From positions 62,001 to 126,000 of the forward strand of contig JAIXZW010000013.1 in NCBI GenBank assembly GCA_027489375.1: DNA of 64,000 bases, read 5' to 3'. Position numbers and translations under genes: made by a program. The notes under the pieces were generated by a model that saw only the letters and a list, made by a program, of their open reading frames with translations, was not told the DNA's origin and made no database searches. Shown in pieces: positions 1 to 64,000 of this stretch. Every line of letters begins with the position of its first letter. Position 1 is the stretch's first letter. This stretch comes from Paracoccaceae bacterium. Lineage in GTDB: Bacteria > Pseudomonadota > Alphaproteobacteria > Rhodobacterales > Rhodobacteraceae.

Positions 1-694
1 CGGTGATGTTGTCGATGTCCTCGGTGCGGATGAGCCGCCCGTCGCGCAGGACCGACACGCGGTTTGCGACCTGGAATATCTCGCGCATGCGGTGCGAGAT
101 GTAGATGATGCTGACACCCTTCTTCTTCAATTCGCCGATCATCGAGAAAAGCGCGTCGATCTCGCCCTGGTTCAGGTTGGCGGTCGGTTCGTCCATGATG
201 ACGATGGAAGCCTTGCGCTTGTGAACGGCACGGATGATTTCGACCATCTTCCGCGACGACGGTGACAGGTGGCGCATCTTTTCGGTCGCGTCGATCTTGA
301 GTCCCAGCGCGTCGATCTGTTTCTGCGCGCCTTCGTAAAGCGCCTTCCAGTCGATGAGGAACCGATTTTTGCGCGGCTCCATTCCGGCATAAAGGTTTTC
401 CGCGACGGTCAGGTCGGGGATTTCCTGGATTTCCTGAAACAGCGTGGCGACGCCGCCGATCTGTGCTTCGTAGGGGCTGTGGAATTCGACCTTTTCGCCA
501 TTCAGATACATGACGCCTTCATCGGCGCGATGCACACCCGAGATGATTTTAATGAGCGTGGATTTACCCGCGCCGTTTTCACCCATCAGAGCATGAACCT
601 CGCCCTTCCGGAGCGACAGGTTCAGATCGGCGAGGACCTTGTTGGCACCGAATGTCTTTGAGACACCCTGAATTTCAAGCGCATTCATCTGCAT
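1..694 (-). CDS. Sugar ABC transporter ATP-binding protein (RbsA/MglA type), 3' end outside window
   Basis: Cytoplasmic ATPase that would energise import through the adjacent permease. About 231 N-terminal residues are visible. They include a Walker A motif (GENGAGKS, around residue 38), a Walker B (IVIMDEPTANLN) and an H-loop (ISHRM). The family carries two ATPase domains in about 500 residues, so only the first is seen. The ABC signature of this domain reads LSPSSRK instead of an LSxGQ-like form; degenerate signatures are known in the first domain of this family. The start ATG at 694 follows the permease stop by one base and has GAGGCGG upstream inside the permease gene; a second ATG lies at 688. 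It is the last visible gene of an operon read right to left: binding protein, BKACE, permease, ATPase. The substrate is unknown; a sugar or polyol is inferred from the family. Confidence 0.9.
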   Translation of the reverse strand, partial: MQMNALEIQGVSKTFGANKVLADLNLSLRKGEVHALMGENGAGKSTLIKIISGVHRADEGVMYLNGEKVEFHSPYEAQIGGVATLFQEIQEIPDLTVAENLYAGMEPRKNRFLIDWKALYEGAQKQIDALGLKIDATEKMRHLSPSSRKMVEIIRAVHKRKASIVIMDEPTANLNQGEIDALFSMIGELKKKGVSIIYISHRMREIFQVANRVSVLRDGRLIRTEDIDNIT

Positions 695-695
695 T

Positions 696-1682
696 TTATG
701 CCGCCTCGTTCTTTTGGGCCAGAAGGACGACGAAAATGATGATCATCGCCAGAATGAATCTTTGGAACCAGATACCCATGCCCAAGAGGACAAGGTAATT
801 CAGCATCACGGCGCTGACCGTTGCCCCGAGGAAGGCACCCAGCACCGTGCCCTTGCCGCCGACAAGGCTGCCGCCGCCAAGGACGACTGCGGCAATCGCC
901 ATGATCACCATCTCGACCGGCGTGCCGCCGGTTGCGGCCGTGGCGGGCTGGAAGGTCCCCATGCGGGCAAAGGTCAGGTATCCCGCCAGCGCGGCCAAAG
1001 TGCCGCTGACGACATAGACCGAACACAGGACCAGATTGGTATTCACGCCGATGTTGCGTGCCGCGTTCTTGTTGGAGCCGACCGCATAGACGTTCTTGCC
1101 ATAGGTCGTGTTGGTCATCACCCACCAGAACAGGGCCACCACGACGATCATCACGGCTGCCGGAATGGGGATGCCCGCGATCGCACCGCCGCCGATCTCT
1201 TTGAAAAGCGGGTCGATCCCCTGCGGCGCGACCGCATTGCCTTCGGTGTAGGTCATGACGATGCCGGTCATGATGCCGCCGGTCGCAAGCGTTGCGATGA
1301 AGGGTTGCATCTTGCCGTAGACGCAGAGCACGCCGTTGATCACGCCAAGCCCCGCACCAAGCAGCAGGGCCAGAAGAAACGCGTTCCCCGCCGAAACCCC
1401 CGAGCCGAGCAAGAGCATGGTGCACAGCCCGACAAGCTGCATGATGGCGCCGATCGACAGGTCGATCCCGCCGACGATCAGCACCAAGGCCATGCCGATT
1501 GCGACGATGCTCAGATATGAGCCCTGACGGCTCAGGTTGAAAAGGTTGTCCGAAGTCAGGAAGAACTCGGTGAACAACGGGGCGACCGCAAATGCCAGAC
1601 AAAGAAGAATGACCAGCGTTGCTTCCGACCGATAGTCGCCCAGCCAGCCTGCGACTCCGTTCTGCGTTTGAGATTTCTGCAT
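696..1682 (-). CDS. Sugar ABC transporter permease (RbsC/AraH family)
   Basis: Inner-membrane channel subunit of the sugar-type ABC importer, 328 residues, the usual family length. It has about eight to ten hydrophobic segments and the family-typical stretch GGIDLSIGA after the second or third segment; GSNKNAARNIGV and GGGSLVGGKGT near the C-terminus match the conserved cytoplasmic loops. The reading frame stays open upstream to about 2132, but ATG 1682 gives a normal N-terminus (MQKSQTQNG) and is preceded by a GGAAACGGGG ribosome site. The gene ends one base before the ATPase start, so the two are translationally linked. A 197 bp gap holding a strong hairpin separates it from the upstream BKACE gene. 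Confidence 0.93.
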   Translation of the reverse strand: MQKSQTQNGVAGWLGDYRSEATLVILLCLAFAVAPLFTEFFLTSDNLFNLSRQGSYLSIVAIGMALVLIVGGIDLSIGAIMQLVGLCTMLLLGSGVSAGNAFLLALLLGAGLGVINGVLCVYGKMQPFIATLATGGIMTGIVMTYTEGNAVAPQGIDPLFKEIGGGAIAGIPIPAAVMIVVVALFWWVMTNTTYGKNVYAVGSNKNAARNIGVNTNLVLCSVYVVSGTLAALAGYLTFARMGTFQPATAATGGTPVEMVIMAIAAVVLGGGSLVGGKGTVLGAFLGATVSAVMLNYLVLLGMGIWFQRFILAMIIIFVVLLAQKNEAA

Positions 1683-1841
1683 TTTATCCCCGTTTCCACG
1701 GCCTGATCCGAAGGGACCGGCGGGTTTTCGTTTCTGCGTCGCGCATGACGGTGCGCGCGACCCCGCAGGGCCGTTCCGTGGTGTGACGTGTCGAGCATGG
1801 TTGGTGTCGGGTCCGGCAGGACGGCCAGTCCCCGGGCGGAA

Positions 1842-1869
1842 GGTGCCCGCACCGTTGCGTGCGGGCACC
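1842..1869 (-). terminator. 11-bp hairpin between BKACE and permease genes
   Basis: GGTGCCCGCAC and GTGCGGGCACC form a perfect 11-bp stem with a 6-nt loop, starting 10 bases past the BKACE stop codon. No long T-run follows on the minus strand, so it may stabilise or process the upstream mRNA, or terminate only part of transcription, rather than end the operon. Confidence 0.6.
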
Positions 1870-1879
1870 CTCTTTGCGG

Positions 1880-2860
1880 TCAGGCTGCGCGGTAGCCCGC
1901 CTGGGACTGCTTCGCGATGCCGTAGATTTCCCGCGCTTCCTGCTGCGTGGCGAGCGGACGGCCGACTTCGCGGGCGATGTCCTGCACTTCCTTGAGCAGT
2001 TCGAGGTTGGTCGGGTTGCGGGCGGGGTCGTAGAACAGTTCGAGACCGGTCTTGACGTGGCCGCCCAGTTCGATCGTGCGGCGGATCACGTCGCGGGTGT
2101 CGCGGTCGCCTTCGCCCCAGATCGAGATGCACCAGTTCAGCTTGTGCTTCGAATAGGTCTCCATCATGTCGAGATAGTAATAGAGGCTTTCGAGCGTCGG
2201 CATCATGCCCGACGTGCCGATCGGCTTCGTCGAGGTGAGGGCGTATTCGCCGATCAGGTAGAAGTCGTAGAACGAACCGGGCGTGTACATGCCCTGATTG
2301 ACGTAGTGCATGGCAAGCTTCAGCTGGCCGGGTTCGTAGACGCCCCAGATGATGCTCATGTCACGGCCCAGCGCCAGATCGACCTGCCCCGCGACGCGCT
2401 TGTAGTTCCAGCCGTATTCACGGCCCTGGATGTGGCCGCGCGCATCGACATCGAAGGCGAACAGGTTGATACCCGTGTCGATGCAGGCGATGTTCACGTT
2501 GTGCGTGCGGTTCAGGATTTCGCTGTGCTCGAGCCCGTGCTCGTCCTCGGTGCAGTTCAGCACGTTGCAGGTCGTCGGATACCACGTCATGTCGGGACGG
2601 GCCTTGAGGATGCGGTCCCATGCGGGCTTGTAGTCATCCACCGCGGCCTGACCGGTCAGGTTGAAGTTGGTGTTGTGCACGTGGATCGCGCAGGAACCGG
2701 CATCCCAGCAGGCGATCGCATCTTCGACGACTTCGTCGTAGGTGCGCGGCGTGTTGGGGTTCATTTCCTTGGTGCGTTCGCCGTTGAGGTGCGATTCAAT
2801 GATCAGCGGGGTATCCCAGCCGGGCTTGCGGTTCACGAATTTGTCGAGGGACGTGGCCAT
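1880..2860 (-). CDS. 3-keto-5-aminohexanoate/beta-keto acid cleavage enzyme (BKACE, DUF849 family)
   Basis: BKACE enzymes are zinc-dependent and condense a beta-keto acid with acetyl-CoA, giving acetoacetate and a new CoA ester. The protein has 326 residues, somewhat longer than the roughly 275-310 of typical members. The HVHN sequence (about residue 60) is the family's His-x-His zinc site, and GGHVKTGLE near the C-terminus matches the conserved end of the barrel. ATG 2860 was chosen over the more upstream in-frame ATG (2896) because AGAGAGGAA sits at the right distance before it. The gene lies inside the sugar-type ABC operon, between binding protein and permease. This suggests it acts on a keto acid made from the imported compound. 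The substrate cannot be read from the sequence. Confidence 0.87.
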   Translation of the reverse strand: MATSLDKFVNRKPGWDTPLIIESHLNGERTKEMNPNTPRTYDEVVEDAIACWDAGSCAIHVHNTNFNLTGQAAVDDYKPAWDRILKARPDMTWYPTTCNVLNCTEDEHGLEHSEILNRTHNVNIACIDTGINLFAFDVDARGHIQGREYGWNYKRVAGQVDLALGRDMSIIWGVYEPGQLKLAMHYVNQGMYTPGSFYDFYLIGEYALTSTKPIGTSGMMPTLESLYYYLDMMETYSKHKLNWCISIWGEGDRDTRDVIRRTIELGGHVKTGLELFYDPARNPTNLELLKEVQDIAREVGRPLATQQEAREIYGIAKQSQAGYRAA

Positions 2861-2884
2861 CGTAAAGGTTCCTCTCTGGATAGG

Positions 2885-2917
2885 GATGCGCGTCAATCCT
2901 CCCGATCGACGCGCATC
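2885..2917 (-). other. 10-bp hairpin between binding-protein and BKACE genes
   Basis: GATGCGCGTC and GACGCGCATC are perfect inverted repeats around a 13-nt loop, just downstream of the binding-protein stop and directly upstream of the BKACE ribosome site. Hairpins at this place commonly protect the abundant binding-protein mRNA or limit readthrough; that role is inferred. Confidence 0.6.
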
Positions 2918-2936
2918 GGGTTGAAGGCTCGGCGCG

Positions 2937-4016
2937 TCAGTTGGTGTATTCTGCGGCGTTGTCCTTGGTGATCAGCGGCTCCTGGTACCAGATGTGCGGA
3001 TCGATCACGGCACCCTCGGCAACGGCCAGAGCCGCGTCGACCACAGTGGTCATGTCCGATTCCCAGAAGACCGAAGCTTCGGCGGCGGAACCGTTCAGGA
3101 TTTCCTGGACGAGATCTTTTTGGCCATCGACGCTGACCATCACCACTTCGTCCTCGCGACCGGCGCTGCGCAGCGCTTCAAGCACGCCCATGCCCATTTC
3201 GTCGTTCATCGCGTAGATGCCGTCGATGTCGGGGTTGGCTTGCAGCAGGTCGACCGCGGCGGTCATCGCCGGCATGCGGATCCACGCGCCGGACTGTTTG
3301 CCCACGACCTTGATGTCGGGATACTTGTTGATGACTTCCATGAAGCCGCCCAGACGGAATTCATAGTTCGACGATTCGACCACACCTTCGATGATGATGA
3401 TGTTGCCTTTGCCGCCCAGACGGTCAGCCATGTACTGGCCCAGCAGTTGGCCGTTGTACCAGTCATCGGGGCTGATGAAGGACGTGTACTTGATGTTCTT
3501 GGCGCTGTCGTCCGGAATGCCCGAGTTGTTGATGATCAGCGGGATACCGGCAGTGTTGACCGCCTCGTAGGCCGGATAGACGGCGGTGCCCGACAGGCTG
3601 CTTGCGACGATCACGTCGGGCTTGCGCTGGATGAGGCTTTCGATGTTCGCGATCTCGACGCCCACGTCACCCGTGCCTTCGGTCACGAAGCAGGTCACGT
3701 TCGAGTATTTCGCGCAGTTCGATTTGAAGGTCTCGACCATGTTGATGCGCACGGGATGGTTCATCACCACCTGCGAGAATGCCAGACGGATCGGATCGCC
3801 CTTGCCGTAGACGCCCTTCTTCTCGCCCTCGCGCGCCTTGGCGACGAAGTCGTCCTTGGACATGTAGTTCGGGTCCTTCAGGATCGATTCCGGCGTCGGG
3901 TCATAGGCCGACTTGAAGGTAAGCCCTTCGGCATTCGCCGCGAGGCCAAAGGCGCTGATGATTGTAGCGCTGGCCAGCGACAAGGCAAGCCGATTGGGTT
4001 TGAACATCTTGGTCAT
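2937..4016 (-). CDS. Sugar ABC transporter periplasmic substrate-binding protein (RbsB type)
   Basis: Periplasmic receptor of the importer, 359 residues. The N-terminus (MTKMFKPNRLALSLASATI) is a signal peptide with likely cleavage after the alanine in AANA-E. The mature part has the type 1 periplasmic-binding fold: repeated alpha/beta units, IQRKPDVIVASSLSG in the first lobe and DGIYAMNDEMGMGVLEALR in the second. The mature protein has an unusually long lead before the first beta strand (about 55 residues, to about residue 78), longer than in ribose-binding protein. ATG 4016 is preceded by AGGAGGAG, an almost ideal ribosome site, which fits high expression. It is the first gene of the operon; the promoter region upstream carries a set of TGAACAT half-sites. 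Confidence 0.92.
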   Translation of the reverse strand: MTKMFKPNRLALSLASATIISAFGLAANAEGLTFKSAYDPTPESILKDPNYMSKDDFVAKAREGEKKGVYGKGDPIRLAFSQVVMNHPVRINMVETFKSNCAKYSNVTCFVTEGTGDVGVEIANIESLIQRKPDVIVASSLSGTAVYPAYEAVNTAGIPLIINNSGIPDDSAKNIKYTSFISPDDWYNGQLLGQYMADRLGGKGNIIIIEGVVESSNYEFRLGGFMEVINKYPDIKVVGKQSGAWIRMPAMTAAVDLLQANPDIDGIYAMNDEMGMGVLEALRSAGREDEVVMVSVDGQKDLVQEILNGSAAEASVFWESDMTTVVDAALAVAEGAVIDPHIWYQEPLITKDNAAEYTN

Positions 4017-4341
4017 GGTCGTTTTTCTCCTCCTTGGTGGTCTTGTGCGTTCGGGATCGGTCTGGACCCGGCTGCCGAAGTTCACGACTTCGGGCAGACG
4101 GATTGTCAGGCCATCGGCGGAACGGCCGGACGGTAGGTCGCGGCCCTGCGGCCGGAACTGCCGCGCCGTGCGCTGGCCCCGCCGACAGTGACGTCGGCAC
4201 CAAATTCCAGAAGGAAAACCGAAAGAACGACGTGATCGGATACTGCCTGATCGGCACCGTTCGCCTTGGAACGGATACGGATTTGCTGCGGAACCCTGTT
4301 GCAATCGAAAGTCACGGCGTCGACTCCTCCCTGAATCGGCT

Positions 4342-4389
4342 TGAACATATGGATATGGGATTTTGTAACTTGGTCAACATAAATGTTCA
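4342..4389 (-). promoter_or_regulatory. Candidate promoter of the ABC/BKACE operon flanked by two TGAACAT half-sites
   Basis: On the minus strand, TTGACC (4377-4372) and TATCCA (4355-4350) form a candidate -35/-10 pair with a 16-bp spacer. One TGAACAT half-site lies just upstream of the -35 (4389-4383). An inverted copy (4348-4342) lies just downstream of the -10, near the start point. The inverted pair has a centre spacing of 41 bp, close to four helical turns, as expected for a regulator that loops or flanks the promoter. Only the sequence pattern is seen; the regulator is unknown. Confidence 0.5.
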
Positions 4390-4472
4390 GACAAAGTTAA
4401 ACGGATCAGAGCAAGTGTTCGGGAAAAGCAGAAATCGGCGAAGAAACACAGGGATTTCGGGAGTCGACGATC

Positions 4473-4479
4473 TGAACAT
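4473..4479 (+). promoter_or_regulatory. Isolated TGAACAT half-site
   Basis: Third of five copies of the 7-mer within 280 bp, between the promoter pair and the palindrome. Listed because of the clustering; a single 7-mer alone would mean nothing. Confidence 0.35.
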
Positions 4480-4584
4480 TAAGCCTATGAAAAAATCAAT
4501 ATTTCACTCTTTTTTCACTGCGATTGGACGAAGAAGATCGCAGTCAAGAGATTGCCTTTAAAGCGACTCGCCTTTTACAGGGTA

Positions 4585-4618
4585 TGAACATTTTGTATTT
4601 TAAAATACACAATGTTCA
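4585..4618. promoter_or_regulatory. 34-bp near-perfect palindrome
   Basis: Sixteen of 17 base pairs match; the only mismatched pair is 4593/4610. The outer arms are TGAACAT and ATGTTCA and the inner core is GTATTTTAAAATAC. It lies 108 bp past the nsrR stop and about 210 bp upstream of the candidate operon promoter. The AT-rich arms and absence of a T-run make it unlike a terminator and more like a double operator for the ABC/BKACE regulator. Confidence 0.6.
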
Positions 4619-4725
4619 CATCTAAGCTTGGCGGACCCGCATTGGCAGGCTCCGCAAATGAACGGCATCGCGCGGAATATCGGCGCGTGGCCCAGGCCAA
4701 CGGCCAGTCGGCCGGCAACGGCGGG

Positions 4726-5157
4726 TCACGCCCTGCCCGATGCGACCCGCTCTGCCCCCGGATACAGGCAGTCTGCAAGCGTGCTGCGGTTCAGGTCTGA
4801 AATGAAGGCAGCCTCGGCCTGCACAAGGCGGGATCTGAGACGGCACTGCGGCGTCAGCGTGCAATTCCCGCCGCCTGCGCCAAAGCACTCCACCAAAGCC
4901 TGATTGGCCTCGAGCAGCGCCACAACCTCGCCCAGCCGGATTTCCGCCGCCGGACGCGCCAGCAACGCGCCGCCCTGCCCGCCCCTGCGCGTCTTCAGCA
5001 GACCATGTGCGGCGAGGGTAGAGATGACCTTGGCCAGATGGTTGCGCGAAACGCCGAATTCGTCGGCAAGGTCGGTGGCGGAAAAGGCGCGGGCCGGATC
5101 GCCCGCCATCCTCATGAGGATCCGCAGGCCGTAATCGGTGAAGGAGGTGAGGCGCAA
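4726..5157 (-). CDS. nsrR: Rrf2-family nitric oxide-sensing repressor NsrR
   Basis: Rrf2 transcription factor of 143 residues. Rrf2 proteins of the NsrR type bind an Fe-S cluster that NO destroys, relieving repression. The N-terminus (RLTSFTDYGLRILMRMA) is the NsrR/IscR winged-helix start. Three cysteines (VECF, GNCTL, PQCRL; about residues 92-107) sit where the cluster ligands are expected. The start is a TTG at 5157, since the family begins with MRLTSFTDYGL and no ATG is available; GGAG lies about 10 bases upstream. It is divergent from nnrS, a classic NsrR target, and an NsrR-like box lies between them. Confidence 0.9.
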   Translation of the reverse strand: MRLTSFTDYGLRILMRMAGDPARAFSATDLADEFGVSRNHLAKVISTLAAHGLLKTRRGGQGGALLARPAAEIRLGEVVALLEANQALVECFGAGGGNCTLTPQCRLRSRLVQAEAAFISDLNRSTLADCLYPGAERVASGRA

Positions 5158-5176
5158 GGTCGCGGGCTCCGTTTCG

Positions 5177-5189
5177 GTATTTTAAATGC
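5177..5189. promoter_or_regulatory. NsrR-like operator between nsrR and nnrS
   Basis: GTATTTTAAATGC fits the core GYATTTNAAATRC of the published NsrR consensus; the outer AT bases of the full 17-bp site are not conserved. It is 20 bp from the nsrR start and 50 bp from the nnrS start, so it could control both. Confidence 0.6.
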
Positions 5190-5238
5190 GTATTAGTGGG
5201 CGCTATGCTTGGTCAAGACAAATCCCGAAGGAAACGTC

Positions 5239-6453
5239 ATGACCCGTTCGACAGCCCGCCAGATGCGGGCATGGACCGGACCCGCCCTGCTGACCTATGG
5301 CTTCCGGCCTTTCTTTCTTGGTGCGGCGCTCTGGGCGCTGGTTGCCATGCTGATCTGGGTGCCCGTGGTGACGGGGGCGCTGTACCTGCCGAGCGCATTC
5401 GATCCGGTCACGTGGCATGCGCATGAATTCCTTTTCGGCTACCTTGGTGCGGTGATCGCGGGCTTTCTTTTGACAGCCGTGCCGAACTGGACGGGACGCC
5501 TGCCCATCGTCGGCGGGCGGCTCGGTCTGTTGGCGCTGGTCTGGATTGCGGGACGCATCGCCATCGCCTTCTCGGCGCGGATTCCGGCCGTTGCGGTCGC
5601 GGCCGTGGATCTTGCCTTTCCGCTCCTCCTCGCACTTGCCATCGGGCGCGAGATCGTGGCGGGCAAGAACTGGCGCAACCTCGCCGTGCTTTTCATGCTC
5701 GGGGCGTTCACGGCGGGGAACGCCGCCTTCCATTACAGCGCGATCAGTGGCGGCTTCGCGGCGCAGTCGGCAGGCTTGCGGCTTGGTCTGGGCGCGGCCG
5801 TGTTGATGATCGGCGTCATCGGCGGGCGGATCATCCCGTCCTTCACCCGCAACTGGCTTGCCAAGCGCGGTCCGGGGGCGCTGCCCGCACCGCCGATGCA
5901 GCGCTTCGACAAGGTGGCGCTCGGCAGCCTCGCACTCGGCCTGCTGGTCTGGACCGCGCTGCCGGACCATCCGGCAACCGGCATCCTCCTGCTGCTGGCC
6001 GGTGCCCTTCATGCCGCACGGCTTGCGCGGTGGGCGGGCCACCGCACGTTGGCCGAACCTTTGGTCGCCGTGCTGCATGCCGGCTATGCCTGCCTTCCGC
6101 TCGGCGCATTTGCCCTCGGTGCCGAGGCGCTTTGGCCCGACACTTTTGGCATGGCCGCTGCGCAACATCTCTGGATGGCGGGGGCCACTGGTTTGATGTC
6201 ACTTGCCGTGATGACACGCGCAACGCTCGGCCATACGGGCCAGACCCTGACCGCAGGTCGCGGCACCGTCACGATCTATCTGGCACTCGGCCTTTCCGTC
6301 CTTGCCCGCGTCGCGGCAGGGGCCATGCCCGGGGTCTACACGCCGCTGATCTGGATCGCCGCGACAGGCTGGATCACCGCCTATGCCGGTTTCGCCCTGC
6401 TCTACGGCCCGTTGCTCATCCAGTCGCCCGCTGCAAAAAGCGCCGCCCGGTGA
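5239..6453 (+). CDS. nnrS: NnrS family membrane protein (nitric oxide response)
   Basis: NnrS proteins are polytopic heme- and copper-containing membrane proteins that protect cells against nitrosative stress. This one has 404 residues, the family's usual size, with about twelve hydrophobic segments. Typical family stretches are GFRPFFLGAALWAL near the N-terminus, WHAHEFLFGYLGAVIAGFLL, and GGRIIPSFTRNWL; the histidines of WHAHE and HLWMAG are candidate metal ligands. ATG 5239 follows GAAGGAAAC; an in-frame upstream start exists at 5209 but lacks a ribosome site. It is divergent from nsrR with an NsrR-like box between them. Confidence 0.93.
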   Translation: MTRSTARQMRAWTGPALLTYGFRPFFLGAALWALVAMLIWVPVVTGALYLPSAFDPVTWHAHEFLFGYLGAVIAGFLLTAVPNWTGRLPIVGGRLGLLALVWIAGRIAIAFSARIPAVAVAAVDLAFPLLLALAIGREIVAGKNWRNLAVLFMLGAFTAGNAAFHYSAISGGFAAQSAGLRLGLGAAVLMIGVIGGRIIPSFTRNWLAKRGPGALPAPPMQRFDKVALGSLALGLLVWTALPDHPATGILLLLAGALHAARLARWAGHRTLAEPLVAVLHAGYACLPLGAFALGAEALWPDTFGMAAAQHLWMAGATGLMSLAVMTRATLGHTGQTLTAGRGTVTIYLALGLSVLARVAAGAMPGVYTPLIWIAATGWITAYAGFALLYGPLLIQSPAAKSAAR

Positions 6454-6516
6454 CGAGGCCGCAAAGGCCGCCAACCGTCCACTGCGACAGGGATAGATGC
6501 AACTGCGATGGAAAAG

Positions 6517-6593
6517 TGGTGGCGAGGGGGGGACTCGAACCCCCGACCCCATGATTATGAGTCATGTGCTCTAACCAGCTGAGCTACCTAGCC
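6517..6593 (-). tRNA. tRNA-Met (anticodon CAU), elongator type
   Basis: 77 nt including an encoded CCA. The anticodon loop reads CTCATAA in a five-pair stem, with a TTCGAGT T-loop and a GGTTAGAGC D-arm end. The body from position 8 to 45 closely follows the bacterial elongator tRNA-Met (TAGCTCAG, GAGCACAT, ATGGGGTC), not tRNA-Ile2 or initiator tRNA. Acceptor strands GGCTAGG and CCTCGCC pair at six of seven positions, with a U-C mismatch at 4-69. Confidence 0.93.
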
Positions 6594-6603
6594 ACTGGCG
6601 GGG

Positions 6604-6632
6604 TCACTAAGGCCAGCGGGGCGGGGCGTCAA
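6604..6632 (-). promoter_or_regulatory. Promoter of tRNA-Met
   Basis: TTGACG (6632-6627), a 17-bp spacer and TAGTGA (6609-6604) lead to a start point near the tRNA 5' end at 6593. The -35 overlaps the stop codon of the upstream hydantoinase-type gene, so the tRNA can be expressed on its own. Confidence 0.6.
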
Positions 6633-8650
6633 GCCGAATCGTCAGGCTTTTCATGCGCCACGCGCGGGCGGCCCGAGGCGGTGGCGGTGACGGTGGCTTC
6701 GATGAACATGGACTGGCCTTCGACCTCGGCCTCGCGGATGTCGCGGGTGGTGGTGATGCGCAGCTCTTCGGCCCCGGCGGCGCGGGCGCGGGTGCTGGCT
6801 TCGGCCACGAGGGCGGCTTCCATCGCGTCGAGTGCGGCTTCGCGGGTGGTGAAGAGTTTCAGCCCCTCGGGCAGGTGGGCGGTGAAGCGGCCCTCGCCCT
6901 GGCTGCTGACAAGGCCGGTCACGCGCTGGCTGACCTGCCCCACCACCGCACCGATGGCATTGGCGACGCCTGCATGTTCGGGCAGGATCATCCGCGTGTG
7001 CAGCCGCTCGCCCACCGCGCCGTAATAGGACGGGGCCGAGGCGCCCAGCCCGATCACCGGCACGCCAAGGCGCAGCGACACCTCGACCACGCCGCGATGC
7101 TGGGCAAGGCCCGAGGCGGTCAGGCGATGGCGGGCCAGCGTATCGGGGTTTTCGCCCGCGAAAGCCGCATCCTCGCCGAAGGCCGCTTCCAGAAGGCAAT
7201 CCACGGTTTGCGCCGTCAACTGGTCGATGATCGCGCGGGCCAGCGTGTCCGCATCCGGCGCGAAACGCTCGCCCCGCCCGTTGCGGCGCTTGGCCAGCAG
7301 GCGCACCGCCTTTTCCGCCGCCACCGCGTCCCACGAGGCGAGACGACCGAGAACATGGCTCGCATCCGAAGGCGTCACGCCCGAGACCATCACCAGCCCC
7401 CGCGCTACCAGCCGCTCGAGCGCCGCAACCTCGAGCCGCGAGGTCAGCACCTGTTGCACCGGCATGGGATGGGTCAGCCGCCCCAGCACGGCCAGATCGC
7501 GCGGGCCAAGCCCGCCCGCATTGCCGCCCATCGGAATGGCGAAGCGCCCGTCATGTTCGCCCACGGCATCATTCGTCAGCCAGCGGTCAAGCGCGGCATG
7601 GACCATCGGCCCGTGATCGACGGCGAGCAGCGAGACGGGCACCAGACGGCGCGGGCCAAGGCGCAGGCCACCGTCCAGCCCTTCGGTGATCAGATGCACC
7701 TCGGAGTCGCCGCCCAAGCCCGTCGTCCGCATCGCCACGGCTTCCACCATCGTGCGGAAGCCGCCGACGCGGGCGCCCTGCGGGTCGATTTCCGGCAGGC
7801 CACCACGCAGCAGCGCCACGTCGGTCGTGGTGCCGCCGATGTCGGACACCAGCGCATCGCTTTCCCCCGTCAGCCAACGCGCACCGACGATGCTGGCGGC
7901 GGGGCCGGAGAGGATCGTCTCGATGGGCCGCTCGCGCACCATCGCGGCAGAGATCAGCGCCCCGTCACCGCGCACGACCATCAGGGGGGCGGAGATGCCC
8001 ACGGCGACGAGATGCCGTTCGCAGGCGGCGACCAGACGGTCGATCATCCCGATGAGCCGCGCATTCAGCACTGCCGTCAGCGCCCGCTTGGGACCGTTGA
8101 GCTGGGCCGAAAGCTCGTGCGAGCAGGTGACGGGACGCCCCGTCACGCGGCGGATCAGATCGCGCGCCGCCACCTCATGCGCGGGGTTGCGGGTGGCGAA
8201 GCGGGCGGCGACGGCAAAACCCATGACGCTGTCGCCTAGGGCGGCCACCTCGGCCTCCAATGCCGCAAGGTCGAGCGGGGCGGTTTCGGTGCCGGCGTGG
8301 CTGTGCCCTCCGGCAAGGCGGACCACGGGGTCGCCCTTGAGCGCCTCGGTCAGGCCGCCACGGTCCAGATCGCCCTCGTCGAAGCCGATGAAGACCAGCG
8401 CGACGCGGCCCCCCTGCCCTTCGACTAGCGCATTGGTGGCAAGCGTGGTGGACAGCGACACAAGCGCCACTTCGGCGGTGCGGATGCCCGCGCCTGCAAG
8501 GGCGGCATCCACCGCCTTGCCGATGCCGATGGCAAGGTCGCCCCGCGTGGTCAGCGATTTGGCCGAACCGATCACGCGGTCGGCGGCTTCGTCCACGATC
8601 ACCGCGTCGGTATAGGTTCCGCCCGTATCGACGCCCAAGAAATAAGCCAT
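6629..8650 (-). CDS. Hydantoinase A/oxoprolinase family protein
   Basis: Members hydrolyse five-membered cyclic amides (hydantoins, 5-oxoproline) or carboxylate ketones with ATP. The 673-residue protein starts with the hydantoinase/oxoprolinase N-terminal domain (FLGVDTGGTYTDAVIVD, an actin-like phosphate loop). It continues with the main HydA domain, including SDIGGTTTDVALLRGG and MRTTGLGGDS at about residues 270-320. ATG 8650 follows GGAGAG at 8 nt; the open frame extends to 8839 without support. The partner B subunit (HyuB) found next to most HyuA genes is absent here. Substrate unknown. Confidence 0.85.
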   Translation of the reverse strand: MAYFLGVDTGGTYTDAVIVDEAADRVIGSAKSLTTRGDLAIGIGKAVDAALAGAGIRTAEVALVSLSTTLATNALVEGQGGRVALVFIGFDEGDLDRGGLTEALKGDPVVRLAGGHSHAGTETAPLDLAALEAEVAALGDSVMGFAVAARFATRNPAHEVAARDLIRRVTGRPVTCSHELSAQLNGPKRALTAVLNARLIGMIDRLVAACERHLVAVGISAPLMVVRGDGALISAAMVRERPIETILSGPAASIVGARWLTGESDALVSDIGGTTTDVALLRGGLPEIDPQGARVGGFRTMVEAVAMRTTGLGGDSEVHLITEGLDGGLRLGPRRLVPVSLLAVDHGPMVHAALDRWLTNDAVGEHDGRFAIPMGGNAGGLGPRDLAVLGRLTHPMPVQQVLTSRLEVAALERLVARGLVMVSGVTPSDASHVLGRLASWDAVAAEKAVRLLAKRRNGRGERFAPDADTLARAIIDQLTAQTVDCLLEAAFGEDAAFAGENPDTLARHRLTASGLAQHRGVVEVSLRLGVPVIGLGASAPSYYGAVGERLHTRMILPEHAGVANAIGAVVGQVSQRVTGLVSSQGEGRFTAHLPEGLKLFTTREAALDAMEAALVAEASTRARAAGAEELRITTTRDIREAEVEGQSMFIEATVTATASGRPRVAHEKPDDSA

Positions 8651-8778
8651 GCAACCGCTCTCCGTTTCACGCTTCCTGCACCTAGTGCGAAGCGAAGGCG
8701 AGGTCAGCCCCCGCTGCGACATGTTTCGTCGGAAAGCGGACAAGAGGGGAAAGCGGTCCGGCGGGTGAGGCCCGTGGG

Positions 8779-8833
8779 TTCGCTGCGCGGCGAAGAGCGC
8801 GGCAAGGGCGGTTTCGCTGCGGGCTTCGCTGCG
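8779..8833. repeat. Three TTCGCTGCG repeats in the hydantoinase/hypothetical gap
   Basis: Direct copies at 8779, 8813 and 8825. The whole gap 8651-8881 shows no gene; the repeats may be remnant low-complexity sequence. Confidence 0.4.
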
Positions 8834-8881
8834 CAGCAAATGTTTCGGAACAACGGGTTGCGGAGAGGGTCCCCGCCCCGA

Positions 8882-9553
8882 TCAATTCGTCAGCAGACTG
8901 TAGCTTGCCGCCGTTTCGCTGCGGTTCGTGACCGTCACGGTGTAATCGCCGTTCTCGGCGGGCAGGAAGGAGCAGAGCACGCGGTCGCCCGGCCCGCCTT
9001 CAAGGCAGAGCGGGTCGCCCTTGGCGGGGGCGATAGAGAGGTCGAGGTTCGCCTTGCCATCGCCCAGCAGCCCCACCTCGGCCAATGACCCGCCGAAGAA
9101 GGGAAGGGTGTAGACCTGCACCTCGCCCGCCGCGATGCCGCGCGTGCTGCGCTGCATGGTGCGGGGCGGCAGACGCGCCGCCTCGGCCATGCTGCGGGTG
9201 ACGAGGTCGGCCAGCACCTCGTCCTCGGCGGCAAGCGCCTTGGCGGCGGTGAACATGGTGGTGGCGTCGGGGTGGCTGGCGGGAACGCCCTCGCCCTGCG
9301 GTTCGGGCAGGCGGTCGACATCCTGCGCCGTCACCAGCGCCGCCAGACGCGCGGCGGCGATCACGGCGAGCGGGTCCTTGCGGGCGCGGCCAAGGGTGAA
9401 CAGGTCCTGCGCCGCCATGAACTGCGCCACCGCTGAAGGTCCGGTCCCGACCACGGGGGTCGCCGTGGGGGTGGGCGTGGCCTCTGGCTTGGCCGTTTCG
9501 GCAAGCGCGGGGGCGGCGGCGAGGGTGAGGCAAAGAAGAAGGGTGCGGCGCAT
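8882..9553 (-). CDS. Secreted hypothetical protein
   Basis: 223 residues, family not recognised. MRRTLLLCLTLAAAPALA is a clear signal peptide, followed by a Pro/Thr/Ala linker (ETAKPEATPTPTATPV), a helical middle (about 40-125) and a beta-rich end. The last 80 residues (GEVQVYTLPFFGG through YTVTVTNRSETAASYSLL) look like a bacterial pre-peptidase C-terminal/beta-sandwich domain. ATG 9553 was preferred over 9589 because the signal peptide then begins directly. Exported to the periplasm or beyond; no enzymatic motif seen. Two cysteines near the C-terminus (LCLEGG, VLCSF) could form a disulfide. Confidence 0.7.
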   Translation of the reverse strand: MRRTLLLCLTLAAAPALAETAKPEATPTPTATPVVGTGPSAVAQFMAAQDLFTLGRARKDPLAVIAAARLAALVTAQDVDRLPEPQGEGVPASHPDATTMFTAAKALAAEDEVLADLVTRSMAEAARLPPRTMQRSTRGIAAGEVQVYTLPFFGGSLAEVGLLGDGKANLDLSIAPAKGDPLCLEGGPGDRVLCSFLPAENGDYTVTVTNRSETAASYSLLTN

Positions 9554-9669
9554 CGGGAATCGGCCTTTCGCTGGGCGCGACCTTTGCACCCTAGCGGCGA
9601 CAGGGGCAAGGTGCGCCCCTTCCCCTTAAACCCCCTTTGCGGTTAGGTGGCGCGGACAGGAGCACGACC

Positions 9670-10824
9670 ATGCAGACCCGCGATATCCTTTCCCACCTCA
9701 TCGGCTTCGACACGGTAAGCCACCGGCCCAACATGGCGCTGATGGAGTTCGTCCGCGACCTGCTGGCGGGGGCGGGCATCGCTTCGGTGCTGATCCCCGA
9801 TGCGGGCGGGGGCAAGGCGAACCTTTACGCGACCGTCGGCCCCGAAGGCGTGGGCGGGGTGATGCTGTCGGGCCATACCGATGTGGTTCCCGTCGAGGGG
9901 CAGGCATGGACCCATCCGCCCTTCGAGTTGACCGAGGCGGCAGGGCGCTACTACGGGCGCGGCACGGCGGACATGAAGGGCTTCGTAGCCTGCGCCATCG
10001 CCGCGATGATCGGTGCGGCCAAGCGCCCGCTGAAGGTGCCACTGCATCTGGCGCTGTCTTACGACGAAGAGATCGGCTGCATGGGCGTGCGCTCGCTCGT
10101 CGACATGCTGGCGGCGGCACCCGTGCGGCCCCGCTTCTGCATTGTGGGCGAACCCACGGGGATGCAGGTCGCCACAGGGCACAAGGGCAAGGTGGCGCTG
10201 CGGGCGACATGTGTTGGGCGCGAGGGGCATTCCGCACTTGCCCCGCTGGCGTTGAACGCGCTGCATCTGGCGGCCGATTTCGTGAACGTGGTCCGCCGCG
10301 TTCAGGCGCGGGTGGCGGCCGAGGGGATGAAGGACGCCGATTACGATGTCGCCTATTCCACGCTGCATGTGGGCAAGCTGAACGGCGGGGTGCAGGTGAA
10401 CATCGTTCCCAATGCGGCGGTGGTCGATTGGGAAATCCGCTCGCTCGCGGGCGAGGATGTGGCGGGGCTGATCGCCGAGGTGGAGGCAGGGGCAGAGGCC
10501 ATCGTCGCGCCGCTGCGGGCCGAATTCCCCGAGGCGGCGATCCGGGTGGAACGGCTGTGGGATTACCCCGGCCTTGGCACGCCGGTGCAGGCCGAGGTGG
10601 TGAATTTCGTCAAATCCCTGACCGGGGCGAATGGCACGATCAAGGTCGCATTCGGCACCGAAGGCGGGCTGTTCGACGCCCGCCTTGGCATCCCCACGGT
10701 GATCTGCGGGCCGGGGTCGATGGCGCAGGGCCACAAGCCCGACGAATATGTCAGCGTGGAACAGATGGACCGCTGCGAGGCGATGCTGGCCACCCTTCTG
10801 GGCCGGCTGGAGGCGGGGGTCTGA
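9670..10824 (+). CDS. argE: Acetylornithine deacetylase (M20 peptidase family)
   Basis: Hydrolyses N2-acetylornithine to ornithine in arginine synthesis; cytoplasmic, two zinc or cobalt ions. 384 residues, usual length. Metal and catalytic motifs are visible: SGHTDVVPV (His and Asp), GRGTADMKG, YDEEIGCMG (catalytic Glu), GEPTGM and the late GPGSMAQGHKPDEYV with the final His ligand. ATG 9670 follows AGGAGC; the frame begins at 9637. Its TGA overlaps the ATG of mnmH by one base. M20 members are hard to separate by eye, but the full pattern fits ArgE best. Confidence 0.88.
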   Translation: MQTRDILSHLIGFDTVSHRPNMALMEFVRDLLAGAGIASVLIPDAGGGKANLYATVGPEGVGGVMLSGHTDVVPVEGQAWTHPPFELTEAAGRYYGRGTADMKGFVACAIAAMIGAAKRPLKVPLHLALSYDEEIGCMGVRSLVDMLAAAPVRPRFCIVGEPTGMQVATGHKGKVALRATCVGREGHSALAPLALNALHLAADFVNVVRRVQARVAAEGMKDADYDVAYSTLHVGKLNGGVQVNIVPNAAVVDWEIRSLAGEDVAGLIAEVEAGAEAIVAPLRAEFPEAAIRVERLWDYPGLGTPVQAEVVNFVKSLTGANGTIKVAFGTEGGLFDARLGIPTVICGPGSMAQGHKPDEYVSVEQMDRCEAMLATLLGRLEAGV

Positions 10825-11861
10825 TGGCGATCAAGCTGCAAAGCCTGCTGCATCTTTTCGAGCTGGGCTTCGACGACATCATCGACGTCCGCGCCCCCGC
10901 CGAATGGGCCGAGGACCATGTGCCGGGGGCGATCTCGCTGCCCGTGCTGGATGACGAGGAGCGGGCACGGGTCGGCACGATCTACAAGCAGGTCGCCCCC
11001 TTTGCCGCCCGCAAGATCGGCGCGGCGCTGGTCGCAAAGAACGCGGCGCGGCATCTGGAAGGGCCGTTGGCCGACAAGCCGGGGGGATGGCGGCCCTTGG
11101 TCTATTGCTGGCGGGGCGGGCAGCGGTCGGGGTCGTTCGCGTCGATCCTGTCGCAGATCGGCTGGCGGGTCGAGATCATCGAGGGCGGCTACAAAAGCTG
11201 GCGGCATTTGGTGGTCGATGCGCTTTACGACGCGCCCTTCCCCTGCCCCGTGGTCGTGCTGGACGGCAACACCGGCAGCGCCAAGACCGAGGTTCTGAAC
11301 CTGCTGCCCGAGCGCGGGGTGCAGGTGCTCGACCTTGAAGGGATGGCGAACCATCGCGGCTCGCTCTTCGGCCATATGGGCGACCAGCCAAGCCAGAAGG
11401 CGTTCGAGGGACGCCTCGCCGTGGCGCTGGCGCGGCTTGACCCCGCGCGGCCCTTGGTGGTCGAGGCGGAAAGCTCCAAGGTCGGCAATGTCCGCCTGCC
11501 GCCGAAGCTGTGGCGCGCGATGGTCGCGGCCCCGCGCGTTTCGATCGAGGCCACGCGGGGCGCGCGGGCGCGTTACCTTGTGACGGCCTATGCCGATCTG
11601 GTGGCCGATCCGGCGCGACTTGACGGGGTGCTCGCCTCGCTCCGCCATGCCCATGCGGGGGCGCTGGTGGCGGACTGGCGGGCGATGGCGGCGGCGGGGC
11701 GCTTCGTCGAACTGGCGGACGGGCTGATGGAGCACCATTACGACCCGCGCTACGGCAAACACCGCGCGCGGATGGAGGTGCCCTTTACCGAAGTGGCGGT
11801 GGAGGGGTTGGACGACCTTGGCGCGATTGCGGATCGCGTCGCATCGGCGGTGACGGGGTAA
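10824..11861 (+). CDS. mnmH: tRNA 2-selenouridine synthase (MnmH/SelU/YbbB)
   Basis: Replaces sulfur by selenium in 2-thiouridine at the wobble position of Lys, Glu and Gln tRNAs, using selenophosphate. 345 residues: an N-terminal rhodanese domain with the active cysteine in YCWRGGQRSG (Cys95), then a P-loop-like GNTGSAKT (about 148-155) in the C-terminal nucleotide-binding domain. The family more often has GSGKT; here the Gly is Ala. Start codon overlaps the argE stop (TGATG), implying coupled translation. The selenophosphate synthase part of the next gene, which converges on it, supplies the donor. Confidence 0.92.
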   Translation: MAIKLQSLLHLFELGFDDIIDVRAPAEWAEDHVPGAISLPVLDDEERARVGTIYKQVAPFAARKIGAALVAKNAARHLEGPLADKPGGWRPLVYCWRGGQRSGSFASILSQIGWRVEIIEGGYKSWRHLVVDALYDAPFPCPVVVLDGNTGSAKTEVLNLLPERGVQVLDLEGMANHRGSLFGHMGDQPSQKAFEGRLAVALARLDPARPLVVEAESSKVGNVRLPPKLWRAMVAAPRVSIEATRGARARYLVTAYADLVADPARLDGVLASLRHAHAGALVADWRAMAAAGRFVELADGLMEHHYDPRYGKHRARMEVPFTEVAVEGLDDLGAIADRVASAVTG

Positions 11862-11928
11862 AGGGGGCATTCTGCCCCCTCGGCCCTGCGGGCCTCACCC
11901 CCCGAGGATATTTGGGGCGAGAGGAAAG
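11862..11928 (-). repeat. Modular palindromic element, copy 1
   Basis: Read on the minus strand: CTTTCCT (11928-11922), 7 nt, CAAATATCC, a C/G run, a GGCCC/GGGCC hairpin (11882-11894), then a perfect AGGGGGCA/TGCCCCCT hairpin (11862-11880). It fills the gap between the convergent mnmH and selD genes, and the GC-rich hairpin directly after the mnmH stop may serve as terminator. Same arrangement as at 14123-14194 and 23184-23255. Confidence 0.75.
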
Positions 11929-11934
11929 GGACGG

Positions 11935-14115
11935 TCAGCGCGCGGTGATATGCGGCGCGCCCGCGGTGATATGGCCGATGATGGCGGCAGTCTCGCCCGC
12001 GTCGCGCAGGGCTTGGAGCAGGGCGTCGGCCTTGTCGGCGGGCACGGCGGCGAGAAGCGGGCCTGCAGTCTGCGGGTCCGACAGAAGCGTGGTCACGGGG
12101 CTTGCGGGGGCGGTCATGCGCCAATCGGTCGCGGCGCGGTTGGCAGGGGCGAGGGAACTGCCCTGCCCCGCGGCGGCAAGGGCGGCGGCACCGGGCAGCA
12201 GCGGGATGGCGGCAAGGTCGAGCGTGGCGGCAACGCCGGAGGCATCGAGCATCTCCAGAAGATGCCCCGCAAGGCCGAAGCCGGTGATATCGGTCATGGC
12301 ATGGGCGTGGGGCGCAATGATCGCCGCGGCCCCGTCCTGCATCCGCGACATGGAGGCATAGGCGGCGGCGACCGACTGGCCGAGAATCAACCCCTCCACC
12401 CGCGCCAGCGCCATGTCGGCGGCAAGGATGGTGCCCGTGCCGATGGCCTTGGTCAGGATCAGCGCATCGCCCGCCTTGGCCCCCGCCTTGGTGATCGGCT
12501 GCTTTGCCAGACCCGTGAGTGTGAAGCCGATGGTCAGTTCCGCCCCCACGGTCGTATGCCCGCCCACGATATCGGCCCCTGCCGCCCGCAGGATGGTGGC
12601 GGCTTCCTCCATGATCTCGGCCAGCGTTTCGGCCTGCATCCGCGCCCCCATGCGCGGCAGGGTGATTTGCGCGAGGGCCGCCTGAGGCGCGGCCCCCATC
12701 GCCCAGATATCGCCCAGCGCGTGGATCGCGGTGATGCGCGCCATCAGACGCGGGTCGCCGCAGGTGGCGCGCAGGTGGTCGGTGGTGATGACCTGATGCC
12801 CGCCCCCGTGCGACAGGATCGCCGCATCATCCCCCGCGCCCGACACGACATCGGCACGCGCGGGCGCGGGCAGATGCGCCAGCGCCGCCGACAGCGCCCC
12901 CGCCCCCACCTTGGCCCCGCAGCCGCCGCACAGGGGCTTTTCCCCCATCGCCTCGGCCAGACCCAGCACGGGCGCTTCGGGCATCGGGCGCGGCATGGCG
13001 GGGTAATCGGCGAATTTCGCCATGAACTTGCGGTCGATCCGGTCCTTCAACCGCCAGAGCCACGCGCCGCCCCCGCCCAGCCCGAACTTGTCCGCCAAGG
13101 CCCGCTTGTCGCCCAGCGAGACGAGCTTGAGGTAATCGCGCTGCGGGCGGAAGGCCTGCAGCGGCCGCCCCGTCAGCGCGGCGCGAAGGTTGTGGTTCAG
13201 CACGGGTGCCGCGCGCACGGCATAGACCCCTGCCTTGGGGCGCGGGGCAAAGGCCAGATGCGCGCAATCCCCCGCCGCAAAGATCGCGGGGTCCGAGGAT
13301 TGCAACGTGTCCGACACGGTGACGAAGCCGTCGTGCAGGGCAAGACCCGTTCCGGCAAGCCAGGCTTGCGGGCGCGCGCCTGCCACCGTCAGGGTGAAAT
13401 CCGAAGGCAGGCTGCGCCTGTCCTCAAGCACCACGGCATCGGCAAGGAACGCGCTTGGCGCGGCCCCCTCCAGCAGGGTGATCCCCTGTCCGGCCATCTC
13501 GCGCAGCAGGGTCGCCCGCGCCACGGTGCCGATATGCGGCAAGGCAGCACCCCGCGTCACCAGCGTGATCGCAGGCCGCGCCCCCGCCGCCCGCAACCGG
13601 TGCGCCGAGGCGAGCGCCAGTTCCACCCCGCCGATCCCCGCCCCCACGATCACAAGACGCGGCGCGGCCAGCCCTTGGGCCACGAACCGCTCCCACCGCG
13701 CGGCATAGGCACCCAGCGGCTTGGCCGACACCGCATGCTCCGCCGCCCCCGCCACCGCAGGCAGGTCCGAAGCGATGCCGATGTCGACCGAGCAAAGGTC
13801 ATAGGCCAGCGGCGGACGCCCCGCGAGGATCACGCGCCGCGCCGCGCGGTCGATGCCCGTCACACGGTCAAGGATGACCCGCGCCCCCGCGAACCGCGCA
13901 AGGCGGACAAGGTCGATCATCATCTCGCCCTGCGCGTAATGCCCCGCGATATGGCCGGGCAGCATCCCCGTATAGGGCGCCGCCGGATCGGGATTGACCA
14001 CCGTCAGTCGCACGCCTTCCACCGGATCCATCCCGAACATGCGCAGCACGAGCGCATGGGTATGGCCGCCGCCCACCAGCACCACATCCTGCACGAGGGG
14101 AAAGGGCTCGATCAT
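11935..14115 (-). CDS. selD: Fusion of NADH dehydrogenase-like flavoprotein and selenide, water dikinase (SelD)
   Basis: The C-terminal half makes selenophosphate from selenide and ATP for the neighbouring MnmH. The N-terminal half is a pyridine nucleotide-disulfide oxidoreductase-like flavoprotein: VVLVGGGHTHALVL FAD loop, VIVGAGIGGVELAL NAD loop and FAAGDCAH near residue 300. The SelD domain begins about residue 390 with LCGGCGAKVG, which holds the active Cys and Lys of SelD; the cysteine is encoded as Cys, not selenocysteine. It continues with GAGDDAAIL and VVGGHTTVG-like ATP motifs. Such fusions are known. ATG 14115 is preferred; an earlier ATG at 14160 falls inside a repeat element. With 14115 the protein has 726 residues. 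Confidence 0.88.
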   Translation of the reverse strand: MIEPFPLVQDVVLVGGGHTHALVLRMFGMDPVEGVRLTVVNPDPAAPYTGMLPGHIAGHYAQGEMMIDLVRLARFAGARVILDRVTGIDRAARRVILAGRPPLAYDLCSVDIGIASDLPAVAGAAEHAVSAKPLGAYAARWERFVAQGLAAPRLVIVGAGIGGVELALASAHRLRAAGARPAITLVTRGAALPHIGTVARATLLREMAGQGITLLEGAAPSAFLADAVVLEDRRSLPSDFTLTVAGARPQAWLAGTGLALHDGFVTVSDTLQSSDPAIFAAGDCAHLAFAPRPKAGVYAVRAAPVLNHNLRAALTGRPLQAFRPQRDYLKLVSLGDKRALADKFGLGGGGAWLWRLKDRIDRKFMAKFADYPAMPRPMPEAPVLGLAEAMGEKPLCGGCGAKVGAGALSAALAHLPAPARADVVSGAGDDAAILSHGGGHQVITTDHLRATCGDPRLMARITAIHALGDIWAMGAAPQAALAQITLPRMGARMQAETLAEIMEEAATILRAAGADIVGGHTTVGAELTIGFTLTGLAKQPITKAGAKAGDALILTKAIGTGTILAADMALARVEGLILGQSVAAAYASMSRMQDGAAAIIAPHAHAMTDITGFGLAGHLLEMLDASGVAATLDLAAIPLLPGAAALAAAGQGSSLAPANRAATDWRMTAPASPVTTLLSDPQTAGPLLAAVPADKADALLQALRDAGETAAIIGHITAGAPHITAR

Positions 14116-14122
14116 CCTTGGG

Positions 14123-14194
14123 CTTTCATACTCGGACAAATATCCCACGGGGGAGTCCATCGGCCCTACCGATGGACGGGGGTGTGAAACCCCC
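14123..14194 (+). repeat. Modular palindromic element, copy 3
   Basis: CTTTCAT (14123-14129), 7 nt, CAAATATCC (14137-14145), CACGGGGG, then a perfect 9-bp GTCCATCGG/CCGATGGAC hairpin (14155-14177) and a GGGGG/CCCCC hairpin (14178-14194). The stem sequence differs completely from the other two copies while the layout is the same. It lies between the divergent selD and rpoN genes. Confidence 0.75.
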
Positions 14195-14265
14195 TTCTAG
14201 GCCAGCCACGGGCGAAGCGGTAGGGGGCGGTTGCCGCAGGGGATCGCCCCGCGCATAGTGGCGCG

Positions 14266-15516
14266 ATGGAGACCCGCCAGAACATCCGCGTCACGCAAAG
14301 CCAGCGCTTGCAGCTCAACCTCGGCCTGCAAGCCTCGATCCGCGTGCTCAAGGCCGATGCCGAGGGGTTGACGCGGTTTCTCGAGGAACAGGCGGCCGAA
14401 AACCCGCACCTTATCCTCTCCGCACCGCCGGAAAGCGACTGGTTGCCGCGTTGGGAACAGGCCTTCGCGGGGGGCAAGGGGCTTGACCCCGACCTGTCGG
14501 CAAGCGCCGGCCCAAGCCTCATTGCCCATGTCCTCGACAAGATCGAGGCGCTCGGCCTGCGCGGAGCCGAACGTCGCATCGCCGAAATGCTGGCCGAAGC
14601 GCTGGAACCTTCGGGCTGGCTTGGCCGCGACCTCGGCACCATCGCCGCCGAGGCCGGCACGCCCGTCGCACAGGTGGCGCAGGTGCTGGGTCGTCTGCAG
14701 CGCATCGAACCGGCTGGCCTTTTCGCACGCTCCCTGTCGGAATGCCTGCTGTTGCAGGCCATCGAAGCGGGCGAGGACGATCCTGTACTGCGCGGCATAC
14801 TCGAGAACCTGCCGCTCATGGCAGCGGGCGATGTGGCAAAGCTGGCGCGGGTGCTCGGAGTCGATCCCGAATCCGTGCGCGGGCGTTTCCGCATCATCCG
14901 GCGGTTCGACCCGAAGCCGGGGGCGCAGTTTTCGGTTCTGTCGGCCCCTGTACGCGAGCCGGACCTCGTGGCGCGGAAGCAGGTCGAAGGATGGGTCATA
15001 ACGCTCAACCGCTCGTCCCTTCCTGCGGTCTCGGTGAGCGACGGACGGGGCGACGGGCGCGGAGCGGCACGGGCCGTGATCCGGCTGGTGGAAAGCCGCA
15101 ATGCCACGCTGCTCAGGATCGGGGCCGAAATCCTGCGGCGGCAGGGAACCGCGCTCGACAACGGGCTTGCCGCGCTCGTCCCGCTCAGCATGACAGAGCT
15201 TGCCGCATCGCTCGGCCTGCATGAAAGCACGGTAAGCCGCGCTGTGGCGGGCACCAGCGTGGACACGCCACGCGGAACGCTCTGGTTGCGCAACCTGTTT
15301 TCGGGGCGCATCGGGTCGGGCACGGTTTCGGCGGCCGCCATCCGCGCACGGCTTGCCGATCTTGTCGCGTCCGAGGACCGCCGCAACCCGCACAGCGACG
15401 AAGCCCTCGCCTCGGCCTTGTCGGGCGAAGGCGCGGCAATCGCTCGCCGCACGGTTGCGAAATACCGCGAGATGCTGGGCATACCGCCCGCGCACCGCAG
15501 ACGCCTGCGGCGCTGA
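14266..15516 (+). CDS. rpoN: RNA polymerase sigma-54 factor (RpoN paralogue)
   Basis: Directs RNA polymerase to -24/-12 promoters that need an enhancer-binding ATPase. 416 residues, shorter than typical RpoN (about 430-500). Region I is recognisable (QSQRLQLNLGLQASIRVL, about residues 7-24) but lacks the usual TPQLQ proline. An acidic region II is essentially missing. The helix-turn-helix (MTELAASLGLHESTVSRA, about 308-325) and the RpoN box (ARRTVAKYRE, 393-402) are intact, so it should recognise the -24 element. Rhodobacters often carry several RpoN copies with separate regulons. No nif, flagellar or enhancer-binding gene is nearby to indicate its role. Confidence 0.9.
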   Translation: METRQNIRVTQSQRLQLNLGLQASIRVLKADAEGLTRFLEEQAAENPHLILSAPPESDWLPRWEQAFAGGKGLDPDLSASAGPSLIAHVLDKIEALGLRGAERRIAEMLAEALEPSGWLGRDLGTIAAEAGTPVAQVAQVLGRLQRIEPAGLFARSLSECLLLQAIEAGEDDPVLRGILENLPLMAAGDVAKLARVLGVDPESVRGRFRIIRRFDPKPGAQFSVLSAPVREPDLVARKQVEGWVITLNRSSLPAVSVSDGRGDGRGAARAVIRLVESRNATLLRIGAEILRRQGTALDNGLAALVPLSMTELAASLGLHESTVSRAVAGTSVDTPRGTLWLRNLFSGRIGSGTVSAAAIRARLADLVASEDRRNPHSDEALASALSGEGAAIARRTVAKYREMLGIPPAHRRRLRR

Positions 15517-15607
15517 ACGCGAAGGCGGCTTGGCCCCTGCTCCGCATGCGGCTAATAAGACGGACCGAAACCAGGGAAAGGACAGGCCGCGCCCAGCGCG
15601 GTGACAC

Positions 15608-16594
15608 ATGCGCAGCGCGAGACTCGAACAAGCCCTTTCCACGGGTCTGCTGACCCTCCCGCCCCAAGGGCGCATCGCCGTCTTGCGTCCGCGCATCGGG
15701 GATGACCTCTCCGATCTGCCCAAGGATCGCCTGCTTGTCGCCACGGGGTTCAAGCCCGACCACGACTGGTTCGCCGCCCGCGGCTATGCGACGGCAGACA
15801 GGGCAAGCGGGACATTCGCCGCCGCCATCCTGTGCCTGCCCCGCGCCAAGGCGCAGGCCCGCGCCATGCTGGCCGAAGCCTCGGCCATCGTGGAAACGGG
15901 CGGTCCCGTCGCTGTGGACGGGCAAAAGACCGATGGCATCGACGCGGTGCTGAAAGACCTGCGCGCCCGCGTCGCGCTGTCGGAAAGCCTGTCGAAGGCC
16001 CACGGCAAGCTTGCCGTCTTTGCCGCAGGCGAAGGCCTTGGCGACTGGGCTGCGACACCTGCCAAGGTGGGCGGCTTCACCACCCGTCCCGGCGTCTTTT
16101 CCGCCGATGGCATCGACCCCGGCTCGGCCCTTCTGGCCGAGGCGTTGCCCGCCGACCTCAAGGGTCACGTTGCCGATCTTGGCGCGGGATGGGGGTATCT
16201 CTCGCGCGCCATCCTGTCGCGCCCGGGCGTCAAGGCCTGCCATCTGGTCGAGGCCGAGGCAGAGGCGCTCGATTGCGCACGGATCAACGTCACGGACGAG
16301 CGGGCGCAGTCCCACTGGGCCGATGCGACCACATGGAAGGCACCGCGCCTGATGGACCATGTGGTGATGAACCCGCCCTTCCACACGGGGCGCGATGCAG
16401 ACCCCGCGCTTGGCGCCTCGTTCCTTGGCGCCGCTGCGCGCAACCTTGCGCCGTCCGGCACGCTCTGGCTGGTTGCGAACCGCCACCTGCCCTATGATCG
16501 CAGCCTTGCCGCGCTGTTCCGCGAGGTGGAAGAGATCGGTGGCTCCACCTCTTACCGTCTGACCCGCGCCGCCCTACCTTTGCGGAAACGCTGA
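15608..16594 (+). CDS. Class I SAM-dependent methyltransferase, RsmC-like (16S rRNA G1207)
   Basis: 328 residues with an inactive-looking N-terminal half and a C-terminal methyltransferase domain, as in RsmC. The SAM loop is VADLGAGWGYLSRAIL (about residues 188-203) and the catalytic NPPFH motif, typical of N2-guanine methyltransferases, is at about 257-261. Start at ATG 15608. The next gene begins 11 bp downstream, so the two probably share a transcript. Assignment to G1207 of 16S rRNA rests on family resemblance. Confidence 0.82.
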   Translation: MRSARLEQALSTGLLTLPPQGRIAVLRPRIGDDLSDLPKDRLLVATGFKPDHDWFAARGYATADRASGTFAAAILCLPRAKAQARAMLAEASAIVETGGPVAVDGQKTDGIDAVLKDLRARVALSESLSKAHGKLAVFAAGEGLGDWAATPAKVGGFTTRPGVFSADGIDPGSALLAEALPADLKGHVADLGAGWGYLSRAILSRPGVKACHLVEAEAEALDCARINVTDERAQSHWADATTWKAPRLMDHVVMNPPFHTGRDADPALGASFLGAAARNLAPSGTLWLVANRHLPYDRSLAALFREVEEIGGSTSYRLTRAALPLRKR

Positions 16595-16604
16595 AAGGCC
16601 GCCC

Positions 16605-17426
16605 ATGTCCTTCTCCATCGCCGGAAAGACCGCCATCGTCACGGGTGCCGCCAATGGCATCGGCCTCGCCATCGCGCGGCACATGGTGGACAAGGGCGCG
16701 AATGTCATGTTCGCGGACATGGACGAGGACCGGCTGGAACAGGAAGTGGGCGAAGAGGCCCGCCGCGAAGGCCCCGTGCGGATGTTCGCGGGCGATTTGC
16801 GGGAAAAGCTGACCATCGCCAACCTGCTTTCGGCCACGGTCGATGCCTTCGACCGCGTCGACATCCTTGTGAACGCGAGCCGCCAGTTCTCGCTGTCCGA
16901 TCCGCTCGACCCCGAAAAGGATTGCGTGGAGTCGCTGATCGACCAGAACCTGATGACCGCGCTGCGCCTGTCGCAGATGACCGCGCGCCGCATGATCGCC
17001 CGCGCCGGCAAGGACCGCACGGAAGACGAGGGCGAAGCGCCGATGATCGGTGCGATCATCAACCTGTCCTCGCTTGCCGCGACCCGCACGCAGGCGGGGC
17101 TTCTGGGCTATTCCATCAGTTGCGCGGCGGTGGAGCAGATGACCCGCAGCCTTGCCGTGGCGCTGGCGCCCAAGGGCATCCGCGTCAATGCCGTGGCCTT
17201 CGGTTCGGTGATGAGCGCCAGCCTTCAGGCCGCACTCCGCGACGAAAGCGACTGGCGCGGCGTGATCGAGGGCGGCACCCCGCTTGGCCGCATCGCCTCG
17301 GCCGACGAAGTGGCAGAGGCGGTGCATTTCCTCGCCTCGGATGCGTCAGCCTTCATGACGGGCCAGATCCTGACCGTGGACGGCGGGCGCGGGCTGGTCG
17401 ATGCCGTGGCGGCTCCGGCGCATTAA
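16605..17426 (+). CDS. SDR-family oxidoreductase lacking the catalytic lysine
   Basis: 273-residue short-chain dehydrogenase/reductase with the nucleotide loop TGAANGIG (about 14-21), NAS in place of NAG after strand 4, the catalytic Ser (Ser156, in NLSS) and Tyr169. The YxxxK motif reads YSISC: the lysine position (173) is a TGC cysteine codon. The C-terminal MTGQILTVDGGRG is typical of the family. Without the lysine, normal hydride transfer chemistry is doubtful, so it may be a divergent enzyme or a non-catalytic member. Overlaps the 3' end of the opposing lipoprotein gene by 4 bp. Confidence 0.85.
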   Translation: MSFSIAGKTAIVTGAANGIGLAIARHMVDKGANVMFADMDEDRLEQEVGEEARREGPVRMFAGDLREKLTIANLLSATVDAFDRVDILVNASRQFSLSDPLDPEKDCVESLIDQNLMTALRLSQMTARRMIARAGKDRTEDEGEAPMIGAIINLSSLAATRTQAGLLGYSISCAAVEQMTRSLAVALAPKGIRVNAVAFGSVMSASLQAALRDESDWRGVIEGGTPLGRIASADEVAEAVHFLASDASAFMTGQILTVDGGRGLVDAVAAPAH

Positions 17427-17821
17427 CCTTCGGGGTATTGCTGCTTGCACTGGGCGACGACCGACTGCGCCTCGCGCTGCAACTGGTCGCGCTTCTGATA
17501 CAGGCTTTCCAGCTTTGCCCGCTCTGCATTCAGGTCGATGGCCACGGGACGGGTGCGGGTTTCCACCTCGTCCTCCAGACAGGATTGCGTCACGGCGGGG
17601 CCTGTCGGGGTCGCGGGCGAGACAAGGCAGGTCTTCCAGACCGGCACAGTGACCGTGTATTCCTCATAGGCATAGCCACGGTCGAGATTGGACTGCACCT
17701 CGGGGATCAGCTTCTCCACGGTCCGCAGATCGCGCGTGTTGCGGTTGATGCAGCGCTCTTGCGGCGTGCCGCAGGCGGCAAGCAGGGACAGCACGGAAAG
17801 CGAGAGCACAAGGCGGCGCAT
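17423..17821 (-). CDS. Small putative lipoprotein
   Basis: 132 residues, family not recognised. MRRLVLSLSVLSLLAAC ends in a lipobox (LAAC), so it is predicted to be lipidated at Cys17 and membrane-anchored. The rest has several cysteines (ERCINR, KTCLV, QSCLED, AQCKQQ) and a C-terminal helix rich in charged residues and Gln that could form a coiled coil. The four extra cysteines suggest disulfides in the periplasm. Convergent with the SDR gene (4-bp overlap of 3' ends), divergent from hemF. Confidence 0.75.
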   Translation of the reverse strand: MRRLVLSLSVLSLLAACGTPQERCINRNTRDLRTVEKLIPEVQSNLDRGYAYEEYTVTVPVWKTCLVSPATPTGPAVTQSCLEDEVETRTRPVAIDLNAERAKLESLYQKRDQLQREAQSVVAQCKQQYPEG

Positions 17822-17946
17822 GGAAAACCCCTTTCACGACGAAGCACGGCTTCCTTCTAGAACCTTCGGCGGGGGATGCCAAATGCCATGTTGGCGCGGC
17901 TTGTTCCATTTGCTAGGCATTCGGGTGTAAACCTCAGGAGACAGCG

Positions 17947-18807
17947 ATGAGTGACCCGTTCGACGCCCGCAAAGCCGAAGCCGCCGCGTGGTTCCGCAGC
18001 TTGCGCGACCGGATCGTCGCCTCTTTCGAAGACCTCGAGGACCGCTACGGCAGCGGCACCCCCGGACGCTTCGAGGTGACACCCACCACCCGCGCCGATG
18101 GCGGCGGCGGGTTGATGAGCGTGATGCGCGGCGGGCGCGTCTTTGAAAAGATCGGCGTCAACGTGTCCGAAGTCCACGGCACGCTGGGCGAGCGTGCGCA
18201 AAAGGCGATGGCCGCGCGCGGCGTTCCGGGGATGGACAAGGACCCGCGCTTCTGGGCATCGGGCATCAGCCTTGTCGCCCATATGGTCAACCCGCATTGC
18301 CCCGCCGTCCACATGAACACCCGCATGTTCTGGACGCCGCACGCCTGGTGGTTCGGCGGGGGCGCGGACCTCAACCCTTGCATCGAATATGCCGAAGACA
18401 CGGCCCATTTCCACGGCCAGATGCAGGAAGCCTGCGACGCGCATGACGCGGGCTATTACCCCAAATTCAAGGCTTGGGCTGACGAGTATTTCTTCGTCCC
18501 CCACCGTGGCCGCGCCCGTGGCGTGGGCGGCATCTTCTATGACGACCTGAACACAGGCGATTGGGAGGCGGACTTTGCCTTTACCCGCGACGTCGGCGCG
18601 CATTTTCTGCCCGCCTTCGTGCCGCTGACCGAAAAGCGCGTGAACACCCCGTGGACCGATGCCGACCGCGAGGCGCAATTGGTCCATCGCGGGCTTTATG
18701 CCGAATACAACCTCGTCTACGACCGCGGCACCAAGTTCGGGCTGGAAACCGGCCATGACGCCAATGCCGTGCTGATGAGCCTGCCGCCCGTGGCCAAGTG
18801 GACATGA
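17947..18807 (+). CDS. hemF: Oxygen-dependent coproporphyrinogen-III oxidase
   Basis: Converts coproporphyrinogen III to protoporphyrinogen IX with O2 in heme synthesis. 286 residues; HMVNPHCPAVHMNTRMF, WFGGGADLNPC, RGVGGIFYDDL and the terminal LVYDRGTKFGLETG are the family signatures with the conserved His and Asp residues. ATG 17947 follows TCAGGAGACAGCG. The oxygen-independent counterpart (hemN) lies 28 kb away under FNR control, so this strain can make heme with or without oxygen. Confidence 0.97.
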   Translation: MSDPFDARKAEAAAWFRSLRDRIVASFEDLEDRYGSGTPGRFEVTPTTRADGGGGLMSVMRGGRVFEKIGVNVSEVHGTLGERAQKAMAARGVPGMDKDPRFWASGISLVAHMVNPHCPAVHMNTRMFWTPHAWWFGGGADLNPCIEYAEDTAHFHGQMQEACDAHDAGYYPKFKAWADEYFFVPHRGRARGVGGIFYDDLNTGDWEADFAFTRDVGAHFLPAFVPLTEKRVNTPWTDADREAQLVHRGLYAEYNLVYDRGTKFGLETGHDANAVLMSLPPVAKWT

Positions 18808-18851
18808 CGCGGCACCCGCGCTAAGGCAGGCGCGGGCAAGGGGAAAGCATC

Positions 18852-19196
18852 ATGGCCGATATCGAGATCAAGGCGCGCGCCTTCTGGACCGACAGCGAGG
18901 GCGACAGCATCGCCGTGGGCTTTGCCGCCAGCGAAGACCCCGAGGACGGCTATGTCCTGTTCGAGGGCAAGAAGGGCGCGGCGAAGAAAGCGGTCTATGT
19001 CGAGGTGTCCGACGACATTTTCGGCGCCGATGATGCCATCGAAACGGTTGCCTATGCCGACGCAGGCTTCACCCTGACCCTGACCGCCAAGGCCGCCCCG
19101 AAATTCGGCATGGTGCGCGAGGTGGTCGTCGCCATCGACCCCGCCGATGCGGACGGGATGGCGGCACTGACCCTTCTCAAAACCCTCGTCGCCTGA
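18852..19196 (+). CDS. Hypothetical protein, 114 aa
   Basis: Acidic small cytoplasmic protein without signal peptide, probably co-transcribed with hemF (44 bp gap; AAGGGGAAAGC before the ATG). The layout, in which a GYVLFE segment is followed by AVYVEVSDD, faintly recalls immunity proteins of the Imm10 type, but no toxin gene is nearby and I cannot confirm it. No catalytic motif seen. Followed directly by a cluster of four hairpins. Confidence 0.65.
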   Translation: MADIEIKARAFWTDSEGDSIAVGFAASEDPEDGYVLFEGKKGAAKKAVYVEVSDDIFGADDAIETVAYADAGFTLTLTAKAAPKFGMVREVVVAIDPADADGMAALTLLKTLVA

Positions 19197-19197
19197 A

Positions 19198-19307
19198 CGG
19201 TTTTTCACGAAAAAACCGCACCGGAATTTGACGCAAATTCCGGCCACCACCCGCACGACCCCGATTTCTGCGTCAGAAATCGTCGCGGAATCTTCGTGAA
19301 ATTCCGC
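19198..19307. repeat. Cluster of four tandem hairpins (cluster A)
   Basis: Four adjacent palindromes fill the gap between two convergent genes: 19198-19218 (CGGTTTTT/AAAAACCG), 19221-19243 (CCGGAATTTG/CAAATTCCGG), 19262-19282 (CGATTTCTG/CAGAAATCG) and 19285-19307 (GCGGAAT/ATTCCGC with extra pairs). The loops are CACG-, ACG-, CGT- and CGTG-like. Likely a two-way terminator or a REP-type element; the same kind of cluster occurs at 28121 and 38519. Confidence 0.8.
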
Positions 19308-21814
19308 TACTCCTGCCCCCGCAACACCTGCGCCGGACGCGCCGCAAGCGGGCGCAGCGCGAACAGAAGGCCCGCCACGGTCGTGGCCAGCACACCCCCC
19401 GCGACGATGGCGATGGCCGAGACTGGTTCAAAGGCATATTTCGCCTCCATCACCCAGACCATCACCGCCCATCCGGCAAGGCCCCCCGCGACGATGGCAA
19501 CCACCCCCGCCGCCGCCCCCGTAAGCGCCGAGCGCAGCGCGAATGAGCGCAAGATCGCACCCCGCGTGGCCCCCAGCGTCTTCATCACCGCCGCCTCATA
19601 GACCCGCGCCGTCTCGCCTGCCGCCGCCGCACCGATCAGCACGACGAAACCCGTCAGCAGCGTTGCCGCCGCCGCCCATGCGGTCGCCGTGGCGATGGCC
19701 GAAAGCGCTTCGGTCACGCGGCCGATGGCATCGCGGATGCGGATGGCGGTCACGTTGGGCATGGCCTTGGTGATGTCGCGCAGAAGCGGCGCTTCCGCCT
19801 CTTCCGGCGCATAGACCGTGGCAATCCACGTATGCGGCGCGCCTTGGAGCGCGGCGGGGTTCATCGTCATGACGAAGCCCATTCCGGCACTGGAAAAATC
19901 CACCTGCCGGAAGCTGGTGATCGTCGCCGGAATGTCACGGCCAAGGATGTTGACGACCAGTTCGTCACCCAGTTTCAACCCGATCTCTCCGGCCTCTTCC
20001 GCCGCGAACGACACCTGCGCGGGGCCGGTGTAATCCTTGGCCCACCACTTGCCCGCCACCACCTTGGCATTGGCGGGCGGCTCTTCGGCATAGGTGATGC
20101 CGCGATCCCCGCGCACCACCCAATGCTCGCCCGCCACCTCTTTCGCCGGACGCCCGTTGATCTGCGTCAGCACGCCCCGCAGCATCGGTGCGCTTTCCAC
20201 CTTGGTCACAGCCTTGTCGCCCTCAACCCGCGACAGGAACGTGTCGATCTGGTCCGGCTGGATATCGACGAAGAAGAACGCCGGCGCGCGTTTCGGCAAA
20301 TCGGTCGCAATGGCCGAGCGCAGGTTCGCGTCGATCTGCCCCACCGCCGCAAGCACCGACAGTCCCAACCCCAGCGACAGCACGACCGAGGTCGCCTCGG
20401 CCCGTGGCCCGCCGATGGAGGCAAGCGCCAGCCGCAGCCCCGTGCGCCCCCGCGCAAACCGCGCCCGCGCCGCCCGCCGCGCCAGCAGGCGCAGACCCCA
20501 AGCGGAAAGCGCCAGCACCCCCAGCGCCCCCAGCACGCCGCCTGCAGCCCCGAGCGTCAGCTTCCAAGCGCCGGAAAACCACACCGCCCCGCCCAGCAGC
20601 AGCGCGGCCAGCGCCACGATGCCCGCGACCCGCTTCGCCGCCACCCGCCCCGACCGCACCGCCCCGCGATAAAGCGCCGCCGCCCGCAACCGCTCCACCC
20701 GCGCCAGCGGCCAGAGGGTGAACAGGAAGGCCGTCACCCCCCCGTAGAACGCCGCCTCGACCAGCGGCATCGGGTAAAGCCCCACATCGGCGGGAAAGGG
20801 CAGCGACGCCTCGATCACCCCCGCAAGGGCCAGCACCGCCCCCGCGCCAAGCGCCAGCCCCAGCGCCACGCCAAGAGCCGCCAGAACCGCCACCTGCAAA
20901 AGGTAGATGCGGAAGATCAGGCGCCCCTCGGCCCCCAGCGTCTTGAGCGTGGCGATGGTCGCGGTCTTTCCTTCAAGGTAAGCCCGCACCGCCGCCTGCA
21001 CGCCCACGCCGCCCACGGCCAACCCCGCGATACCGACCAGCACAAGGAACGCCCCCATCCGGTCCACGAAGCGCTCTACCCCCGGAGCCGCCCGCGTGCG
21101 GTCGGCCCAGCGCATCCCCTTGTCGGCAAAGGCCGCCTCGGCCTCGCGCTTCAGCGCGGGCAGGCGCACGTCCTGCCCCAGCCGCAGGCGATACTGCGTC
21201 TCGTACAAAGACCCCGGCGCAAGCAGGCCCGACCCCGCAAGCGCCTTGGTCAGCACGATGGTGCGCGGGCCAAGCGAGAAGCCCCCCGTCGCCGAATCCG
21301 GCTCGCGCAGCAGCACGGCCCCCAAGCGGAACGCCTGCGTGCCAAGGCTGAAACGGTAGCCAAGGGCCAGCCCCAAGCGTTCCACCAGCACCTTGTCCAT
21401 CGCAGCGCCCGGCACGCCGCCCTCATCCGCCAAAGCCTCGGCCAGCGTTCCGGCCTCAAGCCGCACCTCGCCCACCAGCGGATAGGCCCCGTCCACCGCC
21501 TTGACCTGCGTCAGCGCCGAGTCGTCCTCCACCACGGCCATCGAGCGGAAGTCGACGACCTCCGATACCGCCTCGGCGCGGGCTTCCATCCAGTCGCGCT
21601 CGGCGGCATCGGCGAAGCGATAGGTGAATTCAAGCTGCGCATCCCCGCCCAGCAGCACCGCGCCCTGTTCCTGCAACCCCGCCTCGATCGAGGCACGCAC
21701 CAGCCCCACGGCGGCAATCGCGGCCACGCCCAGCGCCAGACAGGCCAGAAACACCCGAAAGCCGCCCAGACCCCCGCGCAATTCGCGCCGCGCCAATCGC
21801 CATGCAAGCCTCAT
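19307..21814 (-). CDS. FtsX-like ABC transporter permease (YbbP type)
   Basis: 835-residue inner-membrane protein with two FtsX domains and about ten membrane segments, one near the N-terminus (FLACLALGVAAIAAVGL), groups around 255-380 and 400-500, and a C-terminal group. FtsX-type permeases with an ATPase of this class move lipids or extract lipoproteins rather than import solutes. Overlaps the upstream ATPase gene by 4 bp (ATGA), so both form one unit; with tesA this is the conserved ybbAP-tesA arrangement. The substrate of YbbAP-type transporters is not shown by the sequence. Confidence 0.9.
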   Translation of the reverse strand: MRLAWRLARRELRGGLGGFRVFLACLALGVAAIAAVGLVRASIEAGLQEQGAVLLGGDAQLEFTYRFADAAERDWMEARAEAVSEVVDFRSMAVVEDDSALTQVKAVDGAYPLVGEVRLEAGTLAEALADEGGVPGAAMDKVLVERLGLALGYRFSLGTQAFRLGAVLLREPDSATGGFSLGPRTIVLTKALAGSGLLAPGSLYETQYRLRLGQDVRLPALKREAEAAFADKGMRWADRTRAAPGVERFVDRMGAFLVLVGIAGLAVGGVGVQAAVRAYLEGKTATIATLKTLGAEGRLIFRIYLLQVAVLAALGVALGLALGAGAVLALAGVIEASLPFPADVGLYPMPLVEAAFYGGVTAFLFTLWPLARVERLRAAALYRGAVRSGRVAAKRVAGIVALAALLLGGAVWFSGAWKLTLGAAGGVLGALGVLALSAWGLRLLARRAARARFARGRTGLRLALASIGGPRAEATSVVLSLGLGLSVLAAVGQIDANLRSAIATDLPKRAPAFFFVDIQPDQIDTFLSRVEGDKAVTKVESAPMLRGVLTQINGRPAKEVAGEHWVVRGDRGITYAEEPPANAKVVAGKWWAKDYTGPAQVSFAAEEAGEIGLKLGDELVVNILGRDIPATITSFRQVDFSSAGMGFVMTMNPAALQGAPHTWIATVYAPEEAEAPLLRDITKAMPNVTAIRIRDAIGRVTEALSAIATATAWAAAATLLTGFVVLIGAAAAGETARVYEAAVMKTLGATRGAILRSFALRSALTGAAAGVVAIVAGGLAGWAVMVWVMEAKYAFEPVSAIAIVAGGVLATTVAGLLFALRPLAARPAQVLRGQE

Positions 21815-22479
21815 GCGACGCGCCCGTCCGCCAGATGCACCACCCGGTCACAGCGCGCCGCCAGTTCCGGCGCATGGGTCACAAGCACCAGCGTCGCCCC
21901 GTGCCGGTCGCGCAGACCGAAAAGCAACTCCATGATCGCCGCCCCGTTCACCCCGTCGAGGTTCCCTGTCGGCTCGTCCGCCAGCAGGATCGCGGGCCGC
22001 GGCGCCGCCGCCCGCGCCAATGCCACGCGCTGCTGCTCGCCGCCCGACATCTGGCTCGGGTAATGCTCCATCCGCGCGCCCAGACCCACGGCCCGCAACT
22101 CGGTCTCGGCGCGGTCAAAGGCATCGGCCACCCCCATCAACTCCAAAGGCACGGCGACATTCTCAAGGGCGGTCATGGTGGGGATCAGGTGGAACGACTG
22201 GAACACCACCCCCATCCGCCCGCGCCGGAACCGCGCCAGCGCGTCCTCGTCCAGCGCGGTCATGTCCTGCCCCAAGGCGACCACGCTGCCCCCCGTCGCC
22301 CGCTCGAGACCGCCCATCAGCATCAGCAGCGACGACTTGCCCGACCCGCTGGGTCCGACCAGCCCCACGGTCTCGCCCGCATGAACTTCCAGTGATATGC
22401 CCTTGAGGATCTCGACCGGACCCGCGTTTCCCGCCAAGGTCAACCGCGCATCCTTTAGCGCCAGAACGGTATCCGCCAT
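21811..22479 (-). CDS. ABC transporter ATP-binding protein (YbbA/LolD type)
   Basis: 222-residue cytoplasmic ATPase with a complete set of motifs: Walker A GPSGSGKSS, Q-loop VVFQSFHL, signature MSGGEQQR, Walker B ILLADEPTGNLD and H-loop VTHAPELA. Partner of the FtsX-like permease that follows with a 4-bp overlap. The ATG at 22479-22477 shares bases with the ATG of the divergent tesA gene (CATG), so its ribosome site must lie inside the tesA coding region. An earlier start is open in the frame but removes the family-typical N-terminus. Confidence 0.92.
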   Translation of the reverse strand: MADTVLALKDARLTLAGNAGPVEILKGISLEVHAGETVGLVGPSGSGKSSLLMLMGGLERATGGSVVALGQDMTALDEDALARFRRGRMGVVFQSFHLIPTMTALENVAVPLELMGVADAFDRAETELRAVGLGARMEHYPSQMSGGEQQRVALARAAAPRPAILLADEPTGNLDGVNGAAIMELLFGLRDRHGATLVLVTHAPELAARCDRVVHLADGRVA

Positions 22480-23176
22480 GCAACCTGCCCCTATCCTTTC
22501 GCCCAGATATGGCGCGGCCCGCGCGATCCGCAACGTCACGATTGCGTTTCTCGCCCTCGCAGCCCCCTTCGCGGCGGCAAAGGCACAGGCCGAACCGCTC
22601 AACCTCGTCGCTTTCGGCGACAGCCTGACCCAAGGCTACGGCCTGCCCGATGGCGATGGCCTCGTCCCGCAATTGCAGGCATGGCTGACCGCGCAGGGGG
22701 CGGATGTGACGGTGATGAACGCGGGCGTTTCGGGCGACACCACCGCAGGCGGCCTGTCGCGTATCGCCTGGACCCTGACGCCGGAGGTAGACGCGATCAT
22801 CGTCACCCTCGGCGGCAACGACCTGCTGCGCGGCATCGACCCTGCCGAAACCCGCGCCAACCTCGACGGCATCCTGCGGGAAACGCAAAGCCGCAACCTG
22901 CCCACGCTGCTTGTCCCGATGGTCGCCCCCGCCAATTTCGGCCCCGACTACAAGACCGCCTTCGACGCGATCTACCCCGACCTTGCCAAGGCCCACGGCG
23001 CGACCCTTGCCAAGCCCTTCTTCGCCCCGCTCACCGGCGGCAGCGAAGACCCCGCGGCCATGCGCCCGTGGTTGCAGGCCGATGGCATCCACCCCAACAA
23101 GGAGGGCGTGGCAAAAGTGGTCGAAGTGCTCGGCCCCGAAGTCCTCGCCCTGCTCGAAACCATCTCCGCGAACTGA
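22478..23176 (+). CDS. tesA: Arylesterase/acyl-CoA thioesterase I (TesA, SGNH hydrolase)
   Basis: Periplasmic lipase-like esterase of 232 residues. Signal peptide with a long n-region (core VTIAFLALAAPFAAAKAQA). SGNH blocks: FGDSLTQGYGL (nucleophile Ser), NAGVSGDT, TLGGNDLLRG and DGIHPN with the catalytic Asp and His. Divergent from the ybbA-type gene with overlapping start codons. The same three-gene group, including the divergent orientation, is known in enterobacteria (tesA-ybbA-ybbP). Confidence 0.92.
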   Translation: MQPAPILSPRYGAARAIRNVTIAFLALAAPFAAAKAQAEPLNLVAFGDSLTQGYGLPDGDGLVPQLQAWLTAQGADVTVMNAGVSGDTTAGGLSRIAWTLTPEVDAIIVTLGGNDLLRGIDPAETRANLDGILRETQSRNLPTLLVPMVAPANFGPDYKTAFDAIYPDLAKAHGATLAKPFFAPLTGGSEDPAAMRPWLQADGIHPNKEGVAKVVEVLGPEVLALLETISAN

Positions 23177-23183
23177 CCGCCGC

Positions 23184-23255
23184 CTTTCATCTGTTTCCAA
23201 ATATCCTCGGGGGGAAGGCGCGGCCTGCCGCGCCGCGGGGGGCAGACGGCCCCCC
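23184..23255 (+). repeat. Modular palindromic element, copy 2
   Basis: CTTTCAT (23184-23190), 7 nt, CAAATATCC (23198-23206), TCGGGGGG, then a GCGCGGC/GCCGCGC hairpin and a GGGGGG/CCCCCC hairpin (23237-23255). It follows the tesA stop codon by 7 bp and probably serves as its terminator. Confidence 0.75.
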
Positions 23256-23338
23256 GTTCCGCGCTTTCCGCCCTTCGCCCCGCTTGCATCTTCCGCGCCT
23301 CTGTCGGATCAATCCCCCGACCAGCCCCAAGGCGCGCC

Positions 23339-24763
23339 ATGACCCTCCTGTCCGACCTCACCGCCCTGCTCGGCCCCGCCCATGTGCTGACGGGGGCGGA
23401 TGCCGACCGCCTCGCCCATGACTGGACCGGCAATTACAAGGGCCGGCCCCTTTGTGCCGTGCGCCCCGCCGATACGGGACAGGTCGCCGAGGTCATGGGG
23501 CTTGCGGCGCGGCACAAGACGCCGGTGATCCCCGTTTCGGGCAACACCGGCCTCACCGGCGCGACCTATACCGAAAACGGCATCCTGCTTTCCCTCGAAC
23601 GCCTCAACCGCATCCGTGAAATCCGGCCCCAATCGCGCCTCGCCATCGTCGAAGCGGGCGTCGTCCTCTCGCGCCTGCACGAAGCGGCGGAAGAGCACGG
23701 CCTCTACTTCCCGCTCTGGTTCGGCGCGCGCGGTTCGGCCATGATCGGCGGGGTGCTGTCGACCAACGCGGGCGGGTCCAACGTGCTGCGCTATGGCTCG
23801 ACCCGCGCGCTCTGCCTTGGCCTCGAAATCGTCCTGCCCGACGGCCGCCTGCTCGACCTCATGTCCGAGTTGCACAAGGACAATTCCGGCTACGACCTGC
23901 GCGACCTCTTCATCGGGGCCGAAGGCACGCTCGGCATCATCACCGCCGCGGTGATGAAACTCGTCCCCGCCCCGCGCGCCCATGCCACTGCTGCCCTGGC
24001 CATGCAAAGTCTGCCCGACGCGCTGACCTTGCTCAACCGTCTGCAAGAGGCATCCGGCGGCCTTGTCGAAGCCTTCGAATTCATGCCCGAAACCTACAGC
24101 CGCCGTCTGGCGCAGGTGCGCCCCGACCTTGGCCTGCCCTTCGCCACCATTCCGCCCGTGACGATCCTCGTGGAACTCGGCGCAACCGCCCCCTTCCTTG
24201 CCGAAGCGGGCGAGGACGGCACCCCGCGCCTGACAACCCTGCTTCAGGACACGCTGGCGCAGGCGATGGAGGATGGCCTCGTGCAAGACGCGGTCATCGC
24301 CGCTTCGGAACAACAGCGCCGCGCGCTCTGGGCGCGGCGCGAGGCTGCGGCCGAAATCACCTTTGCCAAGCGCCCCTTCATCGACACCGACATCGCCGTT
24401 CCGCTGGACAAGGCCGAAGCCTTCCTGACCGAAATCCACGCCCGCCTTGCCGCCTTTGCCCCCACGGCGGAAACCCTGACCGTGGCGCATCTGGGGGATG
24501 GCAACCTGCATTTCACCGTCTTTCCCGAAGCCGACACCCCCGCCTTCCACGACCGCGTGGTCGAAACCATCGAGGATGTGGTGCAAGAGTTGCGCGGTTC
24601 GTTCAGCGCCGAACATGGCGTGGGCCTGTCCAAACGCAATTCGATGGCGCGGCGCAAGAATCCCGTGGCGCTCGATGTGATGCGGGCGGTCAAGGCCGCT
24701 CTCGACCCTGAAAACCTGATGAACCCCGGCAAGGTGCTTCCCGCCAAGGGGCCGCAGCCATGA
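23339..24763 (+). CDS. FAD-binding oxidoreductase, D-2-hydroxyacid dehydrogenase type (GlcD/D2HGDH family)
   Basis: 474 residues of the vanillyl-alcohol oxidase fold. The FAD-binding part includes PVIPVSGNTGLTGATY, GGVLSTNAGGSNVLRYG and IGAEGTLGIITAAV. The C-terminal cap carries HLGDGNLHF and a late AEHGVGLSK, whose histidines are metal ligands in D-2-hydroxyglutarate and D-lactate dehydrogenases. Likely oxidises a D-2-hydroxy acid and passes electrons to a quinone or electron transfer flavoprotein. Overlaps the MFS gene by 4 bp (ATGA), so a linked transport role is plausible. Confidence 0.9.
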   Translation: MTLLSDLTALLGPAHVLTGADADRLAHDWTGNYKGRPLCAVRPADTGQVAEVMGLAARHKTPVIPVSGNTGLTGATYTENGILLSLERLNRIREIRPQSRLAIVEAGVVLSRLHEAAEEHGLYFPLWFGARGSAMIGGVLSTNAGGSNVLRYGSTRALCLGLEIVLPDGRLLDLMSELHKDNSGYDLRDLFIGAEGTLGIITAAVMKLVPAPRAHATAALAMQSLPDALTLLNRLQEASGGLVEAFEFMPETYSRRLAQVRPDLGLPFATIPPVTILVELGATAPFLAEAGEDGTPRLTTLLQDTLAQAMEDGLVQDAVIAASEQQRRALWARREAAAEITFAKRPFIDTDIAVPLDKAEAFLTEIHARLAAFAPTAETLTVAHLGDGNLHFTVFPEADTPAFHDRVVETIEDVVQELRGSFSAEHGVGLSKRNSMARRKNPVALDVMRAVKAALDPENLMNPGKVLPAKGPQP

Positions 24764-25947
24764 CCCTTGCGGCGGTCCTGCGCGACCCGACCCTGCGGCT
24801 GATCGCGGCGGCGATGCTGCTGCTCGGCCTGTTCAACGCCTCGGTCTATCCCTACCAGTCGCTGGTGGGCATCGAACGCATCGGCCTGTCCGAGCCGCAT
24901 TTCGCGCTCGTCCTCGTCATGGCCTCGGCGCTGGCGGTGTCGTCCTCGGTCCTCCTCGGCATCCTTGGCGACCAGAGGGCGGGCCGCCGCCGCATCGCGC
25001 TGTTCACCGCCGCCTGCGGGACCGTGGGCATCACGCTCATGCTCGTGGCCCCCGGACCGCTGGCGCTGGTGCTGTGCCACGGGCTGCTGCTGCCCGTCGC
25101 CTCGTCGCTATACGGCCAGCTTTTCGCCCTTGCCCGCCTTGCCCGTTCCGACGACGGCACCGCGCGCGAGGCGATCACGGGCACGATCCGCTCGGCCATG
25201 TCCTTTTCCTTTCTTGCCACGCTGGTGTTCTGGAAGCTCGCCTTCGGGGCGGGGGCGGATGTGATGGCGATCTACATCTCGGCGCTCTTCGCCTCGGTCC
25301 TGATGGTGACGCTTCTGGCGCTTTACTGGCCCAAGGATGGCGCGACCGCATGGGAGGACGCGCCCTCGGGCCTCAACCTCCGTGCGGCCTTTGCGGAAAT
25401 GGCGCATCCGCAGATCATGCTGCGCGTCCTCTGCCTTGGTGCCATCGCGGCGGCGGGGAACCTTTACATGGTGCTCACCACGCTGATCTTCGACGCAAGC
25501 CCCGTGCGCGACCAAGGCGACGTGGCGCTCTATGTCGGCCTCGTCGCGGGGTGGGAGGTGCCGTTCATGCTGCTCCTGCCGCGCTACATCGCGCGCCTGA
25601 AACGGCAGCAGGTGCTGGCGGCGGGGGCGGCGCTCTACTGCGTCCACCTTGCCCTGCTGCCGGTGCTGGCCGATCACGGCTCGGTCTGGGTGCTGACGCT
25701 CTTTGCGGGCTTGGGCGGCACGGCGATCATCACCCTCCCGATTGCCTATTATCAGGACCTTCTGGCGGGGCGTCCCGGCACGGCGGGGGCGATGCTGGCG
25801 GTGCAGAAACTGGTGTCGGACATCATGGCGGCAAGCGCCTTCGCGCTTGGCACGACATTGGGCGGCTTCGCGCTGACCGCGTCGCTTGGTGCCGCAATCG
25901 CACTGACGGGCGCAATGGCGCTGCTGGTGGTCGACCGCAACCGTTAG
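24760..25947 (+). CDS. MFS transporter, sugar-efflux (SET)-like
   Basis: 395-residue membrane protein with about twelve hydrophobic segments. A MFS loop-type motif occurs between segments 2 and 3 (GDQRAGRRR), and YYQDLLAGRPGTAGAML near segment 10-11 resembles the conserved stretch of SetA-type sugar efflux proteins. Substrate unknown. Translationally coupled to the FAD-linked dehydrogenase, so it may carry the hydroxy acid or its product. Confidence 0.85.
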   Translation: MTLAAVLRDPTLRLIAAAMLLLGLFNASVYPYQSLVGIERIGLSEPHFALVLVMASALAVSSSVLLGILGDQRAGRRRIALFTAACGTVGITLMLVAPGPLALVLCHGLLLPVASSLYGQLFALARLARSDDGTAREAITGTIRSAMSFSFLATLVFWKLAFGAGADVMAIYISALFASVLMVTLLALYWPKDGATAWEDAPSGLNLRAAFAEMAHPQIMLRVLCLGAIAAAGNLYMVLTTLIFDASPVRDQGDVALYVGLVAGWEVPFMLLLPRYIARLKRQQVLAAGAALYCVHLALLPVLADHGSVWVLTLFAGLGGTAIITLPIAYYQDLLAGRPGTAGAMLAVQKLVSDIMAASAFALGTTLGGFALTASLGAAIALTGAMALLVVDRNR

Positions 25948-25978
25948 GCCGGATCGCCCCCCCCCTCATATGCGAAAC

Positions 25979-26001
25979 GCCGTGCAGCAGGGCTGCACGG
26001 C
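25979..26001. terminator. Hairpin between convergent MFS and iolG genes
   Basis: GCCGTGCAGC/GCTGCACGGC, a perfect 10-bp stem with a 3-nt loop. It sits between two converging genes; a C-run and a G-run flank it rather than T-runs, so it is a likely but not textbook two-way terminator. Confidence 0.6.
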
Positions 26002-26030
26002 GCAGGGGGGAGCAAACCGTTTCGCCCGGA

Positions 26031-27032
26031 TCAGAGGATTTCGGAAACCTTGACGGTCCGGCCCTCTTTCACCGATTTCAGCGCGGCTTCGGCCAGCGCC
26101 AGACCCAGCAACCCGTCCTCGCCCGAAGGCGTGGCCGGTGCCTTGCCCGCGATGGCGTTGATGAAGGTCGCAATCTCGGCGGCATAGGCCTCGGTATAGC
26201 GGGTCATGAAGAAGTCATGCAGCGGCGGGCGGGTGTAGCCTGCGGCGGTCGCGACCTCGATCGACACGGGGCGCTGGTTTTCCGCCGCGGCGGCACCTTT
26301 GGAGCCATGCACCTCGATCCGCTGGTCGTAGCCATAGGTCGCGCGGCGCGAGTTCGAGATCAGCGCCATCTTGCCCGACGCGGTGCGCAGCATCACCTGC
26401 ACCGAATCGAAATCCCCCGCCTTGCCGATGGCCGGATCGACAAGCACGGAAGCCTGCGCCGAAACCTCGGCCACTTCCTCGCCCAAAAGGAACCGCGCCA
26501 TGTCGAAGTCATGGATGGTCATGTCGCGGAAAATGCCGCCCGAACGGGCGATGTAGTCCAGCGGCGGCGCGCCCGGATCGCGCGAGGTGATCGTGACCAT
26601 CTCGACAGCGCCCAGCGTGCCCTTTTCGATCTCGCCCTTCACGGCGACGAAATGCGGGTCGAAGCGGCGGTTGAAGCCGACCATCAGGATCGCCTTCGTC
26701 TCGCGCACGACCTTGAGACAGGCCTTCACGCGGTCGATGTTCAGGTCGATCGGCTTTTCGCAGAAGATCGCCTTGCCCGCCTTGGCGAAGGCTTCAATCA
26801 GGTCGGCGTGGGTGTCGGTGGGCGTGCAGATCACCACGGCGTCGATGTCCTTCGCGCCGAGGATCGCGTCGATGCTGCGGATGTCGCAGCCATACTGGTC
26901 GGCAATCGCCTGCGCCGCCGCCGGAAAGGCATCGGCCACCGCCACGAGTTTGGCGTTGGCATCGCCCGTGATCGCCTTGGCGTGGACCTTGCCGATACGG
27001 CCTGCGCCAAGAAGTCCGAACCTGATCGTCAT
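26031..27032 (-). CDS. iolG: Gfo/Idh/MocA oxidoreductase, inositol 2-dehydrogenase-like
   Basis: Probably oxidises myo-inositol to scyllo-inosose with NAD. 333 residues, usual length. N-terminal Rossmann loop FGLLGAGRIGKVHA, the EKP motif (FCEKPIDLN) with the catalytic lysine around residue 95, VGFNRRFDP, and MTIHDFDMARFL with the Asp and His of the active site. ATG 27032 follows GGAG at 9 nt; a second possible start is 27041. The IolG assignment is supported by a GGAA-N6-TTCC palindrome at its promoter, the motif reported for the inositol repressor IolR. No other iol genes lie in the window. Confidence 0.85.
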   Translation of the reverse strand: MTIRFGLLGAGRIGKVHAKAITGDANAKLVAVADAFPAAAQAIADQYGCDIRSIDAILGAKDIDAVVICTPTDTHADLIEAFAKAGKAIFCEKPIDLNIDRVKACLKVVRETKAILMVGFNRRFDPHFVAVKGEIEKGTLGAVEMVTITSRDPGAPPLDYIARSGGIFRDMTIHDFDMARFLLGEEVAEVSAQASVLVDPAIGKAGDFDSVQVMLRTASGKMALISNSRRATYGYDQRIEVHGSKGAAAAENQRPVSIEVATAAGYTRPPLHDFFMTRYTEAYAAEIATFINAIAGKAPATPSGEDGLLGLALAEAALKSVKEGRTVKVSEIL

Positions 27033-27189
27033 GTCTTTCATCTCCACTTTGCCCCCTGCCCGGGGACGGTTGTCAGTTGCGGGCCTATGCGCGACAGGCA
27101 CCCGTCACGGTCTGGTCAAATCACCGCCGCCTGCCACGGCGTCCCCCGAAGCCACGACCCGGGGCGCCCCCTCCACGGGGCAAATCAGT

Positions 27190-27207
27190 GTGGAACTGAT
27201 ATTCCAC
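27190..27207 (-). promoter_or_regulatory. IolR-like operator
   Basis: GTGGAACTGATATTCCAC is an 18-bp inverted repeat containing GGAA-N6-TTCC, the motif described for the RpiR-type repressor IolR in Sinorhizobium. It starts right after the predicted iolG transcription start, a position that suits repression. Confidence 0.6.
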
Positions 27208-27217
27208 TGGCGGAACG

Positions 27218-27247
27218 ATTCAACCGAAAAATTCCAAATCTCGTCAA
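27218..27247 (-). promoter_or_regulatory. Candidate iolG promoter
   Basis: TTGACG (27247-27242), 18-bp spacer, TTGAAT (27223-27218). The start would be near 27211, about 180 nt upstream of the ATG and next to the palindrome. Confidence 0.45.
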
Positions 27248-27313
27248 ACCCCGTCACGGTTGCACGGGCCACCCCGCCCGCCGTAACCTTTACCGAAACA
27301 ACGGAGCAACGGA

Positions 27314-28111
27314 ATGCGCGACAAGCCGGTCATCTATCACATCCCCGTCTGCCCCTTTTCGCAGCGCGTGGAAATCCTGCTCGACCTCAAGGGTCTGCGC
27401 AGCGCGGTCGAGTTTCAAGTGGTCGACATCACCAAACCGCGCGAGGCGTGGCTTCTGGAAAAGACGCGCGGCACGACCGCACTTCCGGTGCTCGAGGATG
27501 AACAGGGCCGCATCCTGAAAGAAAGCCTCGTCCTGATGTCCTATATCGAGGAACGCTTCCCCGCCACGCCCGTCGCCCGCCAAGACCCCTATGAACGCGC
27601 GGTCGAACGGCTGTTCATCACGCGCGAGGGGCCGTTCGGCAATGCGGGCTATGGCATGGTGATGAACCGCGACCGCGCCAAGACCGAGGAAAAGCGCAAG
27701 GCGCTGCTCGACCAATACGCTTGGCTCGACGACATGCTGCGCTTTCACAATCCCGAAGGCACCTTTCTGTTCGACCGCTTCGGCTGGGCCGAGACGGTTT
27801 ACACGCCCCTGCTGATGCGCTTCTGGTTCCTTGACCATTACGAAGGCTTCGCCCTGCCCGACGACCCCGCCTTTGCTCGCGTGGCAAAGTGGAAGGCTGC
27901 CTGCCTGTCGCATCCGGCGGCGCAGCAGGTGCGCTTCGACCAGATCGTGAAGCTTTACTACGACTACGCCGTCGGTGCCGGAAACGGTGCGCTGCCTGCG
28001 GGACGGACGGTTTCGTCGTTCACCTTCACCCCCGACTGGCGCGACCGCCCGATGCCGCCCACCGACAAATACGACCGCATTGCCACGGATGCCGAGCTGG
28101 GGCTGGTCTAG
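27314..28111 (+). CDS. Glutathione S-transferase family protein
   Basis: 265 residues. N-terminal thioredoxin-like domain with YHIPVCPFSQRVEI: the CPFSQR motif matches the CPFCQR/CPF site of omega- and dehydroascorbate reductase-like GSTs with a single active cysteine (Cys13). ALPVLEDE and the ES pair (LKESLVLMSYIEERF) bind glutathione. The helical C-terminal domain is longer than average. Physiological substrate unknown. ATG 27314 with GGAG 8 nt upstream. Confidence 0.85.
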   Translation: MRDKPVIYHIPVCPFSQRVEILLDLKGLRSAVEFQVVDITKPREAWLLEKTRGTTALPVLEDEQGRILKESLVLMSYIEERFPATPVARQDPYERAVERLFITREGPFGNAGYGMVMNRDRAKTEEKRKALLDQYAWLDDMLRFHNPEGTFLFDRFGWAETVYTPLLMRFWFLDHYEGFALPDDPAFARVAKWKAACLSHPAAQQVRFDQIVKLYYDYAVGAGNGALPAGRTVSSFTFTPDWRDRPMPPTDKYDRIATDAELGLV

Positions 28112-28120
28112 GGGGCAAAG

Positions 28121-28227
28121 GCGAAATCCGGCGCAGATTTCGCTTCGTTTTCTGACGCAGAAAACGGTGTCGGGCGTGGAAGCGGAGTTTGCGTCAAACT
28201 CCGCCCCGAAATCTGCGCCTGATTTCG
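28121..28227. repeat. Cluster of four tandem hairpins (cluster B)
   Basis: Palindromes at 28121-28143 (GCGAAATC/GATTTCGC), 28146-28166 (CGTTTTCTG/CAGAAAACG), 28182-28204 (GCGGAGTTT/AAACTCCGC) and 28207-28227 (CGAAATC/GATTTCG). Loops centre on GACGCA or GCGTCA in the second and third. It fills the space between the convergent GST and hemE genes, as cluster A does between its neighbours. Confidence 0.8.
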
Positions 28228-28232
28228 CCGCC

Positions 28233-29264
28233 TCAGCAGTTGCGGACGGTTTCGATCATCAGCGCCACGTTGTCGGGGTTCGCCTCGGGCGTGATCCCAT
28301 GGCCGAGGTTGAAGATATGCGGCCCCTTGCGGAACGCCTCGACCACCCGCCGCGTCTCGCGCACCAGCGCCTCGCCGCCCGTGACCATGTGTTCGGGCGC
28401 AAGGTTGCCCTGCACGCAGCCCGACACCTGCACGTTCTCGGCCCCCCATTCGGGCGTGACCGAATTGTCCAGCGCCACGCAATCGGCATGGGTGCGCTTG
28501 GCGAAGCCGATGTAGCCATTCCCCGCCTCGCGCGGGAAAGCGATCACGGGCAGGCCCGGATGCCGCGCCTTCAACTCGGCGATGATCCGCGCCACGGGCT
28601 TCACCGCGAAATCGGTGAAATCCTGCCCTTTCAGCGATCCGGCCCATGAATCGAACAGCTTCACCACCTCGGCCCCGGCCTTTACCTGTTCGGACAGGTA
28701 GTCGATGGTCGCATCGGTGATCACGTCGATCAGCGCGGCAAAGGTGTCGCGGTCGTTGTTCTTGAGGTCATGCGCCGCCCCCTGATCCTTGGACCCGCGC
28801 CCCGCGATCATATAGGTCGCCACCGTCCACGGCGCGCCGGCAAAGCCGATCAGCGTTGTCTCCTTGGGCAGTTCGCGCGCAAGGATGCGGACGGTTTCGT
28901 AAACCGGCGACAGCGTTTCGTGGATCAAATCCTTCGACTTCAGCGCCTGAACGGCGGCCATCGTCGTGGTCGTCTCCATCCGCGGGCCTTCGCCGGTTTC
29001 GAACCAGAGCTTCGGCCCCAGCGCCTGCGGCAGCAAGAGGATATCGGCAAACAGGATCGCCGCGTCGAAGCCATAGCGGCGGATCGGTTGCAGCGTCACC
29101 TCGGCGGCAAGGTCGGGCGTGTAGCAGAGCGAGAGGAAATCGCCCGCCTTGGCCCGCGTGGCGCGGTATTCGGGCAGGTAGCGGCCCGCCTGACGCATCA
29201 TCCAGATCGGCGGGGTGGGCAGAACCTCGCCCTTCAGCGCCCTCAGGATCGTTTTCTCGGTCAT
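28233..29264 (-). CDS. hemE: Uroporphyrinogen decarboxylase
   Basis: Removes four carboxyl groups from uroporphyrinogen III to give coproporphyrinogen III in heme synthesis; cofactor-free, cytoplasmic. 343 residues. The N-terminal signature [16 protein letters not shown] with the active-site arginines, [12 protein letters not shown] with the key Asp, [13 protein letters not shown] and HIFNLGHGI near the end are all present. Divergent from hemC across 95 bp, so the two pathway genes share a control region. Confidence 0.97.
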
Positions 29265-29359
29265 CCGCCTGCCCCTCTGTTCCTGTCACATGGGTCGGGT
29301 TTGTGCGGATGCTTGTCAAGAGTTGTCAGGTTGGCGTGACACATGTAAGGCTTCGCACC

Positions 29360-30304
29360 ATGACCCATGCGCTTCCAAACCCCGCCCACCCCCTCAAGAT
29401 CGGCACCCGCGGATCGCCCCTTGCGCTCTGGCAGGCGCATGAGGTGCGGCGTTCGCTCATGGTCGCCTTTTCCCTGCCGGAAGAGGCGTTCGAGATCGTG
29501 GTGATCAAGGTGACGGGCGACCAGATCCTTGACAAACCGCTCAAGGAAATCGGCGGCAAGGGCCTGTTCACCCGCGAGATCGAAGAGGCCTTGCTGGAAG
29601 GCGGCATCGACATCGCGGTCCATTCGATGAAGGACATGCCCACGCTGCAACCCGACGGGCTGACGCTGGATTGCTACCTTCCGCGTGAGGATGTGCGGGA
29701 CGGATTCGTCTCGCCCCACATCGCCACCTTGGCCGATTTGCCGCAGGGCGCGGTGGTCGGTTCGTCAAGCTTGCGCCGCCGTGCGCAGCTTGCCCTGCGC
29801 CGCCCCGACCTGAAACTGGTGGAATTCCGCGGCAACGTGCAGACGCGGATGCGCAAGCTGGAAGAAGGCGTGGCGGTCGCCACCTTCCTTGCGATGGCGG
29901 GGCTGAACCGTCTTGGCATGTCGCATGTCGCCCGTGCGGCCATCGCGCCGGAAGAGATGCTTCCCGCCGTGGCCCAAGGCGCCATCGGCGTCGAACGCCG
30001 CACCGCCGATGCGCGGGTGGAATGGCTGCTGGACGCGATCCACGACCGCGACACGGGCCTGCGGCTCGCAGCGGAACGCACCTTCCTCGAACGGCTCGAC
30101 GGGTCGTGCGAGACGCCGATTGCGGGGCTTGCCGTTCTGGACGGTGCGAACCTGTGGCTGCGCGGCGAAATCCTGCGCCCCGATGGCACGCAGTCGATCA
30201 GCGGCGAGCGGCGGGGGGCGGTGTCGGATGCCGCCGCACTGGGCCGCGATCTGGCCGAGGAACTGCTGGGCCGCGCGCCGAAGGATTTCTTCGGCTGGCA
30301 TTAG
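29360..30304 (+). CDS. hemC: Hydroxymethylbilane synthase (porphobilinogen deaminase)
   Basis: Joins four porphobilinogen units into hydroxymethylbilane. 314 residues. Visible motifs are GTRGSPLALWQA, the active-site Asp region (VHSMKDMP), the arginine-rich SSSLRRRAQL and RGNVQTR, and the dipyrromethane cofactor cysteine in GSCETPIAG (about residue 250). ATG 29360 was chosen as the first start giving the family N-terminus; the open frame begins much earlier inside hemE's antisense strand. Confidence 0.97.
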   Translation: MTHALPNPAHPLKIGTRGSPLALWQAHEVRRSLMVAFSLPEEAFEIVVIKVTGDQILDKPLKEIGGKGLFTREIEEALLEGGIDIAVHSMKDMPTLQPDGLTLDCYLPREDVRDGFVSPHIATLADLPQGAVVGSSSLRRRAQLALRRPDLKLVEFRGNVQTRMRKLEEGVAVATFLAMAGLNRLGMSHVARAAIAPEEMLPAVAQGAIGVERRTADARVEWLLDAIHDRDTGLRLAAERTFLERLDGSCETPIAGLAVLDGANLWLRGEILRPDGTQSISGERRGAVSDAAALGRDLAEELLGRAPKDFFGWH

Positions 30305-30357
30305 ACCGAAGCGGGACTTCGCGTTGCAACGGCCACCAAAGCGCAACGGCGCGCCTG

Positions 30358-30687
30358 TTATTCCTTTTCCATCGTGCACTGCAACGGATGCTGGTGGCGA
30401 CGGGCGAAGTCCATGACCTGCGCGACCTTGGTTTCCGCCACCTCGAAGGAAAACACGCCCACGACCGCAAGACCCTTCTTGTGCACGGTCAGCATGATGT
30501 CGAAGGCCTGCGCATGGCTCATACCGAAGAAACGCTCCAGCACGTGGACGACGAATTCCATCGGCGTGTAATCGTCGTTGAGCAGCATGACCTTGTAAAG
30601 CGGCGGGCGCTGCGTCTTCGACTTGGTCTTCGTGAGAACCGAGGAATCGTTGCCCGGTCCACCCGGACCCTCGGGGGTGCCTGCCAT
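30358..30687 (-). CDS. clpS: ATP-dependent Clp protease adaptor ClpS
   Basis: Delivers N-end-rule substrates to ClpAP. About 109 residues: a disordered N-terminal arm rich in Gly, Pro and Ser, then the core with [29 protein letters not shown] and [10 protein letters not shown], which hold the peptide-binding Asn-Asp pair and the hydrophobic pocket. The start is uncertain: ATG 30687 gives the usual length, but the ribosome site there is weak and the frame stays open to 30891. clpA is not in the window. Confidence 0.93.
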
Positions 30688-30899
30688 GTGGAACGGGATG
30701 TGGGTCACGGCAAAAGGCTCCGTTTCGGGCAAGGGACTCGGGCGGTGTTCGACATCGTGCCAATATAGACCAAAAGCCGCCTGCGAAAAGGGGTTCAAGC
30801 GAATGCCCTGCAACAGGGGGCCGTCGCTTTGCCCTTCGCACGCCGCCGCCGCTTGCGCCAGACGGATCGGCGCGGCATCAAGCCAAGGCACAGCCCCGG

Positions 30900-31616
30900 A
30901 TGGCCCCCATGATCACCACCATCGGTTTCGACGCCGACGACACGCTCTGGCAGAACGAATCCTTCTTCCGCCTGACGCAGGACCGCTTCACCGCCCTCCT
31001 CGCCGGCTTCGCCGAGGCCGACCATCTGCACGAGCGCCTTCTTGCCGCAGAACGCCGCAACCTCGGGCATTACGGTTTCGGCGTGAAGGGGTTCACCCTG
31101 TCGATGATCGAAACCGCCATCGAAGTGACCGATGGCCGCGTTCCCGCCACCGTGATCTCGGAACTGATCGCCGCAGGGCGCGACATGCTCGCCCATCCCA
31201 TCGAACTCCTGCCCCATGCCGCCGAGGCCGTGGCCACCCTCGCCCGCAACCACCGCGTGCTGCTGATCACCAAGGGCGATCTGCTGGATCAAGAGCGCAA
31301 GCTCGCCCAATCCGGCCTTGGCGACCTGTTCCATGCGGTGGAGATCGTTTCGGACAAGACTGCCCCGGTCTATGCCACGATCTTCGCCCGCCACGGAGAC
31401 GGGGCCGACCGCGCGCTCATGGTGGGAAATTCGCTCAAATCCGACGTGATCCCCGCCATCGAAGCGGGCGGCTGGGGTGTGCACGTCCCGCATGGCCTGA
31501 CCTGGGCGCTTGAACATGCCGAGGCACCGACAGGCCACCCGCGCTTTGCCACCTTGCCCGATCTTGCAAAATTGGCCGATACGGTGGACGCGATCAAAGC
31601 GAACCACAACATCTAG
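30900..31616 (+). CDS. HAD-family hydrolase
   Basis: 238-residue haloacid dehalogenase-type phosphatase. Motif I is FDADDTLW (nucleophile Asp), motif II LLITKGD, motif III Lys in SDKTAP and motif [15 protein letters not shown] with the acidic metal ligand. A helical cap lies between motifs I and II (C1 type). Substrate not predictable. An alternative ATG is three codons downstream. A weak hairpin follows the stop. Confidence 0.85.
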
Positions 31617-31675
31617 CGTCACTTCCCTGCGCGAAGGCGTGACAAAACCCATACCAAAGTCTGCGCTTTCCTGCC

Positions 31676-31699
31676 AAACCCCTTGAATCTAGGGGGTTT
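31676..31699 (+). terminator. Probable terminator after the HAD gene
   Basis: AAACCCC and GGGGTTT form a 7-bp stem with a 10-nt loop, followed by TTTCCC. Modest strength. It lies between the HAD gene and the carboxypeptidase gene. Confidence 0.4.
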
Positions 31700-31765
31700 T
31701 CCCAAGCACGGCCCTGTGCTACCTTTCTACCCGAGGCAGAATAGGCACCCACAAAAAACGGGGCC

Positions 31766-33460
31766 GTGGCAGGACAAGGGACAGGCGAAGTGAAATCGCT
31801 TTTTGGGCAGTTTGCCCGCATGCTTTCATTCATGGCCGTCATGGCGTTGGCCTATGTGCTGGCCGCGACCGGCGTTTCCGCAGCCCCCTATGCCGCCATC
31901 GTGATGGACGCCCGCTCGGGCGAGATCCTTTACCAGACCGAAAACGCCGACAAGCGGCTGCACCCCGCCTCGCTGACCAAGATGATGACGCTCTACATCA
32001 CCTTTCAGGAGCTCGAGCGCGGTTCGATCACGCTCGACAGCATGGTCACGGTCACGAAACACGCCGCAGGGCAGGCACCGTCGCGTCTGGGCCTGAAACC
32101 GGGGCAGAAGATCGCCGTGCGCTACCTGATCCGTGCCGCCGCGATCAAATCGGCCAACGATGCCGCCGCCGCCCTTGGCGATTTCATCAGCGGAAACCAG
32201 GACGAATTCGCCAAGCGCATGACCCGCACGGCCCATTCGCTGGGCATGAGCAACACCACCTTCAAGAACGCCAACGGCCTGACGGCCAAGGGGCACCTGT
32301 CCACCGCCCATGACATGACCATTCTGGGGCGGCACCTGTTCTACGACTTCCCGCAATATTACAACATCTTCTCGCGCCGCTCGACGGATGCGGGGGTGGC
32401 CACGGTGAATTCGACGAACCGCAAGTTCCTTGATGCCTACAAGGGCGCGGACGGGATCAAGACGGGCTATACCGGACCTGCGGGCTTCAACCTGACCGCC
32501 TCGGCGGAACGGGACGGCGTGCGCCTGATCGCCACGATCTTCGGCGCGGCCTCGACCGCAGACCGCAATGCGCGGATGGCAAAGCTGCTGGACCTCGGCT
32601 TTGACAAGGCGCGCAAGAACGCCCCCTTCAACCCGCCGCAGGCCCCCGCCCCGACCGATGCGCTGATGGCCCAGGCCGACAGCGCAGCCCCCGCCGAAGC
32701 AGGTGCCGAAGCGGGTGCCGAAGTCTTGGCTTCGGCAAGCGGGATGCAAACCTCGCCCCGCCCGCAGGCCCGCCCTGCGGGGCTGTCGCAGGAAACCGTC
32801 ACGGCAGCGGCCGAGGCTGTCGATGCGATGCAGGACGGCATCCTTGGCGCTTTGGCCGAGGCCACCGGGGACGACGCAGGAACCGAAGGCGCAATCGAAG
32901 CACAGGCCACCGCGATCGCCGATGCTGCCGTCCCCGCCGCCGCTTTGGCCGTCGACGACGTGGAACTCGCCTCTGCCAGCGGCGAAACGGCCCTTCCGGC
33001 CGAGGGTCTTCCCAGCGAAGAGGCGCTCGCCGAAGCGGTGGCGAACCTGCCCGAAGACGCCCTTCCCCAAGGCAGCCGGACCGCCCCCGCCGAACCCCTG
33101 CCCTTCGCGGTGGCCTCTGCCGCAAGCGTGGCCCCGCCCAAGCGCAAGGCCCCCATCTACGATGACGCCGCCTCTGGCCCCGCACCCGCCGAAGCGCCCG
33201 AGGTCGTGTCCTTCTCCACTTCGGGCGACCGGCATTTCGCCATCACGGTGGGCCGCTACGGCTCCAGCTACGAAGCCGAAAAGGCGTTGCTGAAGATGCA
33301 GCTTGTGGAAAGTGCCACGCTCTCGGCATCGCGCCCCAAGGTGATGAAGAAATCCGGCGGCTTCGAAGCGACCTTTGTCGGGCTGACGCAGGATCAGGCC
33401 GATCTTGCCTGCCGCCGGCTGCAAGCCCGTTCGATCACCTGCTTCACCATCGGCGAATGA
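31766..33460 (+). CDS. D-alanyl-D-alanine carboxypeptidase with C-terminal SPOR domain
   Basis: Trims terminal D-alanine from peptidoglycan in the periplasm. 564 residues. Signal peptide (core MLSFMAVMALAYVLAATGVSAA). Serine peptidase S11 domain with SLTK (Ser69, Lys72), SAN (about 128-130) and KTG (about 232-234). Then a long low-complexity linker of about 200 residues rich in Ala, Glu and Pro, and a SPOR domain (about 487-564) that binds septal glycan. Starts available are GTG 31766 or GTG 31790; the second has a better spaced AGGCGAA and gives a shorter signal peptide. Stop overlaps the next gene's ATG (ATGA). Confidence 0.92.
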   Translation: MAGQGTGEVKSLFGQFARMLSFMAVMALAYVLAATGVSAAPYAAIVMDARSGEILYQTENADKRLHPASLTKMMTLYITFQELERGSITLDSMVTVTKHAAGQAPSRLGLKPGQKIAVRYLIRAAAIKSANDAAAALGDFISGNQDEFAKRMTRTAHSLGMSNTTFKNANGLTAKGHLSTAHDMTILGRHLFYDFPQYYNIFSRRSTDAGVATVNSTNRKFLDAYKGADGIKTGYTGPAGFNLTASAERDGVRLIATIFGAASTADRNARMAKLLDLGFDKARKNAPFNPPQAPAPTDALMAQADSAAPAEAGAEAGAEVLASASGMQTSPRPQARPAGLSQETVTAAAEAVDAMQDGILGALAEATGDDAGTEGAIEAQATAIADAAVPAAALAVDDVELASASGETALPAEGLPSEEALAEAVANLPEDALPQGSRTAPAEPLPFAVASAASVAPPKRKAPIYDDAASGPAPAEAPEVVSFSTSGDRHFAITVGRYGSSYEAEKALLKMQLVESATLSASRPKVMKKSGGFEATFVGLTQDQADLACRRLQARSITCFTIGE

Positions 33461-34128
33461 ACGTTCCGCCCGTCCCGCCCGCCGTCACCCTGCCCGTCCA
33501 CGGCAGCGCCGACCGCTTCCCCGTGCGCCGCATCTTCTGCGTGGGCCGCAACTACGCCGAGCACAGCCGCGAGATGGGCGGCGATCCCACGCGCGAGGCG
33601 CCCTTCTTCTTCACCAAACCCGCCGATGCGGTGGTGATTTCGGGTGCAACCATCCCCTACCCGCCCAAGACCGCCGACCTGCACCACGAGGCGGAGCTGG
33701 TCGTCGCCATCGGCAAGGGCGGCGCGGATATCGCGCTTGCCGATGCGTCCGCGCATATCTGGGGCCATGCCGCCGGAAACGACCTCACCCGCCGCGATCT
33801 GCAGGCCGAGGCGAAAGCCGCGCGCCGCCCGTGGGACATGGCCAAGGGCTTCGACAATTCCGCCGTGATCGGCGCGCTTCACGCAGGACCGCTGCCGGAT
33901 GCCGCGATCACCTGCACCGTGGACGGGCGCGTCACGCAATCGGCGCGGCTGTCGGACATGATCTGGTCGGTGCCCGAAATCATCGCGCATCTGTCGGGCT
34001 ACGTGACCTTGCAGGCGGGCGACCTGATCTTCACAGGCACCCCCGCAGGCGTCGGCCCCATCGGGCGTGGCCAGACCTGCACGGTGGCCATCGAGGGGCT
34101 TTCCCCCGTCACGGTGACGTTGGCCTGA
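33457..34128 (+). CDS. Fumarylacetoacetate hydrolase (FAH) family protein
   Basis: 223 residues of the single-domain FAH fold. Metal ligands Glu-x-Glu are in HHEAELVVAIG, Asp in GNDLTRRDLQ, and the Lys-Gly-Phe-Asp segment is KGFDNSA. The terminal GDLIFTGTPAGVGP is a family hallmark. Members include fumarylpyruvate hydrolases and oxaloacetate decarboxylases; which applies here cannot be told. Coupled to the carboxypeptidase gene by a 4-bp overlap, an odd pairing that may only be for transcription. Confidence 0.87.
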   Translation: MNVPPVPPAVTLPVHGSADRFPVRRIFCVGRNYAEHSREMGGDPTREAPFFFTKPADAVVISGATIPYPPKTADLHHEAELVVAIGKGGADIALADASAHIWGHAAGNDLTRRDLQAEAKAARRPWDMAKGFDNSAVIGALHAGPLPDAAITCTVDGRVTQSARLSDMIWSVPEIIAHLSGYVTLQAGDLIFTGTPAGVGPIGRGQTCTVAIEGLSPVTVTLA

Positions 34129-34129
34129 G

Positions 34130-34153
34130 GCAAATTTCTTCGAAGAAATTTGC
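34130..34153. terminator. Perfect 24-bp palindrome between FAH gene and ccoS
   Basis: GCAAATTTCTTC and GAAGAAATTTGC form a fully symmetrical hairpin between two converging genes, one base after the FAH stop. Its T-rich arms can act as a two-way terminator. A sibling with the same CTTCGAAG centre lies at 54601-54624. Confidence 0.7.
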
Positions 34154-34155
34154 GC

Positions 34156-34314
34156 CTACCGCTTCGGTCTGTCGTCGTAATCCTTGGTCAAAATCCGGTT
34201 CGCATCCCCTTCGGGATCGTCGAACTGCCGCGTCTTCATCGCCCAGAAGAACGCGGCCAGGCCCAGCCCGCCAAGGAACAGCGACACGGGGATCAGGAAT
34301 GCCAGAATTTCCAT
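34156..34314 (-). CDS. ccoS: cbb3-type cytochrome oxidase assembly protein CcoS
   Basis: 52-residue single-span membrane protein, the last gene of ccoGHIS. The start MEILAFLIPVSLFLGG is the membrane helix and is followed by FFWAMKTRQFDDPEG, the hallmark of CcoS. Needed for cofactor insertion (heme and CuB) into CcoN. ATG 34314 lies 3 bp after the ccoI stop. Confidence 0.95.
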   Translation of the reverse strand: MEILAFLIPVSLFLGGLGLAAFFWAMKTRQFDDPEGDANRILTKDYDDRPKR

Positions 34315-34317
34315 CGC

Positions 34318-36522
34318 CTACCTCAGCCGCAGCGCGTTCAGGCTGACGGTAATCGAAGACAGCGACATGGCAAGCGCCGCGGCCAGGGGCGTTGCCGCCC
34401 CCACCAGCGCCAGCGGCACCGCGATCACGTTATACCCGCCCGAGATCAGGAAATTCTCGACGATCCGGCGCGAGGCTTGGCGTCCGATCCTGACCGCATC
34501 CCCGATGGGCGCCATGTCCTGCCCCAGAAGCACGATGTCCGATGCCACCCGCGCCGCATCGAGCGCGCTTGCAGGCGACACCGACACATGCGCCGCAGCA
34601 AGCGCCGCCGTATCGTTCAGCCCGTCGCCCACCATCAGCACGCGCCGCCCCTCGGCCGTCAGGGCCGCGACCTTCGCCGCCTTTTCGGCGGGCAAGACCC
34701 CCGCCGCCCAATCGGTGATGCCCAGACGCGCGGCAAGGTCCGCCACCGCCCCTTCGGCATCGCCCGACAGCAGCATCACCCCCATCCCCTGCGCGCGGAG
34801 CGAGGCGACCGCCGCCTCGGCCCCCGGACGCAAGCTGTCGGCAAAGGTAAAGGCGCGCACGTCGGCACCCGCGCTCAGGTAGGTTGCCGTCACGCCCAGC
34901 GCCTCGGCCCCGCACCAGTCGGCGCGGCCAAGCCGGACGCGCTGGCCTTTGTAGATGCCCTCGACGCCATAACCCGGCACCTCGCGCAGGTCCTCCACCC
35001 GTTCGGGGCGGAACCCCGCCTCGCGCGCTGCCGTGGCAAGGGCGACTGCAAGCGGATGCGACGATGCCGCGGCCAGCGCCGCCGCCACCTCGACCGCGGC
35101 GCGGGGGTGGTCGGTCAGGTTCGTCGGTTTCGGCGCGCCCATCGTCAGCGTTCCGGTCTTGTCGAAAACGACCGTATCCACCTCGGCCAGCCGTTCCAGC
35201 GCGGTGCCGTGCTTGATCAGCAGTCCCTTGCGGAACAGCTTGCCCGATGCCGCCGTCACCACCGCAGGCACGGCCAGACCCAGCGCACAGGGGCAGGTGA
35301 TAATCAGCACCGCCGCCGAGATGTTGATGGCAAAGCGCAAGTCGCCGCCCGTCTGCCACATCCAGAAGCCGAAGGCGCTGAAGGACAGGATATGCACCAG
35401 CGGCGAATAAAGCCGCGCCGCCCGTTCGGCGAGGGATGTGTAGCGCGTCTTGGCGCTTTCCGCGACCGCGACCAGATCGGCCATGCGGTGCAGCGACGAA
35501 TCCCGCCCCGCCGCCGTCACCCGCAGCGTCAGCGGCCCCGTCAAATTCACCTCGCCCGCCGACACGACCGTATCCACCCCCGCGAACACAGGCAGGCTTT
35601 CCCCTGTCAAGAGCGAGCGGTCCAGTTCCGACTGCCCCTCGACCACCACGCCATCGACCGGCATCCGCCCGCCCGGACGCACCCGCACCAGATCGCCCGC
35701 GACCACCTCGGCAATCGGAACCACCACCTCGGCCCCGTCGCGCAGCACGGTGGCACGCGGCACTTCCAGCGCGGCCAGTTCCTCGGCCGCCGACCGCGCC
35801 ACGGCCCGCGTGCGATGGTCCAGATACCGCCCCGCCAACAGGAAGAAGGACAGCATCACGGCAGCATCGAAATAGGCGTGATGCCCGCCCTTGATGGTTT
35901 CAAACAGGCTGATGGACGAGGCAAGGATCAGCGCAAGGCTGATCGGCACATCCATCCCCAACCGCCCCACGCGCAACGATGCCCACGCGCTTTTGAAGAA
36001 GGGTTGTCCCGCAAAGATCACCGTGGGCAGCGCGATGGCCGCCGAAATCCAGTGGAACAGGTCACGCGTCGCATCCTCGGCCCCCGACCAGACGGCGACC
36101 GACAGAAGCATGACGTTCATCATGGAAAAGAACGCCACGCCCAGCCGCATCAGAAGCTCGCGTCCCTGACGGTCGGTTTCGGTCACGCTCAGCAGTCCGG
36201 GGTCAAGCTCGTGCGCCTCATACCCCACACCTTTCAAGGCTTCGATCAGCCGCTCTGCCGACACTTCGGGTGCGGCGTCCACCGACACCCGCCGCAGCGT
36301 CAGGTTCACCCGCGCGGAATGCACCCCCTCGACCGCCATCAACCCGTGCTCGACCGTGCTGATGCAGGCCGCGCAATGTGCCGTGGGCAAAGACAGCATC
36401 AGCCGCGCATCCCGCGCTTCGGCCAGTCCGGCGATACGCTCGGCGCTGGGAGCCGCGATGCAGGCGGGACAGGCAGCCAGCGCCGCCCGCTCTTCGTCCT
36501 GGGTCAGCGCGACCGTCATCAT
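34318..36522 (-). CDS. ccoI: Copper-translocating P-type ATPase CcoI
   Basis: Inner-membrane P1B-type ATPase that supplies copper for cbb3 oxidase. 734 residues. The N-terminus has CPAC and a heavy-metal-associated domain with HCAAC. Then follow eight membrane helices with the CPC transport motif (IITCPCALGL), TGES, the phosphorylation motif DKTGT, the SSHPLA His-Pro and GDGLNDTAAL. Overlaps ccoH by 4 bp (ATGA). A second ATG immediately follows the first. Confidence 0.96.
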   Translation of the reverse strand: MMTVALTQDEERAALAACPACIAAPSAERIAGLAEARDARLMLSLPTAHCAACISTVEHGLMAVEGVHSARVNLTLRRVSVDAAPEVSAERLIEALKGVGYEAHELDPGLLSVTETDRQGRELLMRLGVAFFSMMNVMLLSVAVWSGAEDATRDLFHWISAAIALPTVIFAGQPFFKSAWASLRVGRLGMDVPISLALILASSISLFETIKGGHHAYFDAAVMLSFFLLAGRYLDHRTRAVARSAAEELAALEVPRATVLRDGAEVVVPIAEVVAGDLVRVRPGGRMPVDGVVVEGQSELDRSLLTGESLPVFAGVDTVVSAGEVNLTGPLTLRVTAAGRDSSLHRMADLVAVAESAKTRYTSLAERAARLYSPLVHILSFSAFGFWMWQTGGDLRFAINISAAVLIITCPCALGLAVPAVVTAASGKLFRKGLLIKHGTALERLAEVDTVVFDKTGTLTMGAPKPTNLTDHPRAAVEVAAALAAASSHPLAVALATAAREAGFRPERVEDLREVPGYGVEGIYKGQRVRLGRADWCGAEALGVTATYLSAGADVRAFTFADSLRPGAEAAVASLRAQGMGVMLLSGDAEGAVADLAARLGITDWAAGVLPAEKAAKVAALTAEGRRVLMVGDGLNDTAALAAAHVSVSPASALDAARVASDIVLLGQDMAPIGDAVRIGRQASRRIVENFLISGGYNVIAVPLALVGAATPLAAALAMSLSSITVSLNALRLR

Positions 36523-36968
36523 TCATCCACCACCAGATCGAGCCGTTGCCGGAACAGCGTGCCATCCGCCGCCTTTGCCTCGACCATCATCATCCATTTG
36601 CCACGGCGCAGGGCGACGTCCGCCTCCCATACCCCGTTGCGGTCCACGAATACGGGGTGCTGGTCCTCTTTCGCCTCGGTCGGGCGCCCCACCAGAACGT
36701 CGAGCGCGGTGACAGGGGCCGCCATCCCGTCCTTGCGGATGTCGATGGTCAGCCGCCCGCCCGCATAGCCGTGCACCAGCGTCCAGCCCAATGCGTCCTG
36801 CGCACGTCTCTCGGCGTCGAAGGTCTGGCTTGCGACATAGCCGTTGTCCACCTCCAGCCCCGGAAAGGTCTTAACCGCCTTGACCGCCATCAGCACATTG
36901 ACCCCGATGATGACCGAAAAAGCCCCGACCGTGATGCCAAGCACGTGTTTGCCCGTAAGTTCGCCCAT
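36519..36968 (-). CDS. ccoH: cbb3 oxidase assembly protein CcoH (FixH)
   Basis: 149-residue protein with one N-terminal membrane span (HVLGITVGAFSVIIGVNVLM) and a periplasmic beta domain; VKTFPGLEVDNGYVASQTFD is typical of FixH. It stabilises the assembling oxidase. Its ATG overlaps the ccoG stop by one base (TGATG). Confidence 0.95.
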   Translation of the reverse strand: MGELTGKHVLGITVGAFSVIIGVNVLMAVKAVKTFPGLEVDNGYVASQTFDAERRAQDALGWTLVHGYAGGRLTIDIRKDGMAAPVTALDVLVGRPTEAKEDQHPVFVDRNGVWEADVALRRGKWMMMVEAKAADGTLFRQRLDLVVDE

Positions 36969-38407
36969 CAGTCGTCATCCTTTCCGTTGAACACCGTGTC
37001 ATGCGACACGCGCTCGGTCCCGTCCTCGTTCGCCACCCAGAGGCGGATTTCCGTCCGCTCCTCGTCCGCGCCTTCGGTGTCGGGCGGGGCCTCGACATAG
37101 ACGCGCTGCTGGTAGGTCTCGTTCGCGGGGACAAGGACCTTGGTCCCCTCCTCGCCCTCGAGCGTGATGTTGAACCGGCTGCCTGCGGTGAGGGTGATGA
37201 AGTACCACTTGTCCTCGCCCGACTTGTTGCGCAGCCGGATGTCATAGGTGTTGCGGATCGTCCCGTCCGAGAGTGTCACGTAAAGCGGGTTGCGCACGGG
37301 CGTCACGCTGACGTCGATGGGCGAGCGCAGGAACAATGCCACCACCAGCGCCACGCCGACCGCCGTCCAGAGCGCGGTGTAAAGGATCGTGCGCGGGCGG
37401 AAGACGTGGCTCCAGACCGATTTCGGCGTCTTGCCCGCACGTTCCCGCGTCTCGTCCGTCAGGGCAAGGTATCCGACCAGACCACGCGGCTTGCCGATCT
37501 TGTCCATCGTGTCGTCGCAGGCGTCGATGCAGAGGCCGCAGGTGATGCAGGCCATCTGCTGGCCGTTCCTGATGTCGATCCCCATCGGGCAGACGTTGAC
37601 GCAGGCCATGCAGTCGATGCAATCGCCATTGCCCTCGACATTCTGCTTTCCACGCGGCTCGCCGCGCCAGTCGCGGTAGGCGATGGTGATCGTATCCTCG
37701 TCCATCATCGCCGCCTGGATGCGCGGCCAGGGGCAGGCATAGATGCAAATCTGTTCCCGTGCGAAACCGCCGAAGGCAAAGGTCGTCGCGGTCAGGATCA
37801 GCATCGTTGTATAGGCGATGGGATGGGCGTTGCCCGTCACCAGATCGACCGCCAGCGTCGGCGCATCGGTGAAGTAGAAGATCCACGCGCCCCCCGTCGC
37901 CAGCCCGATCAGGAACCAGATCGTCCACTTCGCCGCGCGCTTGCGGATCTTCTCGGCATCCCAGCCCTGACGGTGCAGGCGGATGCGGGCGTTGCGGTCG
38001 CCTTCGACCCAGCGTTCGACAAGGATGAACAGGTCGGTCCAGACCGTCTGCGGGCAGGCATAGCCGCACCAGACCCGTCCTGCGGCGGATGTGAACAGGA
38101 ACAGGCCCAGACCCGCCATGATCAGCAATCCCGCCACGAAATAGAATTCATGCGGCCAGATTTCGATCATGAAGAAAAAGAATCGCCGGTTCGCCATATC
38201 GACCAGCACCGCCTGATCCGGCAGGTTCGGCCCTCGGTCCCAGCGCAGCCACGGCGTGATGTAATAGATGCCTAAGCATACCGCCATGATCCACCACTTC
38301 AGCGTGCGGAAAGCGCCCTTCACGCGGCGCGGAAAGATCGGCTCGCGGGCGGCGTAAAGGCTTGGCGGTTGGGTATCTGGGGATGACAAGGCGCGGACTC
38401 CGGGCAT
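36968..38407 (-). CDS. ccoG: cbb3 oxidase accessory protein CcoG (FixG), 4Fe-4S
   Basis: Membrane copper reductase-type factor that works with CcoI. 479 residues from ATG 38407. Five or so membrane spans; CGYACPQTVW and IYACPWPR; two ferredoxin-type cysteine clusters (CIDCMACVNVCPMG and CITCGLCIDACD); a C-terminal Ig-like periplasmic domain. The start is doubtful: TTG at 38389 has GGAG at ideal spacing, matches the short N-terminus of homologues (SLYAAREPIFPRR) and leaves room for a leader after the FNR-controlled promoter. It heads the ccoGHIS operon. Confidence 0.95.
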   Translation of the reverse strand: MPGVRALSSPDTQPPSLYAAREPIFPRRVKGAFRTLKWWIMAVCLGIYYITPWLRWDRGPNLPDQAVLVDMANRRFFFFMIEIWPHEFYFVAGLLIMAGLGLFLFTSAAGRVWCGYACPQTVWTDLFILVERWVEGDRNARIRLHRQGWDAEKIRKRAAKWTIWFLIGLATGGAWIFYFTDAPTLAVDLVTGNAHPIAYTTMLILTATTFAFGGFAREQICIYACPWPRIQAAMMDEDTITIAYRDWRGEPRGKQNVEGNGDCIDCMACVNVCPMGIDIRNGQQMACITCGLCIDACDDTMDKIGKPRGLVGYLALTDETRERAGKTPKSVWSHVFRPRTILYTALWTAVGVALVVALFLRSPIDVSVTPVRNPLYVTLSDGTIRNTYDIRLRNKSGEDKWYFITLTAGSRFNITLEGEEGTKVLVPANETYQQRVYVEAPPDTEGADEERTEIRLWVANEDGTERVSHDTVFNGKDDD

Positions 38408-38420
38408 TAGGCGTGCCCCC

Positions 38421-38462
38421 CGTATGGTCGCAACGGCGCGGCGCTTCCTTGACCTGTATCAA
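38421..38462 (-). promoter_or_regulatory. FNR box and -10 element of ccoGHIS
   Basis: TTGACCTGTATCAA (38449-38462) matches TTGAY-N4-RTCAA. CATACG (38426-38421) lies where a -10 is expected for an FNR box centred at -41.5, giving a start near 38414. This promoter is separated from ccoNOQP by hairpins and a terminator, so the assembly genes are transcribed on their own. Confidence 0.8.
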
Positions 38463-38518
38463 ATGCTAGTCGGGGATGCAGCTTTCGCGCTGCGACAAAC
38501 TGGCTTGGCAGGGGACAG

Positions 38519-38564
38519 GCGGAATTTGGCGCAAACTCCGCGCCGGAATTTGCGCCAAATTCCG
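38519..38564. repeat. Two tandem hairpins (cluster C)
   Basis: GCGGAATTTGGCGCAAACTCCGC (23 bp; 38519-38541) described by its arms GCGGA and TCCGC, and 38544-38564 with perfect arms CGGAATTTG and CAAATTCCG around GCC. Same family as clusters A and B, here between ccoP and the ccoG promoter. Confidence 0.75.
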
Positions 38565-38582
38565 CCCGCGCCAAAAGAAAAA

Positions 38583-38603
38583 GCGGGGCCGGATCGGCCC
38601 CGC
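38583..38603 (-). terminator. Rho-independent terminator of ccoNOQP
   Basis: On the minus strand, GCGGGGCCG/CGGCCCCGC form a GC-rich hairpin followed by TTTTTCTTTT. It is about 100 bp past the ccoP stop and ends the structural operon. Confidence 0.85.
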
Positions 38604-38701
38604 AGTCTAGGGAAGGAATGCACCGGCACCCCGAGGAAACGCGCGAAGAGGAGAAGCGCCGGTGCCCGTATCCGGCGGGAGGGAAACCCGCCGGAACCCC
38701 G

Positions 38702-39583
38702 TCACTCGCCGCCGCCGCGCGAATGGACATAGGCGGCCACGGCGCGGATTTCATCCTCGCTCAGACGCCCCGCCCAGTTCGGCATCACGCCGAACCGCGC
38801 ATAGGTGACGGTATGCTTGATCGTGTCGCGGTCGCCGCCGTAAAGCCAGATCGCGTCGGTCAGGTTCGGCGCGCCCTGTGCGCGGTCGCCCATCCCCTGC
38901 TCGCCGTGGCAGGCAGAGCAGTTGTCGGCAAAGAGCGTCGCCCCTTCGGCGGCCTTGGCCGCGTCATGCTCCTGCCCCGAGATGGCAAGCACATGTTCGA
39001 CCACCGCGTCGATCTGCGCCGGTTCCAGCAATCCGTCCACGCCGAATTTCGGCATTTCGGAATAGCGGGCCTCGGGGTCGGTCGTGTTGCGGATGCCGTG
39101 GGTGATGGTGGTATGGATCGCCTCCATATCCCCGCCCCAGAGCCAGTCGTTGTCCAGCAGGTTGGGATAGCCCTTGCCCTGGACACCGGCCGCGCCCGAA
39201 CCGTGGCACTGCGCGCAGTTGTTGCGGAAGACAGACGCCCCCGCAGGCTCTGCATAGGCCATCAGCTCCTTGTCGCCGATGATGGCGTTCAGGTCCGCCG
39301 CCACCAGCTTGGCCTTGATCGGCGCGTTGGCATCGTCGAAGCGCTTGATCTCGGCATCCACATCCGCGCGGGTCGAGGCATGCAGCAGCCCCGGCGTCGC
39401 GCCCTTGATCAGCGGCCATGCCGGATAGGCGATGACATAGCCGATGCCCCAGAGGATCGTCAGGTAGAACACCCAGACCCACCAGCGCGGCAAGGGGTTG
39501 TTCAGCTCTTCGATGCCGTCCCAGCTATGGCCGGTGGTTTCCACCTGCTTTGCCGGTTGTTTCGTGACTTGCTTGGCGCACAT
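38702..39583 (-). CDS. ccoP: cbb3 oxidase diheme subunit III (CcoP)
   Basis: Membrane-anchored diheme cytochrome c that passes electrons toward CcoO/CcoN. 293 residues. One N-terminal membrane span after [17 protein letters not shown], then two c-type heme sites CAQCH (about 120) and CSACH (about 220), with axial methionines in SEMPKF and GVMPNW. ATG 39583 lies 3 bp after the ccoQ stop. Last gene of the operon. Confidence 0.97.
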
Positions 39584-39586
39584 CTC

Positions 39587-39781
39587 TCACGCCTCCATCT
39601 TGCCGCGATGGGAATCGCCGGCAGGTTTCGTGTCATTGCGGAAGATCGAACCGGCCGCATCCTCATGCAGGCGGCGGGAACCCGGGCGGACGACCCAGAG
39701 GATCACGCCCAGGAACACCAGCGTCAGCACCAGAAGCGCCCAGCTGTCCGCGACGAAGCGCAGGAAACTGTAGGTCTCCAT
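39587..39781 (-). CDS. ccoQ: cbb3 oxidase subunit CcoQ
   Basis: 64-residue single-span protein (METYSFLRFVADSWALLVL) that stabilises CcoP in the complex. The HEDAAGSIFRND tail is typical of Rhodobacter CcoQ. ATG 39781 gives the proper length; an upstream in-frame start lies inside ccoO. Confidence 0.93.
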   Translation of the reverse strand: METYSFLRFVADSWALLVLTLVFLGVILWVVRPGSRRLHEDAAGSIFRNDTKPAGDSHRGKMEA

Positions 39782-39791
39782 GATTGCCCCC

Positions 39792-40517
39792 TTACCGGCT
39801 TGCATCGGGCGTGAAGGTCGAGAAATCGACCATCGTGCCCAGCACTTGCAGATAGGCGATCAGCGCATCCATCTCGGTCACGCCCGCCTGCCCGTCGAAG
39901 TTCGACACCGTCGCCTTGCCATAGCGTTCCAGAAGGCCGGTCGTATCGGCGTTCGGGTCAGCCTGCGCGGCAAAGTCGGCCACCGCACTCGCGATCTGGT
40001 CGTCCGTGTAGGGGACCCCCACCATCGCGGACGCTTCCATCCGGTCGGCGATGTATTTGCCGTCCAGCTTCACGTTCGACAGGAACCCGTATTTCGGCAT
40101 CACCGATTCCGGCACCACCGATTGCGGATCGGTCAGGTGGTCCACATGCCACGCATCCGAATACTTGCCGCCGACGCGGGCAAGGTCCGGCCCCGTGCGC
40201 TTCGACCCCCATTGGAACGGATGGTCATACTGCGACTCGGCGGCAAGGCTGTAGTGGCCGTAGCGTTCGACCTCGTCCCGCATCGGGCGGATCATCTGGC
40301 TGTGGCAGACATAGCAGCCCTCGCGCAGATAGATCTCCTGACCGGCGAGTTCGAGCGGCGTGTAGGGCCGCACGCCCTCGACCTTTTCGATCGTGTTTTC
40401 CAGATAGAAGAGCGGCACGATCTGCACGATCCCCCCGATGGCCACCACCAGAAGCGACAGCACCATCAGAAGCGTGGCGTGGGTTTCGATAGCCTTGTGC
40501 TTGTCAAGAAAAGCCAT
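39792..40517 (-). CDS. ccoO: cbb3 oxidase monoheme subunit II (CcoO)
   Basis: 241-residue membrane-anchored cytochrome c. N-terminal span ([17 protein letters not shown]), heme site [12 protein letters not shown] at about residue 68, [19 protein letters not shown] and the axial methionine in SVMPKY. Lies 12 bp after ccoN in the same operon. Confidence 0.97.
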
Positions 40518-40529
40518 TGTCCTGCCCCC

Positions 40530-42128
40530 TCATTCAGCAGGAATAGCCGAGCCGACGCCAGCCTTGGCAGGCTGCGCGCGGACGGTCATCCACAGGTTGT
40601 AGCACATGATGATGGCACCGGCGAGGAACATGACCCCGCCCATCCCGCGCACGACATACATCGGGAACTTGGCGGCCACCGTGTCGGCGAAAGCGTTCAC
40701 AAGGAAGCCGTTCGCATCCACTTCGCGCCACATCAGGCCTTCCATGATGCCCGTGACCCACATCGAGGACGCGTAAAGCACGATCCCGATGGTGGCGAGC
40801 CAGAAGTGCCAGGACACGAGCTTGAGGCTATACAGCCCCTCGCGGTTCCACAGACGCGGCACGAGGAAGTAGAGCACGCCGAAGGTGATCATCCCGTTCC
40901 AGCCCAGCGCGCCGGAATGGACGTGGCCGATGGTCCAGTCGGTATAGTGCGACAGCGAGTTCACGGCCTTGATCGACATCATCGGCCCTTCAAAGGTCGA
41001 CATGCCGTAGAAACCAACCGACACCACCATCATGCGGATGATCGGGTCCGTGCGCAGCTTGTCCCATGCGCCCGAAAGCGTCATCAGACCGTTGATCATG
41101 CCACCCCAGCTCGGCATCCACAGGATGACCGAAAACACCATGCCAAGGGTCGATGCCCAATCCGGCAAGGCGGTGTAATGCAGGTGGTGCGGACCGGCCC
41201 AGATATAAAGGAAGATCAAAGCCCAGAAGTGGATGATCGACAGCTTGTAGGAAAAGACCGGCTTTTCCGCCTGCTTCGGCACGAAGTAGTACATCATGCC
41301 AAGGAAGCCCGCGGTCAGGAAGAAGCCCACCGCGTTATGGCCATACCACCATTGCACCATGGCCGACTGCACGCCCGAGAAGACGGTGATTTCGGCCGAA
41401 CCGAAGATCGAAACCGGAATCGCGAGGTTGTTGCCAAGGTGCAGCATCGCCACCGTCAGGATCATCGACAGGTAGAACCAGTTGGCCACGTAGATGTGGG
41501 GTTCCTTCCGCTTCATCACCGTTCCGGCAAAGACAACCAGATAGGCGACCCAGACGATGGTCAGCCAGATGTCCACGTACCAGACGGGTTCGGCATATTC
41601 CTGCGCCTGCGTGGCCCCCAGAACGTAGCCGGTCGCGGCAAGCACGATCACAAGCTGGTAGCCCCAGAACACGAACCAGGCAAGGTTGCCGCCGAACAGC
41701 CGCGCCGCGCTCGTGCGCTGGACGACGTAGAAGGACGACATGATCAAGGCGTTGCCGCCGAATGCGAAGATCACCGCACTGGTGTGCAGCGGGCGCAGAC
41801 GGCCAAAGTTCAGGAAGGGCTGCGCCCATTCAAAGTTCAGCGACGGGAAGGCAAGCTGGAAGGCGATGACGACCCCCACCAGAAACCCAACCACGCCCCA
41901 GAACGCCGTGGCGATGGCACCGGCCCTCACCACCGAATCGAGGTATTCCCCCTGATCGACAGCGCGATACTCGCCCATCGTCCGCAGGGTGTAGAGAAAG
42001 ACGATGCCGGCGGCCAGCATCACCTCGATCGCATTGACCATATAGGCCAGGTCGCGGGCGTAATTGGCAGCAATCGCGGCGCAAACCGCGATGACCCCCA
42101 ATACGACCAGCTTTACGTAATCCCACAT
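40530..42128 (-). CDS. ccoN: cbb3 oxidase catalytic subunit I (CcoN)
   Basis: Twelve-span heme-copper oxidase subunit that reduces O2 to water with high affinity. 532 residues. [13 protein letters not shown] carries the CuB His and [18 protein letters not shown]-like residues (AGPHHLHYT) the further CuB histidines; [12 protein letters not shown] contains heme b ligands. First gene of ccoNOQP, divergent from a universal stress protein gene with two FNR boxes between them. Confidence 0.98.
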
Positions 42129-42244
42129 TTCGTCGTCCCTTCGTCTCTTGGCCGTCTTGCGCCCCTGCCCCGAATCCTGCGGGACAAAGGCACCTTGGCG
42201 CTTTGCGACTGGTTTGCTTTTGCAACTGCGGCGACAATGACGCC

Positions 42245-42258
42245 TTGATCCATGTCAA
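42245..42258 (-). promoter_or_regulatory. FNR box, ccoN-proximal
   Basis: TTGATCCATGTCAA, a full match to TTGAY-N4-RTCAA. If it acts at -41.5 on ccoN, transcription starts near 42210 with a leader of about 80 nt. Confidence 0.8.
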
Positions 42259-42276
42259 CCGAAGGCCCACCCCGGT

Positions 42277-42290
42277 TTGACAGAAATCAA
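42277..42290 (+). promoter_or_regulatory. FNR box, usp-proximal
   Basis: TTGACAGAAATCAA, a full match to the FNR consensus. A -10-like TTAACA at 42311-42316 fits activation at -41.5 of the usp gene, with a start near 42325. Confidence 0.8.
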
Positions 42291-42346
42291 AGCCGTGGGG
42301 CGAAAAGCTGTTAACACTTGCCACATCTCAGCCAAGGGAGGCTCTC

Positions 42347-43195
42347 ATGGCCTACAAATCCATCTTCACCGTGGTAACGAGTCCCGACCGTGCCGAGGCT
42401 GCCATTACCGGTGCTGCGACCTTGGCACTGGCGCATGACGCCCATCTCGACATCCTCGCCCTCGGCGTGGATCGCACGCAAATCGGCTATTCCTACGTCG
42501 GCTCGGGGGCGGTCGTGCTGCAAGCAGCACTCGACCGTGCCGAACAGGATGCCCGCGATGTCGAAGCCGCCGTCCGCCGCGCTGTGGCACAACAGCAATC
42601 CACGCTGCGCTCCTCGGTCGAGGCGGCCGTGACGCAGCTTGGCGCGCTGACCGATATCGTGGCCCAACGCGCCCGTTTCGCCGATCTCGTGGTGTTGCCC
42701 AAACCCTATGGCAACGGTCAGGGAAGCGAAGCCGAAGCCGTGGTGGAAGCCGCCCTTTTCGAAGGTCACGCCGCCGTTCTGGTGCTGCCCGATACGGGTG
42801 CAGCCTCGGCCGCAGCACCGCGCCGCATCGTCATCGCCTGGAACCAGAGCGCCGAGGCGATGGCCTCGATCCGCCGCGCGCTGCCGATCCTGAAACAGGC
42901 CGAAACGGTGAACATCGCCGTGATCGACCCGCCCCAGCACGGTCCCGAACGGTCGGACCCCGGCGGGCTTCTGTGCCAGATGCTCGTGCGCCACGGCGTC
43001 CGCGCCGAAGTCTCGGTCCTTGCCCGTTCGCTCCCGCGCATCTCGGACCTTCTGGCCCGCCATGTGCGCGATCAGGGGGCCGATCTTCTGGTGATGGGGG
43101 CATACGGCCATTCGCGCTTCCGCGAAGCGATCCTCGGCGGCGCCACCCGCAACATGCTGGAACAGGCTGAAGTGCCGGTCCTGATGGCGCATTGA
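42347..43195 (+). CDS. Universal stress protein (two UspA domains)
   Basis: 282-residue cytoplasmic protein of two tandem UspA-like halves. The second half ends with LVMGAYGHSRFREAILGGATR, the nucleotide-binding GxxGHSR-type stretch; the first half lacks it. AGGGAGGCTCTC precedes the ATG. Its location opposite ccoN under an FNR box is conserved in rhodobacters and points to a role in low-oxygen survival; the molecular role is unknown. Confidence 0.92.
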   Translation: MAYKSIFTVVTSPDRAEAAITGAATLALAHDAHLDILALGVDRTQIGYSYVGSGAVVLQAALDRAEQDARDVEAAVRRAVAQQQSTLRSSVEAAVTQLGALTDIVAQRARFADLVVLPKPYGNGQGSEAEAVVEAALFEGHAAVLVLPDTGAASAAAPRRIVIAWNQSAEAMASIRRALPILKQAETVNIAVIDPPQHGPERSDPGGLLCQMLVRHGVRAEVSVLARSLPRISDLLARHVRDQGADLLVMGAYGHSRFREAILGGATRNMLEQAEVPVLMAH

Positions 43196-43252
43196 CCGGC
43201 GCTGGTCGTCACCTTAGTCCTTGGCTGCGTAGCATGTACGAGTGGCCAAAGC

Positions 43253-45229
43253 GTGACACTATCCAATCCGGCGACCTATCGCCCTGAAATCGACGGGATG
43301 CGCGCCATTGCCATCCTTGCCGTGGTTGGCTTCCATCTTGGCTTTTCAAGCTGGAAAGGCGGATTTGTCGGGGTGGACGTCTTCTTCGTCCTGTCGGGAT
43401 ATCTGATCTGCGGGCAAACCTACGCTTCCTTGCGTCAAGGAAGCTTCTCGATACGGAATTTCCTGGCAGGACGTATCCGCCGGTTATCATTTGCCAGCTT
43501 TTTATGTTTCTTTACCGTCGGATGCGCCGCTTGGGCAGTCCTTCTGCCCTTCGAAATGCCACTGTTCCATACCAGCTTCATCGGTTCGATCACCTTCACG
43601 CAGAATTTCGTTCTGATGGGGCAATCCGGCTACTTCGCGCCCGCAATGTCAGCAAACCCGCTATTGCACACCTGGTCTCTTGCCATCGAAGAGCAGTTCT
43701 ACATTCTCCTCCCCTCCCTTATCCTCCTGACCAACCGCAAGCCGCGGGCCTTTGTTGCCTGCCTCTTGCTGATGTTCCTTTTGTCGCTGGCACTCACGCT
43801 GGGTTCGGGCGATCAGGTGCACAGCCGCGAGGCACGCTATTTCGCAACCGATTTCCGCATATGGGAACTGTCACTTGGTGGACTGATTGCGGTTCTAATG
43901 CAGCACCGCACCATACCCCGCCTGCCTCTCGCGGCGCCATTGGGCTTTGCTGCCGCAACCGCGCCGGTCTTCCTGCTTGACGGCGCGCAGACCTATCCGG
44001 GGCCGTGGTCGCTCGTGGTCGCCGGGGGAACGGCGCTGATGCTTGCCTATGCCCGCCCCGCCACAACCTGGACGGGGAAGCTTCTTGCCACGCGGGTTCC
44101 GCGCAATCTTGGCCGCGTGTCCTACGGCACCTATTTGTGGCATTGGCCGCTAATTTCTTTCTATGATTATTTCGGCCAGACGATAGCGAACGACAACGTG
44201 CGGATGGCTTTCCTTTTGGCCGCCTTGGTCCTCGGCAGCTTGTCCTATTTTCTGATTGAAGCCCCGGCGCGCCGGATCGACGTGAGACGCCACAGAAACA
44301 AGTTGTTCGCAGCTTTTGGCGTGCAGACGGTCGTTCTGCTTTGTCTGGCGCAAGGCTTGTCGATGCGGAACCAGACGATTGATCCCCAAGTATCGGCAAG
44401 GCTGATCGAAATTCAGAACGCGGGCGCGAATGCCAATCCGAGGTGGGCCGAATGCTGGTTCCGTCCATCGGCGGCACCTCCTTGCCCATTCGGCGGAAAG
44501 CAAACGGACAAGGCCACGAAGGCGCGACCGATCCTTCTCTGGGGCGACAGCATGGCCAACAGTGCGGTCCCGGCGTTTGACCATTTGGCACGGGAACGGG
44601 GCGTGACTGGCAGGGCTTACGTTGCGCCGTCCTGCCCGCCCTTGCTCGACATCGCCCGCGAGTCATCGACCTTTGAAGAATGCATAGCGGCCAATGACGC
44701 TGCATTGACCTTTCTCGACTCCGCGCCGCCATCCGATGTCTACTTGTTCGCCAGATGGGCCTATTACGCCGGAGGCTTCACCACGGATCTTGCCTCCCCG
44801 CGCAACAGTGCAGGCTTCGTCGACCGCAACGGCGACCCGGTGATGCAGGACAGTTACGTCGCATTCGAGCGCAGCCTGTCCGGCCTCCTTGAGAAAATTC
44901 CAGCACGGCATCGGATACACCTGATCGGCCCGGTTCCGGAGATGGCCTTCTCCGTGCCGCAACAGATGATCACCGCCTTCCGCTTCGGGAAAACTCTGCC
45001 CCCTGTGCTCCGCACACAGTTTGAAACCCGCACCCGACCCACGATCCTTTTGCTGGACCGCCTCGCGGCCGCCCGGCGGGCCTCGTTCCTCGACCTGACA
45101 GACGCCTATTGCACGGCCTCGCAATGCGCGTTCGAACGTGGCGGCTTGCCCGTGTTTGCCGATCAGGTCCACTTCGCGGCGATCGGGGCCGATATCCTGC
45201 ACCAGACCCTCACCTCGATGCCAGACTGA
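43253..45229 (+). CDS. Acyltransferase 3 / SGNH fusion (OafA/YrhL type), membrane-bound
   Basis: 658 residues. The N-terminal acyltransferase-3 domain (about 1-370) begins YRPEIDGMRAIAILAVVGFH with the catalytic His, and has about ten membrane helices. It is followed by a periplasmic SGNH hydrolase-like domain with GDSMANS (about residue 430) and a late DQVHF Asp/His pair. Such proteins O-acetylate cell-surface polysaccharide or peptidoglycan. The GTG start at 43253 fits the family N-terminus but has a weak ribosome site. The third-position bases are clearly less GC-rich than in neighbouring genes, suggesting recent acquisition. Confidence 0.9.
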   Translation: MTLSNPATYRPEIDGMRAIAILAVVGFHLGFSSWKGGFVGVDVFFVLSGYLICGQTYASLRQGSFSIRNFLAGRIRRLSFASFLCFFTVGCAAWAVLLPFEMPLFHTSFIGSITFTQNFVLMGQSGYFAPAMSANPLLHTWSLAIEEQFYILLPSLILLTNRKPRAFVACLLLMFLLSLALTLGSGDQVHSREARYFATDFRIWELSLGGLIAVLMQHRTIPRLPLAAPLGFAAATAPVFLLDGAQTYPGPWSLVVAGGTALMLAYARPATTWTGKLLATRVPRNLGRVSYGTYLWHWPLISFYDYFGQTIANDNVRMAFLLAALVLGSLSYFLIEAPARRIDVRRHRNKLFAAFGVQTVVLLCLAQGLSMRNQTIDPQVSARLIEIQNAGANANPRWAECWFRPSAAPPCPFGGKQTDKATKARPILLWGDSMANSAVPAFDHLARERGVTGRAYVAPSCPPLLDIARESSTFEECIAANDAALTFLDSAPPSDVYLFARWAYYAGGFTTDLASPRNSAGFVDRNGDPVMQDSYVAFERSLSGLLEKIPARHRIHLIGPVPEMAFSVPQQMITAFRFGKTLPPVLRTQFETRTRPTILLLDRLAAARRASFLDLTDAYCTASQCAFERGGLPVFADQVHFAAIGADILHQTLTSMPD

Positions 45230-45273
45230 GCCGCAAGACGCACAGGCACAAGCCAAGCCCGACCTACGCAAAA

Positions 45274-45295
45274 CCGTGCATCGGCCGTGCATCGG
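45274..45295. repeat. Two tandem 11-bp copies of CCGTGCATCGG
   Basis: Exact head-to-tail duplication in the 100-bp gap between the converging acyltransferase and fnrL genes. No terminator-like hairpin seen there. Confidence 0.6.
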
Positions 45296-45329
45296 AGATT
45301 CGCCCAGATCATTCCCGAATTGGGAGTCT

Positions 45330-46076
45330 TCAGATCAGGAAACCACCGTCACTGTCGTCACCCGCTTCTTCGATCAGACGGTCGAGGTTCGGGATGATCA
45401 CATGGCGCTTGCCCTGCAATTCGATCACGCCATCCCGCTTCAGCGCCGAAACCTGACGGCTTACCGTCTCGAGCGTCAGGCCCAGATAGTCCGCCATCTC
45501 TTCGCGTGTGAGCGGCAGATCGAAGACCAGCGCGCCCTTTTGCGTCTTCAACTTGAGGCTGGCATCCCGCCGCGCGATGATCGCCAGAAGCGAGGCGATC
45601 TTTTCCCGCGCCGTCTTGCGGCCCAGCAGAAGCATCCATTCCCGCGCCGCGTCCAGTTCGTCCAACGTCATCTCGAGCAGGCGCTGCGCGATATGCGGCG
45701 TCTTGCCCATCATCTCTTCGAAGGGTTTCTTGCGGAAGCAGCACATCACCAGATCGGTCGTCGCGGTGACGTCATAGGCCGCCTTGTCCCGCCCCGGTCT
45801 GCCAACGAAATCAGAGGGTAACAACAAGCCGACCATCTGCCGCCGCCCGTCCTCCATCGTCTGGGTCAGCGTGGCGATGCCCGTGACGACCGAGGCGACA
45901 AAGTCCATCCGGTCGCCCGACCAGATGATCGTCTGCCCTGCCTGATAGCTGCGATAATACTTGATCTCTTCAAGCTGTTGCAGCTCGTCCGTCTCGCATC
46001 GGGCGCAGACCGCGCGATGGCGGATCGGACAGTCGCCGCATTGCTGGTGGACGATGTTCAGATCGTGCTGAGCCAT
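45330..46076 (-). CDS. fnrL: Fnr-type oxygen-responsive regulator FnrL
   Basis: CRP/FNR transcription factor that carries an oxygen-labile 4Fe-4S cluster and activates genes under low oxygen. 248 residues from ATG 46076, which has GGAAGGGG upstream. N-terminal cysteines at 13, 16, 24 and 27 plus CC near 114 supply the cluster ligands. The C-terminal helix-turn-helix (EEMADYLGLTLETVSRQ) has the Glu-x-x-Ser-Arg of proteins that read TTGAT. Four matching boxes occur in this window, including one in its own promoter. Confidence 0.96.
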   Translation of the reverse strand: MAQHDLNIVHQQCGDCPIRHRAVCARCETDELQQLEEIKYYRSYQAGQTIIWSGDRMDFVASVVTGIATLTQTMEDGRRQMVGLLLPSDFVGRPGRDKAAYDVTATTDLVMCCFRKKPFEEMMGKTPHIAQRLLEMTLDELDAAREWMLLLGRKTAREKIASLLAIIARRDASLKLKTQKGALVFDLPLTREEMADYLGLTLETVSRQVSALKRDGVIELQGKRHVIIPNLDRLIEEAGDDSDGGFLI

Positions 46077-46111
46077 GTCACCCCTTCCGTTTGCCAAAAA
46101 TGTTGGCGGTT

Positions 46112-46125
46112 TTGATCCATATCAA
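46112..46125. promoter_or_regulatory. FNR box between fnrL and hemN
   Basis: TTGATCCATATCAA is a perfect palindromic FNR site. Its centre is 42.5 bp from the fnrL ATG and 41.5 bp from the hemN ATG, so it can affect both genes. Confidence 0.85.
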
Positions 46126-46159
46126 AGCTGCGTAACCCCGCCATGACAAAGGTAAACAC

Positions 46160-47515
46160 ATGACACAGGAATCGCAACTCACCCGTCTCGGGCTATTCGA
46201 CGCACGGGTGCCCCGCTACACGAGCTACCCCACCGCCCCCCATTTCGGGGGAGGGGTTACTCCTGCAACATTCTCGGATTGGGTGGAAGCGATTCCCGCC
46301 GGTTCACAAATCTCGCTTTACCTCCACGTCCCCTTCTGCCGCCGCCTTTGCTGGTTCTGTGCCTGCCGCACGCAGGGAACCTCATCCGACGAACCCGTCA
46401 TCGCCTATGTCAAAACGCTCAAGGCGGAAATCGCGCTGCTGAAACAGCACCTGCCCGCCGGCGTCACCTTGGCCCGCCTGCATTGGGGCGGTGGCACGCC
46501 GACCCTGCTGCACCCCGACCAGATGCGCGACCTTGCCGCCACCGTGTTCGAAGCCATGCCGATGGCCGAAGGGGGCGAATTCTCGGTCGAGATCGACCCG
46601 AACGAGGTGGACGAAGCCCGCCTTGACGCACTCGCCGCAAGCGGGCTGAACCGCGCCTCTATCGGCGTGCAGGATTTCGACCCCGAAATTCAAAGAACCA
46701 TCGGCCGCGAACAACCGTATGAACTCACTAGACGCGTTTCGGAAATGATCCGTGACCGCGGCGTGCGCAGCCTCAACGCCGATATCCTTTATGGCCTGCC
46801 GCACCAGACCCGCCCGCGCATCGCGGATTCGGTGCAAAAGCTTCTGACCCTCTCGCCCGACCGTGTGGCGCTTTACGGCTATGCCCATGTCCCGTGGATG
46901 AGCCGCCGCCAGCAGATGATCCCCTCGGACGCCATGCCCACGCCCGAGGAACGGCTGCGCCTCTTCGAAACCGCGCGCGAGTTGTTCGTCTGGGACGGCT
47001 ATCAGGAAATCGGCATCGACCATTTCGCCCGCCCCGAGGACAGCATGGCCATGGCCCAGCGCACCGGCCACCTGCGGCGCAATTTCCAGGGCTACACCGC
47101 CGACACCGCGCCCATCCTGATCGGGCTTGGCGCATCCTCGATCTCGCGCTTCCCGCAGGGCTATGCGCAGAACGTCTCGGGCACCTCGGACTATACCAAA
47201 TCCGTCCGCGCAGGGTCGTTCCCCACCCATCGCGGCCATATCTTCGCGGGCGAAGACACGCTCCGCGCCCGCATCATCGAAGCCCTGATGTGCGATTTCC
47301 ACGCCAGCCGTGCCGAGATGCTGCGCGACTATGCCGTGTCGCCGGAAAAGCTCGACGCGATGTTCGCGCGGGCCGCTGAAACCTTCGGCAATATGGTCCG
47401 GCTGGATGACACGGGCCTGACGATCCTGCCCGATGGCAAACCGCTCACCCGCATGGTCGCCCGCGTCTTCGACGCCTATGACCAGACCAAGGCGCAGCAC
47501 TCCGCAGCGATTTAG
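46160..47515 (+). CDS. hemN: Oxygen-independent coproporphyrinogen-III dehydrogenase (radical SAM)
   Basis: Makes protoporphyrinogen IX without oxygen using SAM and a 4Fe-4S cluster. 451 residues. The radical-SAM motif CRRLCWFCAC (Cys60, 64, 67, with a fourth at 69) follows SLYLHVPF; HWGGGTPT and the C-terminal DHFARPEDSMAMA are HemN signatures. It corresponds to hemZ, which sits beside fnrL in Rhodobacter sphaeroides. Its stop codon overlaps the stop of the opposing glycosyltransferase gene. Confidence 0.96.
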   Translation: MTQESQLTRLGLFDARVPRYTSYPTAPHFGGGVTPATFSDWVEAIPAGSQISLYLHVPFCRRLCWFCACRTQGTSSDEPVIAYVKTLKAEIALLKQHLPAGVTLARLHWGGGTPTLLHPDQMRDLAATVFEAMPMAEGGEFSVEIDPNEVDEARLDALAASGLNRASIGVQDFDPEIQRTIGREQPYELTRRVSEMIRDRGVRSLNADILYGLPHQTRPRIADSVQKLLTLSPDRVALYGYAHVPWMSRRQQMIPSDAMPTPEERLRLFETARELFVWDGYQEIGIDHFARPEDSMAMAQRTGHLRRNFQGYTADTAPILIGLGASSISRFPQGYAQNVSGTSDYTKSVRAGSFPTHRGHIFAGEDTLRARIIEALMCDFHASRAEMLRDYAVSPEKLDAMFARAAETFGNMVRLDDTGLTILPDGKPLTRMVARVFDAYDQTKAQHSAAI

Positions 47516-48747
47516 GGCGCGATCTGGGGCGCGAAGCTTTCAACGTAATTCACCATCTGCGGCAGGCACACCCGCCGCAGGTCGTAGCGGTCCAGCACCG
47601 TCTGCCGTGCAGCCTTGCGAAGGGGGGCGAAGCGTTCGGGGTTCGCCAAGGCTTCGGTCAAGACCCGCGACCAGCCCGCGATGTCGAAGAAATCGACCAG
47701 CAGCCCGTTTTCGCCATGCCGGATCACCTCGCGCACCGGCGCGGTGTCAGAGCCGACGACCAGCGCCCCCGCCGCCATGCTTTCCATCATCGACCATGAC
47801 AGCACGAAGGGATAGGTCAGGTAGGCATGCGCGCGGCTGACCTGCATGAGCGAAACGAAGGTCGGATAAGGCACCTTGCCCATGAAATGCACGCGCGACA
47901 GGTCCAGCCGGTCGCGCACTTCGGACAGGTATCGTTCCTTCCAGCTTCCCCCGTCCGGCGCGGGGTTGCCATAGCTCACCTCGTTGCCGCCCACGATCAC
48001 CACCTGCGCCTGCGGACGTGCCGCCATCACCTCGGGCAGCGCCCGCATGAAGCTGTGATAGCCGCGATAGGGTTCGAGGTTGCGGTTGACGAAGGTCAGC
48101 ACCTCATCCCCCGCCCGCAGCACGCGGCCATCGGGCAGGGTGACGCTTGCGGCAGGGTCCGGCACCATCACATCGGTGTCCACCCCGTCAAAGATCACGC
48201 GGATCATCGACCGCAGCGGCGCGGGATAGGTCGATGCCTGCCATTCCGTGGGCGACAGCCCCGCATCGGCATGCAGCAACGCCTGCCCCAGATGCGCGGT
48301 GCGGCCTTGGGCGATCATCACCTGATCGAAGTTCGGCGCGCCGAATTCGGGATCGAACCCCGTATCCGCCCCGACCCCGCGGTAGTAGAATTCCGCATAG
48401 ACGATCAGCTTCGCCTCGGGCCAGACCTCTTTCAGGAACAGCGTCTCGCCCCAGCCGGAATGACCGAAGATCACATCCGGCACATAGCCCTTTTCCGCCC
48501 GCAGCCGCCGACAAGCCCGCGCCACGACGACGCCACGGTCGCTTTGCTGGGTGTAGTTGCGCCCCAGACGGCAGGCGGCGGGGTCGACCTTTTGCGCCTC
48601 GAACTTGTAGCGCAGGGTGGATGTTTCCGTCTCGCGCTTGTTGGCAAGGTCCGTCAGCGCCGTCACCTCATGCCCGCGCCGCCGCAATTCGGGCGCAAGG
48701 TGGAGGAATTGCGCAGGGTAATTCTGGTGCACCAGAAGGATCTTCAC
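47512..48747 (-). CDS. Glycosyltransferase family 4-like protein
   Basis: 411 residues with a GT-B layout. The N-terminus [20 protein letters not shown] and the C-terminal ESMAAGALVVGSDTAPVREVI (donor-binding Glu region) are typical of GT4 enzymes; VTFVNRNLEPYRGYH-like text (FVNRNLEPYRG) is the linker strand. The acceptor and sugar are unknown. GTG start at 48747 overlaps the yejF stop (GTGA), so it is translated with the ABC operon, which is unexpected for a glycosyltransferase. Stop TAA overlaps the hemN stop (3' ends overlap by 4 bp). Confidence 0.87.
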   Translation of the reverse strand: MKILLVHQNYPAQFLHLAPELRRRGHEVTALTDLANKRETETSTLRYKFEAQKVDPAACRLGRNYTQQSDRGVVVARACRRLRAEKGYVPDVIFGHSGWGETLFLKEVWPEAKLIVYAEFYYRGVGADTGFDPEFGAPNFDQVMIAQGRTAHLGQALLHADAGLSPTEWQASTYPAPLRSMIRVIFDGVDTDVMVPDPAASVTLPDGRVLRAGDEVLTFVNRNLEPYRGYHSFMRALPEVMAARPQAQVVIVGGNEVSYGNPAPDGGSWKERYLSEVRDRLDLSRVHFMGKVPYPTFVSLMQVSRAHAYLTYPFVLSWSMMESMAAGALVVGSDTAPVREVIRHGENGLLVDFFDIAGWSRVLTEALANPERFAPLRKAARQTVLDRYDLRRVCLPQMVNYVESFAPQIAP

Positions 48748-50339
48748 GCCATGCGGTCCCCGAAGGCGGCGGCCATCAGCGCGCGGGTGTAATCGCTTTG
48801 CGGGGCGGAAAACACCGCCTCGCTTTCCCCCGCTTCGACCACATCGCCCGATTTCATCACCATCACCTTGTGCGACAGCGCCTTTACCACCCGCAGGTCG
48901 TGGCTGATGAAGATATAGGCCAGCCCCCATTTGCGCTGGAGCGACCGCAGCAAATCGACGATCTGAACCTGAACCGTCATGTCCAAAGCACTCGTCGGTT
49001 CGTCCAGCACCACAAGTTTCGGGCGCAGGATCATCGCCCGCGCAATCGCGATCCGCTGCCGCTGCCCGCCCGAGAATTCATGCGGATAGCGCCCCATCCA
49101 TGCGGGGTCCAAGCCCACCTCGCCCATGATTTCGGCCACCATCTCGCGCCGGTTGCGGCCCGGTTCCAGCCCGTGCACGCCAAGGCCTTCGGCGATGATC
49201 TCTTCCGCCGTCATGCGGGGCGAAAGGCTCCCGAACGGATCCTGGAACACCACCTGCATATCGCGCCGGATGCCGCGCAGCGCCCCGCGCCCCGCATCGC
49301 GCAGGTCTTGGCCCATAAAGACCACCGGCCCGTCCGACTGCACCAGCCGCAGGATCGCCAAGGCAAGCGTTGTCTTGCCCGACCCGCTTTCGCCGACGAT
49401 CCCCAGCGTCTCGCCCGCCCTGACCGACAGCGTGGCATCGTTCACCGCCCGCACATGCCCCGTCACCCGCCGCAAAAGTCCCGTGGTGATCGGGAACCAG
49501 ACGCGCAGGTTTTCGGTCCGCACCACCTCGGCCGCATCCGGCGGTACGGGGTCGGGCGCGCCCTTCGCCTCGGCGGCGAGCAGTTTTTGCGTATAGGGGT
49601 GCTTGGGGTTGGCGAAAATCTCGGCTGCCGGACCCTGTTCGACGATCTCGCCCCCCTGCATCACGCAGACGCGGTCGGCGATGCGCCGCACGATGCCAAG
49701 GTCATGGGTGATGAACAACAGGCTCAACCCCTCGCGCCGCTTGAGGTCCGCCAGAAGTTCCAGAATCTGCGCCTGAATCGTCACGTCGAGCGCGGTGGTG
49801 GGTTCATCCGCAACCAGCAACTCCGGCCCGTTCGCCAGCGCCATCGCGATCATCACCCGCTGCCGCTGCCCGCCCGACAACTGGTGCGGATAGGCACCCA
49901 GACGGCTTTCCGCCTCGGCAATCCCGACCTTCTGCAAGAGGTCCACGATCCGCGCCCGCGCCGCCACGCCCGTCAGCCCCTGATGCAGCGCAAGGCTTTC
50001 GCCCAACTGCTTCTCGATGGTGTGCAGCGGGTTCAGGCTGGTCATCGGCTCCTGGAAGATGAAGCTGATGTCATTGCCGCGCACGCGGCGCAGCGCCGCC
50101 TCGGACGCGCCGATCATCTCGGCCCCCAGATAGCGCACCGATCCCTGCACATCCGTGCCCTCGGGCAAAAGCGACACGGTGGACAGCGCCGTGACCGACT
50201 TGCCCGACCCCGATTCCCCGACCAGCGCGACCGTCTCGCCCTTGTCCACGGTGAAGGAGACACCCTTTACCGCCTCGACCACGCGCCCGTCCTGACGGAA
50301 GCGCACGGTCAGCCCCGAAACCTCCAACACCGCGCTCAT
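48744..50339 (-). CDS. yejF: Peptide/microcin C ABC transporter ATP-binding protein (YejF)
   Basis: 531 residues with two complete ATPase domains: [28 protein letters not shown] in the first and [28 protein letters not shown] in the second. This double-ATPase form is typical of YejF. It energises import through YejB and YejE. Overlaps yejE by 4 bp. Confidence 0.93.
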
Positions 50340-51445
50340 CGGAAGGTCTTTCTCGGGTCAAAGGCATCGCGCACGCCTTCGAAGACGAAGACGAGCAGGC
50401 TCAGCATGATGGCAAAGGTGAAGAAGGCGGTGAAGCCAAGCCACGGCGCTTGCAGGTTCTGTTTGGCCTGCTGGGTCAATTCGCCCAAGGACGGCGCCGA
50501 TTGCGGCAAGCCGAAGCCGAGGAAGTCGAGCGTGGCCAGCGACCCGATGGTCCCCGTGATGATGAAGGGCAGCATGGTGAGCGTGGCGACCATCGCATTG
50601 GGCAACACATGCCGCACCATGATGACCCGATCCGGCACCCCCAGCGCCCGCGCCGCGCGCACATATTCGAAATTCCGCGCCCGCAGGAATTCAGCCCTGA
50701 CCACCCCCACAAGCGAGGTCCAGCCGAACAGCACCATCAACCCGATCAGCAACCAGACCGACATCTGGAAGATCGCCCCCACGATGATGATGACGTAAAG
50801 CGTGGGCGTGGCCCCCCACAGCTCGATCACCCGCTGGAAGATAAGGTCGATCAGCCCGCCGAAATACCCCTGCACCGCCCCCGCCGCGATCCCGACGACC
50901 GAGGTGATGAGCGTCACGATCAGCGCGAAGCTGACCGACAGGCGGAAGCCATAGATCACCCGCGCCAGCACATCCCGCGCCGTGTCATCGGTGCCAAGCC
51001 AGTGGTTGGCATCGGGCGCCGAAGGGGCAGGCCCGTCCAGATCGTTGATCGTGTTGAATTTATAGGGGATCGGCGGCCAGAGGATCCAGCCGGTCTGAAC
51101 CGGCTCGCCCGCCGCCGTTCCGCTTGCCTTCGCCTCGGCCAGCACGCCTTCGGGATCGTCCCAACAGGCTTCGGACCCTGCGGCATAGATCAGGCATTGC
51201 ACCTCGACATCGGAATACTTGGCTTCCGTCTTGAAATCCCCGCCAAAGGCGGTTTCGGGATAGAATTTCAGGAAGGGCGTATGCAGCTCGCCCTTGTAGC
51301 TGACAAGCAGCGGGCGGTCATTCGCCAGCACCTCGGCAAACAGGCTGATGCCGTAAAGGAACAGGAACAGCCACAGCGACCAATAGGCCCGCCGGTTCGC
51401 CTTGAAATTCCGCCAGCGGCGCTGGTTGAGGGGGGAAAGCGCCAT
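50336..51445 (-). CDS. yejE: Peptide/microcin C ABC transporter permease (YejE)
   Basis: 369 residues. One N-terminal membrane span, a long periplasmic insert (about 45-160; includes WILWPPIPYKFNTINDLDG, a YejE/OppC-type segment) and five more spans with the EAA loop EFLRARNFEYVRAARALGV that contacts the ATPase. Lies 3 bp after yejB. Confidence 0.93.
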   Translation of the reverse strand: MALSPLNQRRWRNFKANRRAYWSLWLFLFLYGISLFAEVLANDRPLLVSYKGELHTPFLKFYPETAFGGDFKTEAKYSDVEVQCLIYAAGSEACWDDPEGVLAEAKASGTAAGEPVQTGWILWPPIPYKFNTINDLDGPAPSAPDANHWLGTDDTARDVLARVIYGFRLSVSFALIVTLITSVVGIAAGAVQGYFGGLIDLIFQRVIELWGATPTLYVIIIVGAIFQMSVWLLIGLMVLFGWTSLVGVVRAEFLRARNFEYVRAARALGVPDRVIMVRHVLPNAMVATLTMLPFIITGTIGSLATLDFLGFGLPQSAPSLGELTQQAKQNLQAPWLGFTAFFTFAIMLSLLVFVFEGVRDAFDPRKTFR

Positions 51446-51448
51446 GAC

Positions 51449-52594
51449 CTACCCCCGCTTGCCAAAGTCGATGCGCGGATCGACCCAGACATACATCAGG
51501 TCGGAGATGATCCCCATCACCAGCCCGATCAGGCCAAAGAAGAACAGCGTGCCGAAGATCACGGGATAATCCCGCTCGACCGCCGCCTTGAAGCCAAGCT
51601 GCCCCAGCCCGTCGAGTGAAAAGATCGTTTCGATGATCAGGCTGCCGCCGAAAAAGACCGACACGAACAGTGCCGGAAAGCCCGCGATCACGATCAGCAT
51701 CGCGTTGCGGAACACATGGCCGTAAAGCACGCGGCTTTCTGTCAGCCCCTTGGCGCGGGCGGTCATCACGTATTGCTTCTTGATCTCTTCCAGAAAGCTG
51801 TTCTTCGTCAAAAGCGTCAGCGTGGCAAAGCTGGAAATCGTGCTTGCCACCACGGGCAGGGCGATGTGCCACAGGTAATCAACGGCCTTGCCGAACCAAG
51901 ACAATTCTTCCCACCCGTCACTCGTCAGCCCCCGCAGCGGGAAGAGCCGCCAGTAGGAACCGCCCGCGAACAGCACCAAGAGCAGGATGGCGAACAGGAA
52001 ACCGGGGATCGCATAGCCCACGATGATCGCCCCGCTCGTCCACGTATCGAAGCTGGAGCCGTCCTTCACCGCCTTGCGGATGCCCATCGGGATCGAGATG
52101 AAATAGGCGATCAGCGTCGACCAAAGCCCCAGCGTGATCGACACGGGCATCTTTTCCAGCACAAGGTCCATGACGCTGATCGACCGGAAATAGCTCTGGC
52201 CAAAGTCGAAGTGCATGTAGTTCCACATCATGTTGAAGAACCGCTCGGTCGCCGGAATCGTCTCCTTGCGACATTCCGGTGCCTTCACGCTCGGCTTGCC
52301 GGTGAAGCCCTCGTCGCAGACGATGCGGGCAAAGCCGAACTGCACCTCGAGCTGCGCCAGAAATTCGGGCGGCAGGCCGCGCGCGCCGATATACCCCTCG
52401 TCCGCCGCCTGTTGCCCTGCATCGGCCCCTTCGCCGGACACGCTTTTCAGCGCGTCCCCCTCACCCTCGAGCCGCGCCGCCACCTGTTCGATGGGGCCAC
52501 CGGGGACGAACTGGGTCAGCGCGAAATTGATCAGCATGATCCCGAACAGAGTCGGAATGATCAGCAGGAACCGCCGCAGGATATAGGCGCCCAT
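51449..52594 (-). CDS. yejB: Peptide/microcin C ABC transporter permease (YejB)
   Basis: 381 residues, OppB type. First span [20 protein letters not shown], then a periplasmic insert rich in Glu and Gly (about 35-110), then five spans. The EAA loop is [15 protein letters not shown]. Forms the channel with YejE. Begins 19 bp after yejA. Confidence 0.93.
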
Positions 52595-52613
52595 CGGGTG
52601 CGTTGCCCTTACT

Positions 52614-54515
52614 TCACTTGAACACGCCAGCCGCCTTCAAGGCCTCGCCCTTCTCGGCGTTGTACCACCAGAAATCAAGCTCGCCCGAGGCATAGGGCGG
52701 CAATTCCGCCGGATGCTCGTACATGTCGTAATAGGCGACGGTGTGCTTGTTCTTGAACCATTGCGGCACCCAGAAACGCTCGACCCGCAACACACGGTCC
52801 AGCGCCTTGGTCGCCACCTTCATCTCGTCATTCGACTTGGCCGCCATGACCACCTCGATCAGACGGTCCACCGCCGGCGATTTCAGACCCATGAGGTTGA
52901 AGGCCGACACATCGCTGGTTTCCGACCCGTAATACTGCTTCAGGTCCGAACCCGGAATGTAATCCGACCGCGCATTTCCGGTGATGATGTCGAAATCATA
53001 GCTCGGCGGGCGGGTGCGGCTTTCCATCTGCGCATCGTCCACCGTGGTCATATAGGCATCGACGCCCAGCGCCTTGAGGTTTTCGATATAGGGCGTGATC
53101 ACGCGGTCGAAACTGGGCGAGTCGTTCAGGAACTCGACCTTCAGCACCTCGCCCTTGTCATTGCGGCGCATCCCGTCATCGCCCACCGTCCAGCCCGCCG
53201 CATCCAGCAGGTCGGACGCGGACTTGAGGTTCTTGCGGTCAAGCTGCCGCTTGCCCGATACGGGGGCCATCACGGCATCATCCGTCAGGATGCTCGCGGG
53301 CAGGGTGCCGTCATCGACCAGCGGCTGCAAGATCGCCGCCTCTTCCGGCGAAGGCGCGCCGGTTGCCGCCAGATCGCTGTTTTCCCAGACCGAATTGATC
53401 CGCGCGTAAAGCCCGTAGAACAGCGTTTCGTTCGACCATTCGAAGTTGAACATCATCCCCAAGGCCTCGCGCACCCGCGGGTCCTTGAACTTGTCCTTGC
53501 GCAGGTTGATCAGGAAAGCCTGCCCGTTCGCCTTGGCGCCCGAAGGCAGCTCCGTCTTGATCACCTGCCCGCTGGCGATGGCGGGGAAATCATAGCCCGT
53601 GGCCCATGTGATCGACGACGCCTCGTTGCGGAAGGTGTAGTTGCCCGCCTTGAACCCCTCGAAGGCCGCCTGATAATCCCCGTAATACTCAACGCGGATA
53701 CGGTCGAAGTTGTTGCGCCCCTTGTTGATGGGCAAATCCTCGCCCCAGTAATCGGGGTTGCGCTTCCACGTGATCGACTTCGACATATCGAGCTTGTCGA
53801 GCACATAGGGACCAGTCCCAAGGAACGGCTTCATCGAGCTTTCCTCAAGGTCCAGCGCCTCTTTCTCATATTGCGCCTTGGACAGGACGGGCAGCCCCCC
53901 CACGCTTGCGGGCAGGTCGCGGGTCGGAATCCCCGGCTTGAAGGTGAACTTCACCCGATGCGGATCGAGGATTTCGGCCCCCTGCACCTGCTGGCCAAAA
54001 ATGGTGCGGAAATCGGTCAGGCCCTTTTCCAGAAAGACGTTGTAGGAAAAGACCACATCTTCCGCCGTCATCGGCGTGCCATCGGCAAACTTCACCTCGG
54101 GCCGCAGGTTGAAGATCACCCAGGACCGGTCGGCGGGGTATTCCATCGTCGTGCAAAGCAGGCAGTAGCTGGTCCCGATCTCGTCCGAAGTTCCCGTCAG
54201 GATGGATTCGTAGGGCGCAGAAGCCAGCGCCGCCGGACGCCCCTTGACCGAATAGGGGTTCATCGAATCGAACCCGCCCGAGGTCCAGATCGAAATCTCG
54301 CCCCCTTTGGGCGCATCGGGATTGACGTAGGCGAGGTGCTGGAAATCCGCCGGATATTTCGGCGCATCGCCAAAGGTGGTGATGGCGTGAGAGACGGTCA
54401 CATCCCCCTCGGCCCGCGCCGCCACGGCAAAGCCCGCAAGGGCCAGCGCCAGAAATCCGGCCCCCGCCCAGCGCATCACATCCCCGCCCAAAGCCCGCGC
54501 CCGAACCACCGCCAT
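52614..54515 (-). CDS. yejA: Extracellular solute-binding protein, peptide/microcin C type (YejA, family 5)
   Basis: Periplasmic receptor of 633 residues, family 5. Signal peptide core [15 protein letters not shown]. The mature part begins with [16 protein letters not shown] and carries [15 protein letters not shown] and [11 protein letters not shown], stretches shared by YejA proteins. Two starts are possible: ATG 54515 (GGAG at 9 nt) and ATG 54476 (GGGG at 5 nt), the second giving a more compact signal peptide. YejABEF takes up oligopeptides and, in enterobacteria, microcin C. Gene order yejA-B-E-F and then the glycosyltransferase. Confidence 0.92.
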
Positions 54516-54600
54516 ACACCCGCTCCCCGTCTGAACTTGCGGATCATGCTAGCGGAACCTTCGCGGTCCTCAAGTTGCGATTGCGTGAAAGGGGGCGGAA

Positions 54601-54624
54601 GCAAAAGTCTTCGAAGACTTTTGC
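54601..54624. terminator. Perfect 24-bp palindrome upstream of yejA
   Basis: GCAAAAGTCTTC and GAAGACTTTTGC, fully symmetrical, with the same CTTCGAAG centre as the palindrome at 34130-34153. It lies between the cytochrome c terminator and the yejA start. Confidence 0.65.
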
Positions 54625-54637
54625 GCGTCCCAAAGCA

Positions 54638-54665
54638 AAACGCCGCCCCGGGCGGAGCGGCGTTT
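54638..54665 (-). terminator. Terminator of the cytochrome c gene
   Basis: On the minus strand AAACGCCGC/GCGGCGTTT form a 9-bp stem followed by TGCTTT, about 22 bp past the stop codon. Confidence 0.75.
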
Positions 54666-54686
54666 CGTGTTTTCCGGCAGGGCCGC

Positions 54687-55211
54687 TTACTTCAGCGTCG
54701 CGAGATAGGCGATCACGTTGGCACGGTCTTCCGCTTTCGGCAGACCGGCGAAGGACATCTTGGTGCCCGGCGCATAGTCTTTCGGCGAATGCAGGAAGTT
54801 GAACATGTTTTCGGGCGTCCAGGTGTCGCCCGACATCGCCGTCAGCGCCTCGGAATAGCCAAAACCAGCGATCGAGGCTTTCGGACGGTCCACGACACCG
54901 TTCAGGTGCGGGCCGGTCGCATCGCCGCCGTCGATCTTGTGGCAGGATTTGCACTTGGCAAAGACCTTCTCGCCCGCAGCCACATCGGCAGCGGCGTAGA
55001 CGGTTGCAAAGTCCGGCCCTTCCTCGGCCGGAGCCTCGGCCGAAGCTTCCTCGGCACCCGTGTCGATGCTGTAAGCCTGCGCCACTTCTTCGCCGTGGCC
55101 TTCGCCACCGGTGTGATAGAGCGATTCCGCCGCCCATGCGCCCAAGAGATAGACGAGCAGCGAGCCACAAACCGCACCCGTCACCTTGGTCAAAGTCATC
55201 GTGTCGAACAT
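54687..55211 (-). CDS. Membrane-anchored cytochrome c (CycM/cytochrome c-y/c552 type)
   Basis: 174-residue electron carrier. N-terminal uncleaved membrane helix ([19 protein letters not shown]), an acidic Ala/Glu/Pro linker (about 35-70) acting as a tether, and a class I cytochrome c domain with [15 protein letters not shown] and the axial Met in KMSFAGL. Membrane-tethered cytochromes of this build carry electrons from the bc1 complex to cbb3 or aa3 oxidase in rhodobacters, which fits the ccoNOQP operon in the window. ATG 55211 follows GGGAAGG. Confidence 0.92.
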
Positions 55212-55332
55212 GTCGCGCCTTCCCTTGGCCGTCGTTTGGCGCGGTATGTATCCGCTTCCACCACCCTCTTTCAAGGTGTACATGCGCGACCAATCGCCCC
55301 GCGCGGGGGAAATCGCAATCAAGGATACATAA

Positions 55333-56163
55333 ATGCCCGGCCGTATCGCATTTCAGGGGGAACCCGGCGCCTATTCGCATCAGGCTTGCCGCCAGTCGCG
55401 CCCCGATATGGAAGCGATCCCCTGCCCCACCTTCGAGGAGGTGATCGAACAGGTCCGCTCGGGCAAATGCGACCTCGGGATGCTTGCGGTGGAGAACTCC
55501 ACCTATGGCCGCGTGGCGGACGTGCATACGCTTCTGCCCGAATCCGGCCTGCACATCATCGACGAGGCTTTCGTGCGCGTGCACATCAGCCTTCTGGCGG
55601 TGAAGGGGACGAAGATCGACCAGATCAAACGCGTGCGCTGCATGTCGATCCTGCACGGTCAGGCGCGGGGCTTCATCAAGCGCCACAACCTTGCGACCCT
55701 GAACTGGCACGACAACGCCGCCGCCGCGCGCGAAGTTGCCGCGCTGGGCGATCCCGCCGAAGCCGCACTCGCCTCGGCGCTTGCGGGGGAAATCTACGGT
55801 CTCGACGTGCTGGCCACGGAAATCGAGGATCAGGCCAACAACACCACCCGCTTCCTTGTCATGTCGCGCGAACCCGACATGACGCGCCGTGGAGCGGGCA
55901 TGATGATGACCACCTTTACCTTCCGCGTCCGCAACATTCCGGCCGCACTCTACAAGGCGCTCGGCGGATTCGCGACGAATGGCGTCAACATGACCAAGCT
56001 GGAAAGCTACATGGTCGGCGGCAGCTTCACCGCGACCGAATTCTACGCCGATATCGAAGGCCATCCCGAAGACGCCAACGTCACCCTCGCGCTGGAAGAG
56101 CTGCGCTACTTCACCTCGCAGGTGAACATTCTCGGCGTCTATCCCGCCGACCGCCAGCGCTAG
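55333..56163 (+). CDS. pheA: Prephenate dehydratase
   Basis: Converts prephenate to phenylpyruvate in phenylalanine synthesis. 276 residues, monofunctional (no chorismate mutase domain). Catalytic domain with [22 protein letters not shown], and [10 protein letters not shown] (the catalytic Thr-Arg-Phe). Then an ACT domain with [12 protein letters not shown], the phenylalanine-binding ESR-like site in the form LESY. ATG 55333 follows AAGGATACATA. Divergent from the cytochrome c gene. Confidence 0.95.
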
Positions 56164-56166
56164 GGA

Positions 56167-56640
56167 TCAGGCCTGCCCCGTCCCGCCCGCGCGGATTTCG
56201 ATATCCCGCGCCAATTGGTCGAGCCGCGTGTCATACCGCTTCTGCACGCGGCTTTTCGCCAGTTTCAGCGACTGGATGAACAGCCGCGCCGCCAGCGTGC
56301 GGGGCTTGGCCTCCACCTGCGCCAGAAGCCGCGTGCGCTTCGAGGCGAGCGAGACAAGCTCGGCGTTCAGCGTGCCTTCGATGGCGGGACCGTCGAAGGA
56401 CAGCGTCATCTGCCCCGCGGGGTCCAGCTTCACCACCTTGATCTGCAACTCGCGCTCGCGCCCCTTCCAGGCGAAGCGCACGTGCCATGTCATCCCCGGA
56501 CCCGGCTTCTTCAGCTTGTCGGTGCGCGTGACATCCGCCCCGCGCCGCAGGGCCGCGCGTTCCCAATTGTCGAAATCGCTCAGGTATCCAAAGACAAATT
56601 CGCCCGGCGCGCCGATATCCGTCCTGCCGCTGATCTTCAT
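56167..56640 (-). CDS. SRPBCC-family protein
   Basis: 157 residues of the START/Bet v1-like fold: MKISGRTDIGAPGEFVFGYLSDFDNWE is the typical first strand and helices, and the C-terminal helix is LFIQSLKLAKSRVQKRYDTRL. A hydrophobic ligand pocket is expected, no enzyme motif visible. Convergent with pheA with a gap of 3 bp. Similar to CoxG-like proteins, but 4 kb separates it from the molybdenum hydroxylase genes. Confidence 0.8.
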   Translation of the reverse strand: MKISGRTDIGAPGEFVFGYLSDFDNWERAALRRGADVTRTDKLKKPGPGMTWHVRFAWKGRERELQIKVVKLDPAGQMTLSFDGPAIEGTLNAELVSLASKRTRLLAQVEAKPRTLAARLFIQSLKLAKSRVQKRYDTRLDQLARDIEIRAGGTGQA

Positions 56641-56702
56641 TGCCTGCCCCTGACTGCCTTACCGTTTACATCGGGTTTCGCACCCTTTTCCTTAATCTCG
56701 CG

Positions 56703-57653
56703 TCAATCGAGCCTGTCGGCAAGCCAGTTCGCAATCAGAAACTGTGCAATCGCGCCCTTTCGTGACGGTTTCAGGCGCGGATGCAACCCGGCCATCGCCG
56801 TAACCATCTCTTCGCGGCTGACCCACATGGCGTCTTCCAACTCGGCCGGATCGACGGTGATCGTCTCGTCCAGCGCCTCGCCCGCGCAGCCGAACATCAG
56901 GCTTGCCGGAAAGGGCCAAGGCTGGCTTGCCAGATAGCGCACGGCGCCGACGCGCACGCCCGCTTCCTCGAACACCTCGCGCCGGACGGCGGCTTCCAGC
57001 GTCTCGCCCGGTTCGATGAAACCGGCCAGAAGCGAATACATCCCCTCGGGCCAGTTCGCATTGCGCCCCACCAGCACCTTGTTGCCGCGCGTGACCAGCA
57101 TGATCACCACGGGGTCCGTGCGCGGAAAGTGATGCGCGCCGCAGGCGGGGCAATCGCGCTGCCACCCGCCCTGCACGGGAACGGACGCCGCACCGCAACC
57201 GGCGCAAAAGCCGTGGCTCCGGTGCCATTGCAGCACCGCCTTGGCCGTGGCGGCGAGTTCCGCATCGCGCGGTGTCAGCCGCACCATCACCCCGCGCAGT
57301 TCCAGAAAGACATGGTCGTCAGGCAGCGCCGGATGCCGCTGCTCGCTCGCATCGAAGAACCCCGCCTCCACCGCTTCGGCCCCCGCCTCGGGCGACCATG
57401 CCGAAATATCGGCGGCAAAGCGCGCCTCATCCCCGTCGAGGCCGAGAAAGACGGCAGGCCCCGCCAGGGCCAGCGCCGGACTGTCCGCCCTGACCCAGCC
57501 CAGCGCATCGCCCCGCACCAGGGGCTTGCCGCGCCAGACGGGTAGCACCCAGCCGCCCTGCATCCGGCGCGCAAGGCCTTCGGCATCGCCGCGCAGATGG
57601 GCGGCGCGGTCCAGCCCCGACCCGCCGAATGTCACCGTCTCGGCAATCCGCAT
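56703..57653 (-). CDS. nudC: NAD(+)/NADH diphosphatase (NudC)
   Basis: Hydrolyses NADH to NMNH and AMP, and in E. coli removes NAD caps from RNA. 316 residues. N-terminal domain, zinc ribbon (CAGCGAAS with CPACGAHHF), Nudix box GFIEPGETLEAAVRREVFEE and the NADH-specific SQPWPFP motif. ATG 57653 gives the family length; the frame is open far upstream, into sequence opposite the next gene. Confidence 0.94.
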   Translation of the reverse strand: MRIAETVTFGGSGLDRAAHLRGDAEGLARRMQGGWVLPVWRGKPLVRGDALGWVRADSPALALAGPAVFLGLDGDEARFAADISAWSPEAGAEAVEAGFFDASEQRHPALPDDHVFLELRGVMVRLTPRDAELAATAKAVLQWHRSHGFCAGCGAASVPVQGGWQRDCPACGAHHFPRTDPVVIMLVTRGNKVLVGRNANWPEGMYSLLAGFIEPGETLEAAVRREVFEEAGVRVGAVRYLASQPWPFPASLMFGCAGEALDETITVDPAELEDAMWVSREEMVTAMAGLHPRLKPSRKGAIAQFLIANWLADRLD

Positions 57654-57823
57654 TCCCGCCCCTCCCGCATCTTCGTTGCCCGTCTTGCCACGCCATATGC
57701 CGCAAGGTAAACCCGCCAGACACACACGTTCAGGTTGCATCCTTCCGGAATTGGTGCGAGTGTCAGCCCGAGTTTGGCGCCCCAAACGCATCTTCGCCGG
57801 TTTTGTCCGGCAATTCCGTTTGG

Positions 57824-59641
57824 GTGTATGTGTTGCGTTACCTGTCCGACAAATTTCCCGCGCCGCGAATTTCCGGCAAGCTGCACCTGCGGCTTCTGGC
57901 GACTTCAGACCTGCATGCGCATCTGATGCCGTGGGATTACCTGACCGACCGTCCCGCTGCGACGGGGCTTGCCCGCCTTGCCCCGCTGATCCGCCGACTT
58001 CGGGCCGAGGCTGCGAATTCTCTCCTGCTCGACAACGGCGATTTTCTTCAGGGCAGCGCAATGGGGGACTGGTTCGCCCGCCAAGGTCCGGCTTGCCCCC
58101 ATCCGATGGTGCAGGCGATGAACGCGCTCGGCTATGACGCCGGAACGCTTGGCAACCACGAATTCAGCCACGGCATGCCGCTCTTGCGCGATGCGCTCGC
58201 CGCCATGCGCTTTCCCGTCGTGTCTGCCAACCTCAGTGGCAGGGACGCCCCCCTTGCACCGCGCTACGCGATCCTCGACCGTCATTTTACCGATGCCGAT
58301 GGTACGAGCCACCCGTTCCGCATCGCGCTGATCGGCTTCGCTCCGCCGCAAACCACGAAATGGGAAGCGCTGAAACTGAAAGGCGCGGTGCAATCGGGCG
58401 ACATCCTTGCCGCCGCACGCGAAACCTTGCCCGAAATCGCCGCCCAACGCCCCGACCTGACCATCGCCCTTGCCCATACCGGAATTGCCGAATCCGAAGA
58501 AAGCGAAGGAATGGAAAATGCGGCACTTCCCCTCGCCGCCCTTGCGGGGATCGAGGTCGTGGTGGCGGGCCACACGCATCTGACCTTTCCGGCAAAGGGC
58601 GAAACCCTGCATGGCAAACCTGCGGTGATGGCGGGGTTCCACGGCTCGCACCTTGGGCTGATCGACCTGACGCTGACGCGTGGTGCCACGGGATGGACCG
58701 TCGCGACGCACGAGGCCCGCGCCATCCCCGCCTCGGCCGAACCACAGGCGGATGCCGAACTCGCCGCTCTTGCCGCAGCGGCGCATCGCGGCACGCGCGA
58801 TTGGCTTGGCCACCCCTTGGGCCGGACCGACCAACCGCTGCACAGCCATTTTGCGCTGATCGCGCCCAGCCTTGCCCGCAGCCTTGTCGCCACCGCGCAG
58901 GCCGAACACATGCGCCAGCACATCCCCCCTGCCCTTGCCGACGTGCCGCTGCTTTCCGCCGTGGCCCCGTTCCGCACCGGCGGTCGGGGCGGGCCGACAA
59001 ACATAACCGACATCCCCGCCGGTCCGGTCTTGCAGCGGCATGTCGCGGACCTTTATCTTCACCCCAATACCCCTGTCCTTCTGTTCTTGACGGGCGAGGA
59101 TGTGGCGAACTGGCTGGAACGCGCGGCGATCCTGTTCAACCGGATCACCCCGCAAAGCCGCGACTCGGCGCTTGTGCGCAGCGACATTCCCGGCTTCGAC
59201 TTCGATCTGATCGACGGCGTCTCCTTCGCCATCGACCTGACGCGACCGCCGCGCTTCGATCCCTACGGGCACCTCGTCGCACCCGAATCCCGCCGGATCG
59301 GCGAGCTGACCTGCAAAGGATCACCCGTGCGCCCCGAAGACCGCTTCCTCCTCGTGACCAACAGCTACCGTGCGGGCAGCGGCGTCTATCCCGCCAGCAA
59401 CCGCCCGCCCCTTGCCACCAGCACCGTGCCCATCCGCGACATTCTCGCCGCCCATATCACCGCCAAGGGCGTGCCGCCCCTTCCGGCCGAGGAATGGCGC
59501 TTCGCCCCCTTGCCCGATACCACCGTCACCTTCGACACCGGCCCCGAAGCGGGCGAACACATCCACGACATCGCAAGGTTCCGCCCCGAACCGCTTGGCC
59601 TGACGCCACTGGGCTTCCTGCGCTTTCGCCTGTCGCTCTGA
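57824..59641 (+). CDS. 5'-nucleotidase/2',3'-cyclic phosphodiesterase family metallophosphoesterase
   Basis: About 605 residues. Metallophosphoesterase domain: LLATSDLHAHLMP (Asp, His), LLDNGDFLQGSAMGD, TLGNHEFSHG (Asn-His-Glu) and VVVAGHTHLTF. The C-terminal 5'-nucleotidase domain carries FRTGGRGGPTNITDIPAGP and VTNSYRAGSG. No signal peptide is visible at the likely start, unlike CpdB. The start is uncertain: GTG 57824, GTG 57830 or TTG 57833 all give the same N-terminal region and none has a clear ribosome site. The true substrate is unknown. Confidence 0.87.
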   Translation: MYVLRYLSDKFPAPRISGKLHLRLLATSDLHAHLMPWDYLTDRPAATGLARLAPLIRRLRAEAANSLLLDNGDFLQGSAMGDWFARQGPACPHPMVQAMNALGYDAGTLGNHEFSHGMPLLRDALAAMRFPVVSANLSGRDAPLAPRYAILDRHFTDADGTSHPFRIALIGFAPPQTTKWEALKLKGAVQSGDILAAARETLPEIAAQRPDLTIALAHTGIAESEESEGMENAALPLAALAGIEVVVAGHTHLTFPAKGETLHGKPAVMAGFHGSHLGLIDLTLTRGATGWTVATHEARAIPASAEPQADAELAALAAAAHRGTRDWLGHPLGRTDQPLHSHFALIAPSLARSLVATAQAEHMRQHIPPALADVPLLSAVAPFRTGGRGGPTNITDIPAGPVLQRHVADLYLHPNTPVLLFLTGEDVANWLERAAILFNRITPQSRDSALVRSDIPGFDFDLIDGVSFAIDLTRPPRFDPYGHLVAPESRRIGELTCKGSPVRPEDRFLLVTNSYRAGSGVYPASNRPPLATSTVPIRDILAAHITAKGVPPLPAEEWRFAPLPDTTVTFDTGPEAGEHIHDIARFRPEPLGLTPLGFLRFRLSL

Positions 59642-59681
59642 TCGGCTACAAGGCACGGCACCTTCAAAGGACCGGCTCCCC

Positions 59682-60308
59682 ATGTTCGACGCAGTCTTCT
59701 TCGACCTCGACGGTACGCTGATCGACACGGAAAGCCTTGCGTTGACTTCGGGCCTCGCCGCCTTTGCCGCCTGCGGCCATCCCGTGGACGATGCCTTCAT
59801 GCATGGCCTCGTCGGCAAGGCGGAACCGATGGCGGCCGAAATCATCCGCGCTGCGCTTCCCGCGCTCGACCTCGGACAGTTCAACGCCCTCTGGCGCGAG
59901 TCGTTCTCGGCAGCCATCGACGCGGGCCTCCCGCTCAAGCCCGGCGCGACCGAGCTTTTGCCGCTGATCACGCTTCCGATGGCGCTTGTCACCTCGTCGG
60001 GCCGGACGGGGGCGCATCACAAGCTTGGCCTTGCGGGCCTGACCGCGCATTTCCGCGAGATCATCACCTTCGAGGATGTCACCGCACCGAAGCCGGCGCC
60101 GGAACCCTATCTGCTTGCCGCTGAGCGCCTTGGTGTCATGCCCGCCCGCTGCCTTGTGTTCGAAGACAGCGACATCGGTGCCGAAGCCGCCCACCGTGCC
60201 GGATGCACCGTGATCCAGATACCGGATGTGGCCCCCACCAGCGGTAAATTCGCGGCCCATGTCGCTGCCGATCTGCTGACCGGCGCACGCCTTGCCGGGC
60301 TGATCTGA
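59682..60308 (+). CDS. HAD-family phosphatase (beta-phosphoglucomutase-like)
   Basis: 208 residues. Motif I FFDLDGTLIDTE, cap helices, motif II LVTSSGR, motif III Lys in APKPAPEPY, motif IV FEDSDIGAEAAHRAG. This is the layout of the phosphoglycolate phosphatase/beta-phosphoglucomutase group. Substrate not assignable. 40 bp after the nucleotidase gene, possibly co-transcribed, which suits a nucleotide or sugar phosphate salvage role. Confidence 0.87.
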   Translation: MFDAVFFDLDGTLIDTESLALTSGLAAFAACGHPVDDAFMHGLVGKAEPMAAEIIRAALPALDLGQFNALWRESFSAAIDAGLPLKPGATELLPLITLPMALVTSSGRTGAHHKLGLAGLTAHFREIITFEDVTAPKPAPEPYLLAAERLGVMPARCLVFEDSDIGAEAAHRAGCTVIQIPDVAPTSGKFAAHVAADLLTGARLAGLI

Positions 60309-60335
60309 TATGGCCGAAGCCTGATGCACATCCGC

Positions 60336-60364
60336 TTGCAAAGCCCGCCCCCCCCGCCTATATG
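60336..60364 (+). promoter_or_regulatory. Promoter of the SRP RNA gene
   Basis: TTGCAA (60336-60341), 17-bp spacer, TATATG (60359-60364). The predicted start at about 60370 coincides with the 5' end of the RNA. Confidence 0.75.
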
Positions 60365-60368
60365 CGAT

Positions 60369-60468
60369 GGCGAGAGGTTGGCGCGGGCGAGCGCCTCGCC
60401 AACCCGGTCAGGTCCGGAAGGAAGCAGCCGTAACGAGCCCCGCTTGGGTCGTTGTCCAGCCTCTCACC
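60369..60468 (+). ncRNA. ffs: Signal recognition particle RNA, small (4.5S) bacterial type
   Basis: About 100 nt. The apical hairpin GGTCAGGTCCGGAAGGAAGC is the universally conserved Ffh-binding tetraloop and internal loop. The ends GAGAGGTTGG and CCAGCCTCTC pair to close the long stem. Acts with Ffh in targeting membrane proteins. Followed by a pyrimidine-rich stretch. The remaining gap to the next gene (60469-60753) shows no gene. Confidence 0.95.
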
Positions 60469-60753
60469 CTCTCTCCCCCATTCCGTTCCGTGGCGACCGT
60501 CGCGTCAGGCGAGGTCCTTTGGCAGTCGCAGACTTCGCTGCGGGGCGTGCGGCCCGTCTTTGCCCGAAGGCATCTTCCGTTTGCGACATCGAAGGGGTGC
60601 AGCGCGGGTTGACAGGACCGACCGACCGCGGGTCACATCATGCAGACCGAACGAGCCTGCGGGAAAACCTGCATTCCAGTATGCATGGACTGTGCATCGC
60701 CGAATGCCCGCACAGACCCCGCGCTTGACCAAGACGAAGTTAAAGGAAGCCAT

Positions 60754-61620
60754 ATGCGATACCATGCCGTGGAAAGTTTCGAAGACGCTGTCCGCATCGC
60801 GGCATCATCCCGCGGGACCACACGCTTTCTGGCTGGCGGCACCGATGTTCTGGTGCAATTGCGGGCGGGACTCGTGCAGCCTGACGACCTTATCGACCTC
60901 AAGAAGATAAATGGTGTCAAAGACATAACCCGCCGTGCCGATGGCGGGTGGGACATCGGCGCCGCCGTTTCGGGGGCCGAACTCGGGGCGCATGCCGCCC
61001 TGTGCCGCGACTGGCCGGGGGTGGTCGAAGGCATGCGCCTCGTCGGCTCTACCCAGGTTCAGGGCCGCGCCACCTTGACCGGCAACCTCTGCAACGGCTC
61101 CCCCGCCGCAGATTCCGTCCCCGGCCTCGTCGCCGCAGGCGCGACAGCCACCCTGATCGGCCCCGAAGGCACAAGAACCATTCCCGTCGCCGAAATACCC
61201 AAAGGCCCGGGCAGGACCAACCTCAAACCGGGCGAGGTGATCAAGGCGATCCACCTGCCGCCGTGCGGGGCCAATGCGGGTGACGCCTACCTGCGCTTCA
61301 TCCCGCGCACCGAAATGGACATTGCCGTTGTGGGCTGCGCGGTCAGCCTGCGGCTTGACGGGGACCGCGTGTCCGAAGCACGGGTCGCGCTGGGCGCGGT
61401 TGCCCCCACCGTCATGCTCGTGCCCGAAGCGGGTGCCGCGCTCGTCGGCTCCACGCTCGACGATGCGGCGCTCGACGCGCTCGTCACCGCCGCCCGCGCC
61501 GCTTGCCGCCCGATCAGCGACAAGCGCGGCACGGTGGAATTCAGGATCGAGGTTGCGGGCGTCCTTGCCCGCCGCGCGGCGCTGATCGCATACGCCCGCG
61601 CCAAGGGAGAGACGGCATGA
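60754..61620 (+). CDS. Molybdenum hydroxylase FAD-binding subunit (CoxM/XdhA type)
   Basis: 288-residue medium subunit. FAD contacts AGGTDVL (near residue 30) and TLTGNLCNGSPAAD (near 110). The C-terminal domain has KRGTVEFRIEVAGVLARRA. Accepts electrons from the 2Fe-2S subunit. ATG 60754 follows AAAGGAAG. First of three coupled genes; ATGA overlap with the next. Confidence 0.92.
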   Translation: MRYHAVESFEDAVRIAASSRGTTRFLAGGTDVLVQLRAGLVQPDDLIDLKKINGVKDITRRADGGWDIGAAVSGAELGAHAALCRDWPGVVEGMRLVGSTQVQGRATLTGNLCNGSPAADSVPGLVAAGATATLIGPEGTRTIPVAEIPKGPGRTNLKPGEVIKAIHLPPCGANAGDAYLRFIPRTEMDIAVVGCAVSLRLDGDRVSEARVALGAVAPTVMLVPEAGAALVGSTLDDAALDALVTAARAACRPISDKRGTVEFRIEVAGVLARRAALIAYARAKGETA

Positions 61621-62099
61621 CGAAGATCCACGTAACCACCACGGTCAATGGCGAAACCGCCGAATTCCTGACCGACCCGCGCGAGACGCTGCTTGACGTG
61701 CTGCGCAACCAGCTTGGCCTTACGGGGTCGAAAGAAGGCTGCGGCACAGGCGATTGCGGGGCCTGTTCGGTGCTCGTCGACGGGGTTCTGGTCAGCTCCT
61801 GCCTCGTCCTCGGCGTCGAGGCGCAGGGCAAGACCATCGAAACCATCGAAGGCATGGCCGACCCCAAGGGCGATCTGCACCCGCTCCAGCGCAAGTTCAT
61901 CGAACATGCGGCGCTGCAATGCGGCTTCTGCACCCCCGGCGTTCTGGTCGCGGCCAAGGCGCTGCTGGCGCAGAACCCCGATCCGACCGAAACCGAAATC
62001 CGTTACTGGCTGGCAGGGAACCTCTGCCGCTGCACGGGGTATGACAAGATCGTGCGGGCCGTTCAGGACGCCGCCGCTGAAATGAGGGGAGCCGCCTGA
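61617..62099 (+). CDS. Molybdenum hydroxylase 2Fe-2S subunit (CoxS type)
   Basis: 160-residue small subunit with two 2Fe-2S clusters: the plant-ferredoxin type CGTGDCGAC plus a later Cys in VSSC, and the second set in CGFCTPG and CRCTGY. Carries electrons between the molybdenum centre and FAD. Overlaps its neighbours on both sides (ATGA and TGATG). Confidence 0.95.
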   Translation: MTKIHVTTTVNGETAEFLTDPRETLLDVLRNQLGLTGSKEGCGTGDCGACSVLVDGVLVSSCLVLGVEAQGKTIETIEGMADPKGDLHPLQRKFIEHAALQCGFCTPGVLVAAKALLAQNPDPTETEIRYWLAGNLCRCTGYDKIVRAVQDAAAEMRGAA

Positions 62100-64000
62100 T
62101 GCCGAAGGACGAACTCAAGGGCGGTTTCCGCCTCATCGGCACGCGCCCGAACCGCCCCGACGGTCTGGACAAGGTGACGGGCCGCGCCCGCTATGGCGCC
62201 GATATCGTGGCGGCGAACATGCTGCACGCCGCCGTGGTCCGCTCGCCCCACGCCCATGCCCGCATCAAGAAGATCGACGCCTCCCGCGCCCTCGCGCTCG
62301 AAGGGGTCAAGGCGGTCGTGACCCGTGCCGATTTCCCGACCGGCCTGACGGGCGAGGATTGGAACCTTCAGGAAAACACCATCGCGGGCGACACGGCGCT
62401 CTATGACGGCCACGCGGTCGCCGCCGTGGCCGCGACCTCGGCCCTCGTCGCGCAAGACGCGGCGCGGTTGATCGAGGTGGAATACGAAATCCTGCCCCAT
62501 GTCACCGATGTCGATGCCGCGATGGCCCCCGACGCCCCCGTGATCCGCGCAGGCTACGCCGACCATTCCGTGCCCGAAGGCATGCACCCCAACGTCGTGC
62601 GCTACATCGACTTCGGCCACGGCGATACGGAGGCGGGCTTCGCCGCCGCCGACCTGATCCGCGAACACACCTACAAGACCGAAGCCACGCATCAGGGCTA
62701 TATCGAACCCCACGCCTGCCTTGGCCAACTTGGCGCGGACGGGCGGGGCGAGATGTGGGTCTGCACCCAAGGCCACTGGTATATCCGCCGCATGTGCGCC
62801 GCCGTTCTGGGCATCGACGCCGCGAACCTGCGGGTGACGCCTTCGGAAATCGGCGGCGGCTTCGGCGGCAAGACCACGATCTTCATGGAACCCTTGGCGC
62901 TCGCCCTGTCGCGCAAGGCGGGGGGACGCCCCGTCAAGCTGGTCATGTCCCGCGCCGAAGTGCTGCGCGCCACGGGTCCGACCGCTTCGGCCTCGATGGA
63001 CGTCAAGATCGGCATGAAGAAGGACGGCACGATCACCGCCGCTGCGGTCAATTTCCGCATGCAGGGCGGTGCCTTCATCGGCATGTCCCCCGTGACCGAG
63101 GCGCTGCAATGCGCCTTTGCCTGCTACGACATTCCGGCGCTGATGCACGAGGGCTACGAAGTCCTCGCCAACCGCCCGAAGGCCGCCGCCTACCGCGCCC
63201 CCGGCGCGCCGATGGCCGCCTTTGCCGTGGAAAGCCTGCTGGACGAGATGTGCCGCGAACTCGCGCTCGACCCGCTGCGCGTGCGCCTGAAGAACGCCGC
63301 GAAAGAGGGGACGAAATCGAGCTACGGCCCCAGCTACAATCGCATCGGCTTTGTCGAGACGCTGGAAGCCGCCCTTGCCCATCCGAACCTTGCGGCCCCC
63401 CTCGGCCCCAATCAGGGGCGCGGGGTGGCCAGCGCCTTTTGGTTCAACCACGGCGGCGAAACCTCGGTCTCGCTTGCGATCGGCGAGGACGGGACGGTTC
63501 AGGTCTCCGTCGGCACGCCCGACATCGGCGGCAGCCGCGCCTCCATCGCGCTGATGGTCGCGGAGCGGATCGGCATCGAATATGACGCGGTGCGGGTCAA
63601 CGTGGTGGAAACCGGCGCGCTTGGCGTGAACGAACCCACCCACGGCAGCCGCGCCACCTTTGCCAGCGGCAAGGCGGCGGTCGAAGCCGCCGAACAGGCC
63701 ATCGCCGAAATGTGCCGCCGCGCCGCCGCCGAATGGGGCATCGACGCCGAAGCGGTGGAATGGGTCGACGGTGCCGCCTGCCCCGCAGGCCCCAACGCCG
63801 GAAAATTCCCGCCCATGACGATTGCCGAGATCGGCGCCAAGATGGGCGGCACGGGCGGCCCGATTTCGGGCCACCACGAATCCGTCCCCGGCGGGGTAGG
63901 GGCCTCCTTCGGCACCCATGTGGTGGATGTCGAGGTGGACCCCGCGACCGGCAAGACCACCGTTCTGCGCTACCTCGTGGTGCAGGACGCGGGCCGCGCC
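62099..64000 (+). CDS. Molybdenum hydroxylase molybdopterin-binding subunit (CoxL/XdhB type), 3' end outside window
   Basis: First 634 residues of an expected 760-800. RARYGADI near the N-terminus, GGFGGK (about residue 254) that contacts the cofactor, and AAYRAPGAPMAAFAVE (about 362-377). The active-site loop of true CO dehydrogenase (AYRCSFR, with the copper-binding Cys) is not present; the AYRAPG form belongs to the wider xanthine dehydrogenase family. So the substrate is probably an aldehyde, purine or N-heterocycle, not CO. Start overlaps the 2Fe-2S gene stop (TGATG). Confidence 0.92.
   Translation, partial: MPKDELKGGFRLIGTRPNRPDGLDKVTGRARYGADIVAANMLHAAVVRSPHAHARIKKIDASRALALEGVKAVVTRADFPTGLTGEDWNLQENTIAGDTALYDGHAVAAVAATSALVAQDAARLIEVEYEILPHVTDVDAAMAPDAPVIRAGYADHSVPEGMHPNVVRYIDFGHGDTEAGFAAADLIREHTYKTEATHQGYIEPHACLGQLGADGRGEMWVCTQGHWYIRRMCAAVLGIDAANLRVTPSEIGGGFGGKTTIFMEPLALALSRKAGGRPVKLVMSRAEVLRATGPTASASMDVKIGMKKDGTITAAAVNFRMQGGAFIGMSPVTEALQCAFACYDIPALMHEGYEVLANRPKAAAYRAPGAPMAAFAVESLLDEMCRELALDPLRVRLKNAAKEGTKSSYGPSYNRIGFVETLEAALAHPNLAAPLGPNQGRGVASAFWFNHGGETSVSLAIGEDGTVQVSVGTPDIGGSRASIALMVAERIGIEYDAVRVNVVETGALGVNEPTHGSRATFASGKAAVEAAEQAIAEMCRRAAAEWGIDAEAVEWVDGAACPAGPNAGKFPPMTIAEIGAKMGGTGGPISGHHESVPGGVGASFGTHVVDVEVDPATGKTTVLRYLVVQDAGRA

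Follow-up and report, generated by a model that had tools for sequence, protein, structure and literature searches.

Gene organization upstream and downstream of the AT-rich gap

The window, i.e. the whole 64,000-nucleotide stretch of DNA that was analysed, corresponds to C7:62001-126000 of its genome. Its left part carries a leftward row of genes that includes the following (window coordinates):

2937..4016, minus strand: gene 1 of the operon, ribose-type ABC sugar-binding protein (PF13407, 3e-47)
1880..2860, minus strand: BKACE (beta-keto acid cleavage enzyme; PF05853, 7.6e-43)
696..1682, minus strand: ABC permease (PF02653)

Left of the window (region L009), the row continues on the same strand with an ATPase gene (recognized by ORF inspection), a second permease gene (PF02653) and a SorC-family regulator gene, here named SorC1. 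The linked regulator gene that the first-pass annotation had suggested looking for to the left of the window is therefore present, on the same strand and with a PF04198 domain. We infer that the leftward row forms one transcript. No Rfam family reached the threshold in 3900-5300, so no leader RNA element was recognized, and no intrinsic terminator was found in 4016-5240. Within the leader (4016-4330), a ribosome-binding sequence and a GTG start align weakly (21 bp, E = 0.38) with the start of the kinase gene in the orthologous operon L014, and the sequence downstream of the aligned start has no kinase homology. Loss of the kinase from this operon may have left a leader of roughly 320 nt behind. 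A ribokinase-like gene (L010 10717-11667) adjoins SorC2, one of the two further SorC genes described below.

SorC-family regulators and the catabolic island

Three SorC paralogues were identified in or beside a 29-kb catabolic island (C7:37696-66618):

L009 15053-16177, minus strand: SorC1, SorC-family regulator, last gene of the row (PF04198, 4.2e-58)
C7:35659-36594: SorC2, 59% identical to SorC1
C7:40554-41501: SorC3, 40% identical to SorC1

The C-terminal sugar-binding effector domain of SorC1 (PF04198) scored 197 bits against a cut-off of 27. Its best solved relative is 8r7y, 'Deoxyribonucleoside regulator' (DeoR; 1.9e-34), followed by LsrR and the sorbitol operon regulator. An N-terminal homeodomain-like HTH is predicted from these alignments, which span residues 13-314 of 8r7y and 18-311 of LsrR; the match to the generic HTH_28 model (20.5) was under the cut-off of 25. 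The first-pass annotation had expected a sugar regulator of the DeoR or LacI type. The first alternative agrees with the assignment to the SorC/DeoR subfamily (PF04198, the kind represented by DeoR of B. subtilis and by LsrR), but a LacI-type regulator was rejected, as a Pfam scan of 14 linked proteins detected no LacI DNA-binding domain.

The recognition helices are alike in the three paralogues. The genes near SorC2 and SorC3 include ribokinase-like kinase, zinc-dehydrogenase-like and GlpD-like genes, all of which scored under the NCBIfam cut-offs, and an oxidoreductase gene with a weak homoserine-dehydrogenase match, which is presumably of the SAF type. The segment C7:26001-66016 contains three SorC genes, two BKACEs, three ribose-type binding proteins, a LacD-like aldolase and a pyruvate-dehydrogenase E1-beta-like gene.

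TGAACAT words and candidate operators in the gap

The gap ahead of the sugar-binding protein gene contains the following features:

4342..4348, minus strand: lone half-site ATGTTCA (on the operon strand), directly past the -10 box
4350..4355, minus strand: candidate -10 box TATCCA, with a 16-bp spacer, from sequence only
4356..4389, minus strand: O1, primary candidate operator (TGAACATTTATGTTGACCAAGTTACAAAATCCCA), which includes the 4383 word
4372..4377, minus strand: candidate -35 box TTGACC within O1, with an inferred promoter function
4473..4506, no strand assigned: O2, weaker candidate auxiliary operator, 117 bp upstream of O1, with 11 of 14 outer letters
4585..4618, no strand assigned: O3, perfect symmetric TGAACAT-N20-ATGTTCA, 229 bp upstream of O1, formed by the 4585 and 4612 words

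A word search located TGAACAT or its complement at 4342(+), 4383(-), 4473(+), 4585(+) and 4612(-), which confirmed the five copies reported in the first-pass annotation. Their clustering in the AT-rich gap (4330-4630) is far above the chance level, with a mean of 0.086 words and a maximum of 2 in 5,000 dinucleotide shuffles. In the whole window, 17 copies occur where shuffles average 4.1, and the local GC content is 0.41-0.46 for the five gap words and 0.56-0.74 for the remaining 12.

A 34-bp unit and its genomic distribution

The geometry of the site was derived by listing all TGAACAT words of the island and related regions, and spacings were counted in 12 regions that carry a SorC gene or an orthologous operon. 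With at most one mismatch, seven pairs have a start-to-start spacing of 27 bp (five in this genome and one each in G034 and G342), other spacings average 0.09 pairs each, and a spacing of 41 bp occurs a single time, at this promoter. When two mismatches were allowed, 18 pairs were found at a spacing of 27 and five at 41 (mean, 1.53); at three mismatches the peak was drowned (34 pairs at spacing 27 and 36 at spacing 32; mean, 13.25). The inverted pair with 41-bp spacing that had been proposed to flank the promoter is literally present, but it was rejected as the unit by these counts, in which the enriched start-to-start spacing is 27. Judged from the sequence, the true unit is larger than the 7-mer, namely a putative 34-bp operator TGAACAT-N20-ATGTTCA, in which the outer half-sites TGAACAT and ATGTTCA stand 27 bp apart and an inner TTGAC is often present. 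The 34-bp palindrome with word arms, also noted previously, is real (4585-4618; 16 of 17 pairs) and coincides with O3.

In the 3.9-Mb genome, this pattern occurs at eight places when two mismatches are allowed. Six of the eight are inside the 29-kb island, which also contains or adjoins the three SorC genes. These island sites are as follows (gene gaps from ORF lists, with inferred start codons):

Palindrome (O3): no mismatch
Kinase/dehydrogenase gap: 1 mismatch
Oxidoreductase gap: 1 mismatch
Hydrolase gap: 1 mismatch
Second binding-protein gene: 1 mismatch, plus a back-to-back copy with 2 mismatches

Spacers of 18 and 23 at the same mismatch level gave three and four genome places, none of them within the island, and exact TGAACAT-N(0-30)-ATGTTCA occurs solely at 4585-4618. 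With up to three mismatches the pattern becomes unspecific, because 69 genome places match, of which 10 lie in C7:26001-70000; the reversed pattern matches at 5 places. Among 394 family genomes, 123 have a copy with at most one mismatch, and this genome, with five, has the highest number of the table. Such a copy is present in 12 of the 27 family genomes with a SorC relative (1e-50) versus 111 of the 367 without one. Across the 394 family genomes, occurrence of this pattern is not clearly linked to carriage of a SorC relative, and the pattern is not diagnostic alone; therefore, it is predictive only inside such islands.

The candidate promoter operator O1

O1 overlaps the -35 box, and its end adjoins the -10 box. 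Both boxes of the TTGACC/TATCCA promoter described in the first-pass annotation are present on the minus strand, but they are not in the output of a generic promoter scan, the one match of which is on the plus strand at 4574-4601. We scored the gap with a matrix from nine operators, two of which are from the same island but none from this operon; O1 and its two orthologues were left out. O1 obtained 37.2 bits, O3 23.6 bits and O2 18.5 bits, against a background maximum of 7.9 bits (window 7001-64000), and a matrix made from other genomes only (seven sites) gave O1 35.4 bits. The outer letters of the matrix are not independent evidence, because the training sites were chosen by the outer pattern (≤3 mismatches). 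Scores of 37.2, 23.6 and 18.5 bits were reached in 0, 5 and 27 of 2,000 gap shuffles, respectively; thus, as far as the matrix goes, the evidence for O2 and O3 is weaker than that for O1. O1 has 10 of 14 outer letters, its right outer half being degenerate. It appears to combine the features of a SorC/DeoR-type operator, i.e. TGAACA/TGTTCA half-sites, an inner near-palindrome and overlap with the -35 box; its degenerate right half-site and the lack of a -35 box at O3 are the exceptions.

The gap has a GC content of 39% within a GC-rich genome, and the array could have been produced by chance clustering in AT-rich DNA, a reading with which the above matrix scores of O3 and O2, taken alone, are compatible. 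However, five words were reached in none of the 5,000 composition-matched shuffles and the matrix score of O1 in none of the 2,000 gap shuffles, and the fixed spacing is found again at other promoters. For the array as a whole, chance is refuted by the shuffles and is an extremely improbable explanation; this verdict does not extend to the lone 4342 word, which scores 1.3 bits within a 34-mer and falls outside the 27-bp geometry. The strand of this word reads CATATGTTCAA, and the DeoR operator of B. subtilis has the same 11 letters at its right end.

Conservation in orthologous operons

Relatives of the binding protein are rare: they were found in this genome and one other of the 394 family genomes (1e-100) and in this genome only among 385 class genomes (1e-80). 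No plasmid relatives were detected at 1e-60, and a scan of genome contigs yielded three loci. Footprinting was therefore limited to four loci, L013, L014 (Nioella), L015 and G165 (= L016/L047). The expectation that the site is conserved upstream of orthologous operons held for O1 in two of the four (L014 and G165) but not for L013 and L015. In L014 and G165, a 29-30-bp match to 4360-4390, which covers most of O1, is the best in the 390-bp stretch, and the letters invariant in the three aligned promoters are TGAACAT.TAT.TTGAC..A..TACAAAA. The 4342 word is absent from both aligned orthologous promoters.

A SorC1 orthologue (62.6 and 64.7% identity, respectively; clade support of 0.976 in the tree) is located downstream on the same strand in L014 and G165, and the complete gene order from O1 to this orthologue was verified for L014 alone. 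In L013, no SorC gene is present in the 9.5-kb contig, and the best upstream candidate (777) scored 12.4 bits. The only SorC relative in L015 (38%) is divergent, and the best upstream candidate of this locus (8511), approximately 80 bp ahead of the gene, scored 15.1 bits. Both candidates are above the background of 7.9 bits and far below O1.

O2, O3 and paired candidate operators

O3 is the only zero-mismatch copy of the operator in the genome, its 14 outer letters were matched in none of 2,000 gap shuffles, and no gene promoter belonging to it is evident. O2 is the best site in 4390-4584 (shuffle p = 0.006 by the matrix and 0.0095 by the outer letters), and its 11 of 14 outer letters were matched in 54 of 2,000 shuffles of the whole gap.

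Second sites were searched for around 15 main operators in 30 flank tests, each with 300 composition-matched shuffles. For eight operators, a second site lies no more than 250 bp away (uncorrected p ≤0.013), and for seven there is none at that level. The offsets (bp) are as follows:

This genome: 34, 145 and 229
G165: 118 and 162
G320: 71
G010: 71
G342: 108

The G165 site at 118 bp is upstream of its O1 (p = 0.010), and the second site at offset 34 lies on the side of its main operator that faces the gene. Some second sites may instead serve a divergent gene. Upstream of the second binding-protein gene (L009 14715-14782, C7:58715-58782), two operators are placed back to back, 34 bp apart, and in both G320:C11 (L050 11574 and 11645) and G010:C12 (L054 565 and 636) the second operator is exactly 71 bp off. 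The offsets 34, 71, 71, 108 and 145 step regularly; 118, 162, 172 and 229 do not fit.

O2 and O3 might be non-functional leftovers of a divergent promoter that has been lost. L014 and G165 carry, divergently from the operon, what by inspection is a dehydrogenase-like ORF, and a second site falls at or within the beginning of this ORF (G165 5982, p = 0.010; L014 8746, p = 0.097); here, nsrR/nnrS take the divergent side. Relics, however, would be expected to decay, whereas O3 is without a mismatch, and we regard this origin as rather unlikely.

The neighbour on the divergent side offers another reading of O3, in which the adjacent Rrf2/NsrR-like regulator would bind the 34-bp palindrome (centre TGTATTTTAAAATACA) and the palindrome would be independent of the other words. 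The NsrR-like gene (4726-5157; 110.9 bits against the NsrR model, under the cut-off of 182) ends about 107 bp from the palindrome, the centre of which, we assume, resembles an NsrR-type AT-rich palindrome. NsrR-type sites have the 6-1-6 pattern GYATTTNAAATRC. A genome search with this motif found it at just two places, neither in the palindrome, the centre of which is one base longer; moreover, in outer letters and spacing the palindrome agrees with the other sites of the island. The motif search led us to discard the palindrome as an NsrR site, and this reading is very unlikely. One of the two genome places is an NsrR-like 6-1-6 palindrome, GTATTTTAAATGC at 5177-5189, between the Rrf2/NsrR-like gene and nnrS.

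Proposed model of regulation

The array most likely serves as operator region for a repressor of the SorC family (SorC/DeoR subfamily), probably SorC1, and represents a well-supported candidate operator array for which the regulator family is already known. Regulators of this subfamily bind DNA as a dimer of dimers, from which a sugar phosphate releases them. In the absence of the effector, a SorC tetramer (two dimers) would occupy O1, mask the -35 box and exclude RNA polymerase, while the perfect O3 and the weak O2 upstream could hold extra repressor or bridge to O1. Binding of a sugar-type effector would free the DNA, and the uptake and breakdown genes would be induced together with the regulator. 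We infer autoregulation because the regulator gene closes the row. Further predicted targets of SorC1 are the genes at C7:37696, 41575, 52690, 58715 and 66356-66618.

Three SorC proteins with similar recognition helices are encoded in or beside the island, and the binder may instead be SorC2, SorC3 or all three paralogues, given their identities of 59% and 40% to SorC1 and the same half-sites at the adjoining kinase and oxidoreductase promoters. However, the O1-bearing operons of L014 and G165 carry the SorC1 orthologue downstream, and no SorC2-clade gene is present in the examined 20-21 kb of either. SorC1 is thus favoured, because it is co-inherited with O1, and binding by the other paralogues is possible but distinctly less probable.

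The presence of second operators near many promoters raises the question of whether SorC tetramers loop DNA. We tentatively suggest, as an idea that is more doubtful than probable, that looping tetramers join O1 to O3 (229 bp) and O2 (117 bp), and that the three paralogues read one 34-bp operator and thereby wire several sugar-acid operons into one switch.

For an alphaproteobacterial BKACE/ABC sugar-acid island that was otherwise unassigned, these results provide a candidate operator, a candidate regulon and the name of a likely regulator. The 34-bp pattern, with a promoter operator and auxiliaries, may help to locate the genes that SorC relatives control within islands of this kind.

Comparison with known systems

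Among the listed titles and abstract beginnings on SorC-family operators, motifs and looping, nothing was found on this operon or on SorC looping, which does not prove absence from print. In the E. coli lac system, LacI acts through a promoter operator plus auxiliary operators. The present locus is similar in having one promoter operator and upstream auxiliary operators, and differs in that none of the 14 linked proteins has a LacI DNA-binding domain (Pfam). SorC1 probably shares fold family and domain order with E. coli LsrR and Klebsiella SorC; unlike LsrR, it scored 111 bits against an NCBIfam cut-off of 486.

The closest parallel is DeoR of B. subtilis, which controls dra-nupC-pdp and is also a SorC/DeoR-subfamily regulator. 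In a study of this regulator (PMC11229326), for which a published correction exists, its operator ATTGAACAAAATTTCAATTACCAATTTACATATGTTCAA is given as 39 bp, extending from -60 to -21 and located partly over the promoter, with TTGAACA, TTACA and TGTTCAA in this order. According to the same study (PMC11229326), DeoR forms tetramers and contacts TTGAACA, contact with TTACA is proposed, and the authors expect that a tetramer binds the full operator (measured KD, about 30 uM). SorC1 scored far under the threshold for a DeoR equivalog (NCBIfam NF053881, 176.9 bits versus a cut-off of 420). Its gene is at the operon end, whereas deoR is upstream, and additional upstream operators are present here, unlike at dra-nupC-pdp. 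The outer-to-outer distance is 34 bp here versus 36 bp for DeoR, and the left palindrome is 2 bp longer here. The two operators share the half-site TTGAACA/TGTTCAA, the order of left near-palindrome, TTACA and right half, and a position partly over the promoter, which in O1 is the -35 box.
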